Positions 1 through 64,000 of a DNA stretch of 64,000 nt are shown here, piece by piece. Each line of letters starts with the position of its first letter. The stretch's first letter is position 1. The notes under the pieces are model-generated. The model searched no databases and had not been told where the DNA came from. It was given only the letters and a program-made list of their open reading frames with translations. Source of the DNA: an uncultured Vicinamibacterales bacterium (GTDB lineage Bacteria > Acidobacteriota > Vicinamibacteria > Vicinamibacterales > UBA8438); the NCBI GenBank assembly GCA_958295905.1, contig OY282382.1:5080910-5144909 (forward strand). The letters are read 5' to 3'. Both the position numbers and the translations under genes were made by a program.

Positions 1-68
1 CCCGCACCCATCCCGGATGGGGGGGCGGTGAACGGGAACGCGCGGACACCGAAGACAGAGGATAGACG

Positions 69-3000
69 TTGGCCACGATCCGGATTTACAAGGTCGCCGA
101 AGTGCTCGGGATTCCGAGCCAGGAAGTGATCGACCTCCTTGCGCGAGCGCATGGCATCGAAGTCAAGAGTGCGTCGAGCACCATCGAAGAGATCGTCGCC
201 CGGGAGTTCGCCAAGCGTATCGCCCGTGAGCGCAATCTGAACCTGCCGGGGGGGCGCCTGTTCTCTTCGTCGTCGGCCTCACCGAGCCGCAAGGGAGCCA
301 AGGCGCCGGAACCGGCCCTGCGGCCGAGGCTGGGTCCACCGCGGCTGGTGAAGCGCGTCACCCCGCCGCCGGCGGCCGCCGACTCGGGGGAGAGCCCGCC
401 GCCGCCCCCCGCGGCGCGGCTGCAGCCCGGCGTTTCCGACACGGCCGGGACCCGGCCGGCGGCGGCATCGTCGGCAACCTTCGCACCGGCAGCCGCGGCC
501 CCGGGCCGGCCGGCCGAGACCGTCGCGCCCGCGCCAACCCCGACCCCGGTCGTCGTCGCGCCCGCGGCGCCCGAGACGTCAACGGTGCCGGTCGCGGCGA
601 CGGTGACGGCCGATGCGACGGTGACGGCCCAAGCAACGGCGCCGGCCCAAGCGACGACAGCGGCCCAAGCGACGACGGCCGATGCGGCGACGGCTGAAAC
701 GACGGCGACGGCCGGTGCGGCCGACGCGCCGACGGGTCCGGCCGCGACTGCGCCCCGGATGAAGCCGGCCGCCTCGACCGCAGCAACGGCGGCGCCAGCC
801 GCAACGGCCGCGAAGGCCGCACCGTCGGCACCAGCCGCAACGGCCGCAAAGACCGCAACGGCGACTCCAACCGCAGCGGCGGCTCAAGCCGCAGCGGCCG
901 CGCCAAGCGCACCGGCGGCGGCGACGGCGGCTACCCGGCCGGCGCCGCCGCCCGCCAAGGCGCCGGAAACGCCGGTCCCGCGAGCCGCGGTCGCGAAATC
1001 GCCGCCGGCGCCGCCGCCGCCGACCTCGGTCAGCCCGGTGAAGCCGACCGGCCGGCTGGTGCCCTCGACGATGAGGCTCCGCGTCGAGGAGCAGGCCCCG
1101 CCCCTGGTGCCGAAGACCATTTCACCGCCGCCGGCGCCGAAGGCCCCGCCGGGTCCGACCCGACGACCGTCCCCGCCGGGGGCGGCCCGCCCGACGGCTC
1201 CGCCCCGTCCGCGCCCCGGATCGCGGCCGATAGCGCCGGCTCCGCCGCGGCCGACCGCGCCGCTGGGTGGACCGCGGCCGTTGCCGACGCAACCGGTTCG
1301 CGCGCCGGGAGCCAGACCCGCCGCGCCCGCCGTCGGCTATCGACCCGCGTATCGTCCGCCGCCGCGACCGCCCGGTGGGCGAAAACGGCGGCCGCCGCGT
1401 CCGTCGGCGCCGTTCACCCCCGCGCCGCCGCCGCCGGTCACGCGCACGATCTCGTTGGCCGAAGGCATGACGGTCAAGGATCTTGCGGAAAAACTGGACC
1501 TGCGCGCCAAGGACGTCCTCAAGAAGCTGATCGAGCGGCGGTTGATGATGACCATCAACACGACGCTGGACACCGAGACCGCGACCATGGTGGCGCGGGA
1601 GTTCGGCGCCGACGTCGAAATGCGCTCCTTCGAAGAGGAGATGCTGGAGGTCGAATCGACCGCCGCCCTGGAAGGGGATCTTTCCCCGCGGGCGCCGGTC
1701 ATCACCGTGATGGGCCACGTCGACCACGGCAAGACGACCCTGCTGGACGCGATTCGCGACTCGCGGGTCGCCGAGCGGGAAGCCGGCGGCATCACCCAGC
1801 ACATCGGCGCCTATTCGGTGGAGATCAACAAGCGGAAGATCGTCTTCCTCGACACGCCCGGACACGAAGCGTTCACCCTGATGCGGGCGCGCGGCGCGCG
1901 GGTCACCGACATCGTCGTCCTCGTCGTGGCCGCCGACGACGGCGTCATGCCCCAGACGCGGGAGGCGATCGACCACGCCAAGGCCGCCGACGTCCCCCTC
2001 ATCGTCGCCATCAACAAGATCGACAAGGCGAACGCCAACACGGATCGGGTCAAGACGGAGCTGTCCGAACTCGGACTGACGGCGGAGGACTGGGGCGGCT
2101 CGACCGTCACCGTCGAGGTATCGGCGAAGAAGCAGCAGAACCTCGAGCTGCTCCTGGAGATGATCCTGCTGGTCACCGATCTGGGCGAGCTCAAGGCCAA
2201 TCCCAAGCGGAGCGCGAGCGGGACGGTGCTGGAGGCCAAGATCGACCGGGGCCGCGGACCGGTGGCCACAATCCTCGTCAAGGACGGCACGCTCCGCATC
2301 GGAGACAACTTCATCGCCGGCCCCATCGTCGGCAAGGTCCGCGCCCTGATCGACGACCGCGGCCAGCCGCAGAAGGAGTCTGGTCCGTCGAGCCCCGTCG
2401 AGGTCCTGGGATTGACCGGACTGCCGCAGCCGGGAGACACGTTCCAGGCGGTGGCGGATGCCTCGAAAGCCCGGCAGATCGCGATGCTGCGCCAGGGTCA
2501 GGCCAAGGAGAAGACGCTCGGCGAGAAGGGTGGGCGCCTGACCCTCGAATCGCTCCAGCAGCAGATCGCCGAGGGCGGCACGAGGGAGCTGCCGATCATC
2601 GTCAAGGCCGACGTCCAGGGCTCCGCCGAGGTTCTCGCCGATGCCCTGAGCAAGCTCGGCGACGAACGGGTCAAGGTGCGGCTGATCAGCAGCGGGGCCG
2701 GCGCCATCAACGAAGGGGACGTGGTCTTCGCGGCCGCGTCCAACGCCGTCATCGTCGGGTTCAACGTTCGCCCGGACCGCAATGCGGCGGCGATGGCGGA
2801 ACGGGAACACATCGACGTCCGCCTCCATCGCGTCATCTATGACGTGACCGAGGAGATCAAGAAGGCGATGGCCGGCCTCCTCGAGCCGACCGTCAAGGAG
2901 ATCCAGCTCGGACAGGCGCAGGTGCGGGACGTCTTCAAGGTGCCCAAGTTCGGGGCGGCGGCGGGCTGTCTCGTGGTCGAAGGCAGGATCAGCCGATCGG

Positions 3001-3200
3001 GCGAGACCCAGGCGCGGCTGCTCCGCGACAACGTCGTCATCCACGAGGGACGCATCGGCTCGCTCCGCCGGTTCAAGGACGACGTGAACGAGGTGAAGAA
3101 CGGTCTCGAATGCGGGGTCGCCTTCGAACGCTACGCCGACATCAAGGTCGGCGACGTGATCGAGGTGTTCTCGACGGAGACGATCGCGGCCACCGTCTGA
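69..3200 (+). CDS. infB: Translation initiation factor IF-2
   Basis: IF-2 is the GTPase that places initiator fMet-tRNA on the 30S subunit and promotes 50S joining in the cytoplasm. The 1043-residue protein has an N-terminal IF2_N domain (about 1-50), a very long Ala/Pro/Thr-rich linker (about 60-460), a second IF2_N (about 470-530), then the G domain with GHVDHGKTT near residue 547, DTPGH, NKID near 648 and SAKK near 684, followed by the beta-barrel and C-terminal tRNA-binding domains. Start is TTG, chosen because it gives MATIRIYK directly after an AGAGGA ribosome site. The linker makes it longer than the usual 850-950 residues. It is the first gene of the infB-rbfA-nrnA-truB-rpsO-pnp run; nusA would be expected upstream of the window. 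Confidence 0.98.
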
Positions 3201-3203
3201 TCC

Positions 3204-3485
3204 ATGATCGTCGGACTGCTCTCGATTGAGCTGCATCTCGCCGGCGCGCGCTCGTTGAAGGACAAGCGGGCGACGCTCCGGCGCCTGAAGGACAGAGTGC
3301 GGCGCCTCAACGTCGCCCTCGCCGAGGTCGACCATCACGACCTGCATCAGCGCGCCGGTCTGGGCGTGGTGTCGATCGGCGTCGATCGGGAAGTGACCGA
3401 ACGCACCCTCGAGGGCGTCCTCGCCGAGATCGATCGCCTCGAACCGGGCGTGATGGTTCGACACGAGGTGGAGTGGCTGCTGTGA
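3204..3485 (+). CDS. DUF503 family protein (YlxP-like)
   Basis: A 93-residue protein starting MIVGLLSIELHLAG with the SLKDKR motif typical of DUF503 (YlxP). The family is nearly always encoded between infB and rbfA, as here, three bases after the infB stop, so it is presumably translated with the initiation and ribosome-assembly factors. The Bacillus relative has been linked to 30S assembly together with RbfA, but its biochemical role is not settled. Family assignment rests on length, motif and context. No catalytic residues are evident. Confidence 0.9.
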   Translation: MIVGLLSIELHLAGARSLKDKRATLRRLKDRVRRLNVALAEVDHHDLHQRAGLGVVSIGVDREVTERTLEGVLAEIDRLEPGVMVRHEVEWLL

Positions 3486-3522
3486 AGACCGCGCCGCTCG
3501 AAGCGGCTCCCGACAGCGCCCC

Positions 3523-3607
3523 AGCAGTCTGCACCGTAGAACGGCGCGGACTGCTGGAGGGTTGGTTGGGCGGCAATCGGAGCCGCAGGCGACGATTTCC
3601 GGGCTAG
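3523..3607 (+). repeat. F1 interspersed repeat, copy 1
   Basis: Copy of the F1 family in the sense orientation. It starts with a hairpin (loop AGA inside GCCGTAGAACGGC, outer stem AGCAGTC/GACTGCT), continues with a GGAGGGTTGGTTGGGCGG segment and a GCGGC/GCCGC inner hairpin, and ends TTCCGGGCTAG. It fills the DUF503-rbfA gap and has the same direction as both genes. The outer stem differs from other copies but still pairs, which points to a compensatory change. Confidence 0.9.
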
Positions 3608-3617
3608 GACGTACGCC

Positions 3618-4016
3618 ATGCCATCTTCCCGTCCCGAACGCGTCGGCGAGCAGGTACGTGCGGAGCTGTGCGCGCTGCTCCGGACCTCGGCATCGGACCC
3701 GGCTCTCCAACGGGTGACGGTGACGCATGTCCGGATGGCCCGCGACCTGCAACACGCACGTGTCTACTACACGGCCCTGGGCGGCGCCGCCGAACGCCGG
3801 CAGGCCGACCGCGGCCTGCGGCGCGCCGCATCGTTCCTCCGCGGCCGGCTCGGCCGCCGGCTCCGCCTCCGGCACGTGCCGGATCTGACCTTCGTGCATG
3901 ACGACTCGATCGAACGGGAGCAGCGGATCGCGCACGTGCTCGAGGAGTTGCATCTCGACCGGCCGACCTCGCCGCCGGCGTCGGAACCGGTCGATTCGTC
4001 CGATGTCCCCGAATGA
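3618..4016 (+). CDS. rbfA: Ribosome-binding factor A
   Basis: RbfA binds the 30S subunit during late 16S rRNA maturation (helix 1 and neck) and is important in cold adaptation. The 132-residue product has the single KH-like fold of the family, with ARDLQHARVYYT and the conserved C-terminal VPDLTFVHDDSIERE segment. It begins ATG eleven bases after repeat F1 copy 1, so the repeat forms the 5' context of this gene. Its TGA overlaps the nrnA ATG (ATGA), indicating translational coupling. Confidence 0.96.
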   Translation: MPSSRPERVGEQVRAELCALLRTSASDPALQRVTVTHVRMARDLQHARVYYTALGGAAERRQADRGLRRAASFLRGRLGRRLRLRHVPDLTFVHDDSIEREQRIAHVLEELHLDRPTSPPASEPVDSSDVPE

Positions 4017-4990
4017 CCAGACCTCCTGCTGAACGCACCCGGATACGGGACCGCCTGCGGAGCGGAACCCGCTTTCTCATCACCTCGCACGCGCGGCCGG
4101 ACGGCGATTCGCTCGGCTCGCAGCTCGCGCTGGCCGAAGCGCTGACCCGCCTCGGCAAGCGGGTCAGGCTGGTGAACAGCGATCCGCCGCCGGGGCGCTA
4201 CGCGTTCCTTCCCGGTGCGCCGGCGATCGAGGTCGCCGAGACGGTGGAAGCCGGTGCGGACACCGTCGTGGTCCTCGAGTGCGGCGCCCTGGGCCGGACG
4301 GAGGTGTCCGGCCTCGAAGGCCGGTTCATCGTCAACATCGATCACCACACCGGCAATACCCGGTACGGCGCCGTCAACTGGGTGGATGAATCGGCGTGCG
4401 CCTGTGGAGAGCTCGTCTTCGAGTTGATCGAGGCCCTCGGGACCCGTTTGACGCCGTCGATCGCCACGAACCTCTACGTCGCCATCCTCACCGATACCGG
4501 ATCGTTCCGGCACGCCAACATCACGGCGCGTACGTTCGAGATCTGCCGCCGCCTCGCCGACGCCGGGGTGGACGCGGCCGCCGTTGCCGCGCGCGTGTTC
4601 AACAACGGGAGTCTCGGACGGTTGCGGCTGACCGGCCGGGTGCTGGACCGGATGCAGCTCGAAGATGACGGCCGGGTCGCGGTCCTCGCCGTCGACGAGG
4701 CGATGCTGCGGGAGACCGGCTGCGATGCGGACGACCTGGAGGGCGTCGTCAACCTGCCGCTGGCCGCCGGGGACGTCAGGGCGGTGATCCTGCTGAAGCA
4801 GGCCGGGACCGGCCTGCGCGTCAGCCTGCGGTCGAAGGACGCGATTGACGTTCGGCGCGTCGCAGTGCCGTTCGGAGGCGGCGGCCATCGAAACGCCGCG
4901 GGACTGACCATAGAAGCGCCCTCCCCGGACGTTCGAGCCCGGCTCGTGACCGAGGTGGCCGCGGCGGTCGCGGAGTCCCGATCAGCGTGA
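4013..4990 (+). CDS. nrnA: Bifunctional oligoribonuclease / pAp phosphatase (DHH family)
   Basis: NrnA degrades nanoRNAs of a few nucleotides and dephosphorylates pAp, finishing mRNA decay. The 325-residue protein has the DHH domain with SHARPDGDS (metal-binding Asp30 and Asp32), NIDHHTGN near residue 110 and LTDTGSFRHAN, then the DHHA1 substrate domain ending in GGGGHRNAAG. All the metal ligands expected of the family are visible. It overlaps rbfA upstream (ATGA) and truB downstream (GTGA), so four genes are translationally coupled. Its presence with pnp in one operon pairs long-RNA and oligonucleotide decay. Confidence 0.95.
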   Translation: MTRPPAERTRIRDRLRSGTRFLITSHARPDGDSLGSQLALAEALTRLGKRVRLVNSDPPPGRYAFLPGAPAIEVAETVEAGADTVVVLECGALGRTEVSGLEGRFIVNIDHHTGNTRYGAVNWVDESACACGELVFELIEALGTRLTPSIATNLYVAILTDTGSFRHANITARTFEICRRLADAGVDAAAVAARVFNNGSLGRLRLTGRVLDRMQLEDDGRVAVLAVDEAMLRETGCDADDLEGVVNLPLAAGDVRAVILLKQAGTGLRVSLRSKDAIDVRRVAVPFGGGGHRNAAGLTIEAPSPDVRARLVTEVAAAVAESRSA

Positions 4991-5925
4991 TCACCCCGCC
5001 GGCGGCAGCCGGGATTCTGATCGTCGACAAACCGGCCGGCCCGACGTCCCACGACGTCGTGGCCGTCGCGCGGCGCGCCCTCGCGTGCAGGAAGGTGGGG
5101 CATCTCGGCACCCTCGATCCGATGGCCACCGGCGTGCTGCCCCTGGTGGTGGGACGAGCGACGCGGCTCGCGGTGTTGTTCGCCGGCGCCGCCAAGCAGT
5201 ACGACGCGGTCATTCGACTCGGACTCGAGACCGACACGTGCGATATCGGCGGGACCGTCATCGGCGGGTCGGACGCCGGGCGCGGGGGCGCCCCGCCGGG
5301 TCCGCTGCCGTCCCGCCGGGCGGTCGCGGAAGCGGCGGCGGGCTTCGTGGGGTCCCATCCGCAACGGCCGCCGGCCGTCTCGGCCAAGAAGATCAAGGGC
5401 GTGCGGGCCTACGATCTGGCGAGGCGACAGCGCCCGGCGGAGCCCACCCCGGTTCGCGTCACCGTCGACACGCTGGAGGTGCTGTCGATCGAAGGCGCGC
5501 ACGTACGGTGCCGAATCGCCTGCTCGAGCGGCTTCTACGTGCGCGCACTGGCGCGGGACCTCGGGCGGGCGTTGGGCTGCGGGGCATGCCTCGAGACGTT
5601 GCGGCGTGAACGACACGGCCGATTCACCCTGGCCGACGCCGTACCGCTGGCCGGAATCATCGGGGAGGGAACCGACGCGGCGGCCCGCCTCGTCCCGCTC
5701 GATGCCCTGCTTCCGGAGTTGCCCGGCGTCGTCGTCACCGAACGGGGGGCGCGTCGGGCGGCGCACGGCAACCCGATCGGTCTCTCGGACGCCTCGCCGG
5801 CGGCCGGCGTCGGGCGGGCGGCGACGGCCGCCCGGATCCGGCTGCTGGACGCCGACGGCCGGCTGCTGGCGATTGCCGAGCCGGACGCCGCCGGGGCTTT
5901 GCATCCCAGGATTGTTCTAGTGTAG
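4987..5925 (+). CDS. truB: tRNA pseudouridine(55) synthase
   Basis: TruB isomerises U55 of the T loop in essentially all elongator tRNAs. The 312-residue protein begins VDKPAGPTSHDVV and carries the catalytic motif GHLGTLDPMATG with Asp44 as nucleophile. Downstream, KKIKGVRAYDLARR and SSGFYVRALARDLG are the usual TruB blocks, and a PUA-like C-terminal domain follows (about 240-312). GTG start, overlapping the nrnA TGA. About 120 bases separate its TAG from rpsO, the first sizeable break since rbfA. Confidence 0.96.
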   Translation: MITPPAAAGILIVDKPAGPTSHDVVAVARRALACRKVGHLGTLDPMATGVLPLVVGRATRLAVLFAGAAKQYDAVIRLGLETDTCDIGGTVIGGSDAGRGGAPPGPLPSRRAVAEAAAGFVGSHPQRPPAVSAKKIKGVRAYDLARRQRPAEPTPVRVTVDTLEVLSIEGAHVRCRIACSSGFYVRALARDLGRALGCGACLETLRRERHGRFTLADAVPLAGIIGEGTDAAARLVPLDALLPELPGVVVTERGARRAAHGNPIGLSDASPAAGVGRAATAARIRLLDADGRLLAIAEPDAAGALHPRIVLV

Positions 5926-6044
5926 GATTGCTCGGTTGACCGGTATGAGATGGATGAAATCGTTGAGGACGATTGCGGCTTGGAGCACAGACTGCTGAGC
6001 CATCTCGCATGTTCGTATCTGGACCCAGGTCGGAGTGATCAGCA

Positions 6045-6314
6045 GTGGCGCTACAAAAGGATCAAAAAACCGAGCTCATCGGTTCGTATCGAGTACATCA
6101 GACGGATACTGGTTCGCCCGAGGTGCAGGTCGCTCTGCTGAGCGAACGGATCAGCTATCTGACGGAACACTTCAAGATCCACGCAAAGGACCACCACTCG
6201 CGCCGTGGACTGCTGAAGCTGGTCGGGCAGCGGCGGCGGCTCCTCGACTACCTCAAGTCGAAGGACTCGGGACGATACACCGACCTGATCCGGCGGTTGG
6301 GACTTCGCAAGTAG
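6045..6314 (+). CDS. rpsO: 30S ribosomal protein S15 (uS15)
   Basis: S15 binds the three-way junction of the 16S central domain and bridge B4. The 89-residue product begins [12 protein letters not shown] and contains the conserved [29 protein letters not shown] helix-turn region. Start is GTG, because no in-frame ATG precedes the conserved N-terminus. The upstream 120 bases could hold a promoter and an S15 autoregulatory leader, as known for rpsO-pnp in other bacteria, but I see no convincing -35/-10 pair or pseudoknot by eye. Confidence 0.97.
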
Positions 6315-6393
6315 GCGGGACGGTTCCCGTCCCGCTGCCGGTCCTCCCCCTCGCTCGTCTCCTCGCCGTTCCGTGCGTACTGGAGTGGAAACA

Positions 6394-8532
6394 ATGTATA
6401 CAGGCGAAGTGAATGTCGGCGGCCACCCCCTGACCATCGAGACCGGCCGGTTGGCCCGGCAGGCCAACGGCGCGGTCGTGGTGCGGTACGGCGACACGAT
6501 GGTCCTCGTCACCGCCTGCTATGCGCAGGGCGTACGCGAGGGGATCGACTTTCTTCCGCTGACCGTCGACTACCGGGAGAACACCTACGCTTCGGGCCGC
6601 ATTCCGGGCGGGTTCTTCAAGCGCGAGGGCAAGCCGCCGGAAAAGGAAGTGCTGACGAGCCGCCTGATCGACCGGCCGATCAGACCGCTCTTCCCCGCCG
6701 GCTGGCATCACGAGACCCAGGTCGTGGCCTTCGTCATCTCGGCCGACACCGACAACGATTCCGACGTGCTGGCCCTGACCGGCGCCTCCGCGGCGCTCGC
6801 GGCGTCCGAGATTCCGTTGCAGACGAACATTGCGGCGGTCCGGGTCGGGCTGCTGGACGGCAAGCTGCTGATCAACCCCACCTATGACCAGCGGCGTCGG
6901 GGCCGCCTGGATCTCGTGGTGGCGGGAAGCCGGGATGCGCTGGTGATGGTCGAAGCCGGGGCGCACCAGTTGTCGGAAGCGGAGATGATCGAGGCGCTGG
7001 AGGCCGGTCACGAGGCCATCCGCAGCATCATCGACGAGATCGACAAGCTGGCCGGCGCCGCCGGCAAGCCGAAGCTGACCGTCGATACGAAAGCGCCGGC
7101 GCCCGAACGGGTCCGGGAGGTCGAGGATGCGCTGCTCGGTCCCCTCGCCGACGCCATGCGCATCCGCGACAAGCTGGAAAACTACGCGGCGGTCGACCGG
7201 GTGCGCGACGACTATCTGGCGACGCTGCCGGAGGACGATACCGAGCGCCGCGGCGACGTCAAGACCATCTTCAAGGACCTGAAGGAGCGGGTGCTCCGGG
7301 ACGAGGTTCTCGAACGGGGCCGGCGGCTCGACGGCCGGGCGTTCGACGAAATCCGCACCATCACCTCCGACGTGGGCCTGCTCCCGCGCACGCACGGGTC
7401 GGCGGTGTTCACCCGCGGCGAGACCCAGGCTCTGGTCACGGCGACGCTCGGCACCGCCGACGACAAGCAGAAGATCGAGCTGGTCGACGGCGAGATCTTT
7501 CGGCGTTTCATGTTGCACTACAACTTCCCCCCCTTCTCCGTCGGCGAGGTCAAGTTCCTGCGCGGCCCCGGCCGGCGCGAAATCGGCCACGGCAACCTCG
7601 CCGAACGCAGCCTGTTGCCGGTGCTGCCCGGCGAAGAGACGTTCCCCTACACCGTGCGGGTGGTCTCCGACATCCTGGAATCGAACGGATCGTCATCGAT
7701 GGCTTCGGTCTGCGGGGGCACGCTGGCCATGATGGACGCCGGCGTGCCGCTCGCGGCGCCCGTGGCGGGGGTGGCCATGGGCCTCATCTTCGACGACGCC
7801 ACCGGACGCCACGCGGTGCTGAGCGACATCGCCGGCGCGGAAGATCACTACGGCGACATGGACTTCAAGGTCGCGGGCACGGCATCGGGGATTACCGCCC
7901 TCCAGATGGACATCAAGATCGGCGGCATAACCCCCGCCATCATGCGGGAGGCGCTCGAGCAGGCCCGCGCCGGGCGGTTGCACATTCTCGATCGGATGCG
8001 GACCACGCTTCCGGACCCGCGCTCGAACATCTCGTCCTACGCCCCCCGCATCGTCACCATCAAGATTCCCGTCGACAAGATCCGCGACGTCATCGGACCC
8101 GGCGGAAAGACCATCCGCAGCATCATCGAACGGACCGGGGTACGCATCGACGTCGAAGACGACGGCCACGTCAACATCGCGTCGAACGACGACGAGTCGG
8201 CCCAGCGCGCGATCTCGATTATCGAGGAGCTCACGGCGACTCCGGAGCTGAACAAATCGTACCTGGGCACCGTGCAGCGGATCACCGACTTCGGGGCCTT
8301 CGTCGAAGTGCTGCCGGGCGTGGACGGCCTCCTGCACGTCTCGGAAATCGCGCACTACCGCGTCAAGGACGTCCGGGACGAGCTTGAGGAAGGCGAGCAG
8401 GTGCTCGTCAAGGTGATCAACGTCGACCCCTCCGGCAAGATCCGGCTGAGCCGGAAGGCGCTGCTCGACAAGCCGGCGGGCGGTGCGGAGGCCGGCAATC
8501 GGCGGGAACGCAAGCCCACGGGCCAAGCCTAG
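6394..8532 (+). CDS. pnp: Polyribonucleotide nucleotidyltransferase
   Basis: PNPase degrades RNA 3' to 5' by phosphorolysis and can add tails; it usually works in the degradosome. The 712-residue protein shows two RNase PH domains (about 1-220 and 300-540), a KH domain with IGPGGKTIRSI near 565, and an S1 domain (GTVQRITDFGAFVEVLPG) near 625-695. ATG 6394 was chosen over an upstream GTG because GGAG lies eight bases before it and MYTGEVNVGG is the normal N-terminus. The TAG stop forms part of the CTAG that bounds repeat F2 copy 1. Confidence 0.97.
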   Translation: MYTGEVNVGGHPLTIETGRLARQANGAVVVRYGDTMVLVTACYAQGVREGIDFLPLTVDYRENTYASGRIPGGFFKREGKPPEKEVLTSRLIDRPIRPLFPAGWHHETQVVAFVISADTDNDSDVLALTGASAALAASEIPLQTNIAAVRVGLLDGKLLINPTYDQRRRGRLDLVVAGSRDALVMVEAGAHQLSEAEMIEALEAGHEAIRSIIDEIDKLAGAAGKPKLTVDTKAPAPERVREVEDALLGPLADAMRIRDKLENYAAVDRVRDDYLATLPEDDTERRGDVKTIFKDLKERVLRDEVLERGRRLDGRAFDEIRTITSDVGLLPRTHGSAVFTRGETQALVTATLGTADDKQKIELVDGEIFRRFMLHYNFPPFSVGEVKFLRGPGRREIGHGNLAERSLLPVLPGEETFPYTVRVVSDILESNGSSSMASVCGGTLAMMDAGVPLAAPVAGVAMGLIFDDATGRHAVLSDIAGAEDHYGDMDFKVAGTASGITALQMDIKIGGITPAIMREALEQARAGRLHILDRMRTTLPDPRSNISSYAPRIVTIKIPVDKIRDVIGPGGKTIRSIIERTGVRIDVEDDGHVNIASNDDESAQRAISIIEELTATPELNKSYLGTVQRITDFGAFVEVLPGVDGLLHVSEIAHYRVKDVRDELEEGEQVLVKVINVDPSGKIRLSRKALLDKPAGGAEAGNRRERKPTGQA

Positions 8533-8640
8533 TGGTCCGTCACGCCATAATATGCGGACACGGGCATCGGCCTGCAGCGTGCAATCGTCGACGAATCACC
8601 GCACCGCAAACCAGAATGTTTAGTCATGGCGCAACACTAG
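8529..8640. repeat. F2 interspersed repeat, copy 1
   Basis: A 112-bp element bounded by CTAG at both ends; the left CTAG includes the pnp stop codon. It opens AGTGGTCCGTCACGCCATAA and closes TTTAGTCATGGCGCAACACTAG-like, so the termini are imperfect inverted repeats (CTAGTG outermost). Two further copies are at 20238-20369 and 30399-30525, with better conserved ends than middles. No coding capacity. A non-autonomous (MITE-like) element is the simplest reading. Confidence 0.8.
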
Positions 8641-8763
8641 CCCCCGGCGCTTCTAGTACGGAGTCAGCGAAACGCTGGTGCGATATCGTCTGCAGGTGAC
8701 AGGAGTCGAGATCCCGTCGAGGCCGACCAAGGCGCGCTCCGCCACTTCCCACGGTTCACTGAG

Positions 8764-9318
8764 ATGACCGCGGCTTGCGCTCTGGACTTCTTCGCTGGCA
8801 GCGGTCTCGTTCGTCTCGGTCTGGAACCGGATTTTCGAACCGTGTGGGCGAACGACATCTGCCCGAAGAAGGCGGCTGTATACGACGCGAACCACCCGCC
8901 TCACCCAGTCCATGTCGAGTCAATCGCCGACGTTCGAGGCTCTGACCTGTCGGCGGCGGACTTGGCGTGGGCGTCGTTCCCCTGCCAGGATCTGTCGCTG
9001 GCCGGTCGCAGACGGCAGCGCCTGGAGGTCCGCTTCGACGGCGTGGCGGGCTGCCTGAGGACACCGGGCGGCGGCAGCAGCAGACAAGTCGTGCTGATTG
9101 TCGAGAACGGCGGGGTTCGCTCCCGACTCATGACGGTTCGTGAATGCGCGCGACTCATGGGCGCCCCGGATTGGTACCAAGTGCCAGGAACCTACAACGA
9201 GGGGTACCGCGCGATGGGCGACGCGGTGGCCGTGCCGGTGGTCCGCTGGCTGACGCACCACTTGCTGGCTCCATTGGCGGACCGATGGCGGGGTTCCGAT
9301 GCCACGTGTGCCGCATGA
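8764..9318 (+). pseudogene. DNA (cytosine-5) methyltransferase, internally deleted
   Basis: The 184-residue frame keeps the start of a C5-cytosine methyltransferase: motif I LDFFAGSG (SAM binding), ANDICPKKAAVY, and motif IV SFPCQDLSLAG with the catalytic Cys. It then jumps directly to motif IX/X-like sequence (EVRFDGVAGCLRTPGGG, SRLMTVRECARLMG, YRAMGDAVAVPVVRWL). The stretch carrying motif VI (ENV) and motif VIII (QxRxR), roughly 130-200 residues in intact relatives, is missing, so it should be inactive. The reading frame survives the deletion. The neighbouring vsr remnant fits a Dcm-Vsr pair. Local GC looks lower than the flanks, suggesting acquired DNA. Confidence 0.8.
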
Positions 9319-9652
9319 CGTCCACGCGATCCTGAAGAAACTCGCGGCGTTTCTCGACTCGCGGGACGAGGAAGGCCGAGAGCCTTGCAACGCGGGGTGC
9401 GGCGTTCGCACACGGGTAACTTCTGGCGCCAGCACCGATGCCGACGAGGCGACCGGAAGCCGAAGACCAACCAACCGTGAGTATTGGGAGAACAAGCTGA
9501 AGCGGAACGTCCGGCGCGACCCCCAGAATCAGCGTCGGCTACGACGCCTCGGTTGGCGCGTAATGATCGTCTGGGAATGTCAAGTCGGAACAAGGCGGCT
9601 GGAGCGGCGGCTCAAGAAATTCCTGGGCGCCGCGTCGCGACCCGCCACGTGA
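9299..9652 (+). pseudogene. Very-short-patch mismatch endonuclease (Vsr), frameshifted and truncated
   Basis: Vsr nicks 5' of T in T:G mismatches left by deamination of 5-methylcytosine. The C-terminal half is clear (REYWENKLKRNVRRD, LRRLGWRVMIVWECQ). Just upstream, the conserved VHGCFW-H region is readable only in another frame: FAHG near 9403-9415, then after one extra base NFWRQH, then RCRRGDRKPKTN up to about 9469, where the frame shifts back. The N-terminal catalytic Asp region is not recognisable. At least two frameshifts plus loss of the N-terminus make it non-functional. It overlaps the end of the broken methyltransferase, as in dcm-vsr operons. Confidence 0.75.
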
Positions 9653-9701
9653 CGACGCCCGCGGGTACCGGACGCGTCGAAGCAGTCTTCCGTCAGGTCT
9701 C

Positions 9702-12700
9702 TCAAGCCTGCCCCAGCTCTACCGAGATCAGCTTCGAGACCCCCGGCTCCTCCATCGTCACCCCGTACAGGCGATCCGCGATCTCCATCGTCTTGCGGTT
9801 GTGGGTGACGAGGATGAACTGCGTCTCCGTCTGCATCCCCCGCAGCATTTCGACGAAACGCCCGATGTTGGCTTCGTCGAGGGGCGCATCGATCTCGTCG
9901 AGCAGGCAGAAGGGGCTCGGCTTGAACCTGAAGATCGCGAACATCAGAGCCATCGCCGTCAGCGCCTTCTCGCCCCCGGACAGGAGCTGAATGCTCTGCA
10001 GGCGCTTGCCGGGGGGCTGGGCGATGATGTCGATGCCGCTCTCCAGCAGGTCCGTCTCGTCGAGCAGGGCGAGCCCCGCCCGGCCGCCGCCGAACAGGGT
10101 GGAGAACGTCTTCTGAAAATGGGTGTTGATGGCGTCGAAGGCCTCGCGGAACCGCTCGCGCGTCGTCTTGTTGATTCTCGAGATCGCATCGACGGTCGCC
10201 GCAATCGACTCCACCAGATCTTTCCGTTGCGCGGTCAGAAAATCGTACCGCTCGTCGAGGTCGTCGAACTCTTCGATGGCCATCATGTTCACGGGCCCGA
10301 GACGTTCAATCTTCTCCCGGAGGATCGCCGTCGTTTCCTCGATGTCGACCGGGGCCTCCCCGGCCGCGGATGAACCGGCCTCCGGCGCCTCTCCGGTCCC
10401 CTCCCCGGAGGTCGGGGCGGCCGCGCGCCCGCCGCCCTCGTGCGGTTCGTCCCCGGCTTCCGGGGGGCCGGCCTCGTCCGGCTCGCCGGCGCGCTGTCCG
10501 GCCTCGGCCACGCCCTCCTCCTCGATCCGTTCCGCCTGCGCCGCAACCTCGTCGAGGGTCAACTGGAGCGTGTCTCGACAAGTGTCCGCCAAGTGGCCGA
10601 GGTCGCGCTCGGCGGTGACTCGGGCGAGATCGATGCTCGCCGCCTCGCTCCGCCGTTCCTCAAGGGCGGCGCGCGCGGACCGTGCCCCGGCGTCCTCCGC
10701 CTCGAGCCGCCCACGCAGGTCGAGGACCTGCTCGTCGGCCACCCGGACGCCCTCCCGCAAGGTCGCCAGCTCCGTGATCTCGTCGTCGAGCCGCTGCCTG
10801 GAATCGGCCTCCGACGCGATGAGGGCTTCCCGGGCGGCGCCGACCCGCGCATGTTCGGCCGTGCGATGCTCGAGACGCTCCTCGATCTCCCGGTTGGCGC
10901 GCTCGGTCCGCAGGACGCCGGCCTCGAGCGCAGACGCCCGCTCGACCAGCCCCGCGTATCCGGCCTTCACCTCCCCCACGTCACGACGCGACTGCTCGAT
11001 CGACTCCCGCGCGTCGAAGACCCGGCGCTGCGCCGCCGCCAGCCGCTCGTCAGCCTCGCGCTGTTCGCCTTCGAGCCGTTCGATCGAGGCCCTGGCCTCG
11101 TCGCGGCGCACTTCGAGCGCGGCGCGCTCCTCGTCCACCGTACGCCGCTCGGTGGCTGTCAGCTCCTTCTTCTGCTCGAGCCGCCGCGCGGTCGCCGCCG
11201 CCGCGCTCCGCTGCATGTCGTGGCCCAGCATCGACTTTTCGTGCTGATGCCGCTGCCGTTGCAGATCGCCGAGGGCCGTCTCCGTCGCGGCCGCGGTGGC
11301 GTCGTGCTCGGCGATGGCCGCGGTCAGGCGTTCCACGGCTGTCTTCTCGGTCGCGATCTGCGCTTCGAGGTCGCGGATTTGCCGTTTGGTGGCGAGAATC
11401 CCGAGCGCCTCCGCCTTGGCGCCGCCATCCACCCGCGCCGGACCGTGAAACACGTCGCCGTCGGGAGTCGCTATCGGCGCTGCGGTCAGTTCGGCCGCCT
11501 CCGCCGCCGCCTCGAACGACGGCGCCAGCCAGTGGTTCGCGATGGCGGGGCCGACGGCGGCGGCTCCCGGACCATGGACCTCGACCACGCCGGCGACCGA
11601 CTCGACCGAGGAAGCCGGCGCACCGGGGTCCGAGGCCGCTCGATCGGCGGCTTCGACGACCAGGAAGCCGACCCGGCCGGCGCCGTGGCTCCGCACGAAC
11701 GCGATACCCGCCTCGGCGTCGGTCCGGGACGCGACGACGACGTGCTGCAGCAAATCGCCGAGGCAGGCTTCCACCGCCCGCTCGCGTCCCGGCGCCACCT
11801 CCAGATGGTCGGCAACCGACCCCAGATGGCGCACCGCCGCCCCATCCGCCGACAGCAACAGTCTTGCCGCATCCGTATAGTCGGCGCGGGTCGCCTCCAG
11901 GTCGCGCAGCGAGGTCAACCGACCGCTCAGACCGGCCAACCCTTGTTCGCGCCCGCGAAGATCCTGCGCGAGCGCCCCGCGTTCGCGACGCACGGAGACG
12001 AGCTCCGCCCCGCGTTCGGTGCACTGCGCCTGGACGCGTTCGAGCGCCGTCTTCGTCTTCCGCTCTTCGATGTCGAGGCGTTCCTGCTCCGCCTCCAGCG
12101 CCTGCGCCTCTATGACCAGATCCGCGGCCTCGGCATCGAGCTTGGCCATCGACTCGCTCAGCCGCTCGTGGCTCGCCGACGCATGCTCGATGGCATGCTG
12201 CAACGCGCTCGCCGCGTTGACCGCCGCGAACACTTCGCTCCGCGCCGCCTCGACGTCGCCGTCGAGTCCGTCCAGCGCCAACTGGGCCTGCGCGAGTTCC
12301 TCGTCCTTCGACTGCAGGCTCGCACCGACACGGTCGCGCTCGGCTCCACAGCGGCGCGCTTCCGCGATCTGGGCATCGAGTTCGGCCCGGGCCGGATCCC
12401 GCTTCGCCCGCAGATCCGTCAGCTCGCCCGCGATCTCGGCCAGGGATTCGGCCAGCGACTGAATCTGCTGGCCGTCGAACGCCAACTGTTGCTGACGCCG
12501 CTCGACGGCCAGATCGAGCGTGTGCGCCGCATCCCGGCTGCGCTTGGCCTCGCTCTCGGCCTCTGCGAGCTCGATCTGGCAGCGTTCGCGATTCCCTTCG
12601 ACCGTCGCCACCGCCGCCGCCGCCGCCTCCTCGACCTCGCGCGCCGTCGCCAGCCGGGTGCGGGCAGTCTCGAGCTCCGCCGCCAGGACCCGGTGCCGCC

Positions 12701-13517
12701 GGGCGAATCCGAGCGTCTCCCAGCGCCGGAGATCTTCTCGCAACCGGCGATAGCGCCGAGCCTTGGCCGCCTGCCGCTTGAGCGACTTCCGCTGCTTCTC
12801 GACCTCGTAGATGACGTCGTCCACCCGGGTCAGGTTCTGCCGCGCCGCGTCCAGTTTGAGCTCGGCCGCCCGCCGGCGGCTCTTGTATTTCGTGACGCCG
12901 GCCGCCTCCTCGAGAAGCTGTCGCCGTTCCGTCGGCCGGGCGCCCAGGATCTGTCCGATCTTGCCCTGCTCGATGACCGCATAGGCCTTGACCCCGACGC
13001 CCGAGTCCATCAGCAAGTCCTGGATGTCCCGCAGCCGACAGACCCGCCCGTCGATCAGATACTCGCTCTCGCCGGACCGATACAGCCGGCGGCCGACCTC
13101 GATGTCGCGCGTGATGAGCGGCAGGAGATCGTCGATATCCGCATCGTCCAACGGCGGGTCCATGGGCGCAGGCGCGGGCGCGGCCGGCGCATCGGCCGGC
13201 GCCACCACCGGATGGCCGTTGGGGTCCGGTCCGCCGACCTGGCCCGGGGCGGCCGCCACCTGGGCCAGAAACAACCTGACCTCGGCCGTGCCGATCGGCT
13301 TCCGACCGTCGCTTCCGGCGAAGATGACGTCTTCCATGCGCTCGCCGCGCAGGCTCTTGGCGCTCTGCTCGCCGAGGACCCACGTGATGGCGTCGATGAC
13401 GTTGCTCTTGCCGCAACCGTTGGGGCCGACGATGGCGGTCACGCCGTCGTCGAACACGAGGTTGGCCCGTTCGGGGAAGCTCTTGAATCCGGAGATGGCG
13501 AGCTGATGCAAACGCAT
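9702..13517 (-). CDS. smc: Chromosome segregation protein SMC
   Basis: SMC dimers, with ScpA and ScpB, compact and individualise chromosomes. The 1271-residue ATPase has Walker A GPNGCGKS at 31-38, a first coiled coil, a hinge around 530-680, a second coiled coil, the signature LSGGEKALTAMAL near 1180 and Walker B CLLDEIDAPLDEAN near 1205. The start at MRLHQLAISGFKSF was chosen over an upstream frame extension because that is the conserved N-terminus. Two unusual insertions are visible: a Pro/Ala-rich stretch around residues 85-120 in the head and an acidic Gly/Ala/Glu-rich stretch around 990-1060 near the end of the second coil. scpA and scpB are not in the window. Confidence 0.96.
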   Translation of the reverse strand: MRLHQLAISGFKSFPERANLVFDDGVTAIVGPNGCGKSNVIDAITWVLGEQSAKSLRGERMEDVIFAGSDGRKPIGTAEVRLFLAQVAAAPGQVGGPDPNGHPVVAPADAPAAPAPAPMDPPLDDADIDDLLPLITRDIEVGRRLYRSGESEYLIDGRVCRLRDIQDLLMDSGVGVKAYAVIEQGKIGQILGARPTERRQLLEEAAGVTKYKSRRRAAELKLDAARQNLTRVDDVIYEVEKQRKSLKRQAAKARRYRRLREDLRRWETLGFARRHRVLAAELETARTRLATAREVEEAAAAAVATVEGNRERCQIELAEAESEAKRSRDAAHTLDLAVERRQQQLAFDGQQIQSLAESLAEIAGELTDLRAKRDPARAELDAQIAEARRCGAERDRVGASLQSKDEELAQAQLALDGLDGDVEAARSEVFAAVNAASALQHAIEHASASHERLSESMAKLDAEAADLVIEAQALEAEQERLDIEERKTKTALERVQAQCTERGAELVSVRRERGALAQDLRGREQGLAGLSGRLTSLRDLEATRADYTDAARLLLSADGAAVRHLGSVADHLEVAPGRERAVEACLGDLLQHVVVASRTDAEAGIAFVRSHGAGRVGFLVVEAADRAASDPGAPASSVESVAGVVEVHGPGAAAVGPAIANHWLAPSFEAAAEAAELTAAPIATPDGDVFHGPARVDGGAKAEALGILATKRQIRDLEAQIATEKTAVERLTAAIAEHDATAAATETALGDLQRQRHQHEKSMLGHDMQRSAAAATARRLEQKKELTATERRTVDEERAALEVRRDEARASIERLEGEQREADERLAAAQRRVFDARESIEQSRRDVGEVKAGYAGLVERASALEAGVLRTERANREIEERLEHRTAEHARVGAAREALIASEADSRQRLDDEITELATLREGVRVADEQVLDLRGRLEAEDAGARSARAALEERRSEAASIDLARVTAERDLGHLADTCRDTLQLTLDEVAAQAERIEEEGVAEAGQRAGEPDEAGPPEAGDEPHEGGGRAAAPTSGEGTGEAPEAGSSAAGEAPVDIEETTAILREKIERLGPVNMMAIEEFDDLDERYDFLTAQRKDLVESIAATVDAISRINKTTRERFREAFDAINTHFQKTFSTLFGGGRAGLALLDETDLLESGIDIIAQPPGKRLQSIQLLSGGEKALTAMALMFAIFRFKPSPFCLLDEIDAPLDEANIGRFVEMLRGMQTETQFILVTHNRKTMEIADRLYGVTMEEPGVSKLISVELGQA

Positions 13518-13712
13518 GAGATTCCGTACATCAAAACAGCCGCCCGAAAACAGGGTACGACATACCCCTTTTCGAGCGGCTGGGAACGCTGCGAAAAAGA
13601 CTCGACGATCTCTCGCCGCCGGCACTGCCGGGAGCGCGTGGCCTGTTCGGCAGTATAGCAGGAGTGCGTCCGGCGAGCAAGCCGTTCGCGCCGCGCGGCG
13701 CGTGCGCCTCGG

Positions 13713-15347
13713 TCAGTCCCCGCCCGCCGCCGCGGCGGCGCCACCCCGCCGCGACATCCGCAACAGACGCTCCGCCTCGGGAAACAGGGTCAAGGCGAGC
13801 TGCGCCTGCGGATCGGCGGCGACGAGGTTGCGCCGCGCCTCCTCCACGCTGAAGAGCGCGAGGTCGATTTCGTATCGCATCATCGCCCGAATGAAGCCGA
13901 TATCCGCGTCGAACGCTTCTTCGTCGATGGTCAGCCCCCGGGTCTCGAGCTGTGCGCGGAACGCGTCCATCATGGCATCGTCCACCGCGAACCCGGGCGC
14001 GAGCCGCTGGCGGCCCCCGCCCTGATCCTCGATGCGGGTGTCGCCCTCGGCCGAGAAACGCTCGGCGAACGTGGCGAACTCCTGCCGGACGGCGAGGAGA
14101 CGTCCGAACGACGTCGGGTCGAACCCTTCGATGGGCCCGGCCAGGAAGTAGTCGGGCTCGATGCCGCCGCCGCCGAACACCTCGCGACCGCCGTCCGTCA
14201 GCCGCCGCTCGCCCGCGTCGCGCTCCGACGGCTTCTGGTCCCGCAACGAGTAGGTCAGGTACTCGTCGAACGTCCCGTCCCAGGGCCTCTGGATCATGCG
14301 TCCGCTCGGCGTGAAGTACCGCGCCGTCGTCAACGCCAGACCGGCCTCGCGGCTCACCCGGAAGACCGACTGCACCAGCGCCTTCCCGAAGGTCGTCTCC
14401 CCGACGATGAGACCGCGGTCGTGATCCTGGACCGCCCCGGACACGATCTCCGAGGCGCTGGCGCTGTTGCGGTTCACGAGCACCACGAGGGGAATGTCGA
14501 CGTGGCCGCCGTCCTCCCGCGCATGATAATCCTGATCGGAGTTCTGGATCCGGCCGCGGGTGTAGACGATGAGATCCCCCCGCGGCAGGAACTCGTTCGA
14601 CACGCGGATCGCCTGGTCGAGGGGTCCGCCGGGGTTTTCCCGCAGATCCAGCAGCAGTTGCTCCATCCCGAGATCGTCCAGCTTCCGGAGCCCCTGTCGC
14701 AGCTCGCGCGAGCTGGTCTCCGAGAAATCGCGGAGGCGCACGTACCCGGTGGTGGCGTCGATCATGAACGCCCCCAGGACCGTGGGGATCGTGATCTCGT
14801 CCCGTTCGACCTCCAGATCGATCAGCTCGTCGTAGCCCCGCCGCCGAATGGACACGACGACGGTGCTGCCCCTGGGCCCCCGGAGTTGCCGCACGGCGTC
14901 GTCACTCGTGATGCCGCCGGCGTCCTCGCCCTCGATGCGCGCGATGACGTCCCCGCGCCGAATGCCCCGGCGATACGCGGGCGATCCCTCGAAGAGGTTC
15001 ATCACCGTGATGTCGCCGTTGATGACGTTGATGGAGATGCCCAGCCCGTAGTAGCGCCCCTCCTGCCGCTCGCGGAGCCGCGCGTACGAGCGGGGATCCA
15101 TGAAGTTCGAGTGCGGATCGAGCGTCTGCAGCATGCCGCCGGTCGCCCGGTAGACGAGCTGCTCGGAGTCGACCTCGCCGACATACGTGGTCTCGATCGC
15201 GGCCAGGGCGGTCGCAAACGCCTCGTACTGCTCGCTGAGACGGTCCTGACCCGCCAGCACGCGCCCGCCGAAGACCCCGCCCAGCACCGCGGATCCGACC
15301 ACGACCGCCACCGCCATCGCCAGAGTTCGCCTTCCAGTCATGACCAT
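13713..15347 (-). CDS. S41 family C-terminal processing protease (CtpA/Prc type)
   Basis: Periplasmic serine protease that trims or degrades proteins from their C-terminus. The 544-residue product has an N-terminal membrane anchor or signal (MAVAVVVGSAVLGGVFGG), a PDZ domain (about 95-175, GLGISINVINGDITV) and the S41 core with the catalytic Ser in NRNSASASEIVSGA near residue 297 and the Lys in TFGKALVQ. The C-terminal 100 residues are family-specific. ATG 15347 was taken as start, with another ATG two codons later; an upstream in-frame extension lacks family similarity and would run into the divergent promoter region. It is divergent from tatA. Confidence 0.92.
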   Translation of the reverse strand: MVMTGRRTLAMAVAVVVGSAVLGGVFGGRVLAGQDRLSEQYEAFATALAAIETTYVGEVDSEQLVYRATGGMLQTLDPHSNFMDPRSYARLRERQEGRYYGLGISINVINGDITVMNLFEGSPAYRRGIRRGDVIARIEGEDAGGITSDDAVRQLRGPRGSTVVVSIRRRGYDELIDLEVERDEITIPTVLGAFMIDATTGYVRLRDFSETSSRELRQGLRKLDDLGMEQLLLDLRENPGGPLDQAIRVSNEFLPRGDLIVYTRGRIQNSDQDYHAREDGGHVDIPLVVLVNRNSASASEIVSGAVQDHDRGLIVGETTFGKALVQSVFRVSREAGLALTTARYFTPSGRMIQRPWDGTFDEYLTYSLRDQKPSERDAGERRLTDGGREVFGGGGIEPDYFLAGPIEGFDPTSFGRLLAVRQEFATFAERFSAEGDTRIEDQGGGRQRLAPGFAVDDAMMDAFRAQLETRGLTIDEEAFDADIGFIRAMMRYEIDLALFSVEEARRNLVAADPQAQLALTLFPEAERLLRMSRRGGAAAAAGGD

Positions 15348-15551
15348 GATGCTAACAGAAACCGGACGGGATGCCGCACCTATCGACCGGCCGCCCGCGC
15401 GCGGCCGACCGGGGCATGCCGCGCGGCCCCGCCGCCGCACGTCGTCCCCGGCCGGACACCTCGACCGCCGCCCGCTTTGACGGCCGTACGTCATTGACGG
15501 TTAACGTACTGCGCAAAAAAGACTTGCGCCAAGGCTCACGGAGCCCGCGGC

Positions 15552-15581
15552 TTGACCGCGCGGCCTGCTCGTTCCTATAAT
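15552..15581 (+). promoter_or_regulatory. Sigma-70 type promoter for tatA-tatC
   Basis: TTGACC (15552-15557), an 18-base spacer, then a perfect TATAAT (15576-15581), ending 93 bases before the tatA ATG. It is one of the few AT-rich boxes in the region and the best housekeeping promoter seen in the window. Transcription should begin near 15588. Confidence 0.75.
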
Positions 15582-15674
15582 GCGAAGGCTGGGGATTGCG
15601 TCATGTCGATGTTCCGTTCCGCATGACCACCGTGCCGGCTTCATCCGGCACGAGCGCAGCAGGGAGCCGCGATC

Positions 15675-15956
15675 ATGATTGGTTCGATCGGGACGATGGA
15701 ACTGGTCGTCATTCTGGTCATCGCCTTGATGGTGTTCGGGCCGCGCAAGCTGCCGGAGCTGGGCCGATCCATCGGCAAGAGCCTGGGCGAGTTCAAGCGC
15801 GCATCGAACGATCTGCGCCACACGCTGGAGGATGAGATCCACGTGGAGGAGCAGGCTCGGCGAGAGCCCGCCAAGCCCGCGCCCGCCCCGCCGCCCACGA
15901 CCGCAACGGCCGACCCCGTGAACGACCCGCACCAGGATGCGGCCGGCACGGTCTGA
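15675..15956 (+). CDS. tatA: Sec-independent translocase subunit TatA/TatB
   Basis: Forms the protein-conducting assembly of the twin-arginine pathway in the inner membrane. The 93-residue product has one N-terminal membrane segment (about 8-22, MELVVILVIALMVFG), the hinge FGPRKLPELGRSIGKSLGEFK, an amphipathic helix, then a Pro/Ala-rich tail. The FGP hinge is shared by TatA and TatB; the length and lone copy beside tatC suggest a minimal TatA-TatC system. AGGGAG lies 9 bases before the ATG. It is 16 bases upstream of tatC and shares the promoter at 15552. Confidence 0.93.
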   Translation: MIGSIGTMELVVILVIALMVFGPRKLPELGRSIGKSLGEFKRASNDLRHTLEDEIHVEEQARREPAKPAPAPPPTTATADPVNDPHQDAAGTV

Positions 15957-15972
15957 TCGGAAGCCAAGAGTC

Positions 15973-16830
15973 ATGCCCGCCGTCCCCGCTCCCGACACCC
16001 CCGAGTCGGACCCCGAAACGCAGATCGCAGCCCGACCCGGCCCCGACGACGCACCGAGCGGCGGCGAAGAGTTCGACGAGGAAGGGCTCGACGGCGCCGG
16101 CGGCCGGATGTCCTTCCTCGACCATCTGGACGAGTTGCGCAAGCGGCTCATCACCTCCGTCAGCGCGATCTTCATCGCGTTCGTCCTCGCCTACTTCTTC
16201 CACGAACCGATCACCGCGTTCATCATGGTGCCCCTGAACGCGATACTCCCCGAGGGCAGCGAGTTCATCTTCACGGAGCCGACGGAGGCGTTCTTCCTCT
16301 CCATCAAGGTGGCCGCCCTCGTCGGGCTGATCCTCGCGATGCCGGTCGTGCTCACGCAGTTCTGGCTCTTTGTCGCCCCCGGTCTGTACGCCCACGAGAA
16401 GAAGTTCGCGATTCCCTTCGTCACCCTGTCGACGGTGTTCTTCACCGGGGGATGTCTCTTCTCCCACTACCTCCTTTTTCGCGTGGCGTGGCTGTTCCTG
16501 GGCAGTTTCTCGACCGAGTACGTCACGTTCATGCCGAGGATACAGCCGACGTTCTCGCTCTACGTGCGGTTGCTGCTCGCCTGCGGCGTCGTGTTCCAGA
16601 TGCCGACACTGGTGTTCTTTTTCGCCCGGATCGGTCTTCTGACCGCGGGTTACCTCGTACGCAACACCAAATACGCCATTCTCGTGATCTTCATCGTCGC
16701 CGCGGTGCTGACCCCGACCGGCGATCCGGCCACGCTGACCGTGATGGCGGCGCCGATGATTGCGCTCTACGGCCTGAGCATCGTGATTGCCTGGTTGGTG
16801 GCGCCCCGGAAACGGGTCGACGGCAACTGA
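15973..16830 (+). CDS. tatC: Sec-independent translocase subunit TatC
   Basis: TatC recognises the twin-arginine signal peptide. The 285-residue product has a charged N-terminal extension (about 40 residues), then SFLDHLDELRKRL, the TatC hallmark, and six membrane segments with FTEPTEAFFLSIKVA and the conserved FLLTPTGDPATL-like VLTPTGDP near the end. ATG 15973 was chosen because it follows the tatA stop with AAGAG upstream; an earlier in-frame start would overlap tatA. Its stop codon abuts a tandem repeat that continues into the convergent cupin gene. Confidence 0.95.
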   Translation: MPAVPAPDTPESDPETQIAARPGPDDAPSGGEEFDEEGLDGAGGRMSFLDHLDELRKRLITSVSAIFIAFVLAYFFHEPITAFIMVPLNAILPEGSEFIFTEPTEAFFLSIKVAALVGLILAMPVVLTQFWLFVAPGLYAHEKKFAIPFVTLSTVFFTGGCLFSHYLLFRVAWLFLGSFSTEYVTFMPRIQPTFSLYVRLLLACGVVFQMPTLVFFFARIGLLTAGYLVRNTKYAILVIFIVAAVLTPTGDPATLTVMAAPMIALYGLSIVIAWLVAPRKRVDGN

Positions 16831-16838
16831 CACCCAAC

Positions 16839-17165
16839 ACCGCGGACCCGGCGCCGGGACGGCCGGCGCGAGAAGCCGTTCGGGCCCCGGATTGCGGATG
16901 CCCGGGGCGTCGGCGGAGCCGCCCGCGGGCTGCCGGCGGGTGACGCCTTCACCGCGGGCCCGGCACCGGGACGGCCGGCACGAAGAGCCGTTCGGGGTCC
17001 GGTTGCGGATGCCCGGGGCGTCGGCGGAGCCGCCGCGGGCTGCCGGCGGGTGACGCCTTCACCGCGGGCCCGGCGCCAGGACGGCCAGCACGAGAAGCCG
17101 TTCGGGGCCCGGATTGCGGATGCCGTGGGGTTCGCCGGCGGGGGTCACGAGCAGGCTGCCGGCCT
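16839..17165. repeat. Three-copy tandem repeat of the cupin gene 3' end (period about 110-112 bp)
   Basis: Three degenerate copies of a segment of about 110 bp begin near ACCGCGG at 16839, 16951 and 17061. Each contains GACGGCC, GAAGCCGTTCGGG or GAGCCGTTCGGG, and GATGCCCGGGGCGTCGG-like blocks. The third copy is the living 3' end of the minus-strand cupin gene, encoding PAGEPHGIRNPGPERLL. The first two lie beyond its stop codon and still translate to a weak HGIRN-like echo, so they are old duplicates of the gene tail. The array fills the tatC-cupin convergent gap. Confidence 0.85.
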
Positions 17166-17388
17166 GCATCGGGACCTCCCGGCCGTCGAGCAGGAACACC
17201 CCCCGGCCCTCGATGACGTGGTAGACCTTGTCCATGTCCGGGTGGGCATGGAGGGCATGGGACTGACCGGGCTCGAATGCGTTCAGGCCGACCATCACGC
17301 GCTCGGAGCGAAAGAGGGTGCTCTTGCCCATTTTGTCGGGCGCGTAGACGGCATGCTCCCGCGGGTCAATGGATGTGGGATGTTCCAT
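17059..17388 (-). CDS. Small cupin-domain protein
   Basis: A 109-residue single-domain cupin. Cupin motif 1 is seen as HALHAHPDMDKVYHVIEGRG (metal-type His pairs and Glu), and motif 2 as PAGEPHGIRNPG. Proteins like this include sugar isomerases, dioxygenases and sensors of small ligands, and nothing here decides among them. The start at MEHPTSIDP follows only a weak ribosome site. It lies 113 bases downstream of proS on the same strand and could be cotranscribed. Its 3' end is the source of the adjacent tandem repeat. Confidence 0.85.
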   Translation of the reverse strand: MEHPTSIDPREHAVYAPDKMGKSTLFRSERVMVGLNAFEPGQSHALHAHPDMDKVYHVIEGRGVFLLDGREVPMQAGSLLVTPAGEPHGIRNPGPERLLVLAVLAPGPR

Positions 17389-17501
17389 GGGATGCCACCA
17401 ACACGCGGCCCGGACCGCGTCACTTTCCTGCGAACGGCATCGGCCCGGCACCGGACAGCCCCGGCGCTGCGCCCGGCGTCCCGCGCCCGAACCGTCTCCG
17501 C

Positions 17502-18953
17502 TCAGTACGACTTGGCGAAGTGCGCATCCACCTGACCCGGCTTTCCGCACTGTATGCAGTTCCCGGACGCCGGCGGCGGTTCGAGCGGCAGGTTGCGGAT
17601 CGTTGCCTGCGTGGCGGTCTTGATCTGCGTCTCGCAGTCGGCGTCGCCGCACCAGGGCGCGACGACGTAGCCGGGCCGGCCCTCCAGGATCGCATCGAAC
17701 TCGGCCCGGTCGGCGGTCCGGAAGGTGTGCTCGGCCCGAAACGCGGCCGCCCGGTCGAACAGCGCCTGCTGGATCGTGTCCAGCAGCGCCTCGATCCCCC
17801 CCGCGAGGCCTTCCATGGGGGTCGGCATCTTGTCCCGCGTGTCGCGGCGGACGAGCATGACCTGTCCGTTCCTGATGTCCCGCGGACCGATCTCGAGGCG
17901 CAGCGGCACTCCGCGCATCTCCCACTCGGCGTACTTCCAGCCGGGCGAATGCTCCTCGCGGTCGTCGAGCATGACGCGGACGCCCCGGGCCTCGAGCTCC
18001 CGCCGGACCCGCTGCGCCTGCGGCAGCACCGTCTCGCGCCAGTCGCCCCGCGGAATGGGCACGATGACGACCTGGTGCGGCGCGACCCGCGGCGGCAGGA
18101 TCAGCCCGCTGTCGTCGCCGTGGGTCATGATGACCCCGCCGATGAGCCGCGTGGTCACTCCCCAGGACGTCTGCCAGCCGTACTGCACCGTCTTGTCCCG
18201 TCCCTGGAACGTGATGTCGAACACCTTGGCGAAGTTCTGTCCGAGATTGTGCGACGTGCCGGCCTGCAGGGCCCGGCCGTCTCCCATCAGCGCCTCGATC
18301 GAGTAGGTCTTCGCAGCCCCCGCGAACTTCTCGCTCTCGGTCTTTCGGCCTTCCAGCACCGGCATCGCCAACTCGGTCTCGCAGAAGTCCTTGTATACCC
18401 CGAGCATCTTCAGCGTCTCCGCCTGCGCCTCCGCCTCGGTCTCGTGCACGGTGTGGCCCTCCTGCCACAGGAACTCGGTGGTGCGCAGGAAGAGCCGGGT
18501 CACCTTCTCCCAGCGCACGACGTTGGCCCACTGGTTGATGAGCACCGGCAGGTCACGCCAAGAATGTATCCACTTCGAGTACATCGTGCCGATGATCGCC
18601 TCAGAGGTCGGACGCACCACCAGCCGTTCCTCGAGCTTCTCCTCTCCGCCGTGGGTCACCCAGGCCACCTGCGGCGCGAACCCCTCCACGTGCGCCGCCT
18701 CCTTCTTGAGCAGTCCCTCGGGGATGAACATCGGGAAATACGCGTTGACGTGCCCGGTCTCCTTGATGCGGCGGTCGAGGGCCTGCTGCATGAGCTCCCA
18801 CATGGCGTAGCCGTACGGCCGGATCACCATGCTGCCCTTGACCGGCGAATAGTCGGCGAGCTCGGCGCGGCGAATGACGTCCGTATACCACCGGGAAAAA
18901 TCCTCGGATCTGGCGGTGATCTCCTTCACGAACGCGGCGTCCTTGTCCGGCAT
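17502..18953 (-). CDS. proS: Prolyl-tRNA synthetase, archaeal/eukaryote-like (type without INS editing domain)
   Basis: Charges tRNA-Pro with proline. The 483-residue length, the start FSRWYTDVIRRAELADYSPVKG and the absence of an insertion of about 180 residues between motifs 2 and 3 mark the archaeal/eukaryote-like type. Class II motifs are seen: RPTSEAIIG, RTTEFLWQEGHT (motif 2) and the ATP-binding GDDSGLILPPRVAP (motif 3 region). The C-terminal domain ends with Cys pairs (CGDADC, CIQCGKPG) that may bind zinc, and the protein ends in Ser-Tyr as is typical of this type. Divergent from aroB, with 96 bases between. Confidence 0.96.
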   Translation of the reverse strand: MPDKDAAFVKEITARSEDFSRWYTDVIRRAELADYSPVKGSMVIRPYGYAMWELMQQALDRRIKETGHVNAYFPMFIPEGLLKKEAAHVEGFAPQVAWVTHGGEEKLEERLVVRPTSEAIIGTMYSKWIHSWRDLPVLINQWANVVRWEKVTRLFLRTTEFLWQEGHTVHETEAEAQAETLKMLGVYKDFCETELAMPVLEGRKTESEKFAGAAKTYSIEALMGDGRALQAGTSHNLGQNFAKVFDITFQGRDKTVQYGWQTSWGVTTRLIGGVIMTHGDDSGLILPPRVAPHQVVIVPIPRGDWRETVLPQAQRVRRELEARGVRVMLDDREEHSPGWKYAEWEMRGVPLRLEIGPRDIRNGQVMLVRRDTRDKMPTPMEGLAGGIEALLDTIQQALFDRAAAFRAEHTFRTADRAEFDAILEGRPGYVVAPWCGDADCETQIKTATQATIRNLPLEPPPASGNCIQCGKPGQVDAHFAKSY

Positions 18954-19049
18954 CGGCGGGGGGTCCTCCGGGCAAAACTGTTATCCTACCACCCCACACG
19001 CGAACGGCCTGCCCGCGGCGCCGCGCGTCCGCGGATACCACGAACCTCC

Positions 19050-20150
19050 ATGGAACCGACCCGGATCGACGTCGCCAGCGCAACGCGGACCTACCCCGTA
19101 CTCGTGGCCCACGGCCTTGCCGCCGGGATGGACCGGTGGCTGTCGGCGGCCGGAATCGGCGAGCGCAGGTTCTTCGTGTCCAGCCCGGCCGTCTGGACCC
19201 GGCACGGCGAGACGATGCAGGCCGCGTTGCCGAACGTCCCGCCCATACTGGTGCCGGACGGCGAGCGATCGAAGACCCTGCACACCGTGTCGCGCATCTA
19301 CGAAGCGCTGATCCGCGCCGACGCCGACCGGGGCTCGACGGTCATCGCGGTCGGGGGCGGGGTGCTCGGCGACACCGCCGGATTCGCGGCCGCGACGTAT
19401 CTCCGCGGCGTGGACCTGGTGCACGTGCCCACCACCCTCCTCGCCCAGGTCGACAGCGCCGTCGGCGGCAAGGTCGGGGTCAACCACCCCCTCGGCAAGA
19501 ACCTCATCGGCGCCTTCCATCCGCCCGCCGCGGTCATCGCCGACCCCCGGCTCCTCGACACCCTGCCCCGCCGCGAGCTGCGCGCCGGCCTCTACGAGGT
19601 CGTCAAATACGGGGTCATCGCCGACCGGCCGCTCTTCGACCGGCTCGTGAACGGCCTGCCGGAGGTCTTCGCGCGCCGGCCCGAAGTCCTGGTGGACATC
19701 ATCGCCGCCTCCTGCCGAATCAAGGCCGAGGTCGTCGCCGACGACGAACGTGAGGGGGGACGGCGCCGCATCCTGAACTTCGGGCACACGGCCGGCCACG
19801 CCCTGGAGGCGGTCACCCGGTACCGGCGTCTTCGTCACGGCGAGGCGGTGGCCTACGGCATGCTGGTCGCGGCGCGGCTGGCCGCCGACCGCCGGCTGCT
19901 CGACAAGGCCGATCTCGCCGCGCTGGTCGAGCTCATCGGGCGGATGGGCCCCCTGCCGTCGGTGACCGACCTCTCGCCGGAGGACGTGCTCGCGGCCATG
20001 CAGCGCGACAAGAAGGTCATCGCCGGACGGCTGCACTTCGTGCTCCCGCACGGCATCGGCGACACCGTCATCGTCGACGACGTGGCCGAGAAGGACATCC
20101 GGCGCGCGCTGGGCTCGATCGGGGTGCGCGGCCGGGAGTCTGCGCCGTAG
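19050..20150 (+). CDS. aroB: 3-dehydroquinate synthase
   Basis: Second step of the shikimate pathway: DAHP to 3-dehydroquinate, using NAD and a divalent metal. The 366-residue protein shows the NAD-binding GGGVLGDTAGFAAATYLRG, VGGKVGVNH, and the metal ligands in LYEVVKYG and NFGHTAGHALE. ATG 19050 gives the normal short N-terminus; the long open frame upstream is the antisense of proS. The last residues (RESAP) and the TAG stop are encoded by the first bases of an F1 repeat, so the natural C-terminus has been replaced or extended by the repeat. Confidence 0.96.
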   Translation: MEPTRIDVASATRTYPVLVAHGLAAGMDRWLSAAGIGERRFFVSSPAVWTRHGETMQAALPNVPPILVPDGERSKTLHTVSRIYEALIRADADRGSTVIAVGGGVLGDTAGFAAATYLRGVDLVHVPTTLLAQVDSAVGGKVGVNHPLGKNLIGAFHPPAAVIADPRLLDTLPRRELRAGLYEVVKYGVIADRPLFDRLVNGLPEVFARRPEVLVDIIAASCRIKAEVVADDEREGGRRRILNFGHTAGHALEAVTRYRRLRHGEAVAYGMLVAARLAADRRLLDKADLAALVELIGRMGPLPSVTDLSPEDVLAAMQRDKKVIAGRLHFVLPHGIGDTVIVDDVAEKDIRRALGSIGVRGRESAP

Positions 20151-20240
20151 AACGGCGCCGCCTCCCCCCGGAGGCGCCGACTCCCTGGAGGGTTGGTTGG
20201 GCGGCAATGTAGGGGCTGATTTGCGCGGCGCAGACTCCCA
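20136..20240 (+). repeat. F1 interspersed repeat, copy 2 (long-hairpin variant, mosaic end)
   Basis: It begins GGGAGTCTGCGCCGTAG, in which the TAG is the aroB stop, and carries the enlarged hairpin with an extra GCGCC/GGCGC arm, then GGAGGGTTGGTTGGGCGG. The second half departs from the family and instead ends GCGGCGCAGACTCCCAG, an inverted copy of the beginning. This copy is therefore bounded by inverted repeats, like family F3. Same direction as aroB. Confidence 0.85.
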
Positions 20241-20369
20241 GTGGTCCGTCACGCCACAATGTTCGGATATATGGACTTGAGTCAAACGACGTATTTCTTC
20301 TGCATAGAACTCTTGCGGTTCGAGGTGAGTGCCCCGGAGACCCTATTTTTAGTCGTGGCGATACATTAG
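20238..20369. repeat. F2 interspersed repeat, copy 2
   Basis: About 132 bp, starting AGTGGTCCGTCACGCCACAA and ending TTTTTAGTCGTGGCGATACATTAG. It directly follows F1 copy 2. Its right end (TTAG, a variant of CTAG) contains the stop codon of the convergent minus-strand pilX-like gene. It shares the middle motif GGACTTGAG-CAAACGA with copy 3 at 30399. Confidence 0.8.
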
Positions 20370-20959
20370 CGCACGATGTTCCACGCAACCACCTGGACCG
20401 CAGCGCCGTGTCTCACCAACGTCGCCTCGACCATTCGCATGACGCGGAACGGGCCGAACGCCGCCGCCCGCACCACGAGTCGGCCGTCCGCATCGGCGGG
20501 CGGGTCCGCGCCGGGGTCGGCGGGGTCCCCGCGGAGCCACGCAACCAGATAGAGCCGCGGCGCCCGGTCAGGCACGCCAACTAGGTCGCCGAGCCAGCCC
20601 CACGCGAAAAGACGCCACCGGGTGTCGTCGGACGGCTGGCGACCCGGCGGCAGGGCGCGAGTCTCCGCCTCGGCGTCCACGACCGACCCGTCCGGCAGAG
20701 TCACCGAGACCGGCCCGCGGAACCCGGGGGAACCGGGGCCATCCAGCACCGCGCGCCAGTCCGAGGCGTCGGCCAGATCGGCGGCCACGCTCGCCAGCAG
20801 CCCGTCGGCCGCGTACAACGCCTGCACCCCGCGGCGATGATGGGCCTCGACCGCCTCCTCGATCATGACGGTCGCCGCCAGGGCGCCCGCCAGCGCGGAC
20901 ACCAGGGCGCTCACCGCCACCGTCACCAGCAGCGCGCTACCCGCCTCACCGCGTCGCAC
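20366..20959 (-). CDS. PilX-like type IV pilus minor-pilin assembly protein
   Basis: A 197-residue protein starting GTG in VRRGEAGSALLVTVAVSALVSALAGALAATV, where RGEAGSALL resembles a prepilin processing site followed by a hydrophobic helix, as in PilX N-terminal domains. The rest is a soluble domain without recognised motifs. It overlaps the end of pilW and is the last of three consecutive minor-pilin genes (V, W, X), the usual order for priming pilins that start pilus assembly. The TAA stop lies in the right boundary of repeat F2 copy 2. GTG 20959 was chosen because it falls just before the leader; a longer upstream frame is the shadow of pilW. Confidence 0.65.
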   Translation of the reverse strand: MRRGEAGSALLVTVAVSALVSALAGALAATVMIEEAVEAHHRRGVQALYAADGLLASVAADLADASDWRAVLDGPGSPGFRGPVSVTLPDGSVVDAEAETRALPPGRQPSDDTRWRLFAWGWLGDLVGVPDRAPRLYLVAWLRGDPADPGADPPADADGRLVVRAAAFGPFRVMRMVEATLVRHGAAVQVVAWNIVR

Positions 20960-22016
20960 GACTCCCCGCAAGCCCCAGGTTGGGCGGCGCGACCACGGCG
21001 GCGACGCGGTAGCCCTCCGCGGCCGCTCCACCGCCGGCGACCGGGCCGGAGGCCAGCAGGCGCCGGTCCGCCCCCGGCCGCTCGGGAGCGGCGCTCTCAA
21101 CACGAATGTCGAGTCCGATCGCCCGCACCCGGAGCAGATCCGCATCGAACGGCGACCCGGCCGGGCCACACCAGGGTCCGTCGCTCAACCGGTCCAGGGG
21201 AATCTCGTCCAGCGGCCCCCGCCGCGGGTTCGAAGCCCCGGCCGTACAGGGCGGTCCCGCGGCCGCCGCACCGCCGAAGAACCGAAACCGGAGCGCGGCG
21301 AGACCGTCCACCATCGGGAAGTTGCCCCGCCAGCCGTTGTACTGCCTGAGCTGCCTCCGCTCCTCGTCGAAATAGTAGTGACGGACATCGACGGGAGCGA
21401 CCACCGCACCGGCCGCGAAGGCGGTCGCGGCCGGGCCGACCCGATCCAGCACCAGCGTCCGCTCTCCGGCGCCGCGCACCCGGAAGAGACCCCAGGCGGG
21501 CCGGTCGTCGAAGACCAGCACCAAGTCGCCCGTACCGTATCCGCAGTCCGGCCGGGCGCAGCCGGCCCCCGGGGCCAACCGCACATCCGCGCCCGAACCG
21601 CCCGTCGCATCCAGGAGCCGGGCCTCGGCGCCGCCGTCCCGCGAAACCGACAGCGTCGTGATGGCGTCGGATCGGACCCGCCGGTGTTCGCCGTCGCGCG
21701 CCCAGCGCCCCACCCGGTACGGCACGATCGGCGGCAGCATCCGCCGGAGCGGCCCGGGCTCCACCCGCATGGTGCCCCGTCCCGCCGCCATCAGGTCCGC
21801 GTGCAGTCGATCGAACGCGTGCCGCAAGCGCTGTTGCCCGTCGGCCATCGCGGGAAGCGACCGGCTCAGGAACAGCGCGGGGCGCACGGCGCCGTAGACT
21901 GCGGCCAGTACGACCAGGGTCAGGGTCAACGCGACGATCGTCTCGATCAGCGACAGTCCGGCCTCGCCCGGGACGGACCCGCCGTCCACGCGACGGCGGG
22001 CCGGCAGGTTCGCCAT
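20946..22016 (-). CDS. PilW-like type IV minor pilin
   Basis: A 356-residue protein with leader MANLPARRRVDGGSVPGEAG and then LSLIETIVALTLTLVVLAAVYG, a class III signal (Gly before a hydrophobic helix with Glu at +5). The remainder resembles PilW minor pilins, with a DLVLVFDD segment and HYYFDEERRQLRQYNG. It is processed by the prepilin peptidase encoded just upstream. A GTG overlapping the pilV stop (near 22091) could give a start about 25 codons earlier in frame; that extension is encoded by a direct repeat of the leader segment, so the true start is uncertain. Confidence 0.75.
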   Translation of the reverse strand: MANLPARRRVDGGSVPGEAGLSLIETIVALTLTLVVLAAVYGAVRPALFLSRSLPAMADGQQRLRHAFDRLHADLMAAGRGTMRVEPGPLRRMLPPIVPYRVGRWARDGEHRRVRSDAITTLSVSRDGGAEARLLDATGGSGADVRLAPGAGCARPDCGYGTGDLVLVFDDRPAWGLFRVRGAGERTLVLDRVGPAATAFAAGAVVAPVDVRHYYFDEERRQLRQYNGWRGNFPMVDGLAALRFRFFGGAAAAGPPCTAGASNPRRGPLDEIPLDRLSDGPWCGPAGSPFDADLLRVRAIGLDIRVESAAPERPGADRRLLASGPVAGGGAAAEGYRVAAVVAPPNLGLAGSRATR

Positions 22017-22094
22017 CACGGCTGCAGCTCGTGGGTTGGATGTTTCCGGCCCGCGGCACACGCGACGGCGGGCCGGCAAGTTCGCCCTCACGGC
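21988..22094. repeat. 35-bp direct repeat spanning the pilV end and pilW start
   Basis: Copies at 21988-22022 and 22060-22094 match at 33 of 35 positions (core GCGACGGCGGGCCGGCA). The first includes the pilW start codon and the second the pilV stop codon. In the minus-strand frame both encode ANLPARRRV, so the pilW leader region has been duplicated into the intergenic space. Confidence 0.8.
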
Positions 22095-22588
22095 CCCTCC
22101 GGCGCAGGCAGGAGCGTCATCAACAGGACCTCGTCCGGCGCCCCGCCCCGGGAAACGCCGTCGGCGGCGCTCCGACCGGGCCCGACCCGAACCCTGACGA
22201 TCAGCATCCCGGGCTGGGAGGCACGCGGGCGGACCGACGTCATGCGCCGGTACGCGGCGCCCGGCGGGGCGGCCCCACCCCCGCCGAGCACCTGTCCCGC
22301 GGCGCTCAGGAACTCGGTCTGCGCCGACCCCGCGCCGGCCAGCGCCGGCCCCCACGGTGCGCCGCCCGCGCGCAGTTGTTCGATCTTGTCGATGGCGAGC
22401 ATGAGCGACGATGTTCGATGGCGAGCCTGCACGAGCGACCGGGCAGACATCGCAAACAGCTGTGCGACACCGGCCGCCAGCGCCGCGAAGAGGCCCGCGG
22501 CCACCAGGACCTCGACAAGGCCGGCGCCGCGGTCGGCGCAGGCGCGAACGAGTGGATCGCGGGACGGCGGGGGAAGGCGTTCTTCCAT
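22088..22588 (-). CDS. PilV-like type IV minor pilin
   Basis: A 166-residue protein beginning MEERLPPPSRDPLVRACADRGAG and then LVEVLVAAGLFAALAAGVAQLFA, a textbook prepilin cleavage site (G before LVEVL with Glu at +5). The C-terminal part carries no recognisable enzyme motif. It is first of the V-W-X minor-pilin set and lies downstream of the prepilin peptidase gene. A longer N-terminal frame exists, but this ATG gives a leader of 23 residues and a good family length. Confidence 0.75.
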   Translation of the reverse strand: MEERLPPPSRDPLVRACADRGAGLVEVLVAAGLFAALAAGVAQLFAMSARSLVQARHRTSSLMLAIDKIEQLRAGGAPWGPALAGAGSAQTEFLSAAGQVLGGGGAAPPGAAYRRMTSVRPRASQPGMLIVRVRVGPGRSAADGVSRGGAPDEVLLMTLLPAPEGP

Positions 22589-22979
22589 GCCGGTCCGAAA
22601 GCAATATCCGAGCCAACCCCGTCGCGGGCGGCCATCGGAGCGGTCGCGGCGGCGCGAATCGCGGGGCAACGGAGCCGAACGGATCCGTCGGGCGGGAAGC
22701 GGAGCCGCATGACCCGATGTCCGGATTGGCAGTTTCTGCGCGCCGCAGGCGTCGAAGACGTCTCAGGAACGGCGGGGGGCGGCGCCCCGGGCGGCACGCC
22801 CCCGGGGCGGTGCCCATCGACACCATGCGGGCGGCGCGCCCGAGCGGATGCCGGGAGAACGAGCAGGTGCCCGTCGCCGCCGGCTCTTGCGCCGCTTCTG
22901 GTCACTTCCCGGAACCGAAGTTCCGCTTCCTCCGGCATCGGCGTTCGACTTCGCCCGGCACGGGCAGTCCGCCGCCGGT
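22589..22979. other. Intergenic region between pilD and pilV with a degenerate F1 remnant
   Basis: About 390 bases without a supported gene. Near 22688-22728 the sequence GGGCGGGAAGCGGAGCCGCA followed by a GAT-TCCGG end resembles the second half of repeat F1, but on the plus strand, opposite to the flanking genes, and with several differences. Around 22770-22815 there is a GC-only palindromic tract (GGCGGCGCCCCGGG...). No promoter boxes are evident. Confidence 0.45.
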
Positions 22980-23747
22980 TCACGAGGGCCAGAGATACCA
23001 GTGGATCAGCGGCGGGGCGACGTGGGTGGACAGGAGGGCGCCGGCGGCCAGGAACGTCCCGAACGGCAAGGGGTAGCTCAGGTTGTCCCGGTTGGCGGCG
23101 ACCATGGCCCCGCCGACCAGCGAACCGGACAGCGAGGCGATCATCAGCGTTACGAGCATGTGGGGCCAACCGAGAAAGGCCCCGACCATGGCGAGCATCT
23201 TCACGTCGCCCATGCCCATCCCCTCGCGGCCGCGCAACCGCAGGTAGGCCTCGCCGACCGCCCACGGGATCGCGCCCCCCGCGGCCGCCCCGACCACCGA
23301 GGCCTGCCACCCCGGCTCCCACCACAAGCTGCACGCGACGCCGATTCCCACACCCGGCAGGGTGATGACGTTCGGCAGAATCCGGTGGCGGAGGTCGATC
23401 ACCCCGAGCACGATCATCGACGCCGCGAACAGCAGGCGGGCCGCAAGGAGCGGCTGCCATCCGAACTGCCGGTACTGAAGGACGAACACGATCGCGGCGC
23501 CGACCTCCACCAGCGGATAGGCCGTCGATATCGCCGCCCGGCAGGTTCGACACCGGCCGCGCAGGACCATCCAGCTCAGCACCGGCACGTTCTCGAGCCA
23601 CCGCAGGCCACGGCCGCACGCCGGACACCGCGAGGGAGGAGCGACGACCGATTCGCCGCGCGGCAGGCGATGGATGCAGACGTTGAGGAAGCTCCCGACC
23701 GCAAGCCCCGCGGCGGCGACGAGTCCCACCGCCGGCAGCCCGGTCAT
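22980..23747 (-). CDS. pilD: Type IV prepilin peptidase / N-methyltransferase (A24 family)
   Basis: Cleaves prepilin leaders at the inner membrane and methylates the new N-terminus. The 255-residue protein has the N-terminal zinc-type cytoplasmic domain (two CxxC pairs, CPACGRGLRW and CRTCRA), eight or so membrane helices, and the catalytic aspartates in GVIDLRHRILPN and GREGMGMGDVKMLAM (the GxGD motif). NVPVLSW, typical of the family, is present. The start ATG overlaps the stop of a small upstream frame (TCATGA). It serves the pilins encoded on both sides. Confidence 0.93.
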   Translation of the reverse strand: MTGLPAVGLVAAAGLAVGSFLNVCIHRLPRGESVVAPPSRCPACGRGLRWLENVPVLSWMVLRGRCRTCRAAISTAYPLVEVGAAIVFVLQYRQFGWQPLLAARLLFAASMIVLGVIDLRHRILPNVITLPGVGIGVACSLWWEPGWQASVVGAAAGGAIPWAVGEAYLRLRGREGMGMGDVKMLAMVGAFLGWPHMLVTLMIASLSGSLVGGAMVAANRDNLSYPLPFGTFLAAGALLSTHVAPPLIHWYLWPS

Positions 23748-23923
23748 GACGGGGGCGCGCCGGGCAGCGGGGCCGGCGGCGCGGCGGGCGCGCGGGCGAT
23801 GGCACCGCCGGCGGCGCGCAGGAAAACCACATCGGGGACGTTGACCAGGGCCTGCGCGCGGCCGACCTGCTGCAACCACCTGGGAGTCGGTGCCGCAGAA
23901 CCGTTTTGGATCCGATCTAGCAC
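23744..23923 (-). CDS. Possible small protein, 59 residues, partly encoded by repeat F3
   Basis: A GTG-started frame whose first 15 codons lie in repeat F3 copy 1 and whose remainder reads RWLQQVGRAQALVNVPDVVFLRAAGG, ending in a Pro/Ala tail. Its TGA overlaps the pilD ATG. The second half looks protein-like and couples to pilD, so it may be the surviving 3' end of a gene interrupted by repeats F1 and F3. A fragment MGDVWLRQEPAGAD on the far side (near 24150-24108) could be its 5' part, but the joined frame is off by one base under the simplest excision. Not a recognised family. Confidence 0.3.
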   Translation of the reverse strand: MLDRIQNGSAAPTPRWLQQVGRAQALVNVPDVVFLRAAGGAIARAPAAPPAPLPGAPPS

Positions 23924-23996
23924 AATATGCAGCGGTCAGTTGCTGGAGCGTACACAATATATGGTGGTCAGGATTATCTGCGGCGCAGACTCCTAG
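23882..23996 (-). repeat. F3 interspersed repeat, copy 1
   Basis: About 115 bp bounded by inverted ends that are F1-like: GGGAGTCGGTGCCGCAGAACC on the left and GCGGCGCAGACTCCTAG on the right. The interior contains CCGATCTAGCACAATATG and ACACAATATATGGTGGTCAGGA, shared with copy 2 at 30291. Relatively AT-rich against its surroundings. The left CTAG equivalent has mutated (CCTGG). Confidence 0.75.
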
Positions 23997-24109
23997 CCCG
24001 GAGAGCGTCGCCTGCGGCTCCGCTCACCGCCCAACCAACCCTCCAGGGAGTCGGCGCCTCCGGGGGAGGCGGCGCCGTTCTACCTACGGCCTACGGCGCA
24101 GACTCCCGG
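23993..24109 (-). repeat. F1 interspersed repeat, copy 3 (long-hairpin variant)
   Basis: Minus-sense copy, co-oriented with the flanking pilus genes, sharing its CTAG with F3 copy 1. It has the enlarged hairpin arm (GGCGCCTCC/GGAGGCGGC) and a small local duplication in the loop (CTACCTACGGCCTACGGC). The right end, GACTCCCGG, abuts the sequence downstream of the VKOR-DsbA gene. Confidence 0.85.
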
Positions 24110-24226
24110 TCAGCTCCTGCGGGCTCCTGGCGCAGCCAGACGTCGCCCATCGACGCCGCCCGAGGCTCCGGCGGCGGACCGCTCGGCCCTTCCGGGGGTG
24201 CGCCGCCCGCCGGGCGGACCCGCGCA

Positions 24227-25462
24227 TCACGGCGACGGCTCGACCCCGCCGGCACGCTCGAGCTCCATCGCGATCGCCGCGTCGAAGAACCGCGGCGACA
24301 GCCCCCCGTTTATCACCACGCCGTTTATCACGTAGGTCGGGGTCGCCTCGATGGCGATCAGCGGCCCCAGGGCGATATCGGCGCGCACGTCATCGAGGAC
24401 CGCATCATAGTGCTCGTCGAAGTCGGTCATGCCGGCAACCTCGTCCAACCCCTCCCGAACCGTCTCGCGCGACATCGTCGCTTGGTGCTCGTAGAGCCAG
24501 CGGGCCATCTCGGCGTCACGCCCCTCGCGCCGGGCCAGGCGGACCGCGACCGCGGCCTCGCAGGCTCCCGTGTGCCCGGCCATCGGCGTCTGCTCGTTGC
24601 ACTCCGGGTCGAGCGGATAGTCGATGCTGACCAGTCTCACCGCTCCCGGATGACTGGACTCGTAGCGCGCGAAGATCGGTGCGTAGAGAAAATGGCTCCG
24701 GGCGCACGACGGACACTGGTAGTCGTTGAACTTCAGCACCAGCACCCGCGCCCCCTCTCGCGGGACCGGCAGATCGGCGCGCGGCTGGGCGTTCCAGAAA
24801 CGTTCGAACTCGGACTGGGCGTCGCCGGCGTCGGCTGACGATGCGGCACCGGACGGCGAAGCCGAAGACGCAACGGGAAGAACCGGCGCGGACGGCTCGA
24901 CCAGGAAGGGCAGCACCGCGACGACGGTCAGCCCCAGGTATCCTGCGGCTGCGCCCAGCGCCGCCGGCTTCCCGGCGAGTTGTCCCACGTCGGCAAGCAG
25001 GCGGCCGGGAAGCGACGCCAGCGGCGCCGCCGAGACCGTGCTCACGGCCAGGAAGATGCCGGCGACGGCGACGTGGGCGGTGACGCACAGCAGGCAGAGC
25101 GTTCCGAGGACGAAGAACGACTCGTAGGCGAGAAACAGCACCGCACCGAGTCCGACCGTCGACAGCACCAGCAGATATCCGCCCACGCTGCGGGCCAGTT
25201 CGCCCGATCCCCGGCCCGCCGCCCCCGTCAACAGCGCCACGAGGCCGAACCAGAACGCGCCGAACACCGCGACCGGAATACGGCCGATCGACCCGAAACG
25301 ACTCTGATAGACATCGGTGCAGCTCACGCTCGTGTTGACGTCGCAGAAGCTCACGTAGGCGGGTTCGTGCGCGCTCCGATAGTGCACGTAGGCCGACGTC
25401 GCGGCCGCGGCGAAACCGGCCAGCGCAAGGGCGATGATGACGCGGCGAACTGTTGGACTCAT
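24227..25462 (-). CDS. Vitamin K epoxide reductase fused to DsbA-like thioredoxin domain
   Basis: A 411-residue membrane protein that makes disulfide bonds in exported proteins: the VKOR part re-oxidises the fused thiol oxidase with quinone. The N-terminal half has about five membrane helices, the outer pair C40/C48 (CDVNTSVSC) and the CLLC active site near 122-125. The C-terminal periplasmic half has thioredoxin-type CPSC near 250 in FNDYQCPSCARSH and the cis-Pro loop EATPTYVINGV. Encoded between the major pilin and prepilin peptidase; the mature pilin has two Cys, a plausible substrate. ATG 25462 fits the first membrane helix. Confidence 0.93.
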   Translation of the reverse strand: MSPTVRRVIIALALAGFAAAATSAYVHYRSAHEPAYVSFCDVNTSVSCTDVYQSRFGSIGRIPVAVFGAFWFGLVALLTGAAGRGSGELARSVGGYLLVLSTVGLGAVLFLAYESFFVLGTLCLLCVTAHVAVAGIFLAVSTVSAAPLASLPGRLLADVGQLAGKPAALGAAAGYLGLTVVAVLPFLVEPSAPVLPVASSASPSGAASSADAGDAQSEFERFWNAQPRADLPVPREGARVLVLKFNDYQCPSCARSHFLYAPIFARYESSHPGAVRLVSIDYPLDPECNEQTPMAGHTGACEAAVAVRLARREGRDAEMARWLYEHQATMSRETVREGLDEVAGMTDFDEHYDAVLDDVRADIALGPLIAIEATPTYVINGVVINGGLSPRFFDAAIAMELERAGGVEPSP

Positions 25463-25605
25463 GGCGCAACTCCGGTTGTCGGACTATGTGCGGCGGGCCG
25501 GGGCCCGGGGGGCGCAACGCGCCGGACGGGATGCGGCGCCGGCGGAACCGCGGAACGAGGCTGCCACCGGCGGCCGCAACGGCCTGTCGCGCGTGAGCGC
25601 CCCCT

Positions 25606-26295
25606 CTATTGAATGGGCGTGGACCCCGCCGGCGCGCCGTTCTGGGTGACCGCCACCGCCGCTGTCGACTGGTAGATCGTGCCTCCCTGGTTCGTGCCGA
25701 AGAAGCGCACGCCGCCGCCGCCCGCGGGCGACGCACCGACGAAATAAGTCGAGACCACGCCGCCGGCGGGCACGCCGTTGCATGACGCCGGCGCCCCCGG
25801 CGCGGGCGCGCCGGCGGTCAGCTCGACCGAATAGCTGCTCTTCATGGAGGGGTCCGACGCAAGGTCGGTCCCGATGAAGCCGTCGCCCCCGCCGACCGTC
25901 GGGGGCGTTGCGAGCACCGCGAGGCTCGGTGCGTAGAAGCCGCTGCCGCAACTGGCGGCGAACGTCGCCTGAGCGCTGTTGATGGCCCGCAGCGAATTCA
26001 TGGCCGAGATCTCGTTGGCGGAAATGCGGGCGCGCATCAGGCCCGGCGCCGCGATGGCGGTAATGATGCCGATGATGGCAACCACCATCAGAAGCTCGAT
26101 CAGCGTGAAGCCGCTGCTGCCGCCGGCAGCCCGTGGTGAACCCCCGCGTCGCACCGAGAGCGGCGGGGCGCCCGCCTGACAAGGCGTGAAGAGGGCGCCC
26201 ATTGGGCCCGTGCAACCGACGAACAACGCAGTCAGGCGGGATACAACGCCGCTCGAATGCGGCGGGGACTTTCGCCACGGGCTGCCAGCCTTCAT
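25606..26295 (-). CDS. pilA: Type IV major pilin with a 54-codon insertion in the leader
   Basis: Prepilin with the cleavage site SSG before FTLIELLMVVAIIGIITAIAAPGLMRARISANE (Glu at +5) and a globular domain of about 130 residues with two Cys (AASCGSG, PASCNGV), probably disulfide-bonded. ATG 26295 has a strong AGGAGAGG site. The leader would be 62 residues, because a 162-bp F4 element is inserted in frame after codon 3. Without it the leader reads MKAGGSSG, an ordinary 8-residue type IVa leader. Internal starts inside the insert (ATG giving a 31-residue leader, GTG giving 15) may be used instead. Downstream of a possible sigma-54 promoter. Confidence 0.88.
   Translation of the reverse strand: MKAGSPWRKSPPHSSGVVSRLTALFVGCTGPMGALFTPCQAGAPPLSVRRGGSPRAAGGSSGFTLIELLMVVAIIGIITAIAAPGLMRARISANEISAMNSLRAINSAQATFAASCGSGFYAPSLAVLATPPTVGGGDGFIGTDLASDPSMKSSYSVELTAGAPAPGAPASCNGVPAGGVVSTYFVGASPAGGGGVRFFGTNQGGTIYQSTAAVAVTQNGAPAGSTPIQ
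26125..26286. repeat. F4 inverted-terminal-repeat element, copy 1 (inside the pilA leader)
   Basis: A 162-bp element with perfect 12-bp terminal inverted repeats, GGCAGCCCGTGG and CCACGGGCTGCC. It lies wholly inside the pilA coding sequence between codon 3 and the GGSSG leader motif, and its length is exactly 54 codons with no stop in the sense frame. Related sequence, including both ends, occurs at 51296-51574, and a left-end fragment at 56635-56688. A non-autonomous mobile element is likely. Confidence 0.85.
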
Positions 26296-26614
26296 TCGTA
26301 CCTCTCCTTCACTGTCGTTCCGCGGGCCGGGCCAACCGATCTCGACGCGCGCGGATCGCCGACCGTCACCGAACGGACCCGGCGAGCCGCCGAAGGGCGG
26401 CGACACCCCAATGCCCTCCGACCCGACCATCTCTGCCGCCGAGAACGGCTATTGCAAGCATCGATCCCACGTCGAGGGCCCGCGGTGGGCCGCCGCCCGA
26501 AACCGCCGCCGGGGTCCGGCTGTCCGCCCAACCAACCCTACCGACCCCGCTCGGGGAGCGAGCCCGTCAGCCAAGTCCATTTTACGCCGCCCGATTCGAG
26601 AGCGCATCCGACCC
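26296..26614. other. Upstream region of pilA with degenerate F1 remnant
   Basis: About 320 bases between the pilin start and the insertion sequence. It holds the possible sigma-54 promoter at 26453-26469 and, at about 26520-26560, CCGCCCAACCAACCCT, the conserved centre of F1 in minus orientation followed by unrelated sequence. No gene is supported. Confidence 0.5.
26453..26469 (-). promoter_or_regulatory. Possible sigma-54 promoter for pilA
   Basis: On the minus strand GGGATCGATGCTTGCA has GG and GC ten bases apart and a good -12 box (TTGCA), the sigma-54 spacing; the -24 box is imperfect (lacks TGGCAC). It is about 160 bases upstream of the pilA ATG. pilA promoters in many bacteria are sigma-54 dependent and activated by PilR, and a PilR-like gene is nearby, though it lacks GAFTGA. 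Confidence 0.4.
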
Positions 26615-29036
26615 CTAGCATGGGGTCACAGTTGACACAGGTTCCGGCATGCGGGCTGCCCAGCCAACACCAAGCGACTGTCCAGGGGGCTACGGTGCGC
26701 GCGCGGCTTGGATGGCGCGCACCATCGTCTGCAACTGGACGCATGCCCGCCACATGACTTGGTTGCCGGGCAACGGGCTTCGTTTCGAGGGGTGCCAGCC
26801 GGCCATGCGCGCCAGCAGCACCACCCAACCGCGGATGTCGGGCGGAAACGGCTTCCCACGCTCGGACGGCGGCTGCAGCCGTTCGGCCCGCACCACGGCG
26901 CCGATCACCTGCCGCTCGTCCTCGGTCAGCACCTCCCCGGCCGGTGTTTCCGGCGCGTCCCGCGCGTAGCGGTCCAGGTTGCACACCCGCCATGCCGTGA
27001 CGGCGTCGAACGCCAGGCACTTGACCAGCGCGTCGGCATCCTGCAGCCGCCGGTCTTCGATCCGCGTCCCGCTCTTGAGGACCCGGAAATACTCTTCGAT
27101 CCCCCAGCGGGCCTCATACCAGCCCACGATACGTTCCGCCCATTCCGCCGTCGGCCCCCCCTCGCTCGACAACAGCAGCCACTCCAACGGTTCCTTCCCC
27201 GCCGGCGGCTCGGTCTCCAGAACGCGCACCAGCCACGCCGCCACCGGACCGTCCCCGAGTCGGTCCTGCGGCGGCTGCAGTTCCACCCGCCCGATGCTCA
27301 GCTCGGTCTCCGCCGTCCGTTGTGACCGCGCCCGCTTCCCGCCCTGCGCGCCGATCCGTACCGCCCGACCCGTCTTGACCGGCGTCTCGAAGTCCGGCTG
27401 CGACGCCAGCGTCCGCAGCATCGTCGCCCGCAACTCCGGGTCCCACACCTCCACCCGCCGCCGCCGGCCCGCGTTCGCCCGCACCACCAGCCCCGCCTCG
27501 TCCGCATGCGCCGCCTGCCACTTCAACAGCCCGTAAATGTCGCTCTCCCGGTCCCCGACCACCACCACCCGCGTCCCGGGACTCGCCCGCCCCAACGCCC
27601 GGCCCTGATCGAAGCCCCGGAACCAGCGCCGACTCTCCTTCTCAAGTTCCGCCGCCGGTTCCGCTTCCGGCCGCGCCCACGTCTCCAGCCCGCTCACCCC
27701 CAACGCCCGCCGCCCCTCGGTGAACACCACCGCCGCATGCACGAACAGACCCCGCGCGCTGCCCGTCCGCTCCCGAAGCGGTCCCAACCCCGCCGTGCTC
27801 TCCCGCAGACCGGTGTAGTTCAACGTCGTCGTGTCCTGCACCAGCAGTACCGCCGACTCCGGCCGGCAGCGCTCCACCAGCGCCTCCCGATGCGGTTGCA
27901 GGATGTCCTCGCCGGCCACCTTCTTATTGTGCAGGAAACGATACACCGCCTGTTGCTCGGCACTGCCCGGGAAAACCGCCGGCAGCGGCTCCCCCGGATG
28001 CCGCGCCCACGCCGACCCCAACCGCACCAGACGCGACCGCAAACGCCCGTCGGCCATGTCCGACCGCCCGAACTCGCGCCACGCCCAACCCGACTCGTCT
28101 GCCGCATCAAGCGCCGGAAACGACCCCGGCGCCCGCGACGGCGGCCGACGCAACGTCTCCGCCCAATCCGAGGCCAGACCCCGAAGCCACACCCCCTTCG
28201 GCGCCACCGGCGCCGACGCCCCCGGCGGCAAACCCGACGTCCGGCCCACGCACCGCCAGCCCGCCGCCCGGTAGCTCGTCGCCGGACGGGACGCCTCCAC
28301 GCACGTCTCCACCAACACCGGCCGAACCCCGTGCCGCGCTTCCCAGTCCGACGCCAGACAACTCACCGCCCGCCCCAACACGTGCGAGGCCAAGTGCGGC
28401 ACCCGAACCCCGGGCAACAGCAGAAAACGGTCGTTGGAAACCACCTCCCCGATGTGAAACCCCCGCGTGCGGTCGTCCCAACCCAGATGCGCGTCGCGGG
28501 GCCCCAACCGCATCGGCGCCGACACGAAGCTCAGAACGCCCAGCACCCCCGACGACGCTTCCAGCACATACGTCAGACGGCACCCCGGCGCCCGCCCACG
28601 ACCCCGCGGATGGCACGCCGCCAGCAGATGACCGCACAACCGGCCCTCCGCCGCCGTTTCCGCCACCCGAACATCGACCGCCCCCAACGACGACAAGCTG
28701 CCGCAGAATTCCGTCAGCGGCAACCGCGACCCGCACGCCGACGGATCGCAACCACGACGCGGCGGACCCGATTGCGCGGGCGGCAGCCCCAACCCCAACC
28801 CCGCCGCCAGCTCCGGCAGCGCCTTGCGCGCCGAGGCCGTGCACAACGCCCCCCGCGGGTTGCGCCACCCGTCCCGCTCGCACAGCTCACGCCCCAGCGC
28901 AGACCGCGACAGTTCCCCGTCCCCCAACGCCCCGCGCAACCACTCCACCGTCTCCGGCTGCAAAACCCGCAGACCAATTCGCATGCATCCGTTCTACACG
29001 GAACCTCTGCCGGTGTCAACTGTGATTGAGTGCTAG
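26615..29036 (-). mobile_element. Complete IS4-type insertion sequence with DUF4338-transposase fusion
   Basis: A 2.4-kb element bounded by CTAG on both sides. Inside each CTAG, after seven less conserved bases, lies the identical inverted core TCACAGTTGACAC (26626-26638 and its complement 29013-29025), so the ends are exactly symmetrical. One long transposase gene fills it. Duplicated CTAG flanks agree with a 4-bp target of YTAR type. Intact frame and clean ends suggest recent insertion. It sits between the PilR-like gene and pilA. Confidence 0.9.
26690..28984 (-). CDS. IS4 family transposase with N-terminal DUF4338 (DruA-like) domain
   Basis: A 764-residue fusion. The first 290 residues match DUF4338: LTYVLEASSGVLGVLSFVSA, GPRDAHLGWDDRTR, NDRFLLLPGVRVPHLASHVLG, RPVLVETCVEASRPATSYRAAGW. 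This domain is also the DruA component of Druantia anti-phage systems, where its role is unclear. The C-terminal part is an IS4/Tn5-like DDE transposase: Asp in VQDTTTLNYTG near 383, GDRESDIYG near 478, and the Y-R-E-K block WYEARWGIEEYFRVLKSGTR near 622-640. All three acidic residues are present. It covers nearly the whole element and carries no frameshift. Confidence 0.9.
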   Translation of the reverse strand: MRIGLRVLQPETVEWLRGALGDGELSRSALGRELCERDGWRNPRGALCTASARKALPELAAGLGLGLPPAQSGPPRRGCDPSACGSRLPLTEFCGSLSSLGAVDVRVAETAAEGRLCGHLLAACHPRGRGRAPGCRLTYVLEASSGVLGVLSFVSAPMRLGPRDAHLGWDDRTRGFHIGEVVSNDRFLLLPGVRVPHLASHVLGRAVSCLASDWEARHGVRPVLVETCVEASRPATSYRAAGWRCVGRTSGLPPGASAPVAPKGVWLRGLASDWAETLRRPPSRAPGSFPALDAADESGWAWREFGRSDMADGRLRSRLVRLGSAWARHPGEPLPAVFPGSAEQQAVYRFLHNKKVAGEDILQPHREALVERCRPESAVLLVQDTTTLNYTGLRESTAGLGPLRERTGSARGLFVHAAVVFTEGRRALGVSGLETWARPEAEPAAELEKESRRWFRGFDQGRALGRASPGTRVVVVGDRESDIYGLLKWQAAHADEAGLVVRANAGRRRRVEVWDPELRATMLRTLASQPDFETPVKTGRAVRIGAQGGKRARSQRTAETELSIGRVELQPPQDRLGDGPVAAWLVRVLETEPPAGKEPLEWLLLSSEGGPTAEWAERIVGWYEARWGIEEYFRVLKSGTRIEDRRLQDADALVKCLAFDAVTAWRVCNLDRYARDAPETPAGEVLTEDERQVIGAVVRAERLQPPSERGKPFPPDIRGWVVLLARMAGWHPSKRSPLPGNQVMWRACVQLQTMVRAIQAARAP

Positions 29037-29091
29037 ATCCGACCCTGCGGCGGAAACCGACAACGCGGGTTGCCGGCGGGACCGGCCGGCG

Positions 29092-30141
29092 TCACCCCAG
29101 ATCGTACTTCTTGGCGTAGTAGCGGAACGACCGAAAGCTCATGCCCAAGAGGCCCGCGGCCCTGACTTTGACGCCGCCGGCCTGCCGAAGGGCCCAGGCG
29201 AGGTATTCCCGTTCGAGGTTCCGGACGTGCCGCTCCAAGACGAACCCGGAGTCCGGAAGCCGATCGGCGGGCGCTTCGTCCGGGTGGCCGACGGCGGTGG
29301 ACCCGGCGGGCCGCGGAGCTTCGACCCGTCTGTCGGGGCCCGGCGCGTCGCCGATCTCGAGACTCCCGGCCTCGACCCGGTTCGCAGGCTCGAGGACGAC
29401 CGCCCGCTCGACCACGCTCTCGAGCTCACTGACATTCCCGGGCCACCTGTGGGCCTCCAGCGCGCGCTCGGCGGCCGGAGAGAACCCCCGGAGGTCCCGG
29501 CGGACCCCACGGGCGAACCGCTCGACGAAGTGGCGGGCCAACGGCAGGATGTCCTGCCGCCGGGCACGCAGCGGAGGCACGTGGAGGTTGAAGACGCTCA
29601 GGCGGTGGAACAGGTCGCCCCGAAAGTCACCGTTCTCGACCATCCCCGCGAGGTTTCGGATCGTCGCCGCGATGATCCGGACCGCGGCATCCCTGGCGCC
29701 CGCGCCGCTCGTACGCCGAAACTGCCGCTCCTTGAGGAACCGCAGCAACGACAGTTGCCAAGCCTCGTTCATGTCTCCGACGTCCGCCAGAAACAGCGTG
29801 CCGGGTTCGGCCGTCGCGTCCCGGCCCGGTCGGCCATCCCCCGCGCCGCCGGCGACCGATGTCCCGAGCCAGAACGGCTTCGGTTCGAGAATCGTCTCGG
29901 GCGCCGCTTCGACGCGCACGGCGACGAACGGCAGCGCGGAGCGTCCGGAGCGGCCATGGATGGCCCGCGCGATCAGCTCCTTGCCGACACCGGGGTCGCC
30001 GGTGATCAGCACCGTGACGTCGGTGGGCGCGACCCGCGCCATCCGTTCCCGGGTTCGCTGCATCTGCGGGCTGTCGCCCACGATGTCGTACGCGCCCCCC
30101 GCATTCCGCGCCGACGCGCCGCCCGCATCGCTCCTGGACAT
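29092..30141 (-). CDS. PilR/NtrC-type AAA+ regulator lacking the GAFTGA loop
   Basis: A 349-residue protein with an AAA+ domain (about 18-255) and a C-terminal Fis-type helix-turn-helix ending LLGMSFRSFRYYAKKYDL, which is strikingly PilR-like. Walker A is GDPGVGKE (48-54). Where sigma-54 activators have GAFTGA there is KPFWLGTSVAGGAGDG (88-103), and Walker B reads GTLFLADVGD instead of the usual DE pair. The Arg-finger region FRGDLFHRLSVFNLHVPPL is kept. There is no receiver domain. It probably binds DNA but should not remodel sigma-54 normally. It sits between pilC and pilA, from which the insertion sequence separates it. Confidence 0.85.
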   Translation of the reverse strand: MSRSDAGGASARNAGGAYDIVGDSPQMQRTRERMARVAPTDVTVLITGDPGVGKELIARAIHGRSGRSALPFVAVRVEAAPETILEPKPFWLGTSVAGGAGDGRPGRDATAEPGTLFLADVGDMNEAWQLSLLRFLKERQFRRTSGAGARDAAVRIIAATIRNLAGMVENGDFRGDLFHRLSVFNLHVPPLRARRQDILPLARHFVERFARGVRRDLRGFSPAAERALEAHRWPGNVSELESVVERAVVLEPANRVEAGSLEIGDAPGPDRRVEAPRPAGSTAVGHPDEAPADRLPDSGFVLERHVRNLEREYLAWALRQAGGVKVRAAGLLGMSFRSFRYYAKKYDLG

Positions 30142-30290
30142 CTCTCTTCGACGAAGGGTACGGCACGTCGAACCGGGCCGCCCGCGGCGGAAGGCGTCGC
30201 ACGGGCGGACTGCCGTCGGCCGGCGCCCTTCCGGCCGGTTCGCGCCCCGCCGGTCTCCCCGCGATCCGCGGTCCCGCCTCGGCCGCTAGG

Positions 30291-30402
30291 AGTCTGCGCC
30301 GTAGAACTGTTTTGGGTCCGATCTGGCACAATATGTAGCGGTATGTCGCCGGTGCTTGCACAGCATATAGTGGTCAGGATTTCCTGCGGCGCAGACTCCT
30401 AG
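30291..30402 (-). repeat. F3 interspersed repeat, copy 2
   Basis: Bounded by inverted ends AGGAGTCTGCGCCGTAGAAC and CGGCGCAGACTCCTAG. The interior matches copy 1: GTTTTGGGTCCGATCTGGCACAATATG and GCATATAGTGGTCAGGAT. The ends are the F1 hairpin arms, so F3 looks like an F1-type terminus with a different centre. It shares its right CTAG with F2 copy 3. Confidence 0.8.
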
Positions 30403-30525
30403 TGGTCCGTCACGTCATCATCTTCAGACAGACGGACTTGAGCCGAACGATGTATTTCTGCATGGGAAATCTTTCGGTCCGAAGTGAGTTCTCGGCAACC
30501 CCATTTTTAATCATGGCAACACTAG
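30399..30525. repeat. F2 interspersed repeat, copy 3
   Basis: A 127-bp element between two CTAG tetranucleotides, beginning AGTGGTCCGTCACGTCAT and ending TTTTTAATCATGGCAACACTAG. It is directly flanked by F3 copy 2 and by another F3/F1-type end (CTAGGAGTCTGCGCCG), forming a head-to-tail chain of elements that share CTAG junctions. Confidence 0.85.
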
Positions 30526-30718
30526 GAGTCTGCGCCGTGGAACGATTTTGGGCACGATTAGATCCCTGTATATAGTAGTCGTAGACCTCGTCGCCGGCGG
30601 CTCCGAGCGCGCCGTTCTACGGCGCAGATTCCTGCCACGGAAATCGTCGCCGGCGGCTCCGAGCGCCGCCCAACCAACCCTCCAGGAATCCGCGCCGTTC
30701 CACGGCGCAGACGCCTAT
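30526..30718 (-). repeat. Degenerate F3 fragment followed by two F1 copies
   Basis: From 30526, GGAGTCTGCGCCGTGGAACGATTTTGGG opens a shortened F3-like piece with GTATATAGTAGTCG. Next is an F1 copy lacking its centre (CGTCGCCGGCGGCTCCGAGCGCG joined to GCCGTTCTACGGCGCAGATTCC), then a full F1 at 30637-30718 whose final CTA is the pilC stop codon. All are minus-sense, like pilC. Together with F3 and F2 the array runs unbroken from 30291 to 30718. Confidence 0.8.
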
Positions 30719-31932
30719 ACCGCCATTCGACCGATGAGATCGAAGATCGGCAAGTACATGGCAATCACGATTCCGCCGATCACCACGCCCAGCAGCGCGA
30801 TCATGACGGGTTCCAGAAGAGTCAACATCCCCGCGACCGCCGTGTCGACCTCCTCTTCGTAAAAGTCCGCGATCTTGGCGAGCATGGCGTCGAGCGCCCC
30901 GCTCGTCTCGCCCACGTTGATCATCTGCGTCACCATCGGCGGGAACATCCCGGACCGGCGCAGGGGTGCAGACACCGTCTCGCCGCGCTCGATGGCGGCT
31001 CGGGAGACCAGAACCGCATCTTCGATAATCGCGTTGCCGGCAGTCCTCGCGGTAATCTCGAGCCCCGCGAGAAGCGGGATGCCGGAACCGACCAACGTGG
31101 CCAGGGTGCGGCAGAACCGGGCCACGGCCACCTTTCGCACGAGCAGCCCCAGGCCCGGTAGCCTGAGCAGCATGGCGTCGACGACCCGGCGCCCGCGCGC
31201 GGTGGCTCGAAACCGGCGGAACGCGAACGCCAGCGCGACCGCACCGAGAAGGAAGAGGGCGAAGTACGACACGAGTGCGTCGCTCAACGCGATGACCACC
31301 CGCGTCGGCAGCGGCAGCGCCGCTCCCAGCCCCGCGAACAGCTCGTCGAAAGTCGGGATGACCTGCCACAGAATCACGCCGACGACAACGGCGGCAATCC
31401 CCACGACGGCGGTCGGGTAGGCCATGGCCGACTTGACCTGCGCCCTGAGCTTGACGTTCTTCTCGATGTGCGTCGCCAACCGCTGCAGAATCGTGTCGAG
31501 AATGCCGCCCGCCTCACCCGCCGCGATCATGTTGGTATAGAGGGAATCGAATACCCGCGGATGCTCCCGCATCGCATCGGCGAGGCTCGAACCGGCTTCG
31601 ACCGCGGCCCGCGTCCGCAGGATGGCCTCCCGGAACGGCCGGTGCGCCTCTTGCTTCCCCAAGGTCTCGAGACACTCCACCAACGGCATGCCGGCATCGA
31701 TCATCACCGAGAACTGGCGTGTGAAGATCGCGAGGTTTCGGGCCGGCACCGACTTGCCCCGGCGCGATTCCCGGCCCCGCTTGCCGCCCTCCTTCGCCCG
31801 CTCGATCCGGGTGACGAAGACCTGTTCGCGACGCAGGGCGGCCACCGCCGCTTCGCTCGTCGCGGCAACGCGTTCGCCGCTCACGTGCCGACCGGCTCGA
31901 GTCCGTCCCGAGTAGCCAAAGGTCGGCATCAT
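30715..31932 (-). CDS. pilC: Type IV pilus inner-membrane platform protein
   Basis: PilC is the membrane platform turned by PilB and PilT during pilus extension and retraction. The 405-residue protein has two T2SSF domains (about 65-190 and 270-390), each beginning with a FTRQFSVMIDAGMPLVECLETL-type segment (the second FCRTLATLVGSGIPLLAGLEI), and three membrane segments. Start ATGATG overlaps the pilT stop, and the second ATG could also serve. The TAG stop coincides with the boundary of an F1 repeat. The set B-T-C is transcribed together from the promoter near 34872. Confidence 0.95.
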   Translation of the reverse strand: MMPTFGYSGRTRAGRHVSGERVAATSEAAVAALRREQVFVTRIERAKEGGKRGRESRRGKSVPARNLAIFTRQFSVMIDAGMPLVECLETLGKQEAHRPFREAILRTRAAVEAGSSLADAMREHPRVFDSLYTNMIAAGEAGGILDTILQRLATHIEKNVKLRAQVKSAMAYPTAVVGIAAVVVGVILWQVIPTFDELFAGLGAALPLPTRVVIALSDALVSYFALFLLGAVALAFAFRRFRATARGRRVVDAMLLRLPGLGLLVRKVAVARFCRTLATLVGSGIPLLAGLEITARTAGNAIIEDAVLVSRAAIERGETVSAPLRRSGMFPPMVTQMINVGETSGALDAMLAKIADFYEEEVDTAVAGMLTLLEPVMIALLGVVIGGIVIAMYLPIFDLIGRMAV

Positions 31933-33044
31933 TCGGCCCCACGCCCGCGGTGACCCCTCATCGACTTCGAACCCATCGTCCCGGCCCGCGAGATGAGCAT
32001 CCGAAGCTCGTCCGGCATCGACGATGCCGCCATCGCCGTATCCACCGAGATGCTTCCGCACCCGACCAGCGACGCGAGCGACTGGTTCATCGTCTGCATG
32101 CCGTGCCGCCCCTGCCCCGCCTGCATCGCGGAATACAACTGGTGCACTTTGTTCTCGCGAATCAGGTTGCGAACCGCGGGAGTCGGGCTCAGCACCTCGG
32201 CCGCGATCACCCGTCCCCGGCCGCCCGTCCTGGGCAACAGCGTCTGACACAGGACACCCTCGAGCTGGAGCGCGAGTTGCCCGCGGGCCTGACCCTGACG
32301 GCTGTCGGGAAACGTGTCGATGAGCCGGTTGATCGTCTGATAGGCGGAGTTGGTGTGCGCCGTCGCAAAGGTCAGGTGGCCCGTCTCCGCGATGCGGAGA
32401 GCCGCCTCGATGGTCTCGAAGTCCCGGAGCTCGCCGATGAGCACGACGTCGGGGTCTTCGCGGAGGGCGGCGCGCAGGGCGGCCGAGAAGCTGGCCGTAT
32501 CGTTGTCGATCTCGCGTTGATTGACGAGCGAACGCTTGTTGCGGTGGACGTATTCGATCGGATCTTCGATGGTCAGGATATGCGCGTGCCGCTCGGTGTT
32601 GATGCGGTCGATGAGGGCCGCCAGCGTCGTGCTCTTGCCCGACCCCGTCGGTCCGGTCACCAGCACGAGGCCGCGGGGACGCTCGGCCCAGCGTTCGACG
32701 ACCGGCGGCAACCCCAGCTCGCCGATGGCCCGCACCGTCTCCGGCACCAGCCGGTACACCGCGGCCACGGCCCCGCCCTGCCTGAAGACGTTGCAACGAA
32801 ACCGCGCGAGCCCGCCGATGCCGAACGAACAGTCCAGCTCGAGGGTCTCCTCGAAGCGCTTCCGCTGGCCGTCGCTCAACACGCTGTACACGAGCTGCCG
32901 GGTGTCGGCGGGGCCGAGCCGCGGCAGGTCGAGCGCCCTGAGCTCGCCGTCGACACGGACCTGCGGCGCCGAATTCGTCGTGATGTGGAGATCCGAGCCC
33001 TCGAGCTCGACCGTGGATCTGAGCAAGTCCGCCAATGTCGGCAT
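31929..33044 (-). CDS. pilT: Twitching motility retraction ATPase
   Basis: Hexameric ATPase that powers pilus retraction. The 371-residue protein shows GSDLHI at the N-terminus, Walker A GPTGSGKST near 131, the Asp box TIEDPIEYVH, Walker B VVLIGELRDFETIEAAL and the His box TGHLTFATAHTNSA. Near the C-terminus VRNLIRENK matches the AIRNLIRE motif that separates PilT from PilB-type ATPases and is needed for retraction. Located 31 bases after pilB and overlapping pilC. Confidence 0.95.
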   Translation of the reverse strand: MPTLADLLRSTVELEGSDLHITTNSAPQVRVDGELRALDLPRLGPADTRQLVYSVLSDGQRKRFEETLELDCSFGIGGLARFRCNVFRQGGAVAAVYRLVPETVRAIGELGLPPVVERWAERPRGLVLVTGPTGSGKSTTLAALIDRINTERHAHILTIEDPIEYVHRNKRSLVNQREIDNDTASFSAALRAALREDPDVVLIGELRDFETIEAALRIAETGHLTFATAHTNSAYQTINRLIDTFPDSRQGQARGQLALQLEGVLCQTLLPRTGGRGRVIAAEVLSPTPAVRNLIRENKVHQLYSAMQAGQGRHGMQTMNQSLASLVGCGSISVDTAMAASSMPDELRMLISRAGTMGSKSMRGHRGRGAE

Positions 33045-33075
33045 CGCGGCACCGTCACCCCTTCCCGTCTCTTCG

Positions 33076-34824
33076 CTACTGCACCGTCTCCTTCAGCACC
33101 TCTTCGATGCTGGTGAGTCCCGCCGCAATCTTTCGCAGGCCGCTCGCGCGCAACGTCAGCATGCCTTCCTCGATGGCCCGGCGTCTGAGATCGGCCGTCG
33201 ACGCGCCCAGCCGCACCATCTCCCGGAACCGATCCGTCATCGCCATCACTTCATAGAGCCCTATTCGCCCCCGGTAGCCGCGACCATTGCAGCGTTCGCA
33301 CCCGACTCCCCGGCGCGGCACAACGGTTGAGGCCTCGTCGACTCCGAACCCGATCCGTTCGAGCACCGGTATCGGCGCAGGTTCCTCTTCCAGGCATCCG
33401 GTGCAGATCCGACGCACCAATCGCTGCGCACAGATCAAACTGACCGCACTCGCGACGAGAAACGACTCGATTCCCATGTTCACGAGCCGGTGGATCGTGC
33501 CGGGGGCGTCGTTGGTATGCAGGGTAGACAACACGAGGTGGCCGGTCAGGGCCGCCTTGATCGCGATCTCCGCCGTCTCGAAATCGCGGATTTCGCCGAC
33601 CAGGACGATGTTCGGGTCCTGCCGCAGGAACGCTCGCAGGGCGACGGCGAAGGTGAGACCCACGTTCTCGCGGGTCTGCACCTGGTTGACCCCGGCGATG
33701 TTGAACTCGACCGGATCTTCGGCCGTCATGATGTTGGTCGCCGGGGTGTTGAGCCGGGAGATGGCCGAGTACAACGTGTTGGTCTTGCCGCTGCCCGTCG
33801 GTCCGGTCACGAGCACGAGCCCCCAGGGTCGGCGAATCGCCTCCTCGAAACGGTTCAACGATTCCGCCTCCAACCCCAGCCTCGTCATATCGAGCATCAA
33901 CTGGCTCCGGTCGAGCAGCCGCAGCACGATCTTCTCGCCGTGAAGGGTCGGCAGGCAGGACACGCGAAAGTCGATTTCCTTCGCGCCGCCGTCCGCGTTC
34001 AACCTCAACTTGATGCGGCCGTCCTGGGGAAGCCGCCTCTCGGCGATGTCCAGCTTCGCCATCACCTTCAGGCGCGAGGTGATGGTGTCGCGGTACTTCA
34101 GGGGGGGCTCCATGATCCCGTACAAGGAGCCGTCGATCCGGAACCGGATCCGGTACTCCCGTTCGTACGGCTCGAAGTGGATGTCGCTGGCTCCCTTCTG
34201 AATCGCCGACGCCAGCACGACGTTGACGAGCCGAACCACCGGCGTCTCCCCGCTCTGCGTCTCCAAGGCGGTGACGTCGACCTCCTCCATCTCCTCGATG
34301 ACTTCGAGGTCCTTGCCGATCCCGGGGATCTCCTCGAGCGCCTTGGCGGCGAGGGCAAGGTGGCTCTCGCCCAGATCCGATGCGCCGGTCCGGTTCAGGC
34401 GCCCGCCATAGTACCGCTCGACCGCCGCCGCAATCGCGGCCTGCGTCGCCACCACCGGTTCCACGTGGCAGCCGGTCATGAACTCGATGTCGTCGACCGC
34501 GAAGACATTGGTCGGATCCGATATCGCAATCGTGAGGGCGGCGCCGGTTCGGCTCACCGGCACCGTCTCGTACTTCCGGGCGGTCGCCGCCGGCAGGAGC
34601 TTGATGACGTCGGCCTCGACGTCGAACCGGCCGAGGTCGATGAACGGCACGCGGTATTGCCGGCCCAGGAGCGACGCAACCTCGTCGTCCCGGACGAAGC
34701 CGAGCTGCACAAGGTGCGACCCCAGCTTGCCGCCGGCGGTCTTCTGGCACCGCAACGCTTCGTCGATCCGAACCTGCGTTACGTGTCCGTCCTCCAGGAG
34801 CCGTTCCCCAATTCGAGCAGCCAT
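33076..34824 (-). CDS. pilB: Type IV pilus assembly (extension) ATPase
   Basis: GspE/PilB-type hexameric ATPase for pilus polymerisation. The 582-residue protein has an N-terminal MshEN domain (about 1-150, ERLLEDGHVTQVRIDEAL), a linker, SDIHFEPYE, Walker A GPTGSGKTN near 340, Asp box TAEDPVEFN, Walker B IVLVGEIRDFETAEIA, His box TGHLVLSTLHTND and a tetracysteine zinc site (CTGC near 471, CERC near 511). The start at MAARIGERLL is the family N-terminus. A further in-frame ATG 16 codons upstream lies inside the promoter region and is less likely. Confidence 0.95.
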   Translation of the reverse strand: MAARIGERLLEDGHVTQVRIDEALRCQKTAGGKLGSHLVQLGFVRDDEVASLLGRQYRVPFIDLGRFDVEADVIKLLPAATARKYETVPVSRTGAALTIAISDPTNVFAVDDIEFMTGCHVEPVVATQAAIAAAVERYYGGRLNRTGASDLGESHLALAAKALEEIPGIGKDLEVIEEMEEVDVTALETQSGETPVVRLVNVVLASAIQKGASDIHFEPYEREYRIRFRIDGSLYGIMEPPLKYRDTITSRLKVMAKLDIAERRLPQDGRIKLRLNADGGAKEIDFRVSCLPTLHGEKIVLRLLDRSQLMLDMTRLGLEAESLNRFEEAIRRPWGLVLVTGPTGSGKTNTLYSAISRLNTPATNIMTAEDPVEFNIAGVNQVQTRENVGLTFAVALRAFLRQDPNIVLVGEIRDFETAEIAIKAALTGHLVLSTLHTNDAPGTIHRLVNMGIESFLVASAVSLICAQRLVRRICTGCLEEEPAPIPVLERIGFGVDEASTVVPRRGVGCERCNGRGYRGRIGLYEVMAMTDRFREMVRLGASTADLRRRAIEEGMLTLRASGLRKIAAGLTSIEEVLKETVQ

Positions 34825-34871
34825 TGATTTTCGGAGCCGCTGACGGTGCTGAGACCCGGCGACTGACAACA

Positions 34872-34900
34872 ACAGTACAAATATTTGCCCTTGGTGTCAA
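34872..34900 (-). promoter_or_regulatory. Sigma-70 type promoter for pilB-pilT-pilC
   Basis: On the minus strand TTGACA (34895-34900) is followed after 17 bases by TACTGT (34872-34877), inside a markedly AT-rich island (CAAATATTTG). It lies about 50 bases upstream of the pilB start. The -35 is perfect and the -10 keeps TA---T. Confidence 0.65.
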
Positions 34901-35204
34901 TATACGTCCATTCCAGGACTACCGAACAGACATTTTTCGTCATTGGATCCCCGAAGACAGGCCCGCCCGGAAGACGGCTCGGGGGAGACGGCCGGAGTCA
35001 ACGCGGGAACCCGCCCTGCGGCCGGTCGATCGATGTCGCATCGGCCGATCGGGGCGGCGGAAACAGACAACTCAAGGAGGGAAGACCAGCGGACACGGAG
35101 CGGAAGGAAGCGCCCGCGGGGGGAGGCAAGGCGGGCTGCGCGGGCGGGCGCCGTGTGCGGCGGATGCCGAGAGGGACGGGGCGGCGCCGGCTTGCGGGCC
35201 GGCG
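34901..35204. other. Intergenic region between pilB promoter and arginine decarboxylase
   Basis: About 300 bases. The part next to the promoter is AT-rich (CATTTTTCGTCATTGG); the rest is GC-rich with GGAGGGAAGACC- and GGGGGGAGGC-like purine runs. No gene, repeat family or terminator can be supported. Confidence 0.4.
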
Positions 35205-35756
35205 TCACCCGACGATGACGGCCGCCGCGATCACCGTCGTCCAGAGCCCCTGCTTGTCGCCGACCGCGGTCTGGGTGACGTTCTGGGTCCGGACGATCTG
35301 GTTCGACAGCCGGTAGACCTCCTTCTTCTCGTCCCAGCTCTTGTCGGGGTCGAACTCGAGGCCCAGGGTCGTGGCGAGCATCTCCGCCGCCAGCTCCTCG
35401 GCGTAGTCGCCGGCCGTCTCCTCGTTTTCTCCGAAGCTGTGGTGCTCGGACAGATACCCGAACAGCTTCCGGTCGCGGGGAATCGCGACCCCGATCGTCG
35501 CCGCCACGAGGCGGTGAGGCTCGCGGGTGGCCGCCTCCGATATCACCACGAACGCCACCTGGCCGGGTTTCAGCTTCCGAACCCCGGTAGCTCTCGGCAG
35601 AATGCGGCAGCCCGGCGGGAAGATGCTGGACACGCGCACGAGATTGCAGGCCGCGATGTCGGCGGACCGCAATGCCAGCTCGAACGAGGTCAGCTTTTCG
35701 CGGTGTTTCCCGACACCCTTGGTGAAAAAAAGCTCCTTGGGAACGAGTTCGATCAC
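35205..35756 (-). CDS. Pyruvoyl-dependent arginine decarboxylase
   Basis: Converts arginine to agmatine and CO2, the first step of agmatine-route polyamine synthesis, using a pyruvoyl group formed by self-cleavage rather than PLP. The 183-residue proenzyme contains RVSSIFPPG, where cleavage between Ser43 and Ser44 would create the pyruvoyl on the second serine, plus GQVAFVVISEA and ASIGVAIP-like VAATIGVAIP typical of PdaD. Start GTG, with GGAG six bases upstream. The gene stands alone; no agmatinase or agmatine deiminase is nearby. Confidence 0.9.
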   Translation of the reverse strand: MIELVPKELFFTKGVGKHREKLTSFELALRSADIAACNLVRVSSIFPPGCRILPRATGVRKLKPGQVAFVVISEAATREPHRLVAATIGVAIPRDRKLFGYLSEHHSFGENEETAGDYAEELAAEMLATTLGLEFDPDKSWDEKKEVYRLSNQIVRTQNVTQTAVGDKQGLWTTVIAAAVIVG

Positions 35757-36058
35757 GTGGGCTCCGCCGGGAAGGGATTGCAGATGACCGAATGCGCCGA
35801 CGGAAACCGACGGAACATGTCAAAACGCCGTATTCGACCGTAGTGCAACCGGCCGCACCCTGTCAAGAACGGAGGAACGGCGCGCGGGCGTCCGCGGGAA
35901 TGAACATTTCGTCCGGCCGGCGCGTATACGATATGAAAGCGCGTGGCGGCCAACGCGGCCACGCGGCATCGACGAGAGCCCGCGTCGGTCCGTGAGAGTA
36001 CAATATCGGGTTACGGTCGGTGCCCGAACCGGACCGCCCCCGCACGATTCGAACTACC
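35757..36058. other. Divergent intergenic region, no gene
   Basis: About 300 bases between the minus-strand decarboxylase and the plus-strand Yip1-like gene. It contains CGTATACGATATGAAAG (35925 onward) and GAGAGTACAATATCGGG (near 35994), either of which could be a -10 region (TACAAT) for the operon starting at 36059, but no matching -35 is evident. No repeats of the F families are present. Confidence 0.4.
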
Positions 36059-36793
36059 ATGACCGAAGAGACCGACGCGGCGCGTCCGGAGGCGGCGCCC
36101 TCCCCGGGTCTCTTCGGACGCCTGTTCGGGGTGCTCCTGTCACCGCGGGCCACGTTCGCCGCCATCGTGGACCGGCCCAAGCCCTTCGGCGCCCTCGCCG
36201 TCGTCTGTCTGTGCGCCGCCATCGCCTCCGGTTGGCTTTACAGCACCGAGCTCGGCCAGCAGATGATCCTCGCGCAGCAGGTCGAGGGCATGGAGTCGTT
36301 CGGCGTGACGGTGACGGACGAGATGTACGCTCAGATGGCGCGCGGCCTGGAGAACGCAGCGTACTTCAGCGCGGTGACGCCCATCGTGTCGCTCCCGATC
36401 ATCACGTTCATCATCGCCGGACTCGTGTGGACCGCGTGCTACGTGATCCTCGGCGCGCATGCGCCCTTCAAGGCGATGTATGCCGTCGTCGCCCACGTCG
36501 GGGCCGTCACCATCGTTCAGCAACTGTTCACCGTGCCGCTCAACTACGCGCGCGGCGTCATGAGCGTTCCCACGACCCTGGCCGCGCTGCTGCCGATGCT
36601 CGATGAAGGCGGCTTCGTCCACCGGACACTGGGCCTCGTCGAGCTCTTCGCGGTGTGGCAGATGTTTCTGCTGGCGGTGGGCGCCGGGGTCCTGTACAAG
36701 CGGCGCACGGGCCCCATTGCGGCCACGTTCTACGGCCTGTATGCCGCAGTCGCGATCGCGGCCGGCTTCATTATGTCTCGCCTGGGAGGATGA
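36059..36793 (+). CDS. Yip1-domain membrane protein
   Basis: A 244-residue protein with the Yip1 pattern: LFGRLFGVLLSPRATFAAIVDRP (the SP-x-TF motif before the first helix), then five membrane segments. The function of bacterial Yip1 proteins is unknown; they are often encoded beside export or ABC systems. ATG 36059 is taken as start; a GTG 39 bases upstream is possible, as neither has a strong ribosome site. Its stop codon lies inside the ribosome site (GGGAGGATGA) of the downstream adaptor gene, so translation is coupled. Confidence 0.8.
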   Translation: MTEETDAARPEAAPSPGLFGRLFGVLLSPRATFAAIVDRPKPFGALAVVCLCAAIASGWLYSTELGQQMILAQQVEGMESFGVTVTDEMYAQMARGLENAAYFSAVTPIVSLPIITFIIAGLVWTACYVILGAHAPFKAMYAVVAHVGAVTIVQQLFTVPLNYARGVMSVPTTLAALLPMLDEGGFVHRTLGLVELFAVWQMFLLAVGAGVLYKRRTGPIAATFYGLYAAVAIAAGFIMSRLGG

Positions 36794-36797
36794 ACCG

Positions 36798-38135
36798 TTG
36801 ACCGCTTCTCGCAAGGTAATGCTCATCATCGCGATCGTGGTCCTCGGGGCCGCGGTCGTGTACGTCAACCTCGCGTTCGAGCGCGCCACCGGCCCCGAGG
36901 TGGAGGTCGAGGCCGTGCAACACCGCTACCTCGAGGCTATCGTGTCCGCGCCGGGCACCATCGTCCCGCAGCTCACCGTGGACATCAGCGCGAACACGAT
37001 GGGCCGCGTGACCCGGCTGGCATTCGACGAGGGCGACCGCGTCGAGAACGGCGAGTTCCTTCTGGAGATAGACCCCGAGACGCTGCGCGCGGCGGTCGAC
37101 CGGGGCGAGGCGTCACTGCAGGCGTCGCGCTCGTCCCAGCGGCAGGCCGAGGTCGCGGTGGAGACCGCCCGGGTCAACCTCGAGCTGGCCCGGGACAACC
37201 TCGAGCGGCAGGAACACCTGTGGGAGCTGCAGTTGGTGTCTCGCGAAGCCTACGAGCGCGCGCTGAACGACGTCGCCCTCCGCGAGACCGAGCTGCAGGC
37301 GCGGGAGGTCGAGGTCGCCACCCAGGCGCAGCGCATCCGCCAGGAGGAAGCCAACCTCGACAGCGCGCGGTACGAGCTGACCAAGGTGACCATTACGTCG
37401 CCCATCGCCGGGGTCGTCACGCGGCGCAACATCGAGGAAGGCGAGACGGTGGTCGTCGGCACGATGAACAACCAGGGCACGGTGCTGGCCACCATCGCGG
37501 ATCTCTCCGTGATCGAAGCCGAGGTGGAGGTCGACGAGACCGACATTCCCAGCGTCGAGTTCGGGCAGATCGCGACCGTCACCATCGACGCGTTCCCCGA
37601 TGAGGAGTTTTCCGGCGTCGTGACCGAGATCGGCAACAGCCCCATCCAGCCCGCCGGCGCCGGCACCGGCGCCGGCACCCAGGCGACGACGTTCAAGGTC
37701 GTCGTGACCCTGGACGAGGCGATTCCCGGCGTGCGCCCGGGCTTCACCTGCACCGCGGACATCACGACCGCGATCCGGTCCGACTCGCTGGCGATCCCGA
37801 TACAGGCGGCCACCGTGCGGGAGGTGGTGCTGGACGCGAACGGGAACGTGGTGCGGCAGGAGACCGGACCACGGAGGCGGGGCGTCACCCCCGGCGTGTC
37901 GGCCTCCGAGCTGCCGGCGGGAGAGATCGAGGAGGAGCTCGAGGGCGTGTTCGTGGCGCGCCAGGGCCGCGCGGTGTTCGTGCCCGTCGACACCGGCATC
38001 GCGGGCGAGCGCTACTTCGAGGCGCTGACCGGCGTGGCGGAAGGCGACCTCATCATCATCGGGCCGTTCAGCGAGGTGCGCAACCTCGCCGACGGCGACT
38101 CCATCCGGGTGGTCGAGAGTGCGGCGCGCCGCTGA
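36798..38135 (+). CDS. HlyD/MacA-type periplasmic adaptor (RND/ABC membrane-fusion protein)
   Basis: A 445-residue adaptor with one N-terminal membrane anchor (VMLIIAIVVLGAAVVYV), a lipoyl half-motif (ISANTMGRVTRLAFDEGDRVENGEFLLEID-type), a coiled-coil hairpin (about 95-200, many Glu/Arg/Gln), the second lipoyl half (TSPIAGVVTRRNIEEGETVVVG), beta-barrel and membrane-proximal domains. Start is TTG, fixed by GGGAGGA seven bases upstream; the next ATG would cut into the anchor. It is translationally coupled with two permeases (16-bp overlap with the first), as in MacAB-like exporters. Confidence 0.88.
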   Translation: MTASRKVMLIIAIVVLGAAVVYVNLAFERATGPEVEVEAVQHRYLEAIVSAPGTIVPQLTVDISANTMGRVTRLAFDEGDRVENGEFLLEIDPETLRAAVDRGEASLQASRSSQRQAEVAVETARVNLELARDNLERQEHLWELQLVSREAYERALNDVALRETELQAREVEVATQAQRIRQEEANLDSARYELTKVTITSPIAGVVTRRNIEEGETVVVGTMNNQGTVLATIADLSVIEAEVEVDETDIPSVEFGQIATVTIDAFPDEEFSGVVTEIGNSPIQPAGAGTGAGTQATTFKVVVTLDEAIPGVRPGFTCTADITTAIRSDSLAIPIQAATVREVVLDANGNVVRQETGPRRRGVTPGVSASELPAGEIEEELEGVFVARQGRAVFVPVDTGIAGERYFEALTGVAEGDLIIIGPFSEVRNLADGDSIRVVESAARR

Positions 38136-39342
38136 TCTCACGGGCATCGCCCTTCGCGCCATCTGGGCCAACAAGCTCAGATCCGCCTTGACGATTCTCG
38201 GGAACATCGTCGCGGTGGCCTCGATCATCGCGGTGGTGTCCCTGATTCAGGGCGTCAACGCCGAGGTCGGCGACGCCATCGTCTCGGAGTTCGGCTCGGA
38301 TTCGTTCGTCGTCGAACGCAGCCCCATGGTCCTGACCGAGGATGACATCGAGGCCGCAAGGAACAACCCCCGTGTGTCGCTCGACGACGCCGAGGCCATT
38401 CGGCGGTTCGGAACCCATGTCGGCGCGGTCATGGCGCAGGCCGGCCGAAGCGGCGAGGTCCGCTACCGCGACCGGGTGCTCGAGAACGTCCGCATCCAGG
38501 GGGTGACGCAGGACTACGTCGAGTTCCCGACCTTCACGGCCGAGCGCGGGCGCCTGATCAGCCGGACCGAGGTCGATCGCAATCGCGGGGTGGCGCTGCT
38601 GGGGTTCGACACCGCCGACCGGCTGTTCGACCAGCTCGATCCCGTCGACCGGCGGATCAAGGTACAGGGCGTGAACTTCCGGGTCGTCGGCGTCAGCGAG
38701 CCGACTCTCGCGGCGTTCGGACAGTCGCAGGACGAGTTCGTGGTGATTCCGATGGGTCAGTTCCGCAAGCTGTTCGGAGCGCGCCCGTCGCTGGCGTTGC
38801 GGGTTCGCGCGGACACACCGGAACAGTTCGACCGCGCCCTCGACGAGACGACCGTCGCCCTCCGCATCGAGCGCAAGCTGCGGGCCACCGAGGAGAACAA
38901 CTTCGGGGTCTTCACGTCGGACGCGGTGCTGGGACTCTACCAGCAGGCCACCACCGGCATCTTTGCGGTGCTGGTCGGCATCGTCAGCTTGTCGCTGGTG
39001 GTGGGCGGCATCGTCATCATGAACATCATGCTGATGGTGGTCTCGGAACGCACGCGGGAGATCGGACTGCGCAAGGCGCTGGGAGCCCGCCGGCGCGACC
39101 TCCTCTGGCAGATTCTGGCCGAGTCGATCATCCTCTCGGTCGGCGGAGGTCTGGTCGGGACCGCGGCCGGATTCGGCGTGGCGATCGGATTGAGCTCGCT
39201 GACGCCGATCACGGCCGCCGTGCACCCCTGGTCGGTGGTCCTGGGGATCTCGATGACCGCCGTCGTAGGACTGTTCTTCGGGTTGTACCCGGCATCGCGG
39301 GCGGCGTCGCTCGATCCGATCTCGGCCCTCGGCCGCGCCTGA
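38119..39342 (+). CDS. ABC transporter permease, MacB/FtsX type
   Basis: A 407-residue permease with MacB_PCD architecture: a first membrane helix (IWANKLRSALTILGNIVAVASIIAV), a large periplasmic domain (about 45-275), then the FtsX domain with three helices (VGIVSLSLVVGGIVIMNIMLM, EIGLRKALGARRRDLLWQI, GLFFGLYPASRAASLDPI). GTG start within the end of the adaptor gene. No ATP-binding domain is fused, so an ATPase must come from elsewhere. Confidence 0.9.
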   Translation: MRRAADLTGIALRAIWANKLRSALTILGNIVAVASIIAVVSLIQGVNAEVGDAIVSEFGSDSFVVERSPMVLTEDDIEAARNNPRVSLDDAEAIRRFGTHVGAVMAQAGRSGEVRYRDRVLENVRIQGVTQDYVEFPTFTAERGRLISRTEVDRNRGVALLGFDTADRLFDQLDPVDRRIKVQGVNFRVVGVSEPTLAAFGQSQDEFVVIPMGQFRKLFGARPSLALRVRADTPEQFDRALDETTVALRIERKLRATEENNFGVFTSDAVLGLYQQATTGIFAVLVGIVSLSLVVGGIVIMNIMLMVVSERTREIGLRKALGARRRDLLWQILAESIILSVGGGLVGTAAGFGVAIGLSSLTPITAAVHPWSVVLGISMTAVVGLFFGLYPASRAASLDPISALGRA

Positions 39343-39381
39343 CTCGACCCGGCTCCGCGTCCCTTTCGACAAGACGATTCG

Positions 39382-40674
39382 ATGGCCCATCAGTTCCACG
39401 GCGGTCTGTTCGGCGAGATCGTGACGATGGCCCTGGCCACGCTGCGCGACCAGAAAGCGCGGTCGGGGTTGACGATCCTCGGCGTCGTCATCGGCATCAT
39501 GTCGATCGTCGGCAGCACATCGCTGATTCGGGGGCTCGACGAGTCGCTGCGCGAGACCATCCGGTCGATGGGGCCGAACGCCGTCTTCCTCGTCAAGTTC
39601 TCGGCCATCAGCCTGGGCTCCGGCGAGGAGTTCACGGAGCTGATGCGCCGCCCGAACCTCACCACCGGCGACGCCGACGCCATCGCGCGCCAGGCCGACT
39701 CGCTCGCCGCCGTGGCCATCGTGCTCGGACAGGGCGGCCCGCCCACCATGGAGCGGGTCTACCACCGGTCGGACCAGACGAAGCCGCTCAACATCTTCGG
39801 GTCCACTTCCGAGTATCCGGACGTGACCCCCGTCGACGTGGTGGCGGGACGCTTCTTCACCCCCGGCGAGACCCGCCGGCGCACGCGCGTGGTGGTACTG
39901 GGACACACCCCCGCCCAGGCGCTGTTCGCGAACACCGACCCGATCGGGAAACGGGTCCGCATCGGGACCACCCGCTACACGGTGATCGGCGTGCTCGGCG
40001 AGACGCCGAGTCCCGGCGGCTTCAACGCGGGACAGGACGACTTCGTCATCATCCCCCACACCGCCTACCAAAAGCAGTTCGGAATCAAGGGCCGGCGGAT
40101 GTTCGGCGGCGAGATGCGCGCGGTGATGATTGCGGCGGCTCCGCACGAGGATGTCGCCCCCGACGATGCCATCGCGGACATCGAACGCGTCATGCGCATC
40201 CGGCACGGGCTGCGCCTCGACGAACCGAACGACTTCGAGTTCATCACCCAGGACGCGATGCTCGCGCTGTGGGATCAGATCAGCCGCGCCACGTTCCTGT
40301 CGCTGATCGTGATCTCCTCGATCGCACTGATGGTCGGGGGAATCGGGGTGATGGCGATCATGACGATTTCGGTGACCGACCGCACCCGCGAGATTGGCAC
40401 GCGCCGGGCCATCGGCGCCAAGCGGAAGGAGATTCTCTGGCAGTTTCTGCTGGAGGCCGCCTGTCTCACCGGGATCGGCGGCGTGATCGGCATCCTCCTG
40501 GGCAGCGGCATCGGCCTCGGGGTCCATTACGCGACCGGGTTCCCGGTCTCCCTGCCCTGGTGGTCGTTCGCGCTCGGCTTGGGGTTCTCCGCCGGCGTCG
40601 GCATCGTCTTCGGCCTGTATCCGGCCATGAAGGCCTCCAACCTCGACCCGATCGAAGCCCTCCGCTACGAATAG
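39382..40674 (+). CDS. ABC transporter permease, MacB/FtsX type (second paralogue)
   Basis: A 430-residue paralogue of the preceding gene with the same layout: N-terminal helix in TLRDQKARSGLTILGVVIGIMSIVGS, a large extracytoplasmic domain, and C-terminal FtsX segments (ISSIALMVGGIGVMAIMTISV, EIGTRRAIGAKRKEILWQFL, GLYPAMKASNLDPIEALRYE). The pair could form a heterodimer with the HlyD-type adaptor. No ABC ATPase follows; 520 bases of non-coding and repeat sequence separate it from the next gene. Confidence 0.9.
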   Translation: MAHQFHGGLFGEIVTMALATLRDQKARSGLTILGVVIGIMSIVGSTSLIRGLDESLRETIRSMGPNAVFLVKFSAISLGSGEEFTELMRRPNLTTGDADAIARQADSLAAVAIVLGQGGPPTMERVYHRSDQTKPLNIFGSTSEYPDVTPVDVVAGRFFTPGETRRRTRVVVLGHTPAQALFANTDPIGKRVRIGTTRYTVIGVLGETPSPGGFNAGQDDFVIIPHTAYQKQFGIKGRRMFGGEMRAVMIAAAPHEDVAPDDAIADIERVMRIRHGLRLDEPNDFEFITQDAMLALWDQISRATFLSLIVISSIALMVGGIGVMAIMTISVTDRTREIGTRRAIGAKRKEILWQFLLEAACLTGIGGVIGILLGSGIGLGVHYATGFPVSLPWWSFALGLGFSAGVGIVFGLYPAMKASNLDPIEALRYE

Positions 40675-41043
40675 ACCTTGGTCGGGCGCACGTCAGACTT
40701 GTGAAATGACTGCCCCGGGCACTGTCAGGTTGGCGATTTCCGCGTCGTTCCCGGCATCGAGGCCCTCCCGAACGGGCCCGCCGGGGCTTTGGTGCCAGGC
40801 ATGGATGCCTCGGAGACCAGCCACGCCGGATACTTCCAGCGGCGGCCGCTTCACTTTCTTGACGCGCACCCACCTTCGTCGAGACGCTTGAGCAACACGT
40901 ACGGAGTGGCGTAGCATGTAGGTTTTGCGTGGGCGGCCGGCATCAAGGCACGGCTGCGCAGGCGGCCGGACGTTACGGCGTCGACGATTGCAGCGTGCTG
41001 CGGTGGCGCCCGTACCCGCGGGTGCGCTGACGGACCAGCCGCC
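40675..41043. other. Intergenic region without recognised gene
   Basis: About 370 bases between the second permease and a tandem F1 array. Open frames exist on the minus strand (for example a stretch reading HAKPTCYATPYVLLKRLDEG near 40870-40945), but none has a family signature, so I cannot say whether it is a decayed mobile-element fragment. GC is lower than in the flanking genes. Confidence 0.4.
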
Positions 41044-41178
41044 CCAGGGTTGGTTGGGCGGCGATCGGAGCCGCAGGCGACGATTTCCGGGCCGGGGGTC
41101 TGCGCCGTGGAACGGCGCGGATTCCCGGAGGGTTGGTTGGGCGGCGATCGGAGCCGCAGGCGACGATTTCCGGGCCAG
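41044..41178 (+). repeat. F1 interspersed repeats, copies in tandem (one partial, one full)
   Basis: A partial copy (41044-41095) lacking the first hairpin, starting GGGTTGGTTGGGCGG, is followed directly by a complete copy (41096-41178) starting GTCTGCGCCGTGGAACGGC. Both are plus-sense, like the permease upstream and the EF-G-like gene downstream. The complete copy ends TTCCGGGCCAGG, and the next bases form the AGGAGG ribosome site of the EF-G-like gene. Confidence 0.9.
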
Positions 41179-41193
41179 GAGGATAGCCGAGCC

Positions 41194-43281
41194 ATGAAAG
41201 TGTACGATGCGGATCAGATCCGTAATGTCGCGTTGGTGGGACACAGCGGCGCCGGCAAGACGCAGTTGGCCTCGGCCCTCCTGTTCGACGCCGGCGCCGT
41301 CAACCGCCTCGGCGCGGTGGACGACGGCACGACGGTCACGGACTACGACGAAGAGGAGATCGCGCGCAAGCATACGCTCTCGGCCAGTACTGCATTCGCG
41401 GAATGGAAGAAGACGAAAATCAACCTCATCGACACGCCGGGCATGGCCAATTTCTTCAGCGACGCCGCCTGCGCGCTGCGGGTCGCCGATGCCGCCCTCG
41501 TAGTGGTGGACGCCGTGGCCGGCTCCGAGGTGCTCACCGAGAGGGTGTGGGCGGTCGCCGAGGAGCTGAACATGCCCTGCGTCGTCGTGCTCAACCGTCT
41601 CGACCGGGAACGCGCGAGCCTGCCCCGCTCACTCGAGTCGTTGCACGAAGCGCTGGGCCGCACGGTGGTGCCGATCCATCTTCCGATCGGAGACGAGAGA
41701 GAGTTCCGCGGCGTGGTCGACCTGGTCGCCATGAAGGCCTTGACGTTCGGCTCGGACGGCCGGACGGTGTCCGCCGGAGATGTGCCGGCGGAGCTGGCCG
41801 ACGACGCCGATGCCGCCCGGGAAGCCCTCATCGAGCTGGTCGCGGAGGCGGACGACGCCCTCATGGAGCAGTTCTTCGAGACCGGTACGCTGACCCAGGA
41901 ACAGTTGGAAGCGGGGCTCAAGACCGCAACCGCGGGGCGGCATCTGTTCCCGCTGGTGTGCACGTCGGCCACCGCCAACATCGGCGTACAGCCCCTGCTC
42001 GACGCCATCCTCGGGTATCTCCCGTCCCCGGCGCAACGGACGCTGCCGATAGTCGATTCCGACGGCAACCCGACGACCGCCGAGACGTCCGGCGCCTCGA
42101 CCGCCCTGGTGTGGAAGACCGTCGCGGATCCGTTCGCGGGACGAATCACGATGTTCCGGGTGGCGAGCGGGTCGATCGAAACGGATTCGACGGTTCAAAA
42201 CGTCAGTCGCGGCGTCGGCGAACGGATCGGAGCCATCACCCTCATGCAGGGAAAGACCCAGACCACCGTCACCGAGATCAGGGCCGGCGACCTGGGCGCG
42301 GTCGCCAAGCTGAAGGAAACGCGGACGGGCGACACGCTGGCTCCGAAAGAGACCTCCTGGCGATTCCCGCCGTTCCGGTTCACCGAACCGGTACTGGCCT
42401 ATGCCATCGAACCGAAGAGCCGCGGAGACGAAGAGAAGATCAGCACCGCCCTCCAACGTCTGCAGGAAGAGGATCCGACCATCCGCTACGCCCGCGACGC
42501 CCAGACCGCGCAGTTGCTGCTCTCCGGCCAGGGACAGTTGCACATCGAGGTCACCGTCGCCAAACTCAAGCGCCGCTTCGGGGTCGAAGTGAATCTGAAG
42601 CTGCCGAGGATTCCGTATCGCGAGACCATCAGGGCGGCTACCGAGGCGCACGGACGTCACAAAAAGCAGACCGGCGGACACGGCCAGTTCGGGGACTGCA
42701 AGATCAAGGTGGCGCCGCTGCCGCGCGGCGAGGACTTTCAATTCGTCGACGAGATCTTCGGGGGGGCGATCCCGCGCGGATTCATACCCGCCGTCGAAAA
42801 GGGCATCCAGGAGGCGCGGACGCGGGGCTATCTGGCCGGCTACCCCATGGTGGACTTTCAGGTCACCCTCTATGACGGGTCTTTCCACCCGGTCGATTCG
42901 AACGAAATGTCCTTCAAGATGGCGGGCCGGCTCGCGTTCCGCGACGCCATGTCGCGTGCGAAACCCACGCTGCTCGAACCCGTCATGAACGTCGAGGTGT
43001 ACGCTCCCAGCGACTACGCCGGCGACCTGATGGGTGACCTCAACGGCCGCCGCGGCAAGATCGGGGGCATGGAGACGCGCGGCGCCTCGACCTCGATCAA
43101 GGCCGAGGTCCCGATGGCCGAAATGCTGACCTACGAGCAGCAGTTGACCTCGGCCACCGGCGGCCGCGGGTCGTACCACATGGAGTTCTCGCACTACGAA
43201 GAGGTGCCGGCGCACATCCTGCAAAAGGTGATAGCCGACGCCAAGGCCGAACGAGGCGAAGAGGACGGCAAGGAAAACTAA
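41194..43281 (+). CDS. Elongation factor G-like protein (divergent paralogue)
   Basis: A 695-residue translational GTPase with EF-G domains I-V but not canonical EF-G, which is fusA at 61805. G1 is GHSGAGKT (16-23) instead of AHIDAGKT; G3 is DTPGM (80-84), so the catalytic His after DTPG is Met; G4 is NRLD (134-137). Domain IV has GGHGQFGDCKIKV and EIFGGAIPRGFIPAVEKG. It matches the EF-G-like/EF-G2 group whose role is unclear; some members bind GTP but hydrolyse it poorly. AGGAGG lies 11 bases before the ATG, right after repeat F1. The last 55 bases are duplicated in tandem. Confidence 0.88.
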   Translation: MKVYDADQIRNVALVGHSGAGKTQLASALLFDAGAVNRLGAVDDGTTVTDYDEEEIARKHTLSASTAFAEWKKTKINLIDTPGMANFFSDAACALRVADAALVVVDAVAGSEVLTERVWAVAEELNMPCVVVLNRLDRERASLPRSLESLHEALGRTVVPIHLPIGDEREFRGVVDLVAMKALTFGSDGRTVSAGDVPAELADDADAAREALIELVAEADDALMEQFFETGTLTQEQLEAGLKTATAGRHLFPLVCTSATANIGVQPLLDAILGYLPSPAQRTLPIVDSDGNPTTAETSGASTALVWKTVADPFAGRITMFRVASGSIETDSTVQNVSRGVGERIGAITLMQGKTQTTVTEIRAGDLGAVAKLKETRTGDTLAPKETSWRFPPFRFTEPVLAYAIEPKSRGDEEKISTALQRLQEEDPTIRYARDAQTAQLLLSGQGQLHIEVTVAKLKRRFGVEVNLKLPRIPYRETIRAATEAHGRHKKQTGGHGQFGDCKIKVAPLPRGEDFQFVDEIFGGAIPRGFIPAVEKGIQEARTRGYLAGYPMVDFQVTLYDGSFHPVDSNEMSFKMAGRLAFRDAMSRAKPTLLEPVMNVEVYAPSDYAGDLMGDLNGRRGKIGGMETRGASTSIKAEVPMAEMLTYEQQLTSATGGRGSYHMEFSHYEEVPAHILQKVIADAKAERGEEDGKEN

Positions 43282-43335
43282 GGTGATAGCCGACGCCAAG
43301 GCCGAACGAGGCGAAGAGGACGGCAAGGAGAACTG
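43226..43335 (+). repeat. 55-bp tandem duplication of the EF-G-like gene 3' end
   Basis: Two copies, 43226-43280 and 43281-43335, nearly identical (GGAAAAC versus GGAGAAC near the ends). The first encodes KVIADAKAERGEEDGKEN up to the TAA; the second lies just past the stop, stays open in the corresponding frame and ends in TGA. The low divergence suggests a recent event. Confidence 0.9.
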
Positions 43336-43383
43336 AGGCGGTCGGCGGCCGCCGATCCGGTAGCGGCCCGTGGCGAAACCCCC

Positions 43384-43411
43384 GAGACGGAGGAGAAATG
43401 CGATCCGTCTC
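43384..43411. terminator. Possible hairpin between convergent EF-G-like and rplQ
   Basis: GAGACGG (43384-43390) pairs with CCGTCTC (43405-43411) across a 14-base loop in the 137-base gap between the duplicated EF-G-like tail and the rplQ stop. There is no T-run on either side, so Rho-independent termination is doubtful. Confidence 0.25.
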
Positions 43412-43473
43412 CGTCGCAGACAACGCAGCCGTTGACCGCCCGGGAGAGGGGGTGGAACGGAGCGAAGCCGAGA

Positions 43474-43998
43474 TCAGTCCGCGGTTTCGGTGTCCTTCCC
43501 GCCCCGCAGGCGCTTGGCGGCGGCGCGCAGGCGACCACCCACCCCCTTCTTGCTCGAGGCGCCTTCCGCCGACGAGGCGGCGTCATCGGTACTCCGGTCC
43601 TGGCTGGGGTCGTACTCGCTGCCCAAGAGCTCAATCTGAGCGATCTCGGCTGCGTCCCCCTGGCGCCGGCCGAGATGCAGAACCCGCGTATACCCGCCGG
43701 GGCGCTCGGCAAACCGCGGCGCAATCGTGCCGAACAGCTTGCCGGCGATCCGCTTGTCGGCGATATCACGAGCCACCAGCCGGCGCGCGTGCAGGGCGCG
43801 GGTAGTCTCCGCGCCATCCTCGATCCCGCGCTTGGCCAGCGTGATCAGGCGCTCGACGAACGGACGCAACTCCTTCGCCTTGGCCAGGGTCGTATCGATC
43901 CGCCCGTGGCGCAACAGCATCTGGGCCTGATTGCGCAACGTGGCGAGTCGATGTTCGGTCACACGACCCAGTTTCCTGTGCGCTACTCGATGACGCAT
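43474..43998 (-). CDS. rplQ: 50S ribosomal protein L17 (bL17) with C-terminal extension
   Basis: L17 lies near the tunnel exit. The N-terminal 120 residues are canonical (MRHRVAHRKLGRVTEHRLATLRNQ, then TLAKAKELRPFVERLITLAKR). Residues of about 125-174 form a polar tail (DDAASSAEGASSKKGVGGRLRAAAKRLRGGKD) that many bacteria lack, making 174 instead of about 120-130. Start ATG is fixed by the conserved MRHR. Last gene of the alpha operon, separated from rpoA by an F1 repeat. Confidence 0.95.
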   Translation of the reverse strand: MRHRVAHRKLGRVTEHRLATLRNQAQMLLRHGRIDTTLAKAKELRPFVERLITLAKRGIEDGAETTRALHARRLVARDIADKRIAGKLFGTIAPRFAERPGGYTRVLHLGRRQGDAAEIAQIELLGSEYDPSQDRSTDDAASSAEGASSKKGVGGRLRAAAKRLRGGKDTETAD

Positions 43999-44065
43999 GG
44001 CTTCCGCTTTCCTCTCGTCCACCCTCGGGATCGGGATGCCGGGAACCCGCCGCTCCTGGACCAAC

Positions 44066-44148
44066 CCCGGCAATCGGCACCTGCGGCTCCGCTTGCCGCC
44101 CAACCAGCCCTTCAGGAATCCGCGCCGTTCGACGGCGCAGACTCCTGG
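44066..44148 (-). repeat. F1 interspersed repeat overlapping the rpoA 3' end
   Basis: Minus-sense copy starting at GGAGTCTGCGCCGTCGAACGGC within the rpoA coding sequence and ending near CCGGGG before rplQ. Here the loop is TCGA rather than TAGA, which removes the in-frame TAG; the rpoA frame reads through the hairpin to a TGA on its far side. Confidence 0.9.
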
Positions 44149-45140
44149 CCTTCCGGGTCGGCGTCGAGCGCCGGCTGATCGAACCGCATCCCGAGACCGA
44201 GCCCCATCTGCTGCAGTATTTCCTTGATTTCGTTGAGCGACTTGCGACCGAAGTTTTTGGTGCGAAGCATCTCCACCTCGGTCTTGTTCACCAGTTCGCG
44301 AATCGTCCGAATGTTGGCGTTCTTGAGGCAATTGTAGGATCGGACCGAGAGCTCGAGCTCTTCGACACTCTTGTCAAGATGCTCGTTGGTCCCCGATACC
44401 CTCTCGCCATCCGGTTCGTTCTGCGCGTCACCGGCGTCATCGAGGCCGACGAAGATGCTCAGATGGTCGCGCACCAGCCTTGCCCCCAGGGAAATCGCTT
44501 CCCGGGCGGTCACCGAGCCGTCCGTCCAGACGTCGACGGTGAGCTTGTCGTAGTCCGTCGTCTGGCCCAGGCGGGCCGCTTCCACCAAGTAGTTGACCTT
44601 GCGCACGGGAGAATGGACCGAATCGATGGGGATCCAGCCGATGCCCAGATCTTCGTCGAAGTTCTTCTCCGCGGCGACATATCCGCGCCCCTGCTTGACC
44701 CGCATCTCCATATGCAACGAACCGCCGTCGGCGATCGTGGCGACATGGAGATCGGGGTCGAGAATCTCGACCGCGGCATCGACTTCGAGATCCGCCGCCT
44801 TGACCTCGCCCGGCTTGTGGGCCCGCAGATACAACGTCTTCGTTTCGTCGGTGTGCAGCTTGATCGGAATCTGCTTCAGATTCAGGATGATGTCCGTCGC
44901 ATCCTCCACGACCCCCGGAATGGGCGAGAATTCGTGAAGCACATTGTCGATCTTGACGCTGGTGACCGCGGCGCCCTCAATCGCCGACAACAGCACCCGG
45001 CGCAGGGCGTTGCCGATCGTGGTCCCGAAACCGCGCTCGAACGGCTGTGCGGAAAACCTGCCGAACCGATCGGTCAGGGTCTCCGCATCGAACTCCAGCC
45101 GTTTCGGTCGCTGGAAGCCTTTCCACAACATCAAAATCAA
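44112..45140 (-). CDS. rpoA: DNA-directed RNA polymerase alpha subunit
   Basis: The alpha dimer nucleates polymerase assembly and its C-terminal domain contacts UP elements and activators. The 342-residue protein has the N-terminal domain (about 1-235, [20 protein letters not shown]-like) and the C-terminal domain (about 260-328, [24 protein letters not shown] and [14 protein letters not shown]). The last 11 residues, [11 protein letters not shown], and the TGA are encoded by repeat F1, an acquired tail after the normal end. Lies between rpsD and rplQ in the standard alpha-operon order. Confidence 0.97.
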
Positions 45141-45165
45141 TCCTTTCCGTGGCCGGGACCGCTCC

Positions 45166-45798
45166 CTACTTCGAATACAACTCGACGATCAACTGCTCCT
45201 GCACCGGCAGGTTGATCTGGTCACGGGTCGGCAGCGCGGTGACCCGTCCCGTGATGGTGGACGCGTCGAACTCCAGCCAGTCGGGGATTCCCCGTCCCTT
45301 GACCTCCTCCATGGCGTAGAGAATCGCCGGCCGCTTCGCGCTGCGCTGCCGCACGCTGACGGCATCGCCGGCCTTCAGCGAGAGCGACGGAATATCGGCC
45401 CGGCCACCGTTCACCTGCACATGGCCGTGTCTGACGAGCTGCCGGGCCTGCGGCCGGGAGGTCGCGAGTCCAAGCCGGTAGACGACGTTGTCGAGTCGGC
45501 GCTCGAGCAGCTGCAACAGCGTCTCGCCGGTGATGCCGCGCTGTCGTTCGGCCGCCGCGAAGTACCGGCGGAACTGGTTCTCGAGCACGCCGTACGTGCG
45601 CTTGACCTTCTGCTTCTCGCGAAGCTGCGACCCGTAGCCCATGACCTTGTTGGGACGGCGACGACGTCCCTGCTGGCCGGGCGGGACGTTGCGCTTTTCG
45701 ATGGCGCACTTCTCCGCGTAGCATCGCTCGCCCTTCAGGAAGAGCTTCATTCCCTCACGGCGGCAGAGCCGGCAAACGGGTCCTGCATATCGTGCCAT
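45166..45798 (-). CDS. rpsD: 30S ribosomal protein S4 (uS4)
   Basis: Primary 16S-binding protein, often a translational repressor of its operon. The 210-residue product has an N-terminal Cys set ([14 protein letters not shown]) of the zinc-binding type and the S4 RNA-binding domain ([34 protein letters not shown]). Start ATG has GAGGAG nine bases upstream; an earlier in-frame ATG would run into rpsK. 26 bases upstream of rpoA. Confidence 0.97.
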
Positions 45799-45844
45799 AC
45801 TGATTTGCTCTCCTCGCGTCGTCGTCTCTTCGCGTCGGTCCCGG

Positions 45845-46291
45845 TTATACGCGGCGCCGCTTCGGCGGACGACACCCATTGTGGGGGATCGGCGTTACGT
45901 CGCGAATCGACTTCACGCTGAGCCCGGCCGAGGCCTGCAATGCGCGAATGGCGGATTCACGTCCGCCGCCCGGCCCCTTGACCCGCACATCCACCGTGCG
46001 CATGCCGACCGCTTTGGCGCCGTGCCCGGCGCGAATCGCCGCCTGGGTGGCCGCGAACGGCGTGCCCTTGCGTGAACCGCGGAATCCGATCCCCCCCGCG
46101 CTCGACCACGCCACGACGTTGCCTTCGGTATCGGCAATCGTGATGATCGTGTTGTTGAACGACGCCTGAACGTGCACGATGCCGTGGTGCACGACCCGCT
46201 TGTCGCGCTTCTTCTTGAAGGTCTTCTTCCGCTTGGCCGGCCGCTTGCTCGGTGTCGGAACCGAGGCGTCGACCGTTTCCAGCTTAGCCAT
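45845..46291 (-). CDS. rpsK: 30S ribosomal protein S11 (uS11)
   Basis: Platform protein of the 30S subunit near the Shine-Dalgarno helix. The 148-residue product has an N-terminal basic extension ([19 protein letters not shown]) before the conserved [30 protein letters not shown] and ends [16 protein letters not shown] 46291 has AGGA upstream. Between rpsM and rpsD, separated from rpsM by an F5 double hairpin. Confidence 0.97.
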
Positions 46292-46334
46292 TCGCGAACA
46301 TTCCTTTCTGACTCTCCAAACGTCGCCAGTCGCC

Positions 46335-46380
46335 GGAGTTTCGCGCCAACGAACTCCCACGCGACCGAAGGTCGCGCAGG
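46335..46380 (-). repeat. F5 double hairpin, copy 1
   Basis: GGAGTTTCG CGCCAA CGAACTCC forms one stem (one base short on the right), followed by GCGACC GAA GGTCGC. It fills the rpsM-rpsK gap, just below CTAGACTCCTAG, which carries the rpsM stop codon. A second copy is at 55732-55780. Confidence 0.7.
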
Positions 46381-46392
46381 CTCCCTAGACTC

Positions 46393-46767
46393 CTAGCTCG
46401 TCCGCTTCTTCGCCACCGCGCCCTTGCGCGGTCCCTTCCGCGTACGGGCATTGGTCTGCGTCCGCTGCCCGCGCACCGGAAGATTGCGCCGATGACGCAT
46501 CCCGCGAAAGGATCCGACTTCCATCAATCGCTTGATGTTCATCGTGATCTCCTTCCGGAGATCACCCTCGACCCGGCCATGTTCCTCGATCACCCGGCTG
46601 ATCTTCCGTACGTCGTCCTCGGAGAGGTCCTTGATCCGGATGTCGGGATCGACTCCGGCCTCCTTCAGGATCACCCCGGATCGATGGTCGCCGATGCCGA
46701 AGATGTACGTCAGTCCGGTTTCGATGCGCTTGGTCCGTGGTAGATCTACACCCGCAATTCGAGCCAT
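46393..46767 (-). CDS. rpsM: 30S ribosomal protein S13 (uS13)
   Basis: Head protein that contacts P-site tRNA and the 50S subunit (bridge B1). The 124-residue product starts [26 protein letters not shown] and ends in the basic tail [28 protein letters not shown]. Conserved helix-two-turn-helix motif around 15-60. Nine bases after rpmJ. The TAG stop is part of a CTAG next to repeat F5. Confidence 0.97.
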
Positions 46768-46776
46768 GGTCCAGCC

Positions 46777-46890
46777 TCACCCTTGTCGCTGCTTGTGCTT
46801 CGGATTCGGGCAGAGCACGCGCACTACGCCCGAGCGCCGCACGATCTTGCACTTGTCACAAATCCGCTTTACCGATGCTCGTACCTTCAT
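46777..46890 (-). CDS. rpmJ: 50S ribosomal protein L36 (bL36)
   Basis: A 37-residue protein, [20 protein letters not shown]..., with the zinc ligands Cys-x2-Cys, a third Cys in [13 protein letters not shown] and the final His. It is the zinc-containing form. Located between map and rpsM as in many spc/alpha operons. infA, which usually lies between map and rpmJ, is absent; only 112 bases separate the two genes. Confidence 0.95.
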
Positions 46891-47002
46891 TCCACACCCT
46901 CGAATCGGCCCGCAGGACCGGGCTCACCGAATGCCGAACGCCGCAACCCGGCCGTGGTCACGATGCCCCCGGGCGGCTCCAGGTTCCGCCGTCATCGGGC
47001 CG

Positions 47003-47833
47003 TCATCCCTGGACTGCCGGCGCCGGCCCCAAGGCCCGCGTCGCCGACGAATCCTCCGCCGGGCGGCAGGCGGCGCCGTGCCGGTCGCCCGCGCGGGTCA
47101 ACACGTCCGGACCGTCCTCTGTAATCGCCACCGTGTGCTCGAAGTGCGCCGCGAGACTGCCGTCGCGGGTCACCGCGGTCCACCCGTCGCCGAGCACCTT
47201 GACGTCCGGCCGCCCCAAGGTGACCATCGGCTCTATCGCAAGCACCATTCCCGTTTCCAGCTTCGGTCCACGACCGGGTTCGCCGTAGTTCGGGATCTGC
47301 GGTTCCTCGTGCAACGCCACCCCAATGCCATGGCCGACGAACTCCCGGACGACCGAGAACCCGTGCGCCTCGACGTGCCTCTGCACGCGGTGTCCGATGT
47401 CAGAAACATGGCCACCGGGACGGATCTGGGCGATACCGAGATCGAGGGCCTCCCGGGTGACCCGCAGCAGCTCGGCAACGCGCTCCGGAACCCCGCCGAC
47501 GGGTACGGTGATCGCCGAATCGCCATAGTAGCCGTCGAGCACGACCCCCATGTCCAGCGACACGATGTCGCCGTCCGCCAGCGGCGCGGCCGATGGAATG
47601 CCGTGCACCACGGCCTCGTTGATCGATGCGCACAAGGTCGACGGATATCCCTGATATCCCTTGAAGGCCGGAACCGCGCCGCCCCCTCGAATCCGCCGTT
47701 CGGCCGCCGCATCGAGCTCCAGGGTCGAGACGCCGGGCGCCACCAGCCGGCGGAGCTCGGACAGCACCTCCGCCACCAGCGCATTCGCCGCACGCATGCG
47801 CTCGATTTCCGCCGGCGATTTGCGGACTATCAT
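47003..47833 (-). CDS. map: Methionine aminopeptidase, type I
   Basis: Removes the initiator Met from nascent proteins using two metal ions. The 276-residue protein has the ligands in SLDMGVVLDGYYGDSAIT (two Asp), GHGIG (His), EPMVT (Glu) and FEHTVAITEDG (Glu), with the substrate His in the FVGHGIG region. The C-terminal 25 residues (GDRHGAACRPAEDSSATRALG...) extend past the usual end. The start ATG overlaps the adk stop (ATGA). Confidence 0.96.
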   Translation of the reverse strand: MIVRKSPAEIERMRAANALVAEVLSELRRLVAPGVSTLELDAAAERRIRGGGAVPAFKGYQGYPSTLCASINEAVVHGIPSAAPLADGDIVSLDMGVVLDGYYGDSAITVPVGGVPERVAELLRVTREALDLGIAQIRPGGHVSDIGHRVQRHVEAHGFSVVREFVGHGIGVALHEEPQIPNYGEPGRGPKLETGMVLAIEPMVTLGRPDVKVLGDGWTAVTRDGSLAAHFEHTVAITEDGPDVLTRAGDRHGAACRPAEDSSATRALGPAPAVQG

Positions 47834-48522
47834 GCGCCGGTCTCCTCGGCCGCCACGCGGGCGGCCGCCCGGTCCGCCAGCACCGCCTCGACGGCGTCCG
47901 CCAGCGCCGACCCGACCTCCGCCGGGCTCTGGTTCCCATCGACGGCGCGAAACGAGGAGCGGTCCGAATAGTAGTCGACGAGCGGCCGGGTCGCGTCGGC
48001 GTATACCCGCAGCCGCTCCCGCACGACCGATTCGGTGTCGTCGCTCCGCTGCAGCAACTCGCCGCCGCATCGGTCGCAGCGCGACCCCGGCGCCAGATCG
48101 ACGCTGGTCGCCTGTCCACACTGCCCGCACACCCGCCGGCGCGCGAGTCGGCCGACCAGCGCATCGTCCGGCACCGCGATGTCGATGACGATCAGCGGCG
48201 GGCGGCCGGTCATGATCCCGTCGAGAGCCCGGGCCTGGGCCACGGTACGGGGAAAGCCGTCGAGCACGAAACCGGCCGCCACATCCTGCCGGCTCAGGCG
48301 GTCCCGCACGATGGCTATCATCAACTCGTCATCGACCAGGCGCCCCGCATCCATCGTCGCCTTGGCCCGCCGGCCGAGCTCGGTACCGGACTTGACCGCA
48401 TCACGCAGAATGTCGCCCGTCGAAATCTGCGGGATCGCGCGCCGGCGCGCAAACTCGACGCCCTGCGTGCCCTTGCCGGCGCCGGGAGGACCCAGCACGA
48501 CGAGGTTGATCGGGGTACGCAT
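47830..48522 (-). CDS. adk: Adenylate kinase (zinc-lid type)
   Basis: Interconverts ATP plus AMP with two ADP. The 230-residue protein has the P-loop GPPGAGKGTQ (11-20), AMP-binding STGDILRDAVKSGTELG, LDGFPRTVAQA, and a lid domain with CGQC and CDRC, the zinc-binding type common outside enterics. Encoded between secY and map in the usual order, eight bases after the secY stop. Slightly long because of an Ala-rich C-terminus. Confidence 0.96.
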   Translation of the reverse strand: MRTPINLVVLGPPGAGKGTQGVEFARRRAIPQISTGDILRDAVKSGTELGRRAKATMDAGRLVDDELMIAIVRDRLSRQDVAAGFVLDGFPRTVAQARALDGIMTGRPPLIVIDIAVPDDALVGRLARRRVCGQCGQATSVDLAPGSRCDRCGGELLQRSDDTESVVRERLRVYADATRPLVDYYSDRSSFRAVDGNQSPAEVGSALADAVEAVLADRAAARVAAEETGA

Positions 48523-48530
48523 GTCCCAGC

Positions 48531-49919
<1,389 letters not shown>

Positions 49920-49961
49920 TGATGCGCCCCCTGTCGATCAGACCCTGATCTGTTCCGCCCA

Positions 49962-50411
49962 TCACCCCGTCACGACCTCGGTTCGCCCACCGGCGGCGGC
50001 GATCAGCTCGGCCGCCTTCTGACTGAACTTGTGCGCCTTGACGGTCAACGACACGTCCAAGCCGCCCCGGGCCAGCACCTTGACGAGCTTGGCGTTGGAC
50101 CGCACGAGGCCCCGCTCCCGCAAGAGGGCGGGCGTGATCTCCGCGCCGGCCTCGAATCGCTCGGCGAGGGTATCGAGATTGACGACGGCGTACTCCACCC
50201 GAAACGGATTGAAGAACCCGCGTTTCGGCACCCGGCGGTGCAGAGGCATCTGCCCGCCCTCGAAGCCGCGCTTCCGGCGGTATCCCGACCGGGACTTCTG
50301 CCCCTTGTGCCCCCGCCCGGAGGTGACCCCGGAACCGGACCCATAGCCTCTGCCCACCCGCTTCTTCGGGCGCCGGGCGCCCCGGGGCGGTCTCAGATCA
50401 CTCAAGCTCAT
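49962..50411 (-). CDS. rplO: 50S ribosomal protein L15 (uL15)
   Basis: Late-assembly 23S-binding protein. The 149-residue product has the typical flexible glycine-rich N-terminus ([28 protein letters not shown]) and a globular C-terminal half with [20 protein letters not shown] 50411 overlaps the rpmD stop (ATGA). Confidence 0.97.
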
Positions 50412-50638
50412 CGTTCGCCCTCGACCTGGCTCACGCGGACCAGATGCCGAACCTTGTGGATCATGCCGCGGACGGACGCTACGTCCTTCAGTTCGACGGT
50501 GTGGTGGAGCCGCCGCAACCCCAACCCCCGTACGACCTCCGCCTGACGCTTGTCGAAGCCGATCGTGCTCCGCACCAGCGTCACGCGCACCCGCCCCGCT
50601 CCCGCGGCCGTTGTATTCGCCATCTCCCCGTCTTTCAT
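50408..50638 (-). CDS. rpmD: 50S ribosomal protein L30 (uL30)
   Basis: Small 50S protein near the 5S rRNA region. The conserved part reads [34 protein letters not shown]. Two starts compete: ATG 50638 (76 residues) with GGAAG seven bases upstream, and ATG 50623 (71 residues) whose purine-rich site lies too close. The first is chosen on spacing. The region just upstream is an F1 repeat fragment. Confidence 0.92.
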
Positions 50639-50673
50639 CGAGTCGCTTCCCGTCTCCACGGCGCAACTCCCGG

Positions 50674-50770
50674 CCCGGAAATCACCGCCTGCGGCTCCGC
50701 CGCCGCCTTGCCGCGCCGCCGCCCCAACCGACCCGCCGGAAGCCCGATCCGTTCTACGGCGCAGTCCCCT
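50674..50770 (-). repeat. F1 interspersed repeat overlapping the rpsE 3' end
   Basis: Minus-sense copy running from GGGGACTGCGCCGTAGAAC at the rpsE end to TTCCGGGCCGG. The TAG inside GCCGTAGAAC is the rpsE stop. Its centre is diverged (extra CCGCCGCC units), and a second short fragment of the family, GTCTCCACGGCGCAACTCC, follows at about 50651-50669. Confidence 0.8.
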
Positions 50771-51284
50771 GACCCGCGGTCAGCTCCTCGAGATCGATGC
50801 CGCGCAGCCGTGCGACCGAGACCGGATCCTTCAGCTCCATCAACCCCGTGAAGGTGGCCCGCACGACGTTGTGCGGATTCTGCGTTCCCAGCGACTTGGT
50901 GAGTATGTTCTGTATCCCGGCCGATTCCAGGACTGCGCGCACCGCACCGCCCGCAATGATCCCGGTGCCGTCGGGAGCCGGCTTCAGCAACACCCGGCCG
51001 GCCCCGAACCGGCCGACCACCCGGTGCGGTATCGTCGTACCGTCGAGGGAAACGCGGAGCAGCGCCTTCTTGGCTGCCTCGATTCCCTTCTTGATGGCCG
51101 ATGGCACTTCCTTGGCCTTGCCGACCCCGAACCCGACCACGCCGTGGGTGTCGCCGACGACCACCAAGGCGCTGAAGCTCAGGTTCTTGCCGCCCTTGAC
51201 GACCTTCGTGACGCGGTTGATCGAGATGACCGTGTCCTTGAGGTCGAAGTCGTTGGGGTCAATCTTCGGTCGCGTATTGCTCAT
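50754..51284 (-). CDS. rpsE: 30S ribosomal protein S5 (uS5)
   Basis: S5 helps decoding fidelity at the mRNA entry side. The 176-residue product has the double-stranded RNA-binding-like N-domain ([31 protein letters not shown]) and the conserved [17 protein letters not shown] and [28 protein letters not shown] segments. The last residues, GTAP, and the TAG are supplied by repeat F1. The start at MSNTRPK directly precedes the F4 element lying upstream. Confidence 0.96.
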
Positions 51285-51295
51285 GGCAGTTTTCT

Positions 51296-51574
51296 GGCAG
51301 CCCGTGTCACCCTCTGGCGGCATTCGACCGGGGCTGCATCCCGGCAGACTGCTTGCTACTGCCGCCGCCTGCATCCGCAAGCGCCGAACCCACGCCGGAG
51401 TCCGGGCCGCGCCGACGCCCCGCGGCAGCAGGATCGTTCATCGAGAGAACCCCCGCGCAAGCGCCGATGCGCGGTTTCAGCTCCGGCTCCCAGCGCTCTT
51501 TGCCCGCGGGCGCTCTTCAGCCCGCCGGCGCCCCCGCCACCCGCGGTGCGACGCGGGGTTACACCACGGGCTGC
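51296..51574. repeat. F4 inverted-terminal-repeat element, copy 2
   Basis: About 279 bp between rplR and rpsE. The ends GGCAGCCCGTG and CACGGGCTGC match those of the copy in pilA, and next to the right end GGTGCGACGCGGGGTT is also shared. The centre is longer than in pilA and includes a hairpin-rich stretch (GCGCTCTTTGCCCGCGGGCGCTC). The right end carries the first base of the CTAG containing the rplR stop. No coding capacity. Confidence 0.8.
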
Positions 51575-51948
51575 TAGAACTTCAGACCGGCCTCTCTCGC
51601 CGCATCCGCGACCTTGCGAATCCGACCGTGATACAGAAACCCGCCACGGTCGAAAACCACGCTCCGGATGCCCTTTTCGAGCGTCCGTTCCGCGATCAGG
51701 CGGCCGATCACCTGCGCACCCGCCACATTTCCACCGGCGGCTCCATCGGCGAAGCTCGCCTTGACCGTCGGCTCGGTGCTGGACGCCGATGCCACCGTGG
51801 TACCGTTCAAGTCGTCGATCACCTGGACCGCAATATGCTCCAGGCTCCGGAAGACCGACATTCTCGGCCGATCCGGCGTCCCTGAGATCTTCTTGCGCTG
51901 ACGCAGTGCAATCCGGTGGCGCCGATCTTTTTTCGTCTTGACCTTCAT
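51574..51948 (-). CDS. rplR: 50S ribosomal protein L18 (uL18)
   Basis: 5S rRNA-binding protein of the central protuberance. The 124-residue product shows RHRIALRQRKKISGTPDRPRMSVFRS and the C-terminal FDRGGFLYHGRIRKVADAAREAGL. Its TAG stop falls in a CTAG at the edge of F4 copy 2, which separates it from rpsE by 290 bases, an unusually wide gap inside the spc operon. Confidence 0.97.
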   Translation of the reverse strand: MKVKTKKDRRHRIALRQRKKISGTPDRPRMSVFRSLEHIAVQVIDDLNGTTVASASSTEPTVKASFADGAAGGNVAGAQVIGRLIAERTLEKGIRSVVFDRGGFLYHGRIRKVADAAREAGLKF

Positions 51949-51963
51949 GACACGTTCGACCCG

Positions 51964-52500
51964 CTATGCTCCCGTCTTGCCGACCTTCTTCTTCAGAACC
52001 TCGCCGGTATACCGGATCCCCTTCTGCTTGTACGGATCCGGCTTGCGGAGGCTGCGAATGTCGGCCGCGATCTGCCCCACCGCCTGGCGGTCGACCCCGG
52101 TCACCACCAGACGGGTCTGATTCTCCACCGCGACCGCGATACCGTCGGGCACTTCGAATATCACCGGGTGCGAATATCCCAGCGCCAACGTGAGCCGTTG
52201 ACCCACCACCTCGGCGCGATAGCCGATCCCTACGATTTCGAGCTCCTTCTTGAATCCTGCCGAGACGCCGGTCACCGCGTTGGCGACCAGACTGCGCCCG
52301 AGCCCGTGAAACTTGGCCATGGCGCGATCATCGCGCCGGGGACGTGCGTGCAACGCCCCGTCCTGCATCTCGACCACGATCCCCGGCGGCAGCGGCTGGC
52401 GCATCGTCCCTTTCGGTCCTTTGGCCTCCACCGCTTCCGGAGAGATCTCGACGGTGACTCCTGCGGGAATCGGGATCGGTCTCTTACCCACTCGCGACAT
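51964..52500 (-). CDS. rplF: 50S ribosomal protein L6 (uL6)
   Basis: Binds 23S domain VI near the GTPase centre. The 178-residue product starts MSRVGKRPIPIPAGVTVE and has the duplicated L6 fold, ending with RSLRKPDPYKQKGIRYTGEVLKKKVGKTGA. Fifteen bases separate it from rplR. No anomalies. Confidence 0.97.
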   Translation of the reverse strand: MSRVGKRPIPIPAGVTVEISPEAVEAKGPKGTMRQPLPPGIVVEMQDGALHARPRRDDRAMAKFHGLGRSLVANAVTGVSAGFKKELEIVGIGYRAEVVGQRLTLALGYSHPVIFEVPDGIAVAVENQTRLVVTGVDRQAVGQIAADIRSLRKPDPYKQKGIRYTGEVLKKKVGKTGA

Positions 52501-52521
52501 TTCGTGACTCCACCGTCCGGT

Positions 52522-52932
52522 CTACCAGACGTTGCACAACACTTCGCCGCCCACACCCATCTTGAGCGCTTCCCGGCCCGTCATGACCCCGCGCGAGGTG
52601 GTGAGAATGGCGATACCGAGCCCGGCCAGCACCGGGGGCACATTGTCCCGGCCGCAATACACCCGCCGGCCGGGCCGGCTGACGCGTTGGATCCCGGAGA
52701 TGACGTTCTCGCCGCGCGATCCGTACTTCAACTGGATCCGAATCATCGAACGCGCCTGCTGCCCCCGTTCGACGACGACGTCCACCATCCGGAACGACTG
52801 GATGTATCCCTCGCTCTGCAGAATCCTCGCGATCTCCGTCTTGAGCCGCGATGCCGGGATGTCCACGCGCCGGCGATGCGCCGCGGTCCCGTTGCGGATT
52901 CTCGTCAACATATCGGCGATCGGATCAGTCAT
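52522..52932 (-). CDS. rpsH: 30S ribosomal protein S8 (uS8)
   Basis: Primary binder of 16S helix 21 and, in other bacteria, translational repressor of the spc operon. The 136-residue product begins MTDPIADMLTRIRNG and ends ILTTSRGVMTGREALKMGVGGEVLCNVW, the conserved RNA-binding tail. 21 bases before rplF. Confidence 0.97.
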   Translation of the reverse strand: MTDPIADMLTRIRNGTAAHRRRVDIPASRLKTEIARILQSEGYIQSFRMVDVVVERGQQARSMIRIQLKYGSRGENVISGIQRVSRPGRRVYCGRDNVPPVLAGLGIAILTTSRGVMTGREALKMGVGGEVLCNVW

Positions 52933-52987
52933 GTCTCTGTTGTCTGTCGACCTCGCGCCCCGTGGCGCGGCGTTTCGGCCTGCATCG

Positions 52988-53173
52988 TCACCAACTGCTC
53001 TTGGTCACTCCCGCGATGTCACCCTCGAGCGCGAGCCGCCGGAAGCACAACCGACACAGCGCAAACTTGCGGATGAACCCCCGCGGCCGCCCGCACAGGC
53101 GGCATCGGTTGCGTAACCGCACCTTGAACTTGGGCGGCCTGTCTTCCTTGACGATCTTCGCAGTTGTTGCCAT
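52988..53173 (-). CDS. rpsN: 30S ribosomal protein S14, zinc-binding type Z (uS14)
   Basis: The 61-residue zinc form, with [10 protein letters not shown] and [22 protein letters not shown] giving two Cys-x2-Cys pairs. ATG 53173 has GGGGAG five bases upstream; a longer frame starts inside non-conserved sequence. Between rplE and rpsH as usual, but separated from rplE by an F1 repeat. Confidence 0.96.
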
Positions 53174-53230
53174 CGAGCTCCCCTCGCCCGGTATCCGCCG
53201 CCTCACGGCTCCACCACCGCTTTGCGGCGC

Positions 53231-53291
53231 CCCCGCCCAACCAACCCCGCCAGGCTAGGCCGCCCGCGCCGTTCTACGGCGCAGACTCCTA
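53231..53291 (-). repeat. F1 interspersed repeat after rplE (shortened)
   Basis: Minus-sense copy starting CTAGGAGTCTGCGCCGTAGAACGGCGCGG at the rplE stop and continuing to GGTTGGTTGGGCGG, then fading out. It lacks the final TTTCCGGG part. The CTAG includes the rplE TAG stop. Confidence 0.85.
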
Positions 53292-53834
53292 GTTCGTCCG
53301 GAACGGCATCCCCATGAGCTGGAGCAGCCGGCGCCCCTCTTCATCGGTCCTGGCCGTCGTGACCACGGAAACGTTCATCCCGCGCGACTTGTCGACCTTC
53401 ATGTAGTCGATCTCGATGAACATCAGTTGATCCGGGAGTCCCAGGGTGTAGTTGCCCCGCCCGTCGAACCCCTTCGGAGACACGCCGCGGAAGTCCCGGA
53501 CGCGGGGCAATGCGACGGAGATGAGGCGGTCGAGGAATTCATACATGCGATCCCGCCGAAGCGTCACCACCGAGCCGATCGGCATGCCCTGCCGGAGCTT
53601 GAACTGGGCTATGGATTTCCGGGCCCGGGTGGTCAACGGCTTCTGGCCGGTGATACGCGTCAGATCGTCGCTGCCGGCATCGATCAGCTTCACGTTCTGC
53701 GTGGCCTCGCCCAACCCCATGTTCACGACAATCCGCTGGATCTTCGGCACCGCCATGACGTTGCCGTACCCGAATTCCTTGGTGAGCGCGGGAACGACGT
53801 TCTCGTGATAGCGTTCTCTCAGTCGACTCATCAT
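53289..53834 (-). CDS. rplE: 50S ribosomal protein L5 (uL5)
   Basis: 5S rRNA-binding protein contacting P-site tRNA. The 181-residue product begins [32 protein letters not shown] and has the conserved [32 protein letters not shown] and [13 protein letters not shown] segments. The start ATG overlaps the rplX TGA; the second ATG is equally possible. The TAG stop belongs to the F1 boundary. Confidence 0.97.
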
Positions 53835-54163
53835 CGATCCACGACCCCGTCGCACTTGCGGCAAATCCGAACCTTGCGACCGTCACCGAGCAGGCGCCGG
53901 CCGATTCGTGTCGGCGCGCCGCAGTCGGGACAGATGAGCTGCACGTTCGACGCATGCAGCGCCGCCTCGTGCTCGACGACGCCTCCCTTGACGTTCTGTC
54001 TCGGGTTCGGGCGGGTATGGCGCTTGACGATATTCACGCCCTCGACGATCAGCCGGTTCTTGGCCGGCACCAGCCGCAGGACGCGCCCGCGCTTCCCCCG
54101 GTCCTTTCCCGTGATCACGACCACGTTGTCGTTCTTCCGGATGGGGGTCTGTAGTTTCGACAT
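53831..54163 (-). CDS. rplX: 50S ribosomal protein L24 (uL24)
   Basis: Assembly initiator at the 5' end of 23S rRNA. The 110-residue product contains the KOW motif ([36 protein letters not shown]) and a C-terminal Cys set (CPDCG, CRKCD) suggestive of zinc binding. 50 bases after rplN and overlapping rplE. Confidence 0.97.
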
Positions 54164-54213
54164 GGCTCACAACTCTCACGGAGTCGGACGGCCCGACCGC
54201 CGAACTGCTCTTT

Positions 54214-54582
54214 TCAGAGTACCTCCGGCGCCAGAGAGATGATCTTCATGAACTTGCGTTCCCGCAACTCCCGCGCCACCGGGCCGAAGACCCGCGTCCC
54301 GATCGGTTCGCCCTGCTCATTGACCAGGACCGCCGCGTTTCGGTCGAAACGAATGTAGCTGCCATCCCGCCGACGGTGCTCTTTCGCGGTCCGCACGATG
54401 ACGGCGCGAACGACCTGCCCCTTCTTCACGGCCGAGCGCGGCGCCGCTTCCTTCACCGATGCCGTAACGAGGTCACCCAGCTTCGCGAAACGTCCCGTCG
54501 ACCCGCCGATCGGGTTGATGACCGCGATCTTCCGAGCCCCGGAATTGTCCGCGACATCGAGGATCGATTGCATCTGGATCAT
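54214..54582 (-). CDS. rplN: 50S ribosomal protein L14 (uL14)
   Basis: Interface protein forming bridges B5 and B8. Exactly the standard 122 residues, [19 protein letters not shown] to [11 protein letters not shown]. The start is set by the conserved N-terminus; the open frame extends further upstream only through the F1 repeat. No other anomaly. Confidence 0.97.
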
Positions 54583-54627
54583 GATTCTGTGCTCGCTCTG
54601 CCGGGCGCAGCGTGCTGGGACCCCCAG

Positions 54628-54699
54628 CCCGGAAAGGGCCGCCTGCGGCTCGCTTTCCGCCCAACCAGCCTTCCGGAAATCTACGGCGCAGACGCCTAG
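54628..54699 (-). repeat. F1 interspersed repeat after rpsQ (hairpin-deleted)
   Basis: Minus-sense copy from CTAGGCGTCTGCGCCGTAGA to CTTTCCGGGCT. About 13 bases of the first hairpin's distal arm are deleted (GCCGTAGATTTCCGG), leaving the central and final segments intact. Its CTAG contains the rpsQ stop. Confidence 0.85.
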
Positions 54700-54950
54700 A
54701 CGGCTCCCGTCCGTTCGACAATCCGAACCACCGCCCAACGCTTGCGGCGACTGAGAGGCCGGGTCTCGACGATGGCGACCACGTCGCCCTCTTTGGCTTC
54801 GTTGCCCGGATCGTGCGCCATGAATCTCGACGTACGACGCTGAATCTTGCCGTACAGTCCGTGGCGCACACGCCGCTCGACCGCCACGACGACGCTCTGA
54901 TCCATCTTGCCGCTGACAACGACGCCCTGGATTTCTGCCTTAGTCCCCAT
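54696..54950 (-). CDS. rpsQ: 30S ribosomal protein S17 (uS17)
   Basis: Primary 16S-binding protein of the 5' domain. The 84-residue OB-fold product has [28 protein letters not shown] and [23 protein letters not shown]. It overlaps the end of rpmC and ends in the CTAG at the edge of an F1 repeat. Confidence 0.97.
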
Positions 54951-55179
54951 CCGCTGCTTCTTTCGTATCGCTGGCCGGCGCTTCGGTGCCGAGTACGTAA
55001 CCCCGCAAGAGCGTCTTCACCCGAGCCAGATCACGCCGGGTCTCCAGTAGTTTGCCGGCCGCCTCCTGTTGTCCCATCGACTTCTGGAGTCGCAGACGAA
55101 ACAGTTGCTCGGCCAGCTCCCGCTCACGCTGCTTGAGGTCCGACACGCCGAGCTCGCGCAGTTCCGAAATCGATGTCAT
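54940..55179 (-). CDS. rpmC: 50S ribosomal protein L29 (uL29)
   Basis: Tunnel-exit protein near the SRP and trigger-factor docking site. The 79-residue product has [51 protein letters not shown], two long helices, and a short acidic tail. ATG 55179 overlaps the rplP stop. It overlaps rpsQ by 11 bases. Confidence 0.96.
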
Positions 55180-55601
55180 GATGCCCCGTCCCCACCGAAC
55201 CGGGTGGCGAACTTCGTATGAATGGGCAACTTGGCCGCCGCCAACCGCATCGCCTGCCGCGCGACCGCGGCGTCGACCCCTTCCATCTCGAAGAGAATGC
55301 GACCCGATTTCACCACCGCAACCCACTGCTCGGGCGCGCCCTTGCCTTTACCCATCCGGGTTTCCTGCGGTTTCTTGGTAATCGGCTTGTCCGGAAACAC
55401 CCGAATCCAGATCTTGCCGCCGCGCTTGATGGACCGGGTCATCGCCACCCGCGCCGCCTCTATCTGGCGGTCGGTCAGCCAGCACGGCTCCATCGCCCGC
55501 AGGCCGTAGTCGCCGAACGACACCGTCGAGCCCCGCCACGCCTTGCCGGTCATGCGACCGCGGTGCTGCTTCCGGTGTTTGACCTTCTTCGGCATCAACA
55601 T
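55176..55601 (-). CDS. rplP: 50S ribosomal protein L16 (uL16)
   Basis: Late-assembly protein near the A-site finger. The 141-residue product starts [34 protein letters not shown] and keeps [35 protein letters not shown]. The first ATG is preferred because GAGG lies eight bases upstream. It follows rpsC after a 240-base repeat cluster. Confidence 0.97.
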
Positions 55602-55625
55602 GACAACTACCTCGCACGTACCGGC

Positions 55626-55712
55626 CTAGCCCGGAAATCGTCGCCTGCGGCTCCGATTGCCGCCCAACCAACCCTCCAGGAATCCGCGCCGTTCTACGGC
55701 GCAGACTCCTAG
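55626..55712 (-). repeat. F1 interspersed repeat, canonical full copy
   Basis: The clearest copy: 87 bases from CTAG to CTAG inclusive, with both hairpins intact and the consensus GGAGGGTTGGTTGGGCGG centre. Minus-sense, between rpsC and rplP. It shares one CTAG with the composite copy next to it. Confidence 0.95.
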
Positions 55713-55842
55713 CCCGGAAATCGCCGCCGTAGGAGTTTCGCGCCAACGAAACTCCGAACGCGACCGCAAGGTCGCGCTGCGGCCTCCGATCGCCGCCCAA
55801 CCCTCCAGGAGTCCGCACCGCCGCGCTACTGCGCAGACTCCT
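55709..55842 (-). repeat. F1 copy interrupted by an F5 double hairpin
   Basis: Starts at the rpsC end with GGAGTCTGCGCAGTAGCG... (diverged first hairpin), continues GGAGGGTTGGGCGGCGATCGGAGG, then an F5 unit (55732-55780), then the F1 end GGCGGCGATTTCCGGGCTAG. F5 appears to be inserted into the second F1 hairpin. Confidence 0.8.
55732..55780 (-). repeat. F5 double hairpin, copy 2
   Basis: GGAGTTTCG TTGGCG CGAAACTCC forms a perfect 9-bp stem (read on the minus strand), next to GCGACC TTGC GGTCGC. Compared with copy 1 at 46335 the first stem is complete. Read on the plus strand, the second loop is GCAA, a GNRA-type loop. Nested inside an F1 repeat. Confidence 0.75.
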
Positions 55843-56522
55843 CAGGCTCGGGCTCCGCGGCGCGGCGCCCGATACTCTTCGTCACGGGCCAGCCGGGGTT
55901 CGTGGCGGTCGCCCTTGTACAGCCACACCTTCACGCCGATCTGGCCGTAGGTGGTGTTGGATTCCGCGAATCCGTAGTCGATGTCCGCCCGCAGCGTCTG
56001 CAGCGGCAACTGGCCGTGCAGATACCATTCCGTACGCGCGATTTCCGCCCCGTTCAGGCGTCCGCCCACCCGCACCTTGATGCCGCGCGCGCCGAAGCGC
56101 AGAGCCGACTCGACCGCCTTGCGCATCGCCCGGCGGAAGGCGACCCGCTTCTCGAGCTGCAGCGCCACCGACTCGCTGATCAACTGCGCATCGATCTCGG
56201 GCTTCTGGATTTCCTGAATGTTGATGAAGACCTCGCGCTTGGTTCGCCGCTGAATCTCGGTCTTGAGCTTGTCGACCTCGGTACCCTTGCGTCCGATGAT
56301 GATGCCCGGCCGCGACGTGCAGATGTCGATCTTCAACTTGTTGGCGGCACGCTCGATCTCGATCTTGGACACGCCGGCATGCTTGAACCGCTTCTTCAGG
56401 TCGGACCGGAGCGAGAGGTCTTCGTGCAAGAGCTTGGCGTAATCGCGATCGGCGTACCAACGCGACCGCCACGTCTTGTTGAATCCCAGTCTGAACCCGT
56501 ACGGGTGAACCTTCTGACCCAT
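55842..56522 (-). CDS. rpsC: 30S ribosomal protein S3 (uS3)
   Basis: mRNA-entry-channel protein. The 226-residue product begins [35 protein letters not shown], has the KH domain ([20 protein letters not shown]) and the C-terminal domain [42 protein letters not shown]. An in-frame extension of 19 residues upstream, starting TTG within an F1 repeat, is possible but not conserved. The TGA stop abuts the composite repeat. Confidence 0.97.
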
Positions 56523-56537
56523 CTCGTCAACCTCTGG

Positions 56538-56582
56538 CCCGGAAACCGGCGCCCTCGGCTCCGCTTTCCGCCCAACCACCCC
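56538..56582 (-). repeat. F1 partial copy upstream of rpsC
   Basis: Second half of F1 only, minus-sense: GGTGGTTGGGCGGAAAGCGGAGCCGAGG to TTTCCGGGCC. It lies 15 bases upstream of the rpsC ATG. In the sense direction its TTG (near 56579) is in frame with rpsC. Confidence 0.8.
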
Positions 56583-56634
56583 CGCCGTGCTGCGCCGCTC
56601 CGGTTATCGGCCCGGCAGGAACTTCCGCCTCCCA

Positions 56635-56688
56635 GCAGCCCGCGGCGAAAGTCCCCGCTGCCTTCGAGCGGCGATGCATCCTGCCTGC
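56635..56688. repeat. F4 end fragment, copy 3
   Basis: GCAGCCCGCGGCGAAAGTCC and CTTCGAGCGGCGATGCATCCTGCCTG match the same end of the F4 copy in pilA (there GCAGCCCGTGGCGAAAGTCC, then CATTCGAGCGGCGTTGTATCC). The element is cut off at an F1 repeat boundary, suggesting that F1 inserted into it or that a deletion occurred between them. Confidence 0.75.
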
Positions 56689-56774
56689 CAGCCCGGAAAT
56701 CGTCGCCTGCGGCTCCGATTGCCGCCCGACCAACCCTCCAGGAGTCCGCGCCGTTCTACGGCGCAGATTCCTAG
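56689..56774 (-). repeat. F1 interspersed repeat after rplV, full copy
   Basis: Complete minus-sense copy from CTAGGAATCTGCGCCGTAGAAC, whose CTAG includes the rplV stop, to TTTCCGGGCTGG. Here the outer stem reads GGAATCT/GGACTCC, exchanged compared with other copies but still pairing through G-T wobbles. Confidence 0.92.
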
Positions 56775-57247
56775 CCGCCCGACCGCTTCCTCGACCGTCG
56801 CGCCGACCGCCTCTTCGAACGACGCCCGGGCCGGGAGGACCCGACCTGCGCTTCGGCCGAGCCGGACTCGCCGGGGGCCGCCACCCGCGCGACCACTTCC
56901 GGCTGCTCCACGACGTGCACCGTCAGATGCGCAGTGCGCTTGACGATGCGGAACGCGCGCCCCATCGGCGCCGGCCGGATGCGCTTCATCGACGGCCCCT
57001 GGTCGGCGTAGCACTTCGACACGAACATCCGGTCGATATCGCCGCCGGCGCCCTCTTTCTGTTCCGCATTGGCGACCGCGGAACGGAGCACCTTGGCAAT
57101 GTCGCCTGCTATCCGCTTCCGCGAAAACCGCAGTGTCGCCAACGCCCGATCCACGCTCTCGCCGCGAATCAGATCCATGACGAGCTTGGCTTTCTGGGCC
57201 GAAGTCCGGACATAGCGCCCCGTGGCGCGCCCTTCGATCATCGTCAT
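56771..57247 (-). CDS. rplV: 50S ribosomal protein L22 (uL22) with basic C-terminal extension
   Basis: Lines the peptide exit tunnel through its beta-hairpin loop. The first 115 residues are canonical ([52 protein letters not shown]). Residues of about 120-158 form an Arg/Ser-rich tail ([20 protein letters not shown]) absent from most bacteria. Overlaps the rpsS stop. Its TAG belongs to the F1 boundary. Confidence 0.95.
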
Positions 57248-57537
57248 TTGCCCTTGCCGACAGAAGCGGCCTTGTCTCTCTTGCTCGTATGCCCTCGAAA
57301 CAACCGCGTCGGCGAGAACTCACCCAGCTTGTGCCCCACCATGTTCTCGGTCAGGTATACCGGAATGAACTTCTTCCCGTTGTGCACCGCGATGGTGTGT
57401 CCGACCATTTCGGGAATGACCGTCGACCGTCGAGACCAGGTCTTGATGACCCGGCGGTCTCCGCTGTTGTTCATGTGTTCGACCTTCTCGAGCAGCGGTA
57501 TGTCGACGAACGGTCCCTTCTTCAGCGATCGACTCAT
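57244..57537 (-). CDS. rpsS: 30S ribosomal protein S19 (uS19)
   Basis: Head protein close to S13. The 97-residue product starts [23 protein letters not shown] and contains [44 protein letters not shown]. About 100 bases after rplB, wider than usual, without a recognised repeat in that gap. Confidence 0.97.
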
Positions 57538-57641
57538 TGGCGCCTCGTCTCAATCCCTGGCCGCGCGCAAACGGCTGCCACCGCGAACATGAACACCCGC
57601 CGCACGCCGTTCCCGCCGTCGCGCGGTCCTTGCGAAAGCGC

Positions 57642-58469
57642 TCACTTCCGCCGCCGGCGCTGAACGATGAACTTGTCCGACGGCTTCCGGCTGCGGGTCT
57701 TGTAGCCCTTGGTCGGCATCCCCCACGGAGACACCGGGTGCCGCCCGCCCGCGGCCTTGCCCTCACCGCCGCCGAGCGGATGGTCGACCGGGTTCATCGC
57801 GACCCCCCGGACATTGGGCCGGCGCCCGAGCCAGCGGGTTCGGCCCGCCTTGCCCAGCGACACATTCTCGTGGTCCACATTGCCGACCTGACCGATGGTC
57901 GCCGAGCACTCCTTCAGAATCCGGCGGATCTCGCCCGACGGCATCCGGACCGACACGTAGTCGCCTTCCTTGGCGACGAGCTGCACGCTCGACCCGGCGC
58001 TGCGGGCGATCTGACCGCCCTTGCCCGGCTTGAGCTCCACGTTGTGCATCTGCGTGCCGAGCGGAATGTTCTTGAGGGGCAGAGCATTGCCGCGAAGGAT
58101 ATCGACCCGCGGCCCCGCGATGACGGTATCGTTGACGGCGACGCCGGCCGGATGGAGGATATAGCGTTTCTCACCATCCGCGTAGGTCACCAGCGCGATA
58201 CGCGCAGACCGGTTCGGGTCGTACTCGATCGTGGTCACCCGCCCCGGCACATCCTGCTTGTCACGCTTGAAATCGATGATGCGATACGTGCGCTTGTGCC
58301 CTCCGCCCCGCTGCCATATCGTGACGCGGCCCTGATTGTTCCGGCCGCCCGACTTGGGCAACGGCTCGGTCAACGGCTTGTGCGGCTTGGTTGCGGTGAT
58401 CTCCTCGAACGTCTGCACCGTCTGGAATCGGCGCCCCGCCGACGTCGGCTTGTACTTGCGGATAGTCAT
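57642..58469 (-). CDS. rplB: 50S ribosomal protein L2 (uL2)
   Basis: Essential for subunit association and the peptidyl-transferase centre. The 275-residue product begins [18 protein letters not shown] and keeps [26 protein letters not shown] and the catalytic-region [21 protein letters not shown] with the conserved His. Three bases after rplW. Confidence 0.97.
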
Positions 58470-58472
58470 CGT

Positions 58473-58763
58473 CTAGGCGCCTTCCAGGAACTCCGGCACG
58501 TTCTCGCCGCCCCGCAGCCGGACGTAGGCCTTCTTCCAGTCCGGACGCTGGCCGGAAAACCGTCCCTGCCGCTTGATCTTGCCGTGGTTGATCGAGGTGC
58601 GAACGCTGGCGACCTTCGCTCCCAGCAATCGCTCCACCGCCTGCTTGATCTCGACTTTCGTCGCCCGCATCGCCACTTCGAGCACGATCGTCCCGGTTTC
58701 TTCGCGCTGCAGCGTGGTCTTCTCGGTGATGAGGGCCCGCCGAATGACCTCGGTCTCTTTCAT
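58473..58763 (-). CDS. rplW: 50S ribosomal protein L23 (uL23)
   Basis: Tunnel-exit docking site for trigger factor and SRP. The 96-residue product has VIRRALITEKTTLQREETGTIVLEVAMRATKVEIKQAVERLLGAKVASVRTS. The start ATG overlaps the rplD stop (ATGA). Confidence 0.97.
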   Translation of the reverse strand: MKETEVIRRALITEKTTLQREETGTIVLEVAMRATKVEIKQAVERLLGAKVASVRTSINHGKIKRQGRFSGQRPDWKKAYVRLRGGENVPEFLEGA

Positions 58764-59383
58764 GATCCCAGCACCTGTGTCAGGCGCTCGACGGCACCGC
58801 GCGTCATCACGATCTGCCGTGCGTCGACGACGTCCCGCGCGCCGAGCTGGTTGGTCGCCACAAGCCGGACATCACCGATATTGCGCACGGCCAGCGCCAG
58901 CTTCGCATCCGGTTGCACGTCGACCAGCACTGCCTTCGACACGACGTCGAGCCGCCGCAGCAACTCGACCGCCTGCCGCGTACGCGGCTCGTCGACACCG
59001 AGCTGTTCCACCACCAGGACGTCGCCGCCCCGGAACTTCTCGGTCAGGGCCGCTCGCAACGCTCCCCGAACCACCTTCTTCGGCAGGCGATATCCGTAGC
59101 TCCGCGGCTGGGGACCGAACACCACGCCGCCCGAACGCCACAACGGATTGCGGCTCTCGCCGACCCGCGCGCGGCCGGTGCCCTTCTGGCGCCACGGCTT
59201 CTTGCCGGTGCCTCGAACTTGGCCGCGCGTCTTCGTGGCATGCGTGCCGCGACGATCCTCGGCCGATTCGTGCACCACCGATTCCCAGATGATGTCCCGG
59301 TTCAGCCGGCCGCCGAACACGTCATCACTGACCTCGACCGATCCGATCTTCTCGTTCCGCGAATCAACGACATCCAGCGTCAT
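58760..59383 (-). CDS. rplD: 50S ribosomal protein L4 (uL4)
   Basis: Tunnel protein and, in some bacteria, autoregulator of the S10 operon. The 207-residue product has the extended loop THATKTRGQVRGTGKKPWRQKGTGRARVGESRNPLWRSGGVVFGP and a Rossmann-like globular domain. 40 bases after rplC. Confidence 0.97.
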   Translation of the reverse strand: MTLDVVDSRNEKIGSVEVSDDVFGGRLNRDIIWESVVHESAEDRRGTHATKTRGQVRGTGKKPWRQKGTGRARVGESRNPLWRSGGVVFGPQPRSYGYRLPKKVVRGALRAALTEKFRGGDVLVVEQLGVDEPRTRQAVELLRRLDVVSKAVLVDVQPDAKLALAVRNIGDVRLVATNQLGARDVVDARQIVMTRGAVERLTQVLGS

Positions 59384-59423
59384 GGTCGCAACCTGCTCGG
59401 GGGAACCCGGTCAGACACCGCTA

Positions 59424-60110
59424 CTATTTCCGCTTCCCGGCCGATTTCTCGGCCGCCGACGCGCTCTCCGGCTTGGCGGCAACCGCCTTCCGTATCATGA
59501 CGGCCCCGCCCGGAGCTCCCGGAACCGCCCCCTTGACCACCAGCACATGCCGATCCGCATCCACTCGCAGCACCCGCAGGTTTCGAGTCGTCACCCGGTC
59601 GCCGCCCATGCGCCCCGGCCCGCGCATGCCCTTGATGACCCGCGAGGGGTACGATGACGCCCCGATCGAGCCCGGTGCGCGATGAAACATGGAGCCATGC
59701 GTCGCGCGGCCGCCACCGAAACCGTGGCGCTTCATGACGCCTTGAAACCCCTTGCCGCGACTGACCCCGACGACATCCACCCGGTCTCCATCGGCAAAGA
59801 CCGACGCCACGACCTGATCGCCTTCGGCCGGCCCAGCGCCCTCCACCCCGACTTCCCGCCGAATCCGGGTCGGGGGCACTTTGGCCTTCTTGTAGTGACC
59901 GGTCATGGGCCGGTTCGCGTTGACCGGAGCCTCCTCGACGAGCCCAAGCTGCACGGCGGCATAACCGTCGCGCTCGACCGTCTTGCATTGCACGACGACA
60001 CACGGACCGGCCTTGATGACCGTCGCCGGCAGAATCGCGCCGTCGTCGCCGAACAACTGGGTCATTCCGATCTTTCGTCCGAGAATACCGGTCACCATGA
60101 TCGTTTGCAT
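59424..60110 (-). CDS. rplC: 50S ribosomal protein L3 (uL3)
   Basis: Early-assembly protein reaching the A-site crevice. The 228-residue product starts [24 protein letters not shown] and has the central loop [35 protein letters not shown], followed by a Lys/Ala tail. ATG 60110 was chosen over a long upstream frame that runs through the F1 repeat and into rpsJ antisense. Confidence 0.97.
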
Positions 60111-60142
60111 CCGTCTTGCGGGGGTTCGTCCCGAGCTCCCGG

Positions 60143-60244
60143 CCCGGAAATCACCGCCCTGCCGGCTCCGCCGCCCCCATCGAATCCTGCCGGGAGTCGG
60201 CGCCTCCTGCGGGAGGCGGCGCCGTTCCACGGCGCAGACTCCTA
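60143..60244 (-). repeat. F1 interspersed repeat after rpsJ (long-hairpin variant)
   Basis: Minus-sense copy with the enlarged first hairpin (GGCGCCGCCTCC/GGAGGCGCC), like those after aroB and upstream of pilD. It starts TAGGAGTCTGCGCCGTGGAACGG, where TAG is the rpsJ stop, and ends TTTCCGGGCC before rplC. Confidence 0.88.
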
Positions 60245-60571
60245 CCCGCTGCTGTCCTTCCCGAATGCCTTGATTTCGACATCGACGCCGGCCGGGAGAT
60301 CGAGCTTCATCAGCGCATCGACGGTCTGGGACGTCGGCTCGAAGATATCGATCAACCGCTTGTGGGTGCGGATTTCGAACTGTTCGCGCGACTTCTTGTC
60401 GACGTGGGGCGATCTCAACACCGTCCACTTGTTCAGATCCGTCGGCAAGGGTATCGGGCCGGCGAGGCGCGCCCCCGTCCGCCGGGCGGTATCCGCGATC
60501 TCGTGGGTCGACTGATCGAGCACCCGATGATCGTAGGCTTTCAGGCGTATCCGAATCTTGTCGCTGAACAT
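60242..60571 (-). CDS. rpsJ: 30S ribosomal protein S10 (uS10 / NusE)
   Basis: Head protein that also acts in NusB-dependent antitermination. The 109-residue product reads [45 protein letters not shown] and keeps [16 protein letters not shown]. The start is fixed by the conserved N-terminus; the frame extends six codons further upstream. First ribosomal protein gene after tuf. Its stop abuts an F1 repeat. Confidence 0.97.
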
Positions 60572-60604
60572 GGTCTCATACCGGGGCAACGCCGCACGCC
60601 GCGG

Positions 60605-61792
<1,188 letters not shown>

Positions 61793-61804
61793 GCGATAGC
61801 CTCT

Positions 61805-63904
61805 TTATCTACCCTGAATACGCGCGACGATCTCCTCACTGACCGCCTGCGGGACCTGATCATAGCGATCGAAATGCATCGTGTAGGTGGCGCGCCCCTG
61901 CGTGCGGGAACGCAGCTCCGTTGCATAGCCGAACATCTCCGACAGCGGCACGCGCGCATTGACGATCTGCGTCCCGCCGTGGGCTTCCATCGACTTGACC
62001 CTGCCGCGGCGTCCGTTGATGTCGGCGATGATGTCGCCCATGTACACCTCCGGCACCACCACCTCGACCTTCATGATCGGCTCCAGCAGCACCGGGGCGG
62101 CGAGACGGGCGGCATCTCGAAATGCCATCGACCCCGCAATCTTGAACGCCATTTCAGACGAGTCGACATCGTGGGAGGAACCGTCGAGGAGCGTGACGGC
62201 CACGTCCTCGATGGGGTATCCGGCGAGAATGCCGGTCGTCACGGCCTCTTTCACCCCCGCCTCGACCGACGCGATGAACTCCTTCGGGATCGCGCCGCCG
62301 AAGATCCGGTTCTCGAAGACGAACCCATCCCCGGCCGGTCCGGGTACGACGCGCAGCTTGACGTGGCCGTACTGACCGCGCCCGCCGGTCTGTTTGACGT
62401 ACCGTCCTTCGGCCTGCGCCGGCCTAGTGAGGGTCTCGCGGTAGGCGACCTGCGGGCGGCCGACGGTCGCCGCCACGCCGAACTCCCGCCGAAGCCGGTC
62501 GACGATGATCTCCAGGTGGAGCTCGCCCATCCCGGACACCACCACCTGCCCGGTCTCGTCATCGGTCCGGACCTGAAAGGTCGGATCCTCGGTGGTGAGT
62601 TTCGCCAACCCCTGACCGAGCTTCTCCTGATCCGCCTTGGTCTTCGGTTCGATGGCCAGCGTGATGACCGGAGTCGGAAACTCCATGGTCTCGAGCAGGA
62701 CCGGGTGCGCGCGGTCGCAAATCGTGTCCCCGGTGGCCACCGTCTTCAGCCCGACGGCGGCGGCGATGTCACCGGCGTAGACCTGCTCGATCTCCTCCCG
62801 CTTGTTGGCGTGCATCTTCAGCAGGCGGCCGATGCGCTCCCGGCGGCCCAACCGCGGGTTGTAGATGGTCGCTCCGCTGGCCATCACGCCGGAGTAGACA
62901 CGTATGAAGGCGAGCTGACCGACGTAGGGGTCGGTCATGATCTTGAATGCCAGAGCCGAGAACGGCGCCTCGTCCCGGGCCGGCCGTTCGAGCACCGTTT
63001 CGCCGTCCGGCGCCGTCCCCGTCACGGCGGGAATGTCAGCCGGCGACGGCAGATAGTCGACCACCGCATCGATCAACGGCTGAACCCCCTTGTTCTTGAA
63101 GGCGCTGCCGCACAACACCGGCACGAACGGGGCATCCTCGTTGCGCACCGACTCCACGGTCCGCCGGCGCAGAACCGGGATGATCTCCTCCGCCGCGATC
63201 GGCTCCCCGTGCAGGTACTTCTCGAGCAACCGGTCATCGACCTCGCAGACCTTCTCGATCAACGCCTCCCGCGCCGCCGTCACCTCATCAAGGCGGTCGG
63301 CCGGAATCTCCTCGACAACCGCTTCGGCGCCGAGCGATTCGTCCCGATACCGAACCGCCTTCATGGCGACCAGATCGATCACGCCAGCGAAACCGTCTTC
63401 CGCCCCCAGCGGCAACTGAATCGCCACCGGGTTCGCCTGGAGCTTCCCGCGAATCTGCGTCAGCGTGCGCTCGAAATCGGCCCCCACGCGGTCCATCTTG
63501 TTGACGAAACAAATGCGCGGCACCCGGTACTTGTCAGCCTGACGCCAAACCGTCTCGGATTGCGGCTCCACGCCGCCGACCGCGTCGAACACGGCCACGG
63601 CGCCGTCCAGCACGCGCAGCGATCGTTCGACTTCCGCCGTGAAGTCCACGTGCCCCGGGGTGTCGATGATGTTGATTCGGTTGTCGCGCCACATGCACGT
63701 CGTGGCGGCCGAGGTGATGGTGATGCCCCGCTCCTGCTCCTGGGCCATCCAGTCCATCACTGCGGTTCCATCGTGCACCTCACCTATCTTGTAGGTGATG
63801 CCGGTATAGAACAGCACCCGCTCCGTCGTCGTCGTCTTGCCGGCATCGATGTGGGCCATGATGCCGATATTCCGTGTCCGCTCGAGCGGCACCTGTCTCG
63901 ACAT
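61805..63904 (-). CDS. fusA: Elongation factor G
   Basis: Canonical translocase GTPase. The 699-residue protein has [12 protein letters not shown] (17-28), DTPGHVDFT with the catalytic His, [10 protein letters not shown], and domain IV with [13 protein letters not shown] and [23 protein letters not shown] 63904 begins [20 protein letters not shown], the family N-terminus; the frame extends upstream through non-conserved sequence. rpsL and rpsG would be expected beyond the window end. Compare the divergent paralogue at 41194. Confidence 0.99.
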
Positions 63905-64000
63905 GTCCCTGCCCGTTCGTGACTGCCTGCGCTGCGCGACACCACGGTCCGCGGTCGCCGGGGCGATTTCCAACTCGGCTCCAATCACTTGTCTGCTGCC

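Follow-up and report, generated by a model that had tools for sequence, protein, structure and literature searches.

A MITE inserted in frame in the leader of a type IV pilin gene of a Vicinamibacterales bacterium

The 64,000-nucleotide stretch of DNA analysed here (the window) carries a type IV pilus gene cluster in which the leader of the prepilin gene pilA contains a mobile element. The features of the locus are as follows.

22980..23957, minus strand: pilD, type IV prepilin peptidase (Pfam A24_N_bact and Peptidase_A24)
24227..25462, minus strand: VKOR/thioredoxin-fold gene in the pilA-pilD interval (Pfam; syntenic in congeners by tblastn)
25606..26295, minus strand: pilA reading frame, open over 229 codons plus stop, with the MITE inside its leader
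26107..26112, minus strand: predicted PilD cleavage site, G62/F63 (FTLIELL), placed by translation and N_methyl match
26123..26126, minus strand: target duplication (4 bp), downstream copy; coding strand CCGG (family alignment and the congeners' CCAG)
26127..26284, minus strand: MITE core, 158 bp, CAGCCCGTGG...CCACGGGCTG, with ends set by an alignment of 40 full-length copies with their flanks, and with dispersed copies in its own genome
26285..26288, minus strand: target duplication (4 bp), upstream copy; coding strand CTGG (family alignment and the congeners' CCAG)
26300..26309, minus strand: Shine-Dalgarno region, AAGGAGAGGT, which precedes the native ATG (26293-26295) and is retained in congeners
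29092..30141, minus strand: sigma-54 activator, PilR-like (Pfam; the next upstream gene of pilA in congeners by tblastn)

PilA matches Pfam N_methyl above its cut-off at residues 60-82 and has the type IVa prepilin motif for cleavage and methylation, G/FTLIEL. It lacks the short leader of a type IVa prepilin, having 62 residues from the native ATG as against 8 in congeners. The peptidase gene pilD, the single A24_N_bact match in the genome, lies 1.6 kb downstream of pilA in the same cluster. Only two genes with N_methyl were detected in the genome, one of them pilA, which leaves no obvious substitute for it; a second copy of this pilin was not found there either. The gene order pilR, pilA, VKOR/thioredoxin and pilD is shared, by tblastn, with two congeners (G010 and G009), which match at the pilA locus the Vicinamibacteria MAG records JAJEEA010000048 and JAJEFC010000182. 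An IS4-type element (26615-29036), whose ends are 27 nt long and whose 764-aa transposase has an N-terminal DruA-like domain, sits between pilR and pilA in the window; the two genes adjoin in the congeners.

The 162 bp that part the first three pilA codons from the GGSSG/FTLIELL motif have perfect 12-bp inverted ends. These ends, the 162-bp length, the absence of stop codons, the phase relative to the codons and the prepilin motif had all been reported in the initial annotation, and a check of the sequence confirmed them. Within the window GGCAGCCCGTGG occurs without mismatch solely at these two ends, and the inverted repeat, in imperfect form, reaches 32 nt; a search of Rfam found no RNA family that matches the element. 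The annotation had taken the whole 162 bp as the element. As a net addition this figure stands, but the transposing unit is 158 bp and the remainder is a 4-bp target duplication, to which the outermost two bases of each 12-bp end belong. The insertion amounts to a whole number of codons because 158 and 4 make 162 bp, and since these 54 codons contain no stop, an 8-residue cleavable leader has apparently become one of 62 residues with the mature protein untouched.

The site before insertion can be read directly in the two congeners, whose syntenic pilA is 85-86% identical over the mature pilin. Their Shine-Dalgarno region and ATG are as in the window, and the next letters are AAGGCCAGTGGCAGCAGCGGCTTC or AAGGTCAGTGGCAGCAGCGGCTTC, so that FTLIELL is preceded by MKASGSSG or MKVSGSSG. 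The empty site of G010, ATGAAGG-CCAG-TGGCAGC, thus corresponds to the filled site ATGAAGG-CTGG-[158]-CCGG-CGGCAGC. A comparison with relatives had been proposed to look for an insert-free pilA leader, and both short leaders and, in these two congeners, the exact empty site were found. Among the 58 loci fetched with this pilin, the window's own pilA alone has the element in its leader. The ancestral leader had been given as MKAGGSSG. That a short leader precedes FTLIELL in relatives is borne out, but its sequence is that of the two congeners, and the difference is confined to the target-site codons.

The insert belongs to a large family, and the many other genomic copies anticipated for the inverted-repeat element do exist. 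Dozens of dispersed matches lie in the 6.3-Mb genome (40 of 400 candidates were scored), the best of them 91% identical. About 17 copies, whole or partial, were found by profile in a systematic 400-kb sample together with the 64-kb window, from which 464 kb about 200 family copies per genome can fairly be extrapolated. Within its taxonomic family most genomes carry copies, often in large numbers, and the element is plentiful in related genera; some other families of the order have copies too. Two more copies, one a long variant and one partial, lie in the window at 51296-51575 and 56634-56692.

Alignment of the 40 full-length copies with their flanks placed the 158-bp core between 4-bp duplications, with a preference for CTAG, which flanks well-preserved copies. 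Across these copies and pilA the paired flanks agree in 133 of 164 letters, as against 111 expected by shuffling, and none of 2000 shuffles scored as high. The exact flank pairs ACGA, CTAT and CTTG mark these letters as a genuine target duplication and not element sequence. At pilA both duplication copies have drifted from CTAG. That there was no insertion at all, the long leader being either ancestral and lost in relatives or an assembly artefact, has one point to commend it, namely that the long leader occurs in one genome only, and we regard it as scarcely credible: the dispersed copies with target duplications, the short leaders of relatives and the empty sites, which contradict an ancestral long leader, all speak against it. 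Misassembly of a repeat is unlikely because the pilA copy is unlike all others, with the nearest, among the candidates scored, at about 91%.

A probable driver of the family was found in the same genome. A 1457-bp insertion sequence is present there in at least 13 copies that are near-identical in protein (99-100%; for example L227:17306-18762), a burst which, as judged from this similarity, indicates recent or ongoing transposition. Its transposase has DUF772 and DDE domains and finds its best family match in IS1182; as it scores 170.5 bits against NF033551 (NCBIfam), below the cut-off of 270, we call the element IS1182-like only. At its left end the IS agrees with the MITE at 17 of 18 bp; exact CTAG, CTAC or GTAG duplications (4-bp NTAN) flank the IS copies inspected. 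Because terminal repeats and 4-bp NTAN duplications are common to both, the pilA element is most readily understood as a MITE of this IS, probably mobilised in trans by the IS1182-like transposase. The family has the other properties of a MITE as well: terminal inverted repeats, small size, no transposase-sized frame inside, a target duplication, dispersed copies, and ends in common with an autonomous IS of the same genome. Together, the target duplications and the matching autonomous IS show that the earlier view of the insert as mobile DNA was right.

Other candidate parents were set aside. The neighbouring IS4-type element has different ends (CTAGCATGGGGTCACAG...). No parent was found among solo ends in another genome, G004; it came from the sample of the own genome. 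A second end pair, at L229:17017-18041 in the own genome, proved to consist of MITE-like ends, with an exact ATAG duplication, that enclose an ORF-less group II intron.

How pilA is now translated is a question of start site. The Shine-Dalgarno sequence of the native ATG pairs with the anti-Shine-Dalgarno at -8.8 kcal/mol, as against -2.6 or weaker at internal starts, which favours the native start over one inside the element. The in-frame internal starts noted at the outset are real (ATG at codon 32, GTG at codon 48), and translation might have moved to one of them, most plausibly GTG48, whose leader, VRRGGSPRAAGGSSG, is of ordinary length and charge and resembles a normal prepilin leader. 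We consider such a shift improbable, since neither codon has a Shine-Dalgarno sequence (about -2.5 kcal/mol), both lie within the element's hairpin and the native start is intact. When flanked by CTAG, the family consensus can be read through without a stop in only a single frame out of six, and this is the frame that pilA uses. The pilA copy differs from the consensus by 11 substitutions that alter about ten residues, as fits a leader free to drift. A frame would, however, stay open over about 13 changes in two thirds of neutral cases, so that its openness does not prove translation.

The main rival, and a live one, is that the insertion has damaged pilA: a hairpin in the mRNA next to the start, or a leader of a length that export or PilD cannot handle, would cut or abolish pilin, and the gene would be heading for decay. 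The insert is predicted to fold as a single long hairpin (-110.8 kcal/mol, z -6.2 against shuffles) which starts some 8 nt inside the reading frame, with positions +4 to +15 mostly paired, and so stable a structure near the start may hinder or lower initiation. The drift of both duplication copies from CTAG, and the IS4-type element that also parts pilR from pilA here, would suit a decaying locus. Yet the Shine-Dalgarno region and ATG are predicted to be no less accessible than in congeners, the remaining cluster is intact, and the genome has no second copy of this pilin to take over. The mature part is intact too and, as judged from sequence comparison, is under purifying selection, with a dN/dS of about 0.2 (0.18-0.21 against congeners, a figure that also spans time before the insertion). 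On balance we think damage unlikely, though less so than a moved start.

The explanation that we favour, and hold to be probable, is that a MITE inserted into pilA, that translation keeps to the native start, and that PilD cuts off the 62-residue leader and leaves the mature pilin unchanged. After the split from the sequenced congeners, a 158-bp MITE would have been mobilised by the transposase of the IS1182-like element with the same ends and would have inserted at pilA codons 3-4 with a 4-bp target duplication. It would have landed in the sole strand and phase in which the consensus reads open throughout, so that the net gain of 162 bp made 54 codons. Ribosomes would still start at the native ATG, where the Shine-Dalgarno sequence is strong; the resulting prepilin would insert in the membrane and be cut by PilD at the unaltered G/FTLIELL, yielding the same mature pilin as before. 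We propose that the insertion was tolerated because the leader is discarded. Translation and removal of the long leader are favoured by the strong Shine-Dalgarno sequence, the sole open frame, the dN/dS, the drifting leader, the nearby pilD and the lack of a substitute. A further reading is that the MITE has been domesticated, with its hairpin governing how strongly the major pilin is translated and with the 54 codons acting as a working long leader accepted by PilD. If so, a transposon would now be a functional part of pilus biogenesis; we consider this very unlikely.

The pilA copy stands apart within its family. The other copies examined seem mostly to be intergenic or just upstream of start codons, and elements of 161, 163 and 168 bp are also present. 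Among about 100 full-length profile hits (some of them the same copy twice), a rough screen, based on codon-position composition and on Pfam instead of a gene caller, considered frames open through the element, ten of which were scanned with Pfam. It found no second clear in-frame copy within a gene, whether by a conserved domain or by a coding frame on both sides. Adaptation of the whole family to coding regions, in the manner of Rickettsia palindromic elements, was rejected on this result and on the lengths of 161, 163 and 168 bp. Given some 200 copies in each genome, it is no surprise that one should now and then land harmlessly in frame. In another genome (G002), a family copy (L198:1000-1161) ends 8 nt before the thiI ATG and has therefore replaced the native ribosome-binding region of thiI. 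In a genome of another genus (G013), a partial copy (L044:1028-1117) lies upstream of the pilA orthologue, at a distance of about 400 bp.

The locus offers a natural before-and-after experiment, in that sister species have pilA either with the insertion or without it, and it bears on the leader length that PilD and the export machinery tolerate. It suggests that coding sequence can take up a transposon without harm where the segment hit is later cut off. The analysis also defines a large MITE family, with its likely driver, in the Vicinamibacterales (Acidobacteriota). In the part of the literature covered, we found neither a description of this element family in the order nor a report of a MITE in a prepilin or signal leader.

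In-frame insertions of palindromic elements or MITEs are already known, above all from the Rickettsia palindromic elements (RPEs; Ogata et al. 2000, 2002; PMC10969869). Known MITEs include intragenic ERIC and Anabaena MITEs (PMC10969869). As outlined in that source, RPEs are palindromic repeats of about 150 bp that lie in frame in coding genes and add residues to their products, recurring in unrelated genes with a conserved peptide (PMC10969869). By this description, the pilA insert is likewise a palindromic repeat of about that size that lies in frame and would be read as extra residues. The pilA family differs in being mostly intergenic, without recurrent in-frame copies in coding genes and with one coding insertion found, and in having target duplications and an IS partner. 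Newly inserted copies of IS1272, of the IS1182 family, take the place of an inverted repeat and produce no duplication (PMC5678879). The partner transposase finds its best family match there, with DUF772 and DDE domains, but its IS makes 4-bp NTAN duplications and its score falls below the family cut-off. With MITEs in general the pilA family shares its short, non-coding sequence, inverted ends, target duplication, many copies and the ends of a full IS in the genome; it is set apart by being apparently undescribed in the Vicinamibacterales and by an insertion in a leader that is predicted to be cleaved off. It is this combination of a disposable leader and a documented empty site that makes the pilA case instructive.
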